Virus record (IMG/VR): IMGVR_UViG_3300017917_004125 | Span: 1-26,207 of that record | Strand: one strand, 5' to 3' | Length of the DNA stretch: 26,207 bases | From: a virus | In this document: positions 1 through 26,207 of the stretch, piece after piece | How the letters are laid out: each line of letters opens with the position of its first letter | How positions within the stretch are numbered: position 1 is the stretch's first letter | Notes under the pieces: model-generated | Database searches by the model: none | What the model was told of the DNA's origin: nothing | Seen by the model: the letters and a program-made list of their open reading frames with translations, nothing else | Made by a program: the position numbers and the translations under genes

Positions 1-336
1 AGCAACTTCTTGATCAATCATTTCATCTGTTACTTCAGCATGTTCATGCATCTTAGCTTTTTTAACTTTCATAGCTTCAGCATAGACTTTACGAACACCA
101 TCTTTAAATTGTACAGTGTACCATTCAATATTTCCATCAGCATCTGGGTCAGCATGTGCTTCTGCAATACAAATACCTTCACCGAAAATAGCATGTTCTA
201 CATGAGTCGCACAGTAATGAGCTTTATCTACTTGGCCTTCAGCCACTTCTTTAGTCTCTACCTTTGCCGCAGGCTGTGTCTCGCCTTGCATAACTTTTTG
301 AATTGATTCAAAAAGATTGTTAGTAATTCTTGTCAT
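1..336 (-). CDS. Conserved phage protein of unknown function (3' end cut by window edge)
   Basis: The first 112 codons are visible, starting at the ATG at 336-334, and the C-terminus is outside the window. A purine-rich ribosome binding site (AAGGAAC) precedes the start. The central part (around residues 41-80) has a CATHVEHAIFGEG segment followed by a WYTVQFKDGVRKVY strand pattern, suggesting a small beta-rich domain. It is followed by a Lys/Glu-rich tail. I recall similar proteins in marine T4-like phages, but no function is known to me. An octamer one base off the T4 late promoter (AATAAATA) lies about 35 bases upstream. Coding status is confident, function unknown. Confidence 0.8.
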   Translation of the reverse strand, partial: MTRITNNLFESIQKVMQGETQPAAKVETKEVAEGQVDKAHYCATHVEHAIFGEGICIAEAHADPDADGNIEWYTVQFKDGVRKVYAEAMKVKKAKMHEHAEVTDEMIDQEVA

Positions 337-368
337 TTTAGTTCCTTAAAAATGAAATCTAATTATTA

Positions 369-376
369 TATTTATT
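369..376 (-). promoter_or_regulatory. Possible late promoter (one mismatch)
   Basis: Minus-strand AATAAATA differs at one position from the T4 late-promoter octamer TATAAATA. It lies 33 bases upstream of the ATG at 336, in the 43-base gap between genes. The region is AT-rich, so chance is possible. Confidence 0.35.
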
Positions 377-379
377 TGA

Positions 380-1876
380 TTAAGTACCTAAGCCTGCAGA
401 AACAGTACCACGGCTCCAAGCTTTACAACTCCAGTAGCGTGCTTTATGACGGGGGCCCGGAGTGTCACAATTATGTCTAGCTCTGAAACTACGACGTCTA
501 TTAGGATTACTTGTCTTAATAGTAAGTCCAGTAGTATCACCGAAGTTTACCTTCACTACATTACCTTTATCATTCTTTGTATAGACAGCAAATTTACCTT
601 TGCCATCTGATGTTCTAAAAGGTTTGTTTAATTGAACCTTTTTACCATTCTTTTCTGCTTCTTCCAAAGTTTCCTCGGACACATTTTTAGGTTTTTTACC
701 TGCTTTCTTCATTGCTATAGCTATAGCTGCTTGTTGAGCTAAACTACTAGCTTCCGCCACACCTTGCTCTGGTTTTTTCTTTTCAGGTTTCTTCACAGGC
801 TTGGCCACGTCCTTATCACTAACCGGATAATCTCTTAAATGACGAGTAGTAGCATTAGGTTTCTTGATAGCTTCAGCTAGGTTACCTTTGTGATAAGCTC
901 TAGCTGCATCTTCAGGTGTATCATGTAGAGTAGTTTTTGCAGTAAATGCAGTAGAAGAACCACCTGCTGCATAATACTTTTTAGTGTTGTTATGCTTTAG
1001 AATGTTGGCACCCTTACCTTTAGTGGCAGAATGTGTATAGCCAACATAAGTTCCTGATTTACCCTTTATTACTTGACCTTTAGACTGATCTATATAGGTA
1101 TATTTGTCAGTATCTTTGGCTTCTTCTAAGTCCCAATCCTCATACTGCTCTTCACCAGTTGGTTCAAAATCTTCTTCTACTGATCCATAGGCAGAATCAT
1201 CACAATCAATACAGATTGAATCAAGTTGTTCTCTTAACTTAAAGAATGTTTTCTTTTGCATTTGTTCATCTACTTCCTGTTTACTGTTCTTTAAATAATC
1301 ATGCACTGATCCAATATAGTCATCTGCTTTAGTTATCTTGGACTGAACCCAGGCATCAAGTTGTTTATTCTTTTTCATCATCTTAGATAAATCTTTTGCT
1401 TTGCTTGCTATAGTTTCAAGTTCACCTTTAGCCATTCCGCCTTCGTCATCTACACCTTCACTAACAGACTTCCAACCACCACCTTTGGACTTATACCATT
1501 TAGCCGCCCAACCGTTAGCATATGCAGAAGGATATACGTCAAATTTAGATTTAGCCAATGCTTTTGCTCTTGACCATAGAGCCGGATTAGTTGGCTTATT
1601 TCCTTCTTCTAAATTCATTTCTTCTGTCCTCACGTTAATCGGTTTACCACCTTTACCGGGTCTATCTGCTACAGGATCTTCTCTTCTTTTTCTTCTTGCT
1701 GCAGCTGCTCTGTCTTCTTTACTCATTGAATGTGCTTGTGCAGAAGGCAAGCATTTAGGTTTACCTTCCCCTTCCTCTCTCGCACAATCACCTTTGATGT
1801 TACCTTTAGTATCCATTCGAACCCATTTCTGTCGAAACCAAGTGCGAAGATCCTCATTAGTAACAGGGTATTTCAT
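380..1876 (-). CDS. Multi-domain basic protein with DUF5872-like segment
   Basis: A 498-aa protein that looks composite. Residues about 1-85 hold a Cys-containing, Arg/Lys-rich block (WFRQKWVRM, then KCLPSAQAHSMSKEDRAAAARRKRRE) of a type I recall in T4-like marine phages. Residues about 98-137 (NPALWSRAKALAKSKFDVYPS, YANGWAAKWYKSKGGGWK) resemble DUF5872. A helical segment (about 148-215, with VQSKITKADDYIGSVHDYL) follows, then an acidic stretch. The C-terminus has a separate module ending in RRSFRARHNCDTPGP, HKARYWSCKAW. The start ATG overlaps the upstream stop as ATGA, so translation is probably coupled. Function is unknown; the basic repeats suggest nucleic-acid binding or a virion-associated role, which is inference only. 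Confidence 0.85.
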   Translation of the reverse strand: MKYPVTNEDLRTWFRQKWVRMDTKGNIKGDCAREEGEGKPKCLPSAQAHSMSKEDRAAAARRKRREDPVADRPGKGGKPINVRTEEMNLEEGNKPTNPALWSRAKALAKSKFDVYPSAYANGWAAKWYKSKGGGWKSVSEGVDDEGGMAKGELETIASKAKDLSKMMKKNKQLDAWVQSKITKADDYIGSVHDYLKNSKQEVDEQMQKKTFFKLREQLDSICIDCDDSAYGSVEEDFEPTGEEQYEDWDLEEAKDTDKYTYIDQSKGQVIKGKSGTYVGYTHSATKGKGANILKHNNTKKYYAAGGSSTAFTAKTTLHDTPEDAARAYHKGNLAEAIKKPNATTRHLRDYPVSDKDVAKPVKKPEKKKPEQGVAEASSLAQQAAIAIAMKKAGKKPKNVSEETLEEAEKNGKKVQLNKPFRTSDGKGKFAVYTKNDKGNVVKVNFGDTTGLTIKTSNPNRRRSFRARHNCDTPGPRHKARYWSCKAWSRGTVSAGLGT

Positions 1877-2349
1877 TTCTTTTTACTTTTGTTAGCTAAA
1901 CGTGAACGCTCTAAAGTTCTAACTTTTTGTACCATCTTCGTTACTACTGCAGGTTGCATCTTTATAATACTAGATACTCTTTGCTCAAGACGATCTCTTT
2001 CTTGAGCAGACAACGTAGATTTATCTTTGCCTTGGAGAAATTTTTGCATCAACATTCTTCTAGCAGCTGCTTTCGCTCTATGATTTAATTCCTGAGGCGA
2101 AGAACTACGTAGTAGTTTTAATTGTTTGGCAACAGCTAATCTAGATCCTCTCGTTTTAAGCTGCTGACCTTTACGAAGTCTAGTAGTAGCTGAAATTTTT
2201 TCTGATAACGTGATTGGTTCTTCTTGTTCAAATTCTTCTTCTTCATATAGATCACTAATTTCTTCCCAGGTAAAAACAGTGATCCAGTCGTTTAATTCTT
2301 CTTCTTTAATTCTATAACCTTCTTCGAGGTATTCTTTGAATTGTTTCAT
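1873..2349 (-). CDS. Small basic helical protein, unknown function
   Basis: A 158-aa protein. I start it at the ATG at 2349-2347 (MKQFKEYLEEG) rather than the in-frame ATG at 2373, because 2349 makes an ATGA overlap with the stop of the upstream Dps-like gene. The N-terminal third is acidic (EELNDWITVFTWEEISDLYEEEE). From about residue 45 it is strongly basic and helical (RLRKGQQLKTRGSRLAVAKQ, HRAKAAARRMLMQKFLQGKD, LSAQERDRLEQRV). Proteins of this look (basic, Arg-rich, with a KDxxxLSAQER-type motif) occur in marine T4-like phages without known function. The charge pattern would fit a nucleic-acid binding or scaffold-like role, but that is inference. Confidence 0.85.
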   Translation of the reverse strand: MKQFKEYLEEGYRIKEEELNDWITVFTWEEISDLYEEEEFEQEEPITLSEKISATTRLRKGQQLKTRGSRLAVAKQLKLLRSSSPQELNHRAKAAARRMLMQKFLQGKDKSTLSAQERDRLEQRVSSIIKMQPAVVTKMVQKVRTLERSRLANKSKKK

Positions 2350-2777
2350 TTTAGTGTTGCCTTTAACATCCAACCATGTTTCTGATGAATACCTATTCTA
2401 TCTTGTAGGAAATTAGCTAATCCTAATTCATCGGCATCATCTGCTAATTGATATGCTCTCATTAGAGAAACTAATACTAGATTATTAGTTAACAATAGAT
2501 CATTAAACATATCCATAGCATTCGAAGGATCTGCATCTTGAATTGTTGATACTTCTCTAAGTTTAGTTAAACTATTAGGAGCGTAACCATCAATGGCTCT
2601 AATATATTCAGCAATACTATCCACTGCTTCAAAAAGTTCATCATAAAGTTTATTTAAAAAACTATGATATTGACTAAAGTCTGGTCCTACTACATTCCAA
2701 TGATAGGCGTGAGATTTATAGTACATATTAAATGTATCTGCAAGTACTTTAGTCAATGCCAATTGTAACTGTTCCAT
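2346..2777 (-). CDS. Dps/ferritin-like protein
   Basis: A 143-aa protein matching the Dps family pattern: HWNVVGPDFSQYHSFLNKLYDELFEAVDSIAEYIRA with the GYAPNSL turn, and a C-terminal HQKHGWMLKATL helix. The ferroxidase ligands of Dps are present with canonical spacing: His26, His38, Asp53 and Glu57 (intervals 12, 15 and 4, as in Listeria Dps). Dps proteins form 12-mers that oxidise Fe(II) with peroxide and store iron; some also bind DNA. There is no long Lys-rich N-terminal tail, so DNA binding through such a tail is not expected. The start overlaps the preceding stop (TAATG) and the stop overlaps the next start (ATGA), placing it inside a coupled operon with a nucleotidyltransferase-like protein. 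Confident in family; its role in the phage is unknown. Confidence 0.9.
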   Translation of the reverse strand: MEQLQLALTKVLADTFNMYYKSHAYHWNVVGPDFSQYHSFLNKLYDELFEAVDSIAEYIRAIDGYAPNSLTKLREVSTIQDADPSNAMDMFNDLLLTNNLVLVSLMRAYQLADDADELGLANFLQDRIGIHQKHGWMLKATLK

Positions 2778-4537
2778 TAATCAAGCCCCATCTGTATTCT
2801 TTTAGCAGCTGTCTTAGCATGCTTTGATTTAGATGTAAAATGAATATTATTATCGGTACTTGATTTAGGAGGGGGTTCTTGAATAGCAGATCCACCTATT
2901 TCTGTGCCAAATTGTGTTGCCTTTTGATCCATTTTCATTTTTAGATAATCACTAAATGGTACTATACCTACTCTATTTTCAGGTTTAGTAACATCATGTG
3001 TTAGATTTTTAATTGGAGTATCGTAAGATTCTTTTGTAGTCTTCATTTTGTTCTCGTACATTCCTGATAAACCTGCGAATGGAGGGACACCAGATGGTTC
3101 ATTGTCTCTACCATCTTTGTCTATTGTTTTGTGACCTTTAGAAATTATAGGTTTCTTTACTTTATATGTTTTGCCGCCAGGGCCTGTTCTCGTCTCAAAA
3201 TCAGCAGTAGTAACTTTCTTAAACATACCAGGGCCTGCTCTACCCATTTGTACAAATTTTTGATCCTGATCTACAGCTTCATCCATTTCACCACCATGTA
3301 TACCGACCATATGTCCTGGAGCATCATCTTGAAGATCAGCATCGTCCTCATCAACATACTTGGCAAAATCTATATAATGAGTTTGAATGAACATTATTTC
3401 AGCATCAGTGTATCCAAGCATGTTTAATGTATCATGGGCAATAGATGCATACATTGTAAAATCATGAATCAATTCTGGGGGCAATTTATTTTTAAATGCT
3501 TGTTGTTCCAAACCAAACATTTTATCCACTGCCATAATAGCTTGTTTTACATATTTTGGATTTAGATCAGTTCTATTAGCTAATTTCTTAAGCAATGTTG
3601 ACGCTTGCTTATCCATACCTAGATTTTTTGTAGTATAATCTTGATACTTTACTTGCCCAGATTCTTCAAACATTGCTTTTGTTGGTCGAAGCAAAGCAGG
3701 AATCTTTTGTTCCAAAGCCTTTTGCTTAAAATGAAAAGTATATCTTAAACCTTCTACTTTTTCTTTGATTGGTTGCTGAGGTGTTCTTCGAGGCCTGTAG
3801 GTTGATTGTTCTATTTCGTAAATCCAGGACTTAACTGTTTCGTTATTTTCGAGTTGTATTGTTACGTAATTAGAATTCTTATATACTATTTCGCCGTATT
3901 GACCTTTTTTATTTACTACAAAATCGTGTAAATTATAAATTTCGTTGTTTATAAATTGTTCTCTAAGATTTTTACTTGTTTTTGCCATCGACGCAGATCT
4001 AATCTGCTGTATCATTAGATCTTTATGTTCTTTTGAACCTAACACCCCAGCATGAAATTTTTTCGGGTCGGACATTGCTGCATGTCTAGCTGCAGTACCA
4101 GAAGTAATCGCTCCTTCAGAACTTTCGCCATCAGGATCACGTTGCCCAATACTATGGACCATAATCTTTTTGAATTTATATTCTTTATTGTTGTATTTGT
4201 GTAGTAAATTGTGATATTCTTCTGTTCTATCTGAACCGGCAAATAAATGTACTTCGTCATGTTTTTTATTCAAATTTTTGAGAATATGAATAATAGACGG
4301 TGACTCTTTGTTGGTTGTTTGGACGTTTGCTTCTGGGAATTCGTGTTTGATAGCGGATGCTTTAAGATCTGGATGGACTGGATTTTTCTTAGTATCGTGA
4401 GAATGTGACACGAATACGTAAGGAGTACCACCTGTTTCCTCTGCATGATCTAATACTTTTTGAATGCCTTTCGCATGACCTTCTTTGGTCGGCGGATTCA
4501 TTCTGCCAAAGATGAGTGAAGCGGATTTAGATGCCAT
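2777..4537 (-). CDS. Cytidylyltransferase-like nucleotidyltransferase with C-terminal extension
   Basis: A 586-aa protein. The N-terminal ~180 residues look like a HIGH-type nucleotidyltransferase: LIFGRMNPPTKEGH at 8-21 (the T/HxGH nucleotide-binding loop) and ITSGTAAR at 142-149 (the ISxTxxR-type motif). Family members transfer nucleotidyl groups to small phosphorylated substrates; the substrate here is unknown. Residues about 206-245 (VVNKKGQYGEIVYKNSNYVT) resemble a small SH3/KOW-like beta barrel. The remaining ~340 residues have no recognised domain. Related N-terminal domains occur in T4-like cyanophage proteins encoded near virion genes. An exact late-promoter octamer lies 30 bases upstream of the ATG, and downstream genes are coupled by overlaps. 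Confidence 0.8.
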   Translation of the reverse strand: MASKSASLIFGRMNPPTKEGHAKGIQKVLDHAEETGGTPYVFVSHSHDTKKNPVHPDLKASAIKHEFPEANVQTTNKESPSIIHILKNLNKKHDEVHLFAGSDRTEEYHNLLHKYNNKEYKFKKIMVHSIGQRDPDGESSEGAITSGTAARHAAMSDPKKFHAGVLGSKEHKDLMIQQIRSASMAKTSKNLREQFINNEIYNLHDFVVNKKGQYGEIVYKNSNYVTIQLENNETVKSWIYEIEQSTYRPRRTPQQPIKEKVEGLRYTFHFKQKALEQKIPALLRPTKAMFEESGQVKYQDYTTKNLGMDKQASTLLKKLANRTDLNPKYVKQAIMAVDKMFGLEQQAFKNKLPPELIHDFTMYASIAHDTLNMLGYTDAEIMFIQTHYIDFAKYVDEDDADLQDDAPGHMVGIHGGEMDEAVDQDQKFVQMGRAGPGMFKKVTTADFETRTGPGGKTYKVKKPIISKGHKTIDKDGRDNEPSGVPPFAGLSGMYENKMKTTKESYDTPIKNLTHDVTKPENRVGIVPFSDYLKMKMDQKATQFGTEIGGSAIQEPPPKSSTDNNIHFTSKSKHAKTAAKRIQMGLD

Positions 4538-4566
4538 TATTGTCCATTAGAATATAGTTGTCTATT

Positions 4567-4574
4567 TATTTATA
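4567..4574 (-). promoter_or_regulatory. T4-type late promoter (TATAAATA)
   Basis: An exact match on the minus strand to the T4 late-promoter octamer, in the 48-base gap upstream of the nucleotidyltransferase-like gene (ATG at 4537). It is well placed to drive the four-gene coupled operon 4537-380. Confidence 0.7.
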
Positions 4575-4585
4575 ATTTGGTAAAT

Positions 4586-6025
4586 TTAGTAAATTTCTCG
4601 CCATTGAGCGGCGGCCGCTACAGCAGCAGTTGTTCCTGGTGCTGTCCCAAGTGTCCTAACTACTATTGCGTAAATTTCAGAATCTGTTGAATCAATATTT
4701 TGTACTATAATGTTTTTCTTAGCTGCCGTTAATGCTCCAGAAGCAACAGGAGATAAAGAATTCTGTGATGCGCCAGATGGAACATAACCACCAGCAAAAA
4801 CATCACCATCAGAATATCGTGTAGCGTCAGTGCAAATTTCGACTCCACTAGAACTATTAAAAGAGTGCCAAGTACAATTTCCTAAACCTGCAGCATTGCC
4901 TAGATAAGCTTGACCGGGTAGTTTTACTAGTTTATATGATATACTATTGGTTTCACAATACAATGAAATGTTGTTCAATCTAACAGAAATTCTATTAGGG
5001 TACCCACCAAAACTATTTTTTAATCTTAATGCAAGTAATGGTAATTCAGTTCCACCAGGTGAAGCTGTAGTTCTAGTAGTAGCCATAACATTTGCAAAAT
5101 CTATTCCGCTTTCTATATAACCACCCTCACTTGCTACAGATGAACAAATTTGATCCATAGAACCACCGTTAGTGGTCCCAGTGTTTCTCATTTCACATCT
5201 TACAGGCAAATTCGGGTTAGAAATATATACATTTGCTAAAACGTTACTATGATAAAACTCATGGGCTACTACTAATTCACCGTTATGAACAAAACCCGTT
5301 CTTACTCTACCAACACCTAACCATTGAAAATCAATGAATATTAGTTGAGTCTTCGACATATCTAAATTTAAACCACTAGAACCAGTGCCATTACATTTAT
5401 CTACGTTCCAATCATTCTGATATACTCTTCGTTTGTAAGAACCTTCATCTGATTCACTAGCAACACCATTAGTAAATGATCGTATTACAAAATAAAGATT
5501 TCCGTTATTGGTTCCGTTAGATGTATTGTCACCTGCTTGCTCAAAATAGATACCGTCTCTATCATCAAAATATCCGGTTCTTTTAGTGACGTTTTGTTGG
5601 GCAAACCCAAAGTTAAATGAGGAAAATATTAATTGGGACTTGCCGGGTTGATAGTGATGATAAAATTTAGTTTGATGTATTACGTTGGATTGAGGACTAG
5701 AATTGGTAGTTAATGTGGCTGCAGCTTTATTTGTAGCATAAGAAACATTCCCGCCAAAATCTTTTTTGTCTATAAAATTAGGATCTATTGCAAACAAATG
5801 TTTATAATCACCTAATGTAAATGGTTCGCTTATTCTAAGTCTACCAAAAGCATCAGGATTGAATCCATCTACAGTAATGGTTCCTGTAGAATCAACAGGA
5901 AATCTGTTTGTAGTAGCAACTACATTACCACTATGGTAAACAGTAATAGGAATAGTATTCCCAACATCATTTTTTACTTCTACTTCATTTGTTATAGTAG
6001 TGCCGCTACTAAATAGATACGTCAT
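4586..6025 (-). CDS. Conserved phage structural protein (beta-rich)
   Basis: I start at the ATG at 6025-6023 (MTYLFSSGT, 479 aa), because GGAG sits six bases upstream and the ATG overlaps the upstream stop as ATGA. An ATG twelve bases further up lacks such a site. The protein is Gly/Ser/Asn/Thr-rich with few charged runs. It contains PDAFGRLRISEPFTLGDYKH and the block IDFQWLGVGRVRTGFVHNGE followed by LPVRCEMRNTGTT, which I recall from virion proteins of many marine phages. The pattern suggests a beta-sandwich surface or fibre-associated protein. It is encoded between the coiled-coil protein and the late-promoter operon. Virion location is inference; the exact position in the particle is unknown. 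Confidence 0.8.
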   Translation of the reverse strand: MTYLFSSGTTITNEVEVKNDVGNTIPITVYHSGNVVATTNRFPVDSTGTITVDGFNPDAFGRLRISEPFTLGDYKHLFAIDPNFIDKKDFGGNVSYATNKAAATLTTNSSPQSNVIHQTKFYHHYQPGKSQLIFSSFNFGFAQQNVTKRTGYFDDRDGIYFEQAGDNTSNGTNNGNLYFVIRSFTNGVASESDEGSYKRRVYQNDWNVDKCNGTGSSGLNLDMSKTQLIFIDFQWLGVGRVRTGFVHNGELVVAHEFYHSNVLANVYISNPNLPVRCEMRNTGTTNGGSMDQICSSVASEGGYIESGIDFANVMATTRTTASPGGTELPLLALRLKNSFGGYPNRISVRLNNISLYCETNSISYKLVKLPGQAYLGNAAGLGNCTWHSFNSSSGVEICTDATRYSDGDVFAGGYVPSGASQNSLSPVASGALTAAKKNIIVQNIDSTDSEIYAIVVRTLGTAPGTTAAVAAAAQWREIY

Positions 6026-6801
6026 ACTATTCTCCATCCATTTCTATAAATCATTTGTATACCACCGTTGTCTTGTTGAAGAATAAATCCCCCTGGGTCA
6101 TTATCAACATTACCAAAAACAGTTATAGGATTAATAGAACAATTTCCAGATTCGTCTTTGATTATGTACATTCTACCATTTTGCAATGTCATTGGTAAAG
6201 TTATATATACATTCCCCGGGTAATTAACACCAATATAATAATCTTTAGTGGTTGGTGTATAACTATTTTCTGTTATTAATTTTGTTGGCCTATCTAATGT
6301 ATGTTCACTATGAGATCCGCCGCCTGGTCCAGTCAATGATATCTTTGCTATCCATTGCTCTAAAAATCGTATTTTCTTTTGAATAGAATTTATGTCAGGT
6401 GCCACCAACAAAGGATCAGGTTGTTGGAAGGAGTCTCGTTTTGTGCTGGCGGTGATTGCTTCTGCGGCAAGTTCGGAGAGGGAGTTGGTTGGGGGTTCGA
6501 GGGTGGTCTCTTCGTGCTGCGTCTGAACCAAGTCATTATCTTCCTCCAATATAATGTTTTCTAAATCGTCTAATGAAGGCGGTAGAGGAAAATTATTCTC
6601 TACAGATATTCGATCTGCTTCTTGTTTTAGTTCAACTAATGCTTTGGATAAATCCTCAAAAATATTTGATCTTATAGAACTACGAATATTTTCTTCAAAT
6701 ACTTTATGTTCTTTTACTTCTCTTATTAGTTCAGGATCTACTTGCTGGCCAAGAGTCTTGGCCAGCTTTACAAGCATTTCTTTTTCTTTTATAGATTTCA
6801 T
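6022..6801 (-). CDS. Coiled-coil plus beta-domain structural protein
   Basis: A 259-aa protein. Residues about 1-70 are charged and helical (LVKLAKTLGQQVDPELIREV, DLSKALVELKQEADRI), and 70-135 form an acidic, Pro/Thr-containing linker. Residues 136-155 form another short helix (QKKIRFLEQWIAKISLTG) leading into a Gly-rich hinge (GPGGGSHSE). The C-terminal ~100 residues hold a beta-rich module with YYIGVNYPGNVYITLP and MYIIKDESGNCSINPITV, ending IQMIYRNGWRIV. Such ends are common in phage fibre or appendage proteins, where they form trimerising or attachment domains. It overlaps the next gene by four bases. Virion protein likely; the exact role is unknown. Confidence 0.75.
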   Translation of the reverse strand: MKSIKEKEMLVKLAKTLGQQVDPELIREVKEHKVFEENIRSSIRSNIFEDLSKALVELKQEADRISVENNFPLPPSLDDLENIILEEDNDLVQTQHEETTLEPPTNSLSELAAEAITASTKRDSFQQPDPLLVAPDINSIQKKIRFLEQWIAKISLTGPGGGSHSEHTLDRPTKLITENSYTPTTKDYYIGVNYPGNVYITLPMTLQNGRMYIIKDESGNCSINPITVFGNVDNDPGGFILQQDNGGIQMIYRNGWRIV

Positions 6802-6811
6802 AATAAACTAA

Positions 6812-8956
6812 TTAGACACCTTTAGGAAACTGACTGGTGGGTAGTGTAATTGTCCTAGCAAATTTAGTTATTCTTACATCTTGAAAATATCCTTGAAGCC
6901 AATTCTGGTACAATCCAAAGGCACTACCTGCATTTCTTGCTATCCACAATTTTTGTGCGCCACCAGTAAAATTCACCGCAGTTGTTACTGCTCCTGCACT
7001 AGTAGCAACAGATGACCCATTAACATATAGATTTAAATTGCCCGTGCCTGTTCCACTTCTTACTACAGCAAAATGATACCATGTATTTATCGGGTAACTC
7101 AAACCCGAAACTGTTAAAACTACAGAACTATTCATTTGAAAAAATAGTTCAGTAACATTTGTTGAGACAATACGAAGGAACCAAGAAAATTCTGGAGATG
7201 ATACACCATTAGACCCTCCAGATAAAATTGTCCCATATTTATTAGCATCCGCTGATCTTCCTGCATCTATAGGATACACCCAAGCTTCCATAGTAAAATC
7301 ACCAGGTAAGCTTTGTAGATTATTAGCATCACAAATTAAATAACTTGAAATGCCAGAAGAATAAATGCTTGAACCTCCCCATTTACTTTGGACAGTGCTT
7401 ACTTGTGCGTCACCGAGCGTTTCTAAATTATTTTTTCTAGTAAAGTCTGGTATTCCAGCATTGGTAAAGTTTAATAATAAACTAGTGTTGGCAACTGCGG
7501 TAAGTGGTGCGGTTGGTGGAGTAAAAATAGATGTACCTGTTGTTGTACTTGAGGTTTGATAATTTGTTGGTATTGACCCCAAAAATGTTCTCAGCCCAGT
7601 CATGTATGTTTGCGGGACATCAGGTGAACCAATCTGCTGACTGGCTCCAGATAGAGAAGCAAAAGAAACTGAATTGTTTACATAAATTTGAAGAATGCCG
7701 TTTATAAACAAACGATGGTCATTTCCTGTTCTTGTCGCAACAACATGAACCCATTGATTAACGTACGTATTAAATGTTGCCGTTCCAATTGGCACAGTAC
7801 CATAAATACCTATTCCAATTTTATTTTGGTTTGCGCCACCATCATTAAAATAAGCAATCTGCCAACCTCCAGATGTTGCGTTTTGGCAAAAAATAGGATA
7901 AGTAGCTGTCGTTAAAGAAATTGGATACGCCCAAAACTCTACTGAATAAGTTTGCGTTCCTGTAGGAAAAATCTGGCTAGAAGCACCAACAGTCAAATAA
8001 TCCCCACTACCATCAAAATATGCAGATCCACCGTTAGTAGTTAATGATCTTGTACTGGTAAAAGGATTAAAATCTATAGTTGTATTGGCAGAGCCACTTA
8101 TAAAAGGCGAAAAAGAATTTATGGCAGGACTACCACTTAATGTTAAAGTAAGATTATTAACACTAGCATCTCTAAATCTATTGTCCTGGAGAGTAAGCAG
8201 AGCTGTACTTGGACTTATTTCTGCTAAAGGAAAAGTAGGTACAGTAATTGAAGTAGAGGCGGGATCATATGCTGTTATGCCATTTAATACTCTAACACTT
8301 GACATGTAACCTGTCAGATTACCTCCTGCACTACCAGCAGCACCCATATAAAAAGCAGTAGCATTATTAAAAATAGATGAGCTTGATGTTGTTAATGTTC
8401 CACCAGTGCCATCGAAAAATCCTCTGATACTACTACCGCTTCTAGCTATAGCAATATGATGCCATCTTCCGACAACACCTGTTCCTAAAGTGACACCATT
8501 AACTATATCCCACCCTGATCCATTAGAGCTAAGATAATACTTAAATACTCCCCCAGTTTCTAAAGTAATAGCGTAGTTTTGATTAGTGGAAGCATAACCA
8601 CTAATAAATTGGGGACCTGCGGTTAAAGAATTAGTATTGACAAATAATTCAATGGTGAAATTAGCAGCAGCGAAATTGAATCCTGTTGTACTAATATAGC
8701 TACTACCATTGAAATATGTGCTCCAACCTAAATTAGAATATGGGCTTAGTGTTCCAACCGCCACATTTCCATTTCTGGTAATAGCAAAATTATTTGTACT
8801 TGAATCTACAAAAGAGGAATTGTTTGCTGTGTTTGCACCGTTACCAGATAATAGTAATGTTGTATAATTATAGTATGGATCCGTTTGCCAATTTAAAAAT
8901 CCTACAGTTCTATTACCACCTCTAATTATAGAACCTTTATTAAAAATTACTCCCAT
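6812..8956 (-). CDS. Triple LamG/concanavalin-like lectin protein, probable tail fibre or adhesin
   Basis: A 714-aa protein with three recurring laminin-G-like (concanavalin A-like) units. Each has an edge motif, a strand motif and a W(H/Y)H-type motif: unit 1 FNGSSYIS (82), IELFVN (102), WHHIAIARSG (165); unit 2 FDGSGDYLTV (314), VEFWAYP (339), WVHVVATRTG (402); unit 3 SSYLICD (537), MEAWVYP (556), WYHFAVVRSG (626). The composition is low in charge and rich in Ser, Thr, Gly and Asn. In phages such domains usually bind host surface glycans, so a fibre or head-decoration adhesin is likely. A strong AAGGAC site precedes the ATG. There is no signal peptide. Domain assignment is confident; attachment to the virion is inferred. 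Confidence 0.85.
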   Translation of the reverse strand: MGVIFNKGSIIRGGNRTVGFLNWQTDPYYNYTTLLLSGNGANTANNSSFVDSSTNNFAITRNGNVAVGTLSPYSNLGWSTYFNGSSYISTTGFNFAAANFTIELFVNTNSLTAGPQFISGYASTNQNYAITLETGGVFKYYLSSNGSGWDIVNGVTLGTGVVGRWHHIAIARSGSSIRGFFDGTGGTLTTSSSSIFNNATAFYMGAAGSAGGNLTGYMSSVRVLNGITAYDPASTSITVPTFPLAEISPSTALLTLQDNRFRDASVNNLTLTLSGSPAINSFSPFISGSANTTIDFNPFTSTRSLTTNGGSAYFDGSGDYLTVGASSQIFPTGTQTYSVEFWAYPISLTTATYPIFCQNATSGGWQIAYFNDGGANQNKIGIGIYGTVPIGTATFNTYVNQWVHVVATRTGNDHRLFINGILQIYVNNSVSFASLSGASQQIGSPDVPQTYMTGLRTFLGSIPTNYQTSSTTTGTSIFTPPTAPLTAVANTSLLLNFTNAGIPDFTRKNNLETLGDAQVSTVQSKWGGSSIYSSGISSYLICDANNLQSLPGDFTMEAWVYPIDAGRSADANKYGTILSGGSNGVSSPEFSWFLRIVSTNVTELFFQMNSSVVLTVSGLSYPINTWYHFAVVRSGTGTGNLNLYVNGSSVATSAGAVTTAVNFTGGAQKLWIARNAGSAFGLYQNWLQGYFQDVRITKFARTITLPTSQFPKGV

Positions 8957-8969
8957 ATTTGTCCTTTTT

Positions 8970-8986
8970 CAATAGACAATCTATTG
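8970..8986. repeat. Short inverted repeat upstream of the LamG gene
   Basis: CAATAGA, three bases, TCTATTG form a 7-bp hairpin directly upstream of the ribosome binding site of the LamG gene. It has no T-run, so it is not an obvious terminator. No late-promoter octamer is seen in this 67-base gap. Confidence 0.45.
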
Positions 8987-9023
8987 ACTCGGTGTTATTA
9001 TTTGCTATGAGCCTAGATGATAG

Positions 9024-9707
9024 TCATACTAATTTAGTTTTAGTAACTTTACCAACAAGCTTAAGTGCTTTATCATGTTCCTTATTATTTAAATGTTGTT
9101 TCAATTGTTCTTTGTCAGTTTTAGAAGCAATCTTATGAAACTTAACTAATTCCATAGCACCAATTGGTCTATGGTAATTGACAGACATTCCAAGTTCATT
9201 TATATGTTTTTTCTTAGTAACTTCTTTTGCAGTCTTAGAAGATATAACACTCCATGGATGCATCTTCATCATATATTTTGTTCCCTCAGGTGTTCCCCAA
9301 TCAAAGCGATATGGGTTTTCGTAATCCTCATATATCTTAGGATTTGATCTACCGTAATTTCTCATTATAACACCAGCTAAAGTATTTGCCTCATTCTCAA
9401 ATGTAGATCCTGTTTCTCCAGCATCAACTGTTAATCTACCATCTAAATCTTGTTTATAATGAACCAATTCATGGGCAAGGGTTCGATAAACATCTGCGGG
9501 ATGTCTACCTGCAGTATTTACGTTTATTTCTTTTAAGCCTGGGCTATATCCACCGAAACTTCTATTTTGTATAGCAATTTCTTTATTGTTTACTAGATTT
9601 ATTTTTGGCAAAGATTCAAGACCAAGTTCTCCCTTGGCGTGATCTAGAAAATGATCTAGATGTTTTTGAGATGGGTCTTCTTTAATAAAAGAACTGAATC
9701 GTTTCAT
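9024..9707 (-). CDS. HExxH zinc metallopeptidase
   Basis: A 227-aa protein with LAHELVHYKQ at 78-86 (zinc-binding His79 and His83, catalytic Glu80). The downstream FENEANTLAG (103-112) supplies a likely third ligand (Glu104 or Glu106), the gluzincin arrangement. The rest is Lys-rich and helical. The start overlaps the upstream gene by 26 bases. Phage proteases of this type may process virion or host proteins, but the substrate is unknown. It follows the ligase-like gene in the same operon. Family confident, role unknown. Confidence 0.8.
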   Translation of the reverse strand: MKRFSSFIKEDPSQKHLDHFLDHAKGELGLESLPKINLVNNKEIAIQNRSFGGYSPGLKEINVNTAGRHPADVYRTLAHELVHYKQDLDGRLTVDAGETGSTFENEANTLAGVIMRNYGRSNPKIYEDYENPYRFDWGTPEGTKYMMKMHPWSVISSKTAKEVTKKKHINELGMSVNYHRPIGAMELVKFHKIASKTDKEQLKQHLNNKEHDKALKLVGKVTKTKLV

Positions 9708-10872
9708 CTAGAAAATTCTTTCTTGAAAATTCACCTCTGTTTACCACCTTAGCCACATTATCTAAACTATTACTACCTTTGTATTTCACTACATACCCTT
9801 CTGGATGTGTATGCTCACCTTTTATCTCATGATTGTAAGGTTGTTTACCAGAATTTAAAGTATCAACTAGAACATTCTTTGCATCATCTAGATGTTTATG
9901 TGCTTTAAACAGATGCTCGAAATCTTTTTTATTTTCGTCTACTCTAAACAGAGTAGAATTGATTTCATCTCTCTTTTTCTGTTTGCCTTTTTCAGACTTT
10001 AGTTTGTCAACTTGTTTTTGTAGTTTTTCGTTAAGATGAGATCTAAAACCAGACACTGTTGGAGCAGAATTACTTTTAACTGTGCTGTTTATATATGTTT
10101 GTAAATGATCTGTCAATCCATCAACTAAGGAAGTATGATCTCTAATTTTGCCTAAGTGTTCTTTAGCTTTATCAAAATTTTTCTGAAATTCTTTTCTTTG
10201 TTCTTCAGTATAATTATTTGGTTCGTGTTGAACAGAATTATTAAACAATGCTACATCACTGTGATGGGGAAATCCATTCGGCTTTAAATTATATTCATTG
10301 TTTTCCCCATCAATTCTCGTATGTAAAGCAACCATTATCTTGGCTTTGTTTAATGCTTTGCCTTCACTTGAATTGTGGTCTATACTATAATCAATAGTGT
10401 TTTCTTTAAATTTAATCTTACCATCTTCTTTTTTCAATGTACCATCTTTTTTACTTCCCATAAAATCACCTTGAATCAATCCATGATATGGTCTAACAAC
10501 TTTATGACCATGCTCGAGTAATTGACTCATTTTAGATCTTAATCCTTCATTATGTCCAAATAATCTATTGACATCATTTTGATTGAAGGCAAATCCTCTG
10601 GCTGCTCCTTTGTAAGCTACACCAAATTTAGTTTCTCCGTCCTCTGGATCCTTTACGTAGCCCATATTAAAAGAAGGGGAACCATCTGCTTTCATACTAA
10701 TGCTTTGAACATTAGACTCTTCGCCAGCTAAATGCTTATGTAAATTTTCTAATCTTTTTAGTTCATCATTTGATTCTTGTTCGCCATAAAAATGACTCTC
10801 ACCTGCTAGATGTCTCAGATGAGGTATTGATGCATTCTTTTCTTCTGATAAAAATTCAATAAAGGATTTCAT
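9682..10872 (-). CDS. Putative nucleotidyltransferase/ligase-like protein (DUF6267-like)
   Basis: A 396-aa protein that I relate, from memory, to an uncharacterised family in T4-like phages (DUF6267). In order it carries ISMKADGSPSF (58-68, resembling the KxDG nucleotide-attachment motif I of ATP-dependent ligases), YHGLIQGDFM (129-138, resembling motif III) and PEGYVVKYKG (357-366, resembling motif IV EGxVxK). KVVNR (375-379) is a possible motif V. A long charged helical insertion (about 220-345) separates motifs III and IV. If the match is real, Lys61 would be adenylated. No OB domain is obvious. It is coupled to the upstream gene by ATGA and overlaps the downstream protease gene. The gene is certain; ligase-like chemistry is inference. 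Confidence 0.75.
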   Translation of the reverse strand: MKSFIEFLSEEKNASIPHLRHLAGESHFYGEQESNDELKRLENLHKHLAGEESNVQSISMKADGSPSFNMGYVKDPEDGETKFGVAYKGAARGFAFNQNDVNRLFGHNEGLRSKMSQLLEHGHKVVRPYHGLIQGDFMGSKKDGTLKKEDGKIKFKENTIDYSIDHNSSEGKALNKAKIMVALHTRIDGENNEYNLKPNGFPHHSDVALFNNSVQHEPNNYTEEQRKEFQKNFDKAKEHLGKIRDHTSLVDGLTDHLQTYINSTVKSNSAPTVSGFRSHLNEKLQKQVDKLKSEKGKQKKRDEINSTLFRVDENKKDFEHLFKAHKHLDDAKNVLVDTLNSGKQPYNHEIKGEHTHPEGYVVKYKGSNSLDNVAKVVNRGEFSRKNFLDETIQFFY

Positions 10873-12170
10873 GCTAATTTTACTTTTTTGTCTTGCCCGC
10901 CACTATGAATAATTATATGGGATGTTGCTGGAGATTCTGTTTCTTTAGCTTTTATTGGCTTAGTTGTTTTATCAGGCTGAGATTTTATTTCATCATCTTT
11001 TTCAATTTCAGTAGGATGAGCAATAGAAGGATGAAGTGTTGTAATTACTTCAGGAGAAGAAAATTTCTCGCCTTTACCAACTACACTAAATGATCCAAGC
11101 TTAAATTCTTTTCCATTATTATCTTTACCATACATATGAACAGATGTAGAGCCTCTATTATGAGCAATTTTGATCTGCCCTTTGGTTTTCAATAATGCAT
11201 CACGAATAGCTTGATGTGTATCGGTAATTTTATGTGTAAAATTTTCATTTAATTTAGGATTATCAATAGAAGTTAGTGTTAGTACTGGAATTTTCGTTGG
11301 TGGGGCTAAATGTTGCATTAAAATATTATGTAATTTTTCTTGACCTGGCTCATTAGATAATTTATTTAAATGTTCAAATATATCATTTGCCATTCCCGTA
11401 CGAGCTAAATGAGAACTTTTTTCAACAGCTTCTTTTACTTCACGCTGTGATTGTGTTACTTCACCTTTCCCTTTATCTGCAGCATCTACTGGATCTCTAA
11501 ATTGCCTTTTGTATCTTTCGTTATTTTTAGTTTGTTCACCTTTTACGCCAGTATTACCAAATCCATATTCTTCCATTCGTTTAAGATGATCGGAATGGTG
11601 TCTATCCATCACTTTAGAAGACATACCTAAACGAGTATCAAATCCTGCAGACGGCCTATTATCCCAAGTGACCTGTGAGGATTCGCCTCCGTATACTTTA
11701 TTACTAATACCAACGTGTGATAGTTCACCTGTCTTATTATTTTTTAATGCAACAACTAAATCTGGTTTAGTATTTTCTGGATCTGATTCACCGGTGGCTA
11801 ATGCTACATCTTTTGCTCCGCCCGGCGTATGAAAAACTTCGTGGATTTTATGATTTGGAAATCTTTTTTTCAGCTCGTTGAAAAGAACGTGGCCCGCTTC
11901 TTTACCCATAGCAACATAACGGTCTGCGTGTTGCCCCATTTTTTCATATAAAGCTTTGTGTCCTTCTTTAGGACTTCTACCGTTTTTATCCTTAAATTTA
12001 CCCATATGACCTTCGTCATGGTTTGTAAGTCCTGCCGCAGAAATAATACCTTGTCCGGTTGAATATTCATGCATCGTTCCTTTATCAGTATTAGATGCTC
12101 CAGAAATGCTTTCTGCTCTTTCAATAATCATTAGTAGTTCATATTTAAAGTCTTTAAATCGAATGGTCAT
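10869..12170 (-). CDS. Conserved phage protein, possible PD-(D/E)xK-like fold
   Basis: A 433-aa protein. Residues about 110-180 contain HTPGGAKDVALATG, then KPDLVVAL and LSHVGISNKVYGG, a spacing reminiscent of PD-(D/E)xK nucleases (PD, beta strand, then xxK), but the acidic residue is replaced (SNK). The C-terminal half includes IKIAHNRGSTSVHMYGKDN and FKLGSFSVVGKGEKF, a beta pattern, and ends in a Lys/Pro-rich tail. The ATG is preceded by AATGGGGTT and, 30 bases up, by a one-mismatch late promoter. It is coupled by ATGA to the ligase-like gene, suggesting joint action. Function unknown. Confidence 0.75.
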   Translation of the reverse strand: MTIRFKDFKYELLMIIERAESISGASNTDKGTMHEYSTGQGIISAAGLTNHDEGHMGKFKDKNGRSPKEGHKALYEKMGQHADRYVAMGKEAGHVLFNELKKRFPNHKIHEVFHTPGGAKDVALATGESDPENTKPDLVVALKNNKTGELSHVGISNKVYGGESSQVTWDNRPSAGFDTRLGMSSKVMDRHHSDHLKRMEEYGFGNTGVKGEQTKNNERYKRQFRDPVDAADKGKGEVTQSQREVKEAVEKSSHLARTGMANDIFEHLNKLSNEPGQEKLHNILMQHLAPPTKIPVLTLTSIDNPKLNENFTHKITDTHQAIRDALLKTKGQIKIAHNRGSTSVHMYGKDNNGKEFKLGSFSVVGKGEKFSSPEVITTLHPSIAHPTEIEKDDEIKSQPDKTTKPIKAKETESPATSHIIIHSGGQDKKVKLA

Positions 12171-12199
12171 TTTAACCCCATTAGAACGAATTTCTTTTA

Positions 12200-12207
12200 T
12201 ATTTATT
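12200..12207 (-). promoter_or_regulatory. Possible late promoter (one mismatch) for the 12170-9024 operon
   Basis: Minus-strand AATAAATA, one mismatch from TATAAATA, 30 bases upstream of the ATG at 12170 and just downstream of a terminator. The position suits a promoter for the three-gene operon. Confidence 0.45.
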
Positions 12208-12219
12208 AGTTCTTGAAAG

Positions 12220-12246
12220 TCAAAAAGAAAGGGCCCGAAGGCCCTA
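12220..12246 (-). terminator. Rho-independent terminator with UUCG tetraloop
   Basis: On the minus strand AGGGCC-TTCG-GGCCCT (a six-base-pair stem with the very stable cUUCGg loop) is followed by TTTCTTTTT. It ends the transcript of the winged-helix and HNH genes, before the next operon. Confidence 0.9.
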
Positions 12247-12263
12247 ACTGTATAAATATTTAT

Positions 12264-12824
12264 CTAAATATTGCTAGCCCAGGCTTTGACTACCGGGTGC
12301 AAAATATCGTCAGTGTAATCCATCTTCATCGTATTTACGATTGTTAAAACAATTTGGATGTTACCTTTGACGTATCCCTTCTTAGAATTTATTCTATCCA
12401 CGCTTGGTCTAAACGGATTACGTTTTTTCTTTGTACCAATCTCCATACTAAAGGGCAACTTAGTAATAGCACAAAGCCCTTTGCAATCATCAAATTTCTT
12501 TTGAATATACTCTGGCGTCAAATCAAAAGCTAGTTCTTTGCCTTTTGCTCGAGTCTTCAGAGCAGTATGTTCCATCTGCCCAAATTTACTTGGATCAGCT
12601 TTTCTTTTACGATAGCTGAGACCATGTTTTTCTTTAAGCTTTTTCTTTTTAGACTCCGGCAATGCTTCGAGCTTTGCTTTCTTTTGTTGATATTCCCAAC
12701 TAGAAAACGCTTTAGCTAATTCAAATTCTTCAGCTGTAAGTTCTCTAGCTTGGATTCGTTTGATCAGATTAAGCCGTTTGGCTTCTTTACAAAGTTGTTT
12801 GTCGGTAAAGTCAAATGTATTCAT
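12264..12824 (-). CDS. HNH-family endonuclease
   Basis: A 186-aa protein. The N-terminal half is Lys-rich and helical. The nuclease part is at about 86-170: [29 protein letters not shown], then [20 protein letters not shown] and VNTMK. This is the phage HNH pattern C..TG/K.P....PSxDRI...GY..GN, where the DRI and GN residues belong to the beta-beta-alpha metal site. Stand-alone HNH genes in T4-like phages often act as homing endonucleases. No ribosome binding site is visible before the ATG, and GC-rich hairpins fill the 77-base leader. It shares the promoter at 13204-13232 and ends at the UUCG terminator. Confidence 0.8.
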
Positions 12825-12839
12825 AGTATAAAAAGATAT

Positions 12840-12897
12840 TAAGTGCCGGTTACGGTTCCGGCGTCGCCATGGGTGGAGTGGAGGTAGGCGACCGTAT
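12840..12897 (-). other. GC-rich double hairpin in the HNH gene leader
   Basis: Two adjacent stems lie between the winged-helix stop and the HNH start: GTCGCC with GGCGAC (18-base loop) and GCCGG with CCGGC (8-base loop). The segment is far richer in GC than its surroundings and no ORF spans it. It may attenuate transcription or limit translation of the HNH gene; this is inference. Confidence 0.5.
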
Positions 12898-12901
12898 TAG
12901 A

Positions 12902-13150
12902 TTACGCTGAAAAAGCTGCGCTACCTGCTTGCTTGTAAGCAGCAGCAACCATCTGACGACTTGGCTTACCTAAGCGATAAGCAGTCTTGCCGTTCTTAGT
13001 GGTGTTGCTATAGATAGCATACCCTTCAGCACGAAGTTCACTGATACGAGGACGAACACTGTCCTGCGTACTATTAGTCAATCCAGCTAATTGTGCTGGT
13101 GTAAAATTACGACCAGATTGTAGAACTTTCAATACACGATTTTTTAACAT
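12902..13150 (-). CDS. Small winged-helix/HTH protein
   Basis: An 82-aa protein. I start at the ATG at 13150 (MLKNRVLKVL); an in-frame ATG at 13198 lies at the predicted transcription start and has no ribosome binding site, whereas 13150 follows AATGGGG. Residues 1-55 form a helix-turn-helix with wing (VLKVLQSGRNFTPAQLAGL, VRPRISELRAEGYAIYSN, KTAYRLG), and the C-terminus is PSRQMVAAAYKQAGSAAF. Similar short HTH proteins occur in cyanophages. It is first after a consensus promoter, so it is likely expressed early and may be a transcriptional regulator. Confidence 0.85.
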   Translation of the reverse strand: MLKNRVLKVLQSGRNFTPAQLAGLTNSTQDSVRPRISELRAEGYAIYSNTTKNGKTAYRLGKPSRQMVAAAYKQAGSAAFSA

Positions 13151-13203
13151 AAAAACCCCATTAACAAATGTCGCAAATAGGTGTGCGACTAACACCATAC
13201 TTA

Positions 13204-13232
13204 ATTATAATATAAACAGACTTAAGTGTCAA
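13204..13232 (-). promoter_or_regulatory. Consensus sigma70-type promoter
   Basis: The minus strand reads TTGACA (13232-13227), exactly 17 bases, TATAAT (13209-13204). The predicted start is near 13197, about 47 bases before the winged-helix ATG. The -35 overlaps the stop codon of the 55-aa gene. Confidence 0.9.
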
Positions 13233-13396
13233 TCTGAAGTTATCCAAAAGTATGCATAATCATCTGCTTCTTTTTTGGTTTCAAAATAAACCTCATCCTC
13301 AGTATCAAAATAAGCATTGTATAAAAACACTCTGTATCCACCAAAAGTTCTTGCCTCAACAATAGCTAGTTTATTTCCTCTTTGGAGTTGCTGCAT
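13229..13396 (-). CDS. 55-aa conserved-looking small protein
   Basis: An ORF of 55 codons from the ATG at 13396-13394, preceded by AAGGAAG eight to ten bases upstream. It overlaps the 3' end of the omega-subunit gene by 26 bases and fills the remaining gap before the next promoter. The protein is aromatic and acidic ([20 protein letters not shown], then [15 protein letters not shown]). The periodic aromatics suggest a small folded alpha/beta protein; I believe similar short proteins occur in T4-like cyanophages, but know no function. Confidence 0.7.
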
Positions 13397-13595
13397 TTCT
13401 TAACTTCCTTAGATATTCTCTACCTACTATTCCTTGTTCTATTTCCCTAATTGCTGTAACTATAGGTCTATTCTTGTCACCTAAAGTTGATCTATGTCCT
13501 CGTTTCAATTCTCTTGCCCTTGCTGCAGCAATCAAGACCATGTCGTATTTATTTCCAATTTTAATTGAAGCTACTTCAGAGGTTATTCTTGCCAT
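13371..13595 (-). CDS. rpoZ: RNA polymerase omega subunit homologue (RpoZ-like)
   Basis: A 74-aa protein closely matching bacterial omega: MARIT..., [20 protein letters not shown] at 11-30 (compare KIGNRFDLVLVAARRARQM in E. coli) and [17 protein letters not shown] (46-62). In bacteria omega wraps the C-terminal part of beta' and helps assembly and promoter choice. The bacterial C-terminal extension is shorter here, ending in a basic [12 protein letters not shown] tail. GGAG six bases before the ATG confirms the start, which lies inside the 3' end of hldD (20-base overlap). A phage copy could replace or supplement the host subunit to alter transcription; that role is inferred. Confidence 0.9.
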
Positions 13596-14373
13596 GTATT
13601 ACTCCATTTAGTTTAGTTACATCTGCACAAGTATAAGTTTGATACTGCTTTTTTATATTTTCTGGCATTGGGATATACTCAATTTTAGCATTATGCTTAT
13701 CTGCTATTTCTTGAGCTACTGTTAGAAAAGATTTAGTTTCTCCCATTCCAACATTAAAAATACCACTTTCATCTTTTTCAAGCATTAGTTTATGTACATT
13801 GCAAACAGTATCTACATGAATAAAATCTCTTTCAAAGTTTTCACTACCTTCGAATATTTTTATCACACCTGTTTCTTTAGCTTGTTTTTCAAATTTATGA
13901 TATGGGCTAGCTTGATCTCCTTTATGATCTTCATGCGATCCATACACATTAAAATATCGCATTCCTTGAACAATAATATTAGTTTTCTTAGTAAAGAAAA
14001 CATTTTCCATATAACGATCTATAATAAACTTAGACCAAGCATATGGGCTTTGAGGAGATTTTGGCGCATTTTCAGCAAAATTTGTACCTAAGCCATAAAC
14101 ACTTGCAGAACTTGCATATTGTAAATTCACATTATATTGTCTACATAGCAAGGATAGTGCTAAAGTAAATTCTACATTCTGATGATAAACTTTTTCTACG
14201 TTTGTCTCAGTAGTAGCGCTTATTGCACCAAGATGTATAACCCAATCTAATTTTTTAAAAATTTTATTATCAAATACTTCATTCCATTCATAGAAATATA
14301 AGTTGTGATCGAACAAGGCTTTTACCATGTTTTGACCAATAAAACCTTTATAACCTGTAATTAGTATGTTCAT
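13576..14373 (-). CDS. hldD: ADP-heptose 6-epimerase-like protein (HldD), C-terminally truncated
   Basis: A 265-aa extended short-chain dehydrogenase. Seen: Rossmann motif GYKGFIG (7-13), HLGA..SATTE (47-56), YASSASVYG (86-94), catalytic Tyr111-xxx-Lys115, [20 protein letters not shown] (137-156) and the HldD signature [11 protein letters not shown] (174-184). HldD converts ADP-D-glycero-D-manno-heptose to the L,D form for lipopolysaccharide core. E. coli HldD has 310 residues; this one stops after the region equivalent to QADLTNL, losing about 40 residues, where the omega gene begins. Active-site residues are kept. It may still be active, or be a decaying gene. It is coupled to the upstream YkuK-like gene by ATGA. 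A role in altering host surface sugars is plausible. Confidence 0.85.
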
Positions 14374-14837
14374 GCTATTTTAAGTTCTTTAAGACGATCT
14401 GCAGCATAAGATGCAGCAAAAGCGTTTGGTTTCACTAAAGGTATGACATTACATGTACCCTTTATGTATCCTACCGCCTGGGATAGTACAACATTACTTA
14501 CATGATCGTCATCCGGGTTTATGTCAAGATGCACTTCAACGTCTCGGTCTACTAGAACTTCCTGTAGTTTCAAGTATAACTCACTTATCTTATATACTTC
14601 ATTCATTAAACGAAAGGTTGGTTTAGATGCTTTTTGATCGTAATCTCTTTCTGTAATTACTTCGCCAAAAATTTTACATCCATGTTTTCCGTCGATATGA
14701 ACAACAATGGCAAGAATATAATCCGCGTACCATACATTGTTTCTTCTGTATCTTTCAGAATCACATCCAATGTAAATTTTAGTTTGAGGACTTTGTGCTT
14801 CTATAAAATGTTTTACTTGCTCTAAATTAAGTTTCAT
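14370..14837 (-). CDS. RNase H-like YkuK family protein (DUF458)
   Basis: A 155-aa protein starting at the ATG at 14837, which follows AAGGTG at good spacing; the longer frame would run into the tRNA gene upstream. Motifs match the YkuK/DUF458 family with an RNase H-like fold: IYIGCDSERYRR (acidic first strand), FRLMNEVYKISELYLKLQEVL, VEVHLDINPDDDHVSN (second acidic site) and AVGYIKG, KPNAFAASYAADRL. The conserved Asp residues suggest metal-dependent nuclease chemistry, but activity is unproven for the family. The stop overlaps the hldD start (ATGA). It lies directly downstream of a tRNA gene, so it may be transcribed with the tRNAs. Confidence 0.85.
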   Translation of the reverse strand: MKLNLEQVKHFIEAQSPQTKIYIGCDSERYRRNNVWYADYILAIVVHIDGKHGCKIFGEVITERDYDQKASKPTFRLMNEVYKISELYLKLQEVLVDRDVEVHLDINPDDDHVSNVVLSQAVGYIKGTCNVIPLVKPNAFAASYAADRLKELKIA

Positions 14838-14850
14838 AGTACACCTTAAA

Positions 14851-14929
14851 TGGTGCCCCCTCACGGAGTCGAACCGCGCACCAACAGATTATGAGTCTGC
14901 TGCTCTAACCAAGCATGAGCTAAGGGGGC
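14851..14929 (-). tRNA. tRNA with CAT anticodon, probably Ile2
   Basis: A complete cloverleaf with encoded CCA: acceptor GCCCCCT/AGGGGGC, D-arm AGCTC...GAGC, anticodon loop CTCATAA, T-loop TTCGACT. The body (CCCTTAGCTCA, GGTTAGAGCAG) resembles E. coli ileX more than elongator tRNA-Met. It may therefore be the lysidine-modified species reading AUA, useful in an AT-rich genome. The elongator Met alternative is not excluded. Confidence 0.9.
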
Positions 14930-15540
14930 TATAAAAACAATTCGTTTACTAATTTAGATTCGCCTATTTTACCTTTGATAAAAACATTAAATACCAATGC
15001 CAATCTATCATTAATTGAATGGGACTCGGTCACAGAATGCTCTAAAAAAGAAGGGAAAATGAACAAATCATTATTAATAGGTTTTTCTATCCAATTACTG
15101 CTATTAAAAATATTATAATCTATAGTATTAAAGTCAAAAAACTGATTCAGTATATTTTTTCTATCGTCGCTATGAAATACTATACTACCAGATAATTCAT
15201 CAACTGACAGATATAAAATTCCGCTGATCAAACTATTCTTGTGATTATGCTTATGAGCCCAATCGCCTTTATGGTGTAAGGTTAACCAAGAATTAGTAAT
15301 AACAAAATCTACACTGTCACTTATTCTTAATACATCAAATGCAAAATGATTAATATGTTTAAGAATAACTTTCTTAACATTAGAAATATGATTTTTTTCT
15401 AAAACATACTTATCCTCTGACATAAATCCATTTTGAATACGTGTAAACTTCAACTTTTTAAAATAATCTATTTCAACATTAAGTGATTCCAAATTAGTTT
15501 TATAAACTGGAACTGAAAAGAGAGGTATAACATTATTCAT
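14929..15540 (-). CDS. Putative Fe(II)/2-oxoglutarate-dependent oxygenase (1)
   Basis: A 203-aa protein with the pattern of the phage 2OG-Fe(II) oxygenase group (PF13759-like): NSWLTLHHKGDWAHKHNHKN (83-102) with His98/His100, then SGILYLS, distal His168 in FPSFLEHSV and Arg179 in DRLALVFNV for 2-oxoglutarate binding. Such enzymes hydroxylate proteins, nucleic acids or small molecules; the substrate is unknown. The TAG stop shares its last base with the 5' end of the tRNA at 14851-14929, so tRNA processing should cut at the end of the coding region. It lies between two tRNAs, with two further oxygenase-like genes in the cluster. Confidence 0.75.
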   Translation of the reverse strand: MNNVIPLFSVPVYKTNLESLNVEIDYFKKLKFTRIQNGFMSEDKYVLEKNHISNVKKVILKHINHFAFDVLRISDSVDFVITNSWLTLHHKGDWAHKHNHKNSLISGILYLSVDELSGSIVFHSDDRKNILNQFFDFNTIDYNIFNSSNWIEKPINNDLFIFPSFLEHSVTESHSINDRLALVFNVFIKGKIGESKLVNELFL

Positions 15541-15541
15541 T

Positions 15542-15629
15542 TGGTACCCAGGGCGGGATTCGAACCCGCATCGTTTCTAATGTGACAGATTTTAAGTCTG
15601 TTGCGTTTCACCAATTTCGCCACCTGGGC
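15542..15629 (-). tRNA. tRNA-Leu (TAA)
   Basis: Class II tRNA with encoded CCA: acceptor GCCCAGG/CCTGGGT, anticodon loop CTTAAAA, a variable arm of about 16 bases, T-loop TTCGAAT. Reads UUA/UUG. Confidence 0.95.
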
Positions 15630-15666
15630 ATAATAAAATTATAATTGCTTTAGAAAAATAAATCAA

Positions 15667-15699
15667 GCAAAAATTAACCCGGATTCAAACCGGGTTAAC
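15667..15699 (-). terminator. Rho-independent terminator
   Basis: A perfect nine-base-pair stem (TTAACCCGG with CCGGGTTAA, seven-base loop) followed by TTTTT on the minus strand, just after the 66-aa gene. It separates that gene from the tRNA-Leu (TAA) segment, although some readthrough would be needed if no promoter lies between. Confidence 0.85.
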
Positions 15700-15703
15700 C
15701 AAA

Positions 15704-15904
15704 TTATTCGTCTCTAACAGGAAATTCTTCCTCTTCGGGGAGTTCTTCCCGTTGTACAGATTGAATAACAAGATTAACATTTTCATGCCCTTGAAGTTCC
15801 TGTACTAAATCGTTGAGTATTCGAAGTACTTTAACATGATCTCCGGCATCCTCACATGAAAAATTCACTTCCATGTCAAAGGTTTCTAGTTGTAATTTTA
15901 GCAT
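15704..15904 (-). CDS. Small acidic protein, unknown function
   Basis: A 66-aa protein. The ATG at 15904 is chosen over that at 15910 because TAGGAG lies six bases before 15904 and directly abuts the other. The N-terminus alternates like a beta strand (LKLQLETFDMEVNFSCED), a helix follows (VLRILNDLVQELQGHE), then a second strand and an acidic tail (EELPEEEEFPVRDE). The order resembles a small ferredoxin-like half, but I recognise no family. It ends at a strong terminator. Confidence 0.75.
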   Translation of the reverse strand: MLKLQLETFDMEVNFSCEDAGDHVKVLRILNDLVQELQGHENVNLVIQSVQREELPEEEEFPVRDE

Positions 15905-15913
15905 ATTCATCTC

Positions 15914-15932
15914 CTAAATAATTATTATTTAG
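15914..15932. repeat. AT-rich inverted repeat over the leader of the 66-aa gene
   Basis: CTAAATAA, three bases, TTATTTAG form an eight-base-pair dyad immediately upstream of, and touching, the ribosome binding site. It could be an operator or an RNA hairpin limiting translation; low complexity makes chance possible. Confidence 0.4.
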
Positions 15933-15945
15933 TCTTGAGAAACAG

Positions 15946-16464
15946 TCACTCAACATTAAATGCTATGATAGTTTTTCTATTATTGGAAACATTTACAGGT
16001 GAACAATGCCAAACCATACTTGGAAAAGTCAAAATGTCTCCTTCTTTGACATTCGGCATAATATGTTCTTTAGATAAAGGATCTTTTAATAGAGTACCAG
16101 GAGTTCCTTCTGGTAGTTCAACATAATAAACACTTGCCCAAGTAGAAGCTCTATGTTGATGCCAACTATGTATATCATTTTTATAATATTGCTGATACCA
16201 GATATTTTGAAAGACAGGTTGATCATATTCTAAAAATTGAAATACTTTATCCATATGATTATATAGATGGTCGCCTAATACGTCTATGTATGATCTTTGA
16301 TATTCCCTATCAATGTAAAAATCACCTTTGCTTATTCTGTTTGGTCCTTCTTTCACAGAAGAACCTGGATCGTGTTGTATACAATCCAACAATTTATTTT
16401 TTAGTAAACTATGTTTATCAAATTTAGAAATGACATAGTTAATTGATAATGAAAATTTTTGCAT
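15946..16464 (-). CDS. Putative Fe(II)/2-oxoglutarate-dependent oxygenase (2)
   Basis: A 172-aa protein with the same overall pattern as the 203-aa gene nearby: NIWYQQYYKNDIHSWHQHRA (87-106) with His102/His104, SVYYVELPEG, then GDILTFPSMVWHCSPVNVS (142-160) with distal His153, and Arg163 before a final strand (KTIIAFNV). This is typical of 2OG-Fe(II) oxygenases of the PF13759 type in T4-like cyanophages. Substrate unknown. It lies directly downstream of tRNA-Gly (GCC). No clear purine-rich ribosome binding site is seen before the ATG. Confidence 0.75.
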   Translation of the reverse strand: MQKFSLSINYVISKFDKHSLLKNKLLDCIQHDPGSSVKEGPNRISKGDFYIDREYQRSYIDVLGDHLYNHMDKVFQFLEYDQPVFQNIWYQQYYKNDIHSWHQHRASTWASVYYVELPEGTPGTLLKDPLSKEHIMPNVKEGDILTFPSMVWHCSPVNVSNNRKTIIAFNVE

Positions 16465-16471
16465 AAATTAT

Positions 16472-16546
16472 TGGAGCGGGTAGCGAGAATCGAACTCGCA
16501 ACTCAACCTTGGCAAGGTCGTGTAATAACCGTTATACTATACCCGC
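16472..16546 (-). tRNA. tRNA-Gly (GCC)
   Basis: Complete, with CCA: acceptor GCGGGTA/TACCCGC, anticodon loop TTGCCAA, T-loop TTCGATT. Its 5' fifteen bases overlap the 3' end of the GIY-YIG endonuclease gene. Confidence 0.95.
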
Positions 16547-17062
16547 AGATTCATTATGTTTTCTTTTTATCGCCTCTGAAATTTTTCTTTTATGTTCTTC
16601 AGATTTGGGCTTACCTTTAAGATTTTCTGAAATTTTTTTTCTTACATCAAGTCTATGATTTACACTGTTTTCAGAGATCTTCTTTTTAGTTTCATCTGAA
16701 TGTTTAAAACCTAGTTTGGATTTTGAGATTTTTTGCCTCGTTTTTTCGGATAAAACTGCACCTGTTCTTAATGCTTTTCCTGTGCGGTTTATGTAACCAA
16801 ATCCTCCCTTACCACCATCACACAAATTATAACTCATTTCTGAGATAACTACAAGTTCTTTTTCTTTATTTTTCATATCTTGTTCATTATCAAAAATATG
16901 TAAAATTTCTTTTTCGAAATTTTCGATTCCATATTTCTTATAAGCGGCATGCAATCTTTTACCAGAACCCATATAACCATCATTTATATTAGTAGTCTGA
17001 TGCATTCCTATATAAAATTTGTTATTGAGTTTATTTGTAATTTTGTATACTGTAAATAACAT
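16532..17062 (-). CDS. GIY-YIG homing endonuclease with NUMOD3 repeats
   Basis: A 176-aa protein started at the ATG at 17062, which follows AAAGGGG; a longer frame lacks a site. The nuclease domain is at 1-90: VYKITNKLNNKFYIGMHQ (GIY-YIG variant), GYMGSGKRLHAAYKKYG and a later Glu-rich helix. The C-terminal half has repeated NUMOD3-type DNA-binding motifs (LSEKTRQKISKSKLGFKHS, DVRKKISENLKGKPKSEEHK). This is the make-up of T4 Seg and I-Tev-like enzymes. The stop lies inside tRNA-Gly (15-base overlap), similar in idea to SegB in the T4 tRNA region. An exact late promoter sits 18 bases before the ATG. Confidence 0.9.
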   Translation of the reverse strand: MLFTVYKITNKLNNKFYIGMHQTTNINDGYMGSGKRLHAAYKKYGIENFEKEILHIFDNEQDMKNKEKELVVISEMSYNLCDGGKGGFGYINRTGKALRTGAVLSEKTRQKISKSKLGFKHSDETKKKISENSVNHRLDVRKKISENLKGKPKSEEHKRKISEAIKRKHNESAGIV

Positions 17063-17079
17063 AAATTTCCCCTTTATGT

Positions 17080-17087
17080 TATTTATA
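17080..17087 (-). promoter_or_regulatory. T4-type late promoter (TATAAATA)
   Basis: Exact octamer on the minus strand, 18 bases before the GIY-YIG ATG. Late expression is known for T4 I-TevI, so this fits a homing endonuclease. A small hairpin (TATCC, five bases, GGATA) lies just upstream and may end incoming tRNA transcripts. Confidence 0.75.
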
Positions 17088-17130
17088 AAAGTAATATCCT
17101 GCAAGGATACTGGTTACCTTTAATACAGTT

Positions 17131-17207
17131 TGGTGCCCCAGAGGAGACTCGAACTCCTAAAATTTGGCTTCTAAGACCAACACGTATACCAATTCCGTCA
17201 CCGGGGC
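17131..17207 (-). tRNA. tRNA-Leu (TAG) lacking the long variable arm
   Basis: Acceptor GCCCCGG/CTGGGGC, Leu-type D region (GGTGACGGAATTGGTATACG), anticodon loop CTTAGAA, T-arm AGGAG-TTCGAGT-CTCCT, encoded CCA. Between the anticodon and T stems there are only about five bases (ATTTT), whereas tRNA-Leu is normally class II with a long variable arm. Total length is 77 bases. Confidence 0.9.
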
Positions 17208-17208
17208 T

Positions 17209-17505
17209 TTATTGTTTCACTAGTACTTCAGTTTGTACGCCATTAATAATCATAATTTGTTTAGTATATGTTACCCCGTCTATTACAACTTGATTCGTGT
17301 CAACAATAATAGTCTGAGGCACATAGTTTGGTCTAGTCAAAGCATAACCAGCACCTATTGCTGTACCAACAACTACCGGAGCGACCCACCAGTTTGGAGA
17401 ATAATGTCTATGGATATAGTGTCCATGATGTCTGTGACCATGGTAATGCTGAGCAAATACTAGATTAGGAATAACGAAAGCTAAAATTGCTATTATTTTT
17501 TTCAT
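17209..17505 (-). CDS. Secreted His-rich small protein
   Basis: A 98-aa protein with a clear signal peptide (MKKIIAILAFVIPNLVFAQ, likely cut after A18 or nearby). A His/Tyr-rich stretch follows (HYHGHRHHGHYIHRHYS, about 20-36), then a hydrophobic, Gly/Ala-rich segment (WWVAPVVVGTAIGAGYAL) that could cross or insert in a membrane. The C-terminus is beta-like (QTIIVDTNQVVIDGVTYT). The His cluster suggests metal (zinc, copper or nickel) binding in the periplasm. AAGGAAAAC precedes the ATG. It lies between tRNA-Pro and tRNA-Leu (TAG), touching the latter. Function unknown; export is well supported. Confidence 0.8.
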   Translation of the reverse strand: MKKIIAILAFVIPNLVFAQHYHGHRHHGHYIHRHYSPNWWVAPVVVGTAIGAGYALTRPNYVPQTIIVDTNQVVIDGVTYTKQIMIINGVQTEVLVKQ

Positions 17506-17525
17506 TAGTTTTCCTTTTTTTGTTG

Positions 17526-17599
17526 TGGTCTCGGATGCAAGAATCGAACTTGCGCCTCATGCTCCCAAAGCACGAATGATACCATTTCACCAATCCGAG
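17526..17599 (-). tRNA. tRNA-Pro (TGG)
   Basis: Complete, with CCA: acceptor CTCGGAT/ATCCGAG, anticodon stem CGTGC/GCATG with loop TTTGGGA, T-loop TTCGATT. Confidence 0.95.
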
Positions 17600-17606
17600 T
17601 TTAATT

Positions 17607-17681
17607 TGGTGCCGCCCCACGGTATAAACCGCGTTCTCTAGTTCTTCAGACTAGCGTGAGGACCTCCTTCACCAGAGCGGC
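17607..17681 (-). tRNA. tRNA-Phe (GAA) with atypical T-arm
   Basis: Acceptor GCCGCTC/GGGCGGC, D-stem GTGA/TCAC, anticodon stem CTAGT/ACTAG with loop CTGAAGA, CCA encoded. The T-arm reads CGCGG-TTTATA-CCGTG: a six-base loop without the usual TTC. It may be a divergent functional tRNA or a decaying one. Its 5' end directly abuts the TAG stop of the gene upstream. Confidence 0.8.
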
Positions 17682-18323
17682 CTATCTCATTAATCGATTA
17701 ACAAATTTAAGTAATAATGTATGATGTCTGTACTCATGCCAATATGGTTTTAAGAAATTTTTCTTATACCAGTAAATATCACTCTCTGGATGAGGACCAA
17801 TGACTCCAATGTTATTTTGTATAATTGCTGCAGGATCACCATTACTATAGGTAGCAATGGTTTCAAAATTACTTGAATCACCTAAAAGACTACAACCATC
17901 ATAGAAAAACATTTCTTCATCATGTCCGTTCCAAGTAACATTAACAACCGTGCCATAACTTCTATTAGTCTCAGCATTGGGTCTTTTTATATATTGTACA
18001 GGATTTACGTCTTCTAATATATCGAAGTAATGAGGGCCGGCCCAATAAGCTCCCATGCAAATACCAAGATATCGTTTACCTTTAGCAATTTGATTTTGTA
18101 TTACATCTTGCTTATCAGCTAATAATTTATAGTACCTATTGCTATCACCAATACCACCAGGGAATGCTATTAATTTATATCTTTTTAAAATGCTATCAGT
18201 TAACTCATCTCTATTAATTACGTCGACATCGTAAGCCAAGCCTAATGCTCTAAGAATACCATGAGCACACTCTACACTGCACTCTGGATGATTATGAAAC
18301 AGCGCAATTTTTTGTTTCTTCAA
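17682..18323 (-). CDS. Class I glutamine amidotransferase-like protein (BPL_N type)
   Basis: A 213-aa protein resembling the biotin-protein-ligase N-terminal (BPL_N) branch of glutamine amidotransferase-like folds: LIAFPGGIGDSNRYYKLL (51-68), nucleophile elbow GKRYLGICMGAYWAG (82-96) with Cys89, and GVIGPHPESD (173-182) giving His178 and Glu180, so a Cys-His-Glu triad is possible. The reaction is unknown. The only plausible start is TTG at 18323 (KIALFHNH follows), overlapping the upstream oxygenase-like gene by 32 bases; no good ribosome binding site is seen, so coupling is likely. The TAG stop abuts tRNA-Phe with no spacing. Confidence 0.75.
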   Translation of the reverse strand: MKKQKIALFHNHPECSVECAHGILRALGLAYDVDVINRDELTDSILKRYKLIAFPGGIGDSNRYYKLLADKQDVIQNQIAKGKRYLGICMGAYWAGPHYFDILEDVNPVQYIKRPNAETNRSYGTVVNVTWNGHDEEMFFYDGCSLLGDSSNFETIATYSNGDPAAIIQNNIGVIGPHPESDIYWYKKNFLKPYWHEYRHHTLLLKFVNRLMR

Positions 18324-18984
18324 CTAAATTTATCCATTTTCTATCTTGAAATATATCTTCATCAAAATAATTCATTGGAAAACTTATTGAAAGTCTTTTA
18401 GTTTTAGATATGACTTTATGATACATTTTCATAGGTATAAAAGTTATGTCACCTGGTTTCATTACAACATCTAGAAAAGGAGACTCATTTATATAAGTTA
18501 AGTTTTTCGGATCGTTATCATTAACTTCTCTATTCCAAACTAAATGTTGAGAAATTCCTTCTATTTGAATTATTAGATTGTGGGCTGTATCCCAATGTAT
18601 CGGAAATCCCGAATCCTCTTTTAAATTATCAACTAATGAGAAGTAGATATGTGCATCTGTAGACAGCTTAATGCTACTTTCTAATTGTGCACAAATAGCA
18701 TTTACTTTTTTATTTACTCTTGACATGTCTACTATGTAAGCAGTATACTTTTTTACTTCTTTATCTAATATACTTGGTGGGTAAGTATTAACATCCGATA
18801 ACCAAGCTTGATATGGCCAGTTATAATTTATATGATTAGCGAATCTAAATCTTTTATTATTTACTACTGGTCTTAAATTTATTAGATTTTCTAGATCTTT
18901 CCAAGAAAAAATATTATGAACACAATTAGGTTCATAAAAAGGTTTCATTTCTAATATTTTTTTTATAATTGATTTTTTAAGCAT
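18292..18984 (-). CDS. JmjC/cupin-like putative oxygenase (3)
   Basis: A 230-aa protein from the ATG at 18984; a longer frame to 19065 runs through GC-rich hairpins and is rejected. The metal-site pattern is SGFPIHWDTAHNLIIQIEG (125-143) with His130 and Asp132, then MKPGDITFIPMKMYHKVIS (175-193) with distal His189, and Arg197 (RLSISFP) as a possible co-substrate ligand. This matches JmjC/cupin-type Fe(II)/2-oxoglutarate enzymes. Substrate unknown. No ribosome binding site is evident and the leader is highly structured. It overlaps the amidotransferase-like gene, so the two may act together. Confidence 0.7.
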   Translation of the reverse strand: MLKKSIIKKILEMKPFYEPNCVHNIFSWKDLENLINLRPVVNNKRFRFANHINYNWPYQAWLSDVNTYPPSILDKEVKKYTAYIVDMSRVNKKVNAICAQLESSIKLSTDAHIYFSLVDNLKEDSGFPIHWDTAHNLIIQIEGISQHLVWNREVNDNDPKNLTYINESPFLDVVMKPGDITFIPMKMYHKVISKTKRLSISFPMNYFDEDIFQDRKWINLVEETKNCAVS

Positions 18985-19183
18985 TTTATTAAGGTGTCGG
19001 CTACTCTTCCACAAGCCCCGACATGAGGTATTGCCCTGTCCAGTGTCTTGTCTATCGGATGACACGGTCCTATCTTTTGTTTACCCTACCGGATGAATGG
19101 CCCGGAGGGAGGAAAAAAGAAACCTAAGACTCCTAACGCTGGTCTTGTCGCGCCTATGATAACCGGCATAGGTCCGGGGATTC
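18985..19183 (-). other. GC-rich structured noncoding segment between tRNA-Tyr and the JmjC-like gene
   Basis: No convincing ORF. The segment is visibly richer in GC than the genes around it and holds several stems: CCTATG/CATAGG (8-base loop, 19152-19171), AAGAC/GTCTT followed on the minus strand by TTTCTTTTTT (terminator-like, about 19113-19145), CCGG/CCGG (19089-19104), GTGTC/GACAC (about 19043-19065) and TGTC..GGCT/AGCCGACA (18994-19023). It may hold a tRNA-operon terminator plus a leader or stable RNA. Confidence 0.5.
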
Positions 19184-19272
19184 TGGTGGGTACTGAAGGA
19201 ATTGAACCTAACTGCCAACCACCCTACATATTATGGCAACGGATTTACAGTCCGCCGTAGGGAACAGCACCC
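19184..19272 (-). tRNA. tRNA-Tyr (GTA), non-canonical
   Basis: Acceptor GGGTGCT/AGTACCC with CCA, anticodon arm GCGGA-CTGTAAA-TCCGT (GTA). Only about ten bases separate acceptor and anticodon arm, so the D-arm is severely reduced. The variable region is long (TGCCA...TGGCA, 16-base loop). The T-stem has two mismatches (TTAGG/CCTTC). CCCTAC in the reduced D region can pair with GTAGGG in the variable loop. Confidence 0.7.
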
Positions 19273-19277
19273 ATAAC

Positions 19278-19355
19278 TGGAGTGAGGAATCGGATTCGAA
19301 CCGATGGCTTTACAGTTTTGCAGACTGTTCCTTTGGACCTCTCAGGCACCCTCAC
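19278..19355 (-). tRNA. tRNA-Cys (GCA)
   Basis: Acceptor GTGAGGG/TCCTCAC, anticodon stem ACAGT/ACTGT with loop CTGCAAA, T-loop TTCGAAT, CCA encoded. Confidence 0.92.
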
Positions 19356-19357
19356 AA

Positions 19358-19433
19358 TGGCTCACCAGCGTGGACTTGAACCACGGACCAACGGATTAAC
19401 AGTCCGTCGCTCTACCGACTGAGCTACTGGTGA
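19358..19433 (-). tRNA. tRNA-Asn (GTT)
   Basis: Acceptor TCACCAG/CTGGTGA, D-arm AGCTC...GAGC, anticodon loop CTGTTAA, T-loop TTCAAGT, CCA encoded. First gene after the promoter at 19457-19485. Confidence 0.95.
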
Positions 19434-19456
19434 ATATTCTTTACTACATTTTCTTT

Positions 19457-19485
19457 ATTATATAGACATTAGTATTTAATGTCAA
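19457..19485 (-). promoter_or_regulatory. Consensus sigma70-type promoter inside the tRNA cluster
   Basis: TTGACA (19485-19480), exactly 17 bases, TATAAT (19462-19457) on the minus strand. The predicted start is near 19450, 17 bases before tRNA-Asn. It restarts transcription of the second half of the tRNA cluster. Confidence 0.9.
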
Positions 19486-19492
19486 TACTTAA

Positions 19493-19584
19493 TGGAGGAA
19501 AGTATGGGATTCGAACCCATGGATCAGCTTTCACCAATCTACGGTTTAGCAAACCGCCGCAATCGACCACTCTGCCAACCTTCC
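19493..19584 (-). tRNA. tRNA-Ser (GCT)
   Basis: Class II tRNA: acceptor GGAAGGT/ACTTTCC, anticodon loop TTGCTAA, long variable arm, T-loop TTCGAAT, CCA encoded. It lies 11 bases after the phosphoesterase gene and is presumably transcribed with it. Confidence 0.95.
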
Positions 19585-19595
19585 TAATACTTCGT

Positions 19596-20159
19596 CTAAT
19601 CTACATCGTGTCGAGACTTCTTCATCTCGACACCCCCACCTTGCTCTATAATTCTTGCTCTAAGTTCCTCAAGAGAGATAGGAGCAAAGTCAATACACTC
19701 TACACTTACATTAAAGTATCTGGAGTCAATCTTATCATCTTTCATTACTCTTCTGAAATGAAGATGACCATGAACATTACAACCGAATCGTTCAATGCTA
19801 TCAGGATGTACTGGAACATGACTAAGAATAAGACCAGACATCACATGGTATCCTCTGATATCTCTAAAGTGTTTGGTGTAGTCACCAAGTTTAAAAATAT
19901 CATGATTGCCTTTGATGAGAACTTTATCACCATTAAGACGATCAAGAATAGCAAGTGATTTTCTTGCAATGACTACATCGCCACAATGGTATACCGTATC
20001 TTTCTTACTAACACGGTCATTCCATCTTTTGACCATCTCCTCATCCATTTCTTCTGCATTGGCAAATGGTCTAAGAGGAGTACCATCATCTCTTTTAAAT
20101 ACGGTACATGTTTTATCATGACCGAAATGTGTATCACTAATAAACCATGTTGCTGACAT
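19596..20159 (-). CDS. Calcineurin-like metallophosphoesterase
   Basis: A 187-aa protein from the ATG at 20159, which follows AAGGAG with six-base spacing; upstream in-frame codons run through tRNA-Arg. All metallophosphoesterase motifs are visible: SDTHFGH (8-14), GDVV (60-63), GNHD (84-87), LSHVPVHP (112-119) and NVHGHLH (128-134). These bind two metal ions and hydrolyse phosphoesters. Small enzymes of this type occur in T4-like phages; the substrate is unknown (nucleic-acid ends or nucleotides are possible). It sits between tRNA-Arg and tRNA-Ser in one operon, which hints at, but does not prove, a link with RNA metabolism. Confidence 0.9.
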   Translation of the reverse strand: MSATWFISDTHFGHDKTCTVFKRDDGTPLRPFANAEEMDEEMVKRWNDRVSKKDTVYHCGDVVIARKSLAILDRLNGDKVLIKGNHDIFKLGDYTKHFRDIRGYHVMSGLILSHVPVHPDSIERFGCNVHGHLHFRRVMKDDKIDSRYFNVSVECIDFAPISLEELRARIIEQGGGVEMKKSRHDVD

Positions 20160-20174
20160 TTTAAACTCCTTATA

Positions 20175-20249
20175 TGGCCTGACCGGAGGGACTCGAACCC
20201 CCATTCTGGATTTAGAAGAACCATGTCCTTTCCTTTGAACGACGGTCAG
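20175..20249 (-). tRNA. tRNA-Arg (TCT)
   Basis: Acceptor CTGACCG/CGGTCAG, anticodon loop CTTCTAA (one T-T mismatch in the stem TGGTT/ATCCA), T-loop TTCGAGT, CCA encoded. Reads AGA, a codon favoured in AT-rich genomes. Confidence 0.9.
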
Positions 20250-20254
20250 ATATT

Positions 20255-20328
20255 TGGTGCCTTCGGTCTGAATCGAACAGACAGTCACGGATTACAAAAC
20301 CGTTGGTTTACCACTAACCGACGAAGGC
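20255..20328 (-). tRNA. tRNA-Thr (TGT)
   Basis: Acceptor GCCTTCG/CGAAGGC, anticodon loop TTTGTAA (last stem pair T-T), T-loop TTCGATT, CCA encoded. Confidence 0.9.
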
Positions 20329-20333
20329 ATATC

Positions 20334-20418
20334 TGGCCTAGGGTGAGGGACTCGAACCCCCGTGGGTTTTAACCGGCGGATTTGGAGGCCGCTGCAATCG
20401 CCGCTATGCGAACCCTAG
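20334..20418 (-). tRNA. tRNA-Trp (CCA) with extended variable region
   Basis: Acceptor CTAGGGT/ACCCTAG, G discriminator, anticodon loop CTCCAAA, T-arm GGGGG-TTCGAGT-CCCTC, CCA encoded. The variable region is about 14 bases (CGGTTAAAACCCAC), which can form a short GGT/ACC arm. tRNA-Trp is normally class I with 4-5 bases there. Total length is 85 bases. Confidence 0.85.
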
Positions 20419-20424
20419 ATAAAT

Positions 20425-20497
20425 TGGAGCGGGCGAAGGGATTCGAACCCTCTCCATCAGCTTGGAAGGCTGAGTCCTCTCCCAGGAGAACACCCGC
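20425..20497 (-). tRNA. tRNA-Gly (TCC)
   Basis: Acceptor GCGGGTG/CGCCCGC, anticodon stem TCAGC/GCTGA with loop CTTCCAA, T-loop TTCGAAT, CCA encoded. Second Gly isoacceptor in the window. Confidence 0.95.
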
Positions 20498-20505
20498 ATA
20501 AAACT

Positions 20506-20580
20506 TGGTACACCGTATGGGAATCGAACCCATCTTTCCACCTTGAAAGGGTAGCGACCTAACCGATAGTCGAACGGTGC
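20506..20580 (-). tRNA. tRNA-Glu (TTC)
   Basis: Acceptor GCACCGT/ACGGTGT (terminal G-U), anticodon stem CTACC/GGTGG with loop CTTTCAA, T-loop TTCGATT, CCA encoded. Confidence 0.93.
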
Positions 20581-20587
20581 ATATACT

Positions 20588-20662
20588 TGGCGGTCCCTAC
20601 GGGAGTCGAACCCGTCTCTGCGGCGTGACAAGCCGCTATACTAACCGATATACTAAGGAACC
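20588..20662 (-). tRNA. tRNA-Asp (GTC)
   Basis: Acceptor GGTTCCT/AGGGACC, anticodon stem GCGGC/GCCGC with loop TTGTCAC, T-loop TTCGACT, CCA encoded. Its first two bases pair into the long stem of the structured spacer upstream. Confidence 0.95.
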
Positions 20663-20779
20663 ATATTGAAGCACACTGGTCTCTCGAAGTGTATGTGATA
20701 GCCAGACCGGCCGGTTCTTCTACCTTCAACTCCCCATTGGACTTTGTACAGAGTCCAACTCAATGTGCTTCAATATGGT
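20660..20779 (-). ncRNA. Structured RNA closed by a 16-bp stem, between tRNA-Ile and tRNA-Asp
   Basis: ACCATATTGAAGCACA (20660-20675) is the perfect reverse complement of 20764-20779. Between these arms lie a seven-base-pair hairpin TTGGACT/AGTCCAA (20737-20758), the palindrome ACCGGCCGGT (20706-20715) and a GGTCT/AGACC stem (20678-20682 with 20704-20708). The closing stem brings together the CCA end of tRNA-Ile and the 5' GG of tRNA-Asp. RNase P and tRNA 3' processing would release a ~113-base RNA. T4 encodes stable RNAs of unknown role in its tRNA cluster, but I see no sequence match. Confidence 0.55.
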
Positions 20780-20850
20780 ACCAGGTAGTGGGATCGAACC
20801 ACTGACCAGTGGATTATCGATCCACTGCTCTACCTCTGAGCTAACCTGGT
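20776..20850 (-). tRNA. tRNA-Ile (GAT) with C33
   Basis: Acceptor ACCAGGT/ACCTGGT, D-arm GCTC/GAGC, anticodon stem GTGGA/TCCAC with loop TCGATAA, T-loop TTCGATC, CCA encoded. The base before the anticodon is C, where U33 is almost universal in tRNAs. Confidence 0.9.
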
Positions 20851-20919
20851 ATTGGTACGCTAATTTGTTAATGAACTTTTTTCATCTTCGAACGACGTAT
20901 CGTTCTTCACCATACCCTT

Positions 20920-20948
20920 ATATTAACATCTAATGATAACCGAGTCAA
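20920..20948 (-). promoter_or_regulatory. Sigma70-type promoter of the tRNA operon
   Basis: TTGACT (20948-20943), 17 bases, TAATAT (20925-20920) on the minus strand. The predicted start is near 20913. The ~63-base leader before tRNA-Ile holds a GAACGA-TACG-TCGTTC hairpin. Confidence 0.75.
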
Positions 20949-20966
20949 CTGTATGGGTACTCAGAA

Positions 20967-21001
20967 TTAAAAACCCTCGAACATTTCTGCTACGAGGGTT
21001 T
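20967..21001 (-). terminator. Rho-independent terminator upstream of the tRNA promoter
   Basis: Stem AACCCTCG/CGAGGGTT (8 bp, 13-base loop) followed by TTTTT-AATT on the minus strand. It isolates the tRNA operon promoter, 20 bases downstream, from the 21131-21030 locus. Confidence 0.85.
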
Positions 21002-21014
21002 CAGGTAAAAACTG

Positions 21015-21130
21015 TGTTTTGTATGTTACCTAGCCCTCTAGCACACTCCATGGATTTTGTGTAGTACGGCACTCTGGCTTATCATAGCCCGATACCGTAC
21101 TAATTCTAAAGGAATGTAACATACAAAACA
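21015..21130 (-). repeat. 15-bp perfect inverted repeat enclosing nested hairpins
   Basis: TGTTTTGTATGTTAC (21015-21029) is the reverse complement of 21116-21130. Inside, on the minus strand, are an ATTC/GAAT hairpin, an eight-base-pair TAGTACGG/CCGTACTA stem (21062-21069 with 21095-21102) containing a GGCT/AGCC hairpin, an ACAC/GTGT stem around CCATGG, and CTAG-AGGG-CTAG. This is a multi-branched RNA fold of ~116 bases, built like the element at 20660-20779. Confidence 0.6.
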
Positions 21131-21131
21131 T
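21030..21131 (-). CDS. Possible 33-aa small protein inside the inverted repeat
   Basis: ATG at 21131 preceded by AGGAG with five-base spacing and, 21 bases up, by an exact TATAAATA late promoter. The peptide starts MFCMLHSFRISTVSGYDKPE and ends CRTTQNPWSVLEG; the TAG stop sits next to the other repeat arm. Promoter, binding site and frame agree, but the same DNA also forms a strong RNA fold and no family is recognised. It could be a real small protein, a structured RNA, or both. Confidence 0.45.
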   Translation of the reverse strand: MFCMLHSFRISTVSGYDKPECRTTQNPWSVLEG

Positions 21132-21150
21132 CTCTGCTCCTGTTGTATAA

Positions 21151-21891
21151 TTATTTATACACTTCGCCCACAGTTATCTGCGTGTTAGGATTAATGGTTG
21201 TAAATTCTCCATTAATACAATAAACCCACCAGAAACCATCGTATCTATTTACCTTACTTTCAAACTCGTCTCTAATGGCAATCATTGGTCCAGGATGAAA
21301 GTGATTCACACCCGGAAGCTGCAAAAAATCTACATTGGTATGTAGCAATGCTAGATTAACCATATCAACTCCATAAGGAGTTATCTCCCTTGGGTCATTC
21401 TCATAATCATCTCCACAGATGATTCCAAACTTCTTCTTAACTATTCGTTTTGCATTTTGAATATCTTTTTTAACAGCCTCAAAATAATGAGACCCGTCAA
21501 TATACACAAAATCAAAAGTGTCATCTTTATACCATTCACAAATCTTTCGAGAGTCTCCTCTAATCATCGTGACTTCAATATTTCTATCTGCCTTATTACG
21601 TTCAAAATCTCGTATGATATTAAAAGTACTATGAAAAGCACGATCTACCATTTGATCAACTTGAATGTAGTCATCACTTTTTTGTTTATCAGCATCTGTG
21701 ATATATGGTTTCCAATAATCAATCACTGTTAAAGCAGAATCTTTTGGAAGTTCATCTAACCATAAAGACATTGATCCTTCACCAAACCACGTACCTATCT
21801 CTAAAGCATTGATAGGGGTAGTAAATTCTTTTACTGTTTGACGCATACCTTCTACACGCCAGGGCCATGCTTGATTTGTTGGGACAGCCAT
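21151..21891 (-). CDS. Class I SAM-dependent methyltransferase
   Basis: A 246-aa protein of the Methyltransf_24 type. Seen: NALEIGTWFGEGSMSLWL (28-45, SAM-binding motif I), an acidic strand end in ALTVIDYWKPY, VTMIRGDSRKICEWY (motif near 107-121), TFDFVYIDGSHYFEAVKKDI (about 124-143, motif IV), and GIICGDDYEND. Relatives methylate sugars or other small molecules; the substrate is unknown. A strong AAAGGAAAG precedes the ATG. The last codons and stop contain the late promoter of the next locus. Confidence 0.85.
   Translation of the reverse strand: MAVPTNQAWPWRVEGMRQTVKEFTTPINALEIGTWFGEGSMSLWLDELPKDSALTVIDYWKPYITDADKQKSDDYIQVDQMVDRAFHSTFNIIRDFERNKADRNIEVTMIRGDSRKICEWYKDDTFDFVYIDGSHYFEAVKKDIQNAKRIVKKKFGIICGDDYENDPREITPYGVDMVNLALLHTNVDFLQLPGVNHFHPGPMIAIRDEFESKVNRYDGFWWVYCINGEFTTINPNTQITVGEVYK
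21152..21159 (-). promoter_or_regulatory. T4-type late promoter (TATAAATA)
   Basis: Exact minus-strand octamer overlapping the stop codon of the methyltransferase gene, 21 bases before the 33-aa ORF and its inverted repeat. Confidence 0.65.
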
Positions 21892-21987
21892 AACTTTCCT
21901 TTATAATAGAGTAGGGGCGCATACTGTCGTTTAAGAATAGGCAAGCTCTCATGTCTCGCTCACTCCCCCGTTAATCGTCTCCCGACG
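21892..21987 (-). other. GC-rich leader of the methyltransferase gene
   Basis: A 96-base gap with no ORF. It contains a CGTC-GGGA-GACG hairpin with a GNRA-type loop (near 21974-21985) and a possible long-range GGGG/CCCC pairing. No T-run follows, so it is not a clear terminator, and no good promoter is seen. Confidence 0.4.
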
Positions 21988-22398
21988 TTAGCCGTTAGCG
22001 ATTTGCTTCAGCTCTTCAATCTCAAGGTCTTCGTATTCTGCTTTGGGAGCAACTACAACCTTAGGCTGCTTTGGTTTCACAACCTTAGCTTTGGCCGCTT
22101 TTGCGGGCGCCTTAGCCTGCTTCGGCGCTTTTGCTGACTGCGTTGCGGGAGCACCAGATTTCTTGCCCATAGTCTCAGTGATTAGGGCATTCCACTGCTC
22201 GAATACGCCACCTACAGAAAGCAAATATTGACATGCCTCAGACTTAGTCATCGGTTTAGGAAGTTGGACAAGCTCCAGTGGATTGTGTCCACCTTTAGCA
22301 AGCAACTTGACACGCGATGCTAGATCATTAGCAAAACGAACTTTGGTGATACCATGTTGAGTGGACACACCGGCTACTGAAAAATACGAATCTGACAT
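21988..22398 (-). CDS. Conserved protein with Ala/Lys/Pro-rich tail, unknown function
   Basis: A 136-aa protein from the ATG at 22398 (MSDSYFSVAGVSTQHGITKV), preceded by GAGAGG; the ATG at 22416 lacks a site. The N-terminal ~78 residues appear folded (KVRFANDLASRVKLLAKGGH, LVQLPKPMTKSEACQYLL). From about 83 to 120 there is a low-complexity Ala/Lys/Pro stretch resembling a flexible, histone-like or linker tail, then an acidic end (EYEDLEIEELKQIANG). The N-terminal pattern is familiar from T4-like cyanophage proteins without a function. It is driven by its own consensus promoter. Confidence 0.8.
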   Translation of the reverse strand: MSDSYFSVAGVSTQHGITKVRFANDLASRVKLLAKGGHNPLELVQLPKPMTKSEACQYLLSVGGVFEQWNALITETMGKKSGAPATQSAKAPKQAKAPAKAAKAKVVKPKQPKVVVAPKAEYEDLEIEELKQIANG

Positions 22399-22436
22399 AA
22401 TATAAAGACCTCTCATAAAATTGTTACTATACCGAA

Positions 22437-22465
22437 ATTATAAAATCAACTGAACACCTTGTCAA
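22437..22465 (-). promoter_or_regulatory. Consensus sigma70-type promoter
   Basis: TTGACA (22465-22460), exactly 17 bases, TATAAT (22442-22437) on the minus strand. The predicted start is near 22430, about 32 bases before the ATG at 22398. The -35 overlaps the end of the SWIM gene. Confidence 0.9.
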
Positions 22466-22845
22466 GCATTTTGGATAAATTTCTTTACCGCAACACTATG
22501 CTTACAAGTTTTGCGAAACTGAAATCCGATACAGTCACAAGTCACTTGCCCATTGGACGAAATAACATTGTGCTCTGAACCTTTTTTCTTGGATCGCACT
22601 TTGAATATTCTACTATCAACACGATCCTGTGTCAAGTCATAACCAACAATATTTTGCTTGTTGATATGAGATACAGGATAGTTCGGATTGCCGGTGTGTA
22701 CAGATATGTAATCCATATCTAGCCATTTGGGCGTTGGAACCACCTTACCTATGATCTGACGCTCAATCCAACCCTCTTGCTTATATAAGTAAGAGTAGCT
22801 CTTGACCCTCAAATCGACTGATTGACCTATCGCAAATTTCATCAT
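22462..22845 (-). CDS. SWIM zinc-finger protein
   Basis: A 127-aa protein. The C-terminal segment VISSNGQVTCDCIGFQFRKT followed by CKHSVAVKKF (about 94-124) gives the SWIM pattern CxC...CxH (Cys103, Cys105, then Cys and His in CKH). SWIM fingers bind zinc and mediate contacts with DNA or proteins. The N-terminal ~85 residues (FAIGQSVDLRVKSYSYLYKQ, IIGKVVPTPKWLDMDYISVH) look like a small beta domain. Two adjacent ATGs (22845, 22842) are possible; neither has a ribosome binding site, and the predicted transcription start falls on the first, so the mRNA may be leaderless. Confidence 0.85.
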   Translation of the reverse strand: MMKFAIGQSVDLRVKSYSYLYKQEGWIERQIIGKVVPTPKWLDMDYISVHTGNPNYPVSHINKQNIVGYDLTQDRVDSRIFKVRSKKKGSEHNVISSNGQVTCDCIGFQFRKTCKHSVAVKKFIQNA

Positions 22846-22851
22846 ACCATA

Positions 22852-22880
22852 ATTATATAAGAAAAAGTAACCCGAGTCAA
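22852..22880 (-). promoter_or_regulatory. Sigma70-type promoter nested in a terminator
   Basis: TTGACT (22880-22875), exactly 17 bases, TATAAT (22857-22852) on the minus strand. Counting seven bases from the -10 puts +1 at 22845, the A of the first ATG of the SWIM gene. Confidence 0.85.
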
Positions 22881-22893
22881 ATGCTCGGGTACT
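22861..22893 (-). terminator. Rho-independent terminator overlapping the SWIM promoter
   Basis: The minus strand folds AGT-ACCCGAG, seven-base loop, CTCGGGT-(T)-ACT, followed by TTTTTC. The -35 of the SWIM promoter lies in the loop and 3' arm, and the T-run is its spacer. Confidence 0.85.
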
Positions 22894-22895
22894 TG

Positions 22896-22915
22896 GTGTT
22901 GTTCTAGAACAACAC
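22896..22915. repeat. 20-bp perfect palindrome
   Basis: GTGTTGTTCTAGAACAACAC is perfectly self-complementary. It lies between the stop of the 54-aa gene and the terminator, and 15 bases upstream of the -35 of the SWIM promoter. It could be an operator or an extra hairpin. Confidence 0.7.
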
Positions 22916-22922
22916 TTGTAAG

Positions 22923-23087
22923 CTATTGATTTTCAACAGCATCTTCCTTCTCTATAATACCCTGTTCTTCAAAAAATTCTAAAGTGTCTCCTATTCCTTG
23001 ATTCAACCCCTTCAGATAACAGGCATAGCACGCGCCAAGTGTCAATCCCATGTGTAGTAAATCCATAAGTGTTACAGTAAATTCCAT
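22923..23087 (-). CDS. 54-aa small protein with hydrophobic N-terminus
   Basis: ATG at 23087 preceded by AAGGAAGACC, 54 codons, TAG stop. The N-terminal ~25 residues are hydrophobic (FTVTLMDLLHMGLTLGACYA) and could form a single membrane segment. The rest is soluble and acidic (GLNQGIGDTLEFFEEQGIIE). Short proteins with this GIGxTLE..GII pattern occur in T4-like cyanophages without known role. It fills the gap between the protease and the terminator and is probably cotranscribed with the upstream genes. Confidence 0.8.
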   Translation of the reverse strand: MEFTVTLMDLLHMGLTLGACYACYLKGLNQGIGDTLEFFEEQGIIEKEDAVENQ

Positions 23088-23101
23088 GGTCTTCCTTTTT
23101 T

Positions 23102-23590
23102 TTATAAGTTATTCGGTATCCAGTTCTGTTCCCTTTCCTTGAAGTGTTTGAATAGTTGATATTCTGCTAAAAATTTTACAAGCAAACCATTCTCTAATCC
23201 ATATGCTTCAATTTCCCATGGTCTGTCCCAGTACATGGTTTCGTAATATGTTTCACCTTGCCAGTATGTTACTGATCTTTTTTTATGAGATGTATCTCGC
23301 ATTTCGTTTTTAGCGTATTGCTTGACATGTACCATCTCATGTGCAAGAACTTTAATCATCTGTAGTTGCTTTTTAGTTCTAGCTATTTCTATAGTAAAGC
23401 TTTTAGGGTTTTTACCATCATCCTCACAAAAACAAAATCCGCCTGCTTTTAAATTATCATGTATAATTATTTGTATGTCCAACTTTGAGACTAATCGTTT
23501 AGACATAAGTGTGTTGGCAAAAAAATTAGATGCCAACTTTAACATCTTAGTTAGATCGGAGCTCTTTGCTCTTCTAACTGACAAATACAT
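23102..23590 (-). CDS. SprT-like zinc metalloprotease
   Basis: A 162-aa protein with VLAHEMVHVKQYA (81-93): zinc ligands His84 and His88 and catalytic Glu85. The downstream PWEIEAYG (124-131) gives a likely third ligand (Glu126 or Glu128). The compact size resembles SprT-like phage proteins; the substrate is unknown. The start overlaps the stop of the 49-aa gene by one base (TAATG). It is the second HExxH protein in the window and is clearly distinct from the one at 9024-9707. Confidence 0.8.
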   Translation of the reverse strand: MYLSVRRAKSSDLTKMLKLASNFFANTLMSKRLVSKLDIQIIIHDNLKAGGFCFCEDDGKNPKSFTIEIARTKKQLQMIKVLAHEMVHVKQYAKNEMRDTSHKKRSVTYWQGETYYETMYWDRPWEIEAYGLENGLLVKFLAEYQLFKHFKEREQNWIPNNL

Positions 23591-23739
23591 TAATCTGTAA
23601 ATGCTGGTGGTTCGTGATTAAATAATTCGTCTATCTTTTCAATCTTTTTAGGTTTATCGTTAAGTACTTCTTGTAGAAGAACCTTTTGATCTGTTACTTG
23701 TTCTTCAATTTTTTCTTTATTTGGATTTGGGAATAGCAT
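23590..23739 (-). CDS. 49-aa small charged protein
   Basis: ATG at 23739 preceded by a near-perfect TAGGAGG with a five-base spacer; 49 codons; the stop overlaps the next start as TAATG. The sequence is charged and helical (NKEKIEEQVTDQKVLLQEVL, KKIEKIDELF) with a final HEPPAFTD. No family recognised. Its excellent binding site and tight packing between helicase and protease make it very likely real. Confidence 0.8.
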   Translation of the reverse strand: MLFPNPNKEKIEEQVTDQKVLLQEVLNDKPKKIEKIDELFNHEPPAFTD

Positions 23740-23747
23740 ATTGCCTC

Positions 23748-25151
23748 CTAAAATTTGATGCTTGAAAAATCTCTTGCACCTTTTTTAATTATACTACCTA
23801 CATCATAATTATTAAAATCTTTCTCGTCTAACTTGATACCTGAATCTGACAGACCTTTCTGTGCAGATTGTTCAAGATCATATAGTTTCATTTTCGCACG
23901 ATCAATACCTACGACGAATCTTTTATTTATGGTTGGATCATTGTATCTATTCTTTAGTTGTTTTACCATGATCTGATTCATTTGATCTAACTCTTCAGTG
24001 GCAATTAAGGCAAACATGAGATCAACTGTAGCAGGAAGACCAAATGATTCTGAAGTATCTGTAAGCTCAACATCTGTGTTTCCATACCCGCCTCTTGTTG
24101 TCTGCGTAGCTGATAGAATAGGAACTGCTTCTTCAACTGCCAATCCTCTTAGTTCCTCAGCAATACTTTTTACTAAAGTATAAGAATTAATATTGGCGCC
24201 TGCTTTAAATCTTGAGGATGCACAAATATTCAAATAGTCTACAATAATCATATCAGGCTTAAACTGTCTTTTGAGTTTTAATTCATTTAACAAAGATTTA
24301 AAGTGACCTGCATGTGCTCCTGCTGTAGGATATTCTTTAATGATTAATTTGCCGTGTGTCTTTTCCTGAATCTTTTTGATTCTATTATCAAACATAGCCT
24401 TAGGTAAATCTTTAAGTTGATCTAAGGTTACATTCATTAAATTTGCATCTATTCTTTCCGCAATTCTCTCTTCCGCCATCTCCATAGTGATATACAAGAC
24501 ATTTTTACCTTGGGATAAAGTAGATGCTGCAACATGGCACATGAACAAAGATTTACCGACACCTGTGCCGGCCAAAACAACATTCAATGTCTTATTAGGT
24601 AATCCACCATTAGTAATTTTATTAAAGTAGTCTAGATCAAAGGGCAAACGAGATTCCACTCTGTGATAGAAGTCATATCTATCATCGGCATTATCAATAT
24701 AATCATGTCCTACGTTGTTATCAAAACATACTCCAAGTGCGTCTTGGAGGAGCTGTGGGATACCGTCGGTTGACAGGCTTTTATTCCTACCATCAATAAT
24801 AGAAATAGAACTAAGTATCGCATTGTATATTGCTTTATCTTTACAAAATTTTTCAGTCTCGTTTAATAACCATTCTTTATTATGATCAGACTTATCAAAT
24901 GCCAGTACATATTCTACTGTCTCTTTATACTGATCCTCACTTAGATTCTTATCATTTTGAATAGCTACAACAAGTGCATCTTTATTTGGAGTACTATTGT
25001 ATTCATCTATAAATTTTTTTACATGATCAAAAATCTTTTGTTCTGCATTATCAGTAAAATAATCCCGCTTTAAGAACGGGATTACTTTTCTCATATAATC
25101 ATCATCGTTAACTAGACTCTGCAGAATCACTGTTTCTATTTTTAAATTCAT
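23748..25151 (-). CDS. Replicative DNA helicase (T4 gp41/DnaB-like)
   Basis: A 467-aa RecA-fold hexameric helicase. An N-terminal helical domain (1-150) is followed by the motor domain: Walker A GTGVGKS (195-201), LYITMEMAEERIAERIDANL (219-238, DnaB-type H1a region), Walker B MIIVDYLN (301-308), ILSATQTTRGG (about 347-357, sensor with the conserved Gln) and VKQLKNRYNDP (about 393-403, arginine-finger region). It unwinds DNA ahead of the leading strand with a primase partner. Its position next to uvsX is as in T4-like phages. The start at 25151 overlaps the upstream gene by 44 bases and has AAAGG at usable spacing. Confidence 0.92.
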   Translation of the reverse strand: MNLKIETVILQSLVNDDDYMRKVIPFLKRDYFTDNAEQKIFDHVKKFIDEYNSTPNKDALVVAIQNDKNLSEDQYKETVEYVLAFDKSDHNKEWLLNETEKFCKDKAIYNAILSSISIIDGRNKSLSTDGIPQLLQDALGVCFDNNVGHDYIDNADDRYDFYHRVESRLPFDLDYFNKITNGGLPNKTLNVVLAGTGVGKSLFMCHVAASTLSQGKNVLYITMEMAEERIAERIDANLMNVTLDQLKDLPKAMFDNRIKKIQEKTHGKLIIKEYPTAGAHAGHFKSLLNELKLKRQFKPDMIIVDYLNICASSRFKAGANINSYTLVKSIAEELRGLAVEEAVPILSATQTTRGGYGNTDVELTDTSESFGLPATVDLMFALIATEELDQMNQIMVKQLKNRYNDPTINKRFVVGIDRAKMKLYDLEQSAQKGLSDSGIKLDEKDFNNYDVGSIIKKGARDFSSIKF

Positions 25152-25407
25152 CCATTGCCTTTAAAAGAATATCGTTAATGATATTTTCTATAATAGTATT
25201 AAATTCTTTACTATTATAATCTTCCTCTTCAACCCCTGCTGTCTTTTCAACAAATCCGAAGTCTAATTTAAGTTCATTAGAATTATCTTCTAATTCAAGG
25301 TTGGTAATACTTATGGTTGTTCCTACATATTTACCTTCCTTAAGTATAAAACCCCATTGGTCAAGCTTTTCATTTTGTATACTAAACGGTTCGTACTTCA
25401 CTAGCAT
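25108..25407 (-). CDS. Conserved small protein between uvsX and the helicase
   Basis: A 99-aa protein from the ATG at 25407 (MLVKYEPFSIQNEKLDQWGF), because GAGGA lies nine bases upstream; ATGs at 25413 and 25425 are closer to or before that site. It is beta-rich at first (WGFILKEGKYVGTTISITNL, KLDFGFVEKTAG) with a C-terminal helix (FNTIIENIINDILLKAMDEF). Proteins with this WGF..L..G.Y.G pattern follow uvsX in cyanophages, function unknown. It overlaps uvsX upstream and the helicase downstream, so a role with recombination or replication is plausible. Confidence 0.8.
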   Translation of the reverse strand: MLVKYEPFSIQNEKLDQWGFILKEGKYVGTTISITNLELEDNSNELKLDFGFVEKTAGVEEEDYNSKEFNTIIENIINDILLKAMDEFKNRNSDSAESS

Positions 25408-26207
25408 TTTCATATTCCTCATCAAATTCTTCTGCTGTCATTGGTGTTTGAAGCATGTCGGTACCAGCAATTTTATATCTTGATTCTATATAATCCCGGA
25501 ACTCTTTGCTAGTTAAAATTGGCATCCAGAACTCTTTAGTATAAGTATCTTTTTGTCTATATTTCTTTTCTGATCCTTTATGTGCATACCAACCATTACT
25601 TGGCTTGACAACAAATCCACCCTCCATAGCAACATCAAGTAGACCTGACCATGTACTAATACCACCTTCAAATGATACTTCAATAGGAATCTTAGACTTC
25701 TCTCTTACGAATCTAGACTTTTCCACATTCATAATAAAATTAAATCCAACAACCTCTGTACCCTCTTTTTCTTGTTGGCGACCGATGATAAAAATATTAT
25801 CCGCTGAATAGTAAATGCCAGTGCCACCTGAAACAATTTGCTTAGGAAATAAACCAATCTCTGCATAAGTATGATTGACAACAATCATTGGAATATCTTT
25901 AATTGTTAGATGAGGCGTAACCATTCTAAACAAGGACTTCATCTGTTTAGCCCGAGTCATATCTGCAACCGATTTACCTTCTAAAGCATCTTCAACTTCC
26001 TTCTTAGATGCCAGATTGCCCACTGAATCAACAACAATCATTACGTGATCTCCACGTTCTATATTATTGATTTGTTGCATACTATCAAACTTTAACTGTT
26101 CAATATCGGTTATCGGTGTATGAAGAACTCGGGCTGTGTCGATACCGAAGTTATCAAAATAAGACTGAGGGCTACCAAACTCAGAATCGTAAAACAAAAC
26201 AATAGCA
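25382..26207 (-). CDS. uvsX: UvsX, RecA-like recombinase (5' end outside window)
   Basis: The visible 275 codons read through the window edge (AIVLFYDSEFGSPQ at the edge), so the N-terminus and Walker A are missing. Seen: LFYDSEFGSP (the UvsX acidic strand after the P-loop), HVMIVVDSVGNLASKKEVED (Walker B and following), MIVVNHTYAEIGLFPKQIVS (sensor/L2 region, with GGTGIYYSAD) and a typical UvsX C-terminus. It forms filaments on single-stranded DNA and drives strand exchange for recombination-dependent replication. The TTG-initiated frame at 26197 is not the start; the frame continues beyond. It overlaps the next gene. Confidence 0.93.
   Translation of the reverse strand, partial: AIVLFYDSEFGSPQSYFDNFGIDTARVLHTPITDIEQLKFDSMQQINNIERGDHVMIVVDSVGNLASKKEVEDALEGKSVADMTRAKQMKSLFRMVTPHLTIKDIPMIVVNHTYAEIGLFPKQIVSGGTGIYYSADNIFIIGRQQEKEGTEVVGFNFIMNVEKSRFVREKSKIPIEVSFEGGISTWSGLLDVAMEGGFVVKPSNGWYAHKGSEKKYRQKDTYTKEFWMPILTSKEFRDYIESRYKIAGTDMLQTPMTAEEFDEEYENASEVRTV

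What the first reader, a model, noticed from the sequence alone, without database searches (positions are those of the whole stretch)
21015..21159. Late-promoter locus where a 33-aa ORF is enclosed by a 15-bp inverted repeat
An exact TATAAATA, an AGGAG at ideal spacing, an ATG lying in one arm of a perfect 15-bp inverted repeat, and a TAG stop next to the other arm coincide within 150 bases. The mRNA would fold so that the start codon is buried in the closing stem. Such an arrangement could be a self-regulated small protein, a structured RNA that happens to contain a frame, or a dual-function RNA. It is followed by a strong terminator.
Basis: partly seen in the sequence, partly recalled or inferred. 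Interest (0 to 1): 0.7.

Follow-up and report, generated by a model that had tools for sequence, protein, structure and literature searches.

The report
Phage peptide gene with self-locking mRNA
A tiny, unannotated late gene shared by uncultured T4-like phages encodes a peptide of about 33 amino acids on a short RNA whose finished copy is predicted to fold end to end and hide its own start codon, while unfinished copies leave it open.

Summary
The ORF (minus strand, 21131-21030), its 15-bp closing stem, late promoter and terminator recur in at least 38 distinct sequences (about 16 clades) of uncultured T4-like phages, once per genome, just upstream of the tRNA array. Neither isolate genome searched has it.

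The closing stem and the central hairpin covary: matching arms pair better than arms swapped between clades (P1 z=-7.2, P2/P3 z=-6.5). The frame is also kept: it is open in every clade, frame-blind alignments agree in phase for 89-91% of columns, and one relative has ATG where its kin have GTG. The C-terminal motif is A-R-x-N-S-W-S.

Predicted start-codon accessibility is about 0.6-0.7 until the stop codon has been transcribed, then falls to 0.22. I therefore propose a self-timed small-protein mRNA, translated mainly while nascent and locked once complete, as in hok and aapA toxin mRNAs but with a soluble peptide. Expression, translation and peptide function are untested. No Rfam, Pfam or PHROGs family matches.

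The parts
21152..21159 (-). T4-type late promoter TATAAATA; predicted +1 at 21146
   Evidence: exact in 37 of 38 distinct relatives; box spans -13 to -6 in T4 (PMC1524935)
21137..21141 (-). Shine-Dalgarno AGGAG, 5 nt before ATG; predicted to pair with downstream ACCUG/U-rich sequence in the window family
   Evidence: a purine core is found in 20 of 38 relatives, 10 are predicted leaderless
21030..21131 (-). 33-aa ORF MFCMLHSFRISTVSGYDKPECRTTQNPWSVLEG, ATG to TAG
   Evidence: open in all relatives with enough sequence, in phase, coding score
21116..21130 (-). P1 5' arm (contains T and G of the start codon)
   Evidence: covariation by swap test
21015..21029 (-). P1 3' arm, directly after the stop codon
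   Evidence: swap test
21062..21102 (-). P2/P3 central hairpin inside the ORF
   Evidence: fold; swap test z=-6.5, tip z=-4.9 with compensatory changes
21042..21061 (-). P4 small hairpin on the NPWS codons; weakly supported
   Evidence: fold; swap test not significant, p=0.16
20970..21000 (-). intrinsic terminator ACCCTCG...CGAGGGTTTTT
   Evidence: conserved in relatives
20920..20948 (-). sigma-70-like promoter TTGACT-17-TAATAT ahead of the tRNA array (neighbour, separate unit)
   Evidence: a like promoter follows 32 of 37 elements

Best explanation
The locus is a monocistronic late gene for a soluble peptide of about 33 residues (29-42 in relatives) whose mRNA regulates its own translation. 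Transcription starts just after the late box, so the leader is 15 nt here and 0-20 nt in relatives. While RNA polymerase is still on the ORF the start codon is mostly free and can be used. Once the sequence after the stop codon has been made, it pairs with the start region (stem P1) and closes the mRNA on itself around a conserved central hairpin; the terminator then ends it. The finished RNA should be stable and silent until a ribosome, helicase or nuclease opens it. Shown here: conservation, covariation, frame conservation, and the predicted loss of start-codon access after the stop is transcribed. Inferred: transcription from the late box, translation, timing, and any peptide function.
For: The same transcription unit (late box, ORF, terminator, then a sigma-70 promoter and a tRNA array) occurs in 37-38 distinct sequences, one copy per genome or contig. 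P1 arms pair better with their own partner than with swapped partners (16 clades: z=-7.2, p at the floor 5e-5; without the window family z=-6.4). P1 also beats dinucleotide-shuffled partners in every clade (mean z -3.6). P2/P3 z=-6.5. Start-codon pairing with the stop/3' region averages 0.73 versus 0.37 with swapped 3' ends. Start-codon accessibility is 0.60-0.69 in nascent RNAs up to the stop and 0.22 (median 0.09) in the complete RNA. Frame: open in 16 of 16 clades (chance per clade 0.08-0.31), 89-91% of columns in phase in frame-blind multiple alignments; frame-0 coding score +0.96 per codon versus -0.07 and -0.69 in the others; ATG in L332 where sister sequences have GTG. Predicted leaders are either 0-1 nt or 12-20 nt, so the start codon is placed consistently relative to +1.
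Against: No RNA or protein data. Amino-acid constraint is loose at short range (codon changes 21 synonymous to 46 nonsynonymous within clades). L118 shows no start-codon lock in the fold, and in the GTG clade the start region is already mostly paired before the 3' arm exists. The window's own sequence is also only partly open while nascent (0.35-0.45) before falling to 0.19. P4 is unsupported. RNAalifold on a plain MAFFT alignment found no consensus structure because the alignment loses register. The codon alignment used for the coding score was partly placed by hand. Clades are related, so combined probabilities are not independent.
Confidence: 0.6

Rival explanations
1. Structured noncoding RNA whose frame is incidental.
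For: Strong fold and covariation. Third codon positions in the window family differ by only 0-9%, versus 20-54% in neighbour genes, so RNA-level constraint dominates there. Loose amino-acid constraint within clades.
Against: Frame open in all clades, indels keep phase, conserved start placement and stop position, GTG/ATG exchange, coding score confined to frame 0.
Confidence: 0.15
2. Ordinary small-protein gene; the structure is a by-product of composition or of recent spread of near-identical copies.
For: In the window family the near identity could partly come from recombination. Coding evidence as above.
Against: The arms change letters between clades and still match; ORF identity between clades is mostly 55-75%, so recent spread cannot explain it.
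Confidence: 0.08
3. Leader-peptide attenuator: translation of the ORF frees its GAGGGTTA end to pair with the terminator 5' strand, letting late transcription run on into the tRNA genes.
For: ORF end and terminator 5' strand are complementary in many clades, and L326 folds that way. The position just before the tRNA array fits.
Against: Swap test weak (z=-2.2, p=0.018); weak or absent in L111, L121, L138, L324. The tRNA array has its own promoter.
Confidence: 0.1
4. Type I toxin-like gene (hok/aapA kind) with a hidden antisense antitoxin.
For: The architecture resembles toxin mRNAs locked by a 5'-3' interaction (PMC6733600; PMC5668327).
Against: Peptides are not membrane-like (GRAVY -0.03 to -1.02, best 17-residue window at most 1.28). 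No sigma-70-like promoter on the opposite strand in 20800-21300.
Confidence: 0.05

Closest known systems
hok and aapA1/aapA3 type I toxin mRNAs (5'-3' long-distance interaction)
   Same: Short mRNA for a small peptide; full-length transcript folds 5' to 3' and hides the initiation region; the 3' element lies after the ORF.
   Different: Peptide is soluble, not membrane-like; no antisense RNA seen; late phage promoter; the start codon itself pairs with sequence just after the stop; in aapA3 nascent RNA is also kept closed, here it is predicted mostly open.
T4 genes e, soc, 49 and I-TevI (initiation region hidden in an RNA helix)
   Same: T4-like phage, late promoter, Shine-Dalgarno and/or AUG in a helix (PMC3014915).
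   Different: In T4 gene e the hiding strand lies upstream and the late transcript lacks it, so late mRNA is active; here the hiding strand is downstream of the stop and is part of the late transcript.
MS2 maturation-gene leader (transient translation window before the fold forms)
   Same: Translation predicted only before the final structure forms (cited in PMC6733600).
   Different: RNA phage leader upstream of the gene, not a closure around a whole small ORF.
T4 RNA C and RNA D; GOLLD and ROOL RNAs
   Same: RNAs coded in or near phage tRNA islands (PMC3014915; PMC12286853).
   Different: No Rfam match; ours carries a conserved frame and its own late promoter; GOLLD and ROOL are far larger. 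T4 RNA C and D sequences were not compared.

Membership tests
Type I toxin mRNA (hok/aapA kind) | small hydrophobic, membrane-type peptide | tested here: not met
   GRAVY negative in all 17 peptides
Type I toxin mRNA (hok/aapA kind) | antisense RNA antitoxin from the opposite strand | tested here: inconclusive
   no sigma-70-like promoter on the opposite strand within 20800-21300 of the window; other promoter types and relatives not covered
Type I toxin mRNA (hok/aapA kind) | 5'-3' interaction hiding the initiation region in the full-length mRNA | tested here: met
   predicted and covarying
Dual-function RNA (RNA with a regulatory role that also codes a peptide) | conserved coding frame | tested here: met
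Dual-function RNA (RNA with a regulatory role that also codes a peptide) | regulatory role of the RNA separate from coding | not testable with these tools
   structure is conserved, but a trans role needs experiments
Known Rfam RNA family | covariance-model match above gathering score | tested here: not met
   only tRNAs in the window, L111 and L129; weak chance hits far below cut-off
Known Pfam or PHROGs protein family | profile match | tested here: not met
   no family for six representative peptides except a chance-level PHROGs hit, E=0.27
T4-type late transcription unit | TATAAATA at fixed distance before the start, terminator after | tested here: met
   37 of 38 exact boxes; conserved terminator; transcription itself not measured

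The most novel reading that the evidence does not exclude
A phage gene class whose mRNA is translated only while being made: each transcript yields a limited burst of a soluble peptide late in infection, then closes into a stable RNA that may itself act on ribosomes or on the tRNA supply. Start codon, frame and lock have co-evolved across a broad clade of uncultured T4-like phages.
Probability: 0.3. Interest if true: 0.85.

Novelty: new variant of a known kind. Interest (0 to 1): 0.7.

Why it matters
Small phage proteins and structured phage RNAs are both under-annotated, and this locus is both at once. It gives a clear comparative case for a start codon hidden by sequence after the stop, in a soluble-peptide gene rather than a toxin. 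It makes nascent-only translation directly testable with a short reporter, and adds a late-expressed element to the tRNA islands of T4-like phages, where structured RNAs of unknown function are already known.

Tried and rejected
BLASTN and tblastn against sequenced phages found no credible relative of the RNA, the peptide or the 142-aa neighbour; the weak Pseudomonas hits are chance level and came from a made-up consensus query. The methyltransferase-like ORF gave no related loci. Neither of the two isolate genomes searched (Melnitz, S-CREM1) holds the peptide. RNAalifold on a MAFFT alignment of 16 sequences returned no pairs; it was replaced by alignment-free arm-swap tests. Antiterminator pairing was tested and is weak. 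Five GC-rich terminator hits without the element (L298, L299, L311, L320, L336), and L331, are chance matches of the pattern. AlphaFold gave no confident fold for the peptide (mean pLDDT 59, pTM 0.12). Pattern hits were largely unrelated sequence and added no further members by the peptide profile.

Full report
Setting. The window is a 26.2-kb virus record carrying UvsX, a gp41-type helicase and 15 tRNA genes. The nearest isolates by helicase are Synechococcus phages and Methylophilales phages at 62-63% identity; the two records opened are classed as Kyanoviridae. The locus lies on the minus strand between a methyltransferase-like ORF and the tRNA array.

Observation. The RNA folds at -49.5 kcal/mol, z=-6.9, into a closing stem P1, a long central hairpin (P2/P3) and a small hairpin (P4). 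With promoter-proximal and terminator sequence, the Shine-Dalgarno also pairs downstream. The late promoter convention (-13 to -6; PMC1524935) puts +1 at 21146, 15 nt before the ATG.

Relatives. A pattern of the two arms with a gap found eight contigs (one already in hand as L003), all with the same arms, the same 86-nt spacing, TATAAATA, AGGAG, ATG and, where the contig reaches that far, the terminator. A core pattern found the same eight and none in bacterial genomes. Loci fetched through the neighbouring 142-aa gene showed the same unit in much more distant phages: 142-aa gene, TATAAATA, small ORF, terminator, TTGACA/TATAAT-like promoter, tRNA-Ile. A scan with the terminator of these relatives returned 56 contigs with one match each; apart from a few GC-rich chance hits, and one true member cut at its contig end, all carry the element and the ORF. 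In all there are 38 distinct elements, about 16 clades. Larger records that hold it hold one copy each; the two isolate genomes searched hold none.

Frame. The frame is open in all clades although a shuffled sequence of the same composition would be open in only 8-31% of cases per clade. Multiple alignments made without knowledge of the frame put 89-91% of aligned ORF columns in the same phase; simple pairwise alignments put 69% in phase, with phase 0 commonest in 115 of 120 pairs. A substitution score that corrects for the number of nucleotide changes is positive only in frame 0. L332 has ATG where L111, L120, L128, L321 and L328 have GTG. Predicted leaders are 0-1 nt or 12-20 nt, so some members are likely leaderless. 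The peptide motif is roughly C-x-x-S-Y-G-R-Q-P-E-x-F-A-R-x-N-S-W-S, with W nearly invariant. Within clades the amino-acid constraint is loose.

Structure. Because plain alignments lose register, I used an alignment-free test: fold each clade's 5' arm with its own 3' arm and with those of other clades. P1: z=-7.2, p=5e-5 (the floor), and z=-6.4 without the window family. P2/P3: z=-6.5. P3 tip: z=-4.9, with pairs such as TGGC/GCCA, TGAC/GTCA, GGTAG/CTACC and CGGTT/AACCG. P2 base: z=-2.9. P4: not significant. P1 also beats shuffled partners in every clade. In the window family third codon positions of the ORF differ by 0-9% against 20-54% in neighbour genes, so RNA-level constraint, or recent exchange of this segment, is acting on top of coding.

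Mechanism. In most clades the start codon pairs with sequence at or after the stop codon. Predicted access to the start codon, averaged over 16 clades, is 0.60-0.69 for transcripts ending anywhere up to the stop, 0.31 once 15 nt beyond the stop are made, and 0.22 (median 0.09) for the complete RNA. This suggests translation while nascent and silence when finished. Locked full-length mRNAs are known for hok and aapA toxins and hidden initiation regions for T4 e, soc, 49 and I-TevI, but in T4 gene e the late transcript is the active one. The peptides here are not membrane-like, so I do not file the gene as a type I toxin.

Limits. There are no expression data; the link between fold and timing is computed; L118 and the GTG clade fit the lock less well; the peptide's function is unknown and its fold is not predicted with confidence. 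'No family match' means no match in the libraries searched.

Noticed in passing
window 20657-20782 (-), between tRNA-Ile and tRNA-Asp: A second structured RNA with a 22-nt closing stem (91% paired, 16 bp perfect), fold z=-6.1. Relatives keep a closing stem with altered letters but different interiors; L085's version looks tRNA-like (T-arm).
   Followed up: partly
L111:3415-3562, L129:4196-4344, L153:3923-4069, L162:4813-4958, L110:4781-4929: About 148-nt RNA with a 13-19-bp closing stem next to tRNA-Cys (after tRNA-Glu in most) and a shared inner motif (GCGGGCCTAACTGTGCGAGGAACAGGTCC in several); no Rfam match in L111 and L129.
   Followed up: partly
L031:383-545: RNA with a perfect 23-bp closing stem between tRNA-Thr and tRNA-Met.
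   Followed up: no
L137 3465-3687, L140 3772-4079: Possible very distant members: late box, 34-35-aa ORF and a different terminator ahead of tRNAs; the peptide profile does not find them.
   Followed up: partly
L087 and L089 contig ends: Two contigs of one metagenome both end 12 bases after the RNA's second arm, as if assembly broke at a sequence shared by several phages.
   Followed up: no
window 16532-17104 (-): GIY-YIG homing endonuclease-like ORF with NUMOD3 motifs beside the tRNA genes.
   Followed up: no
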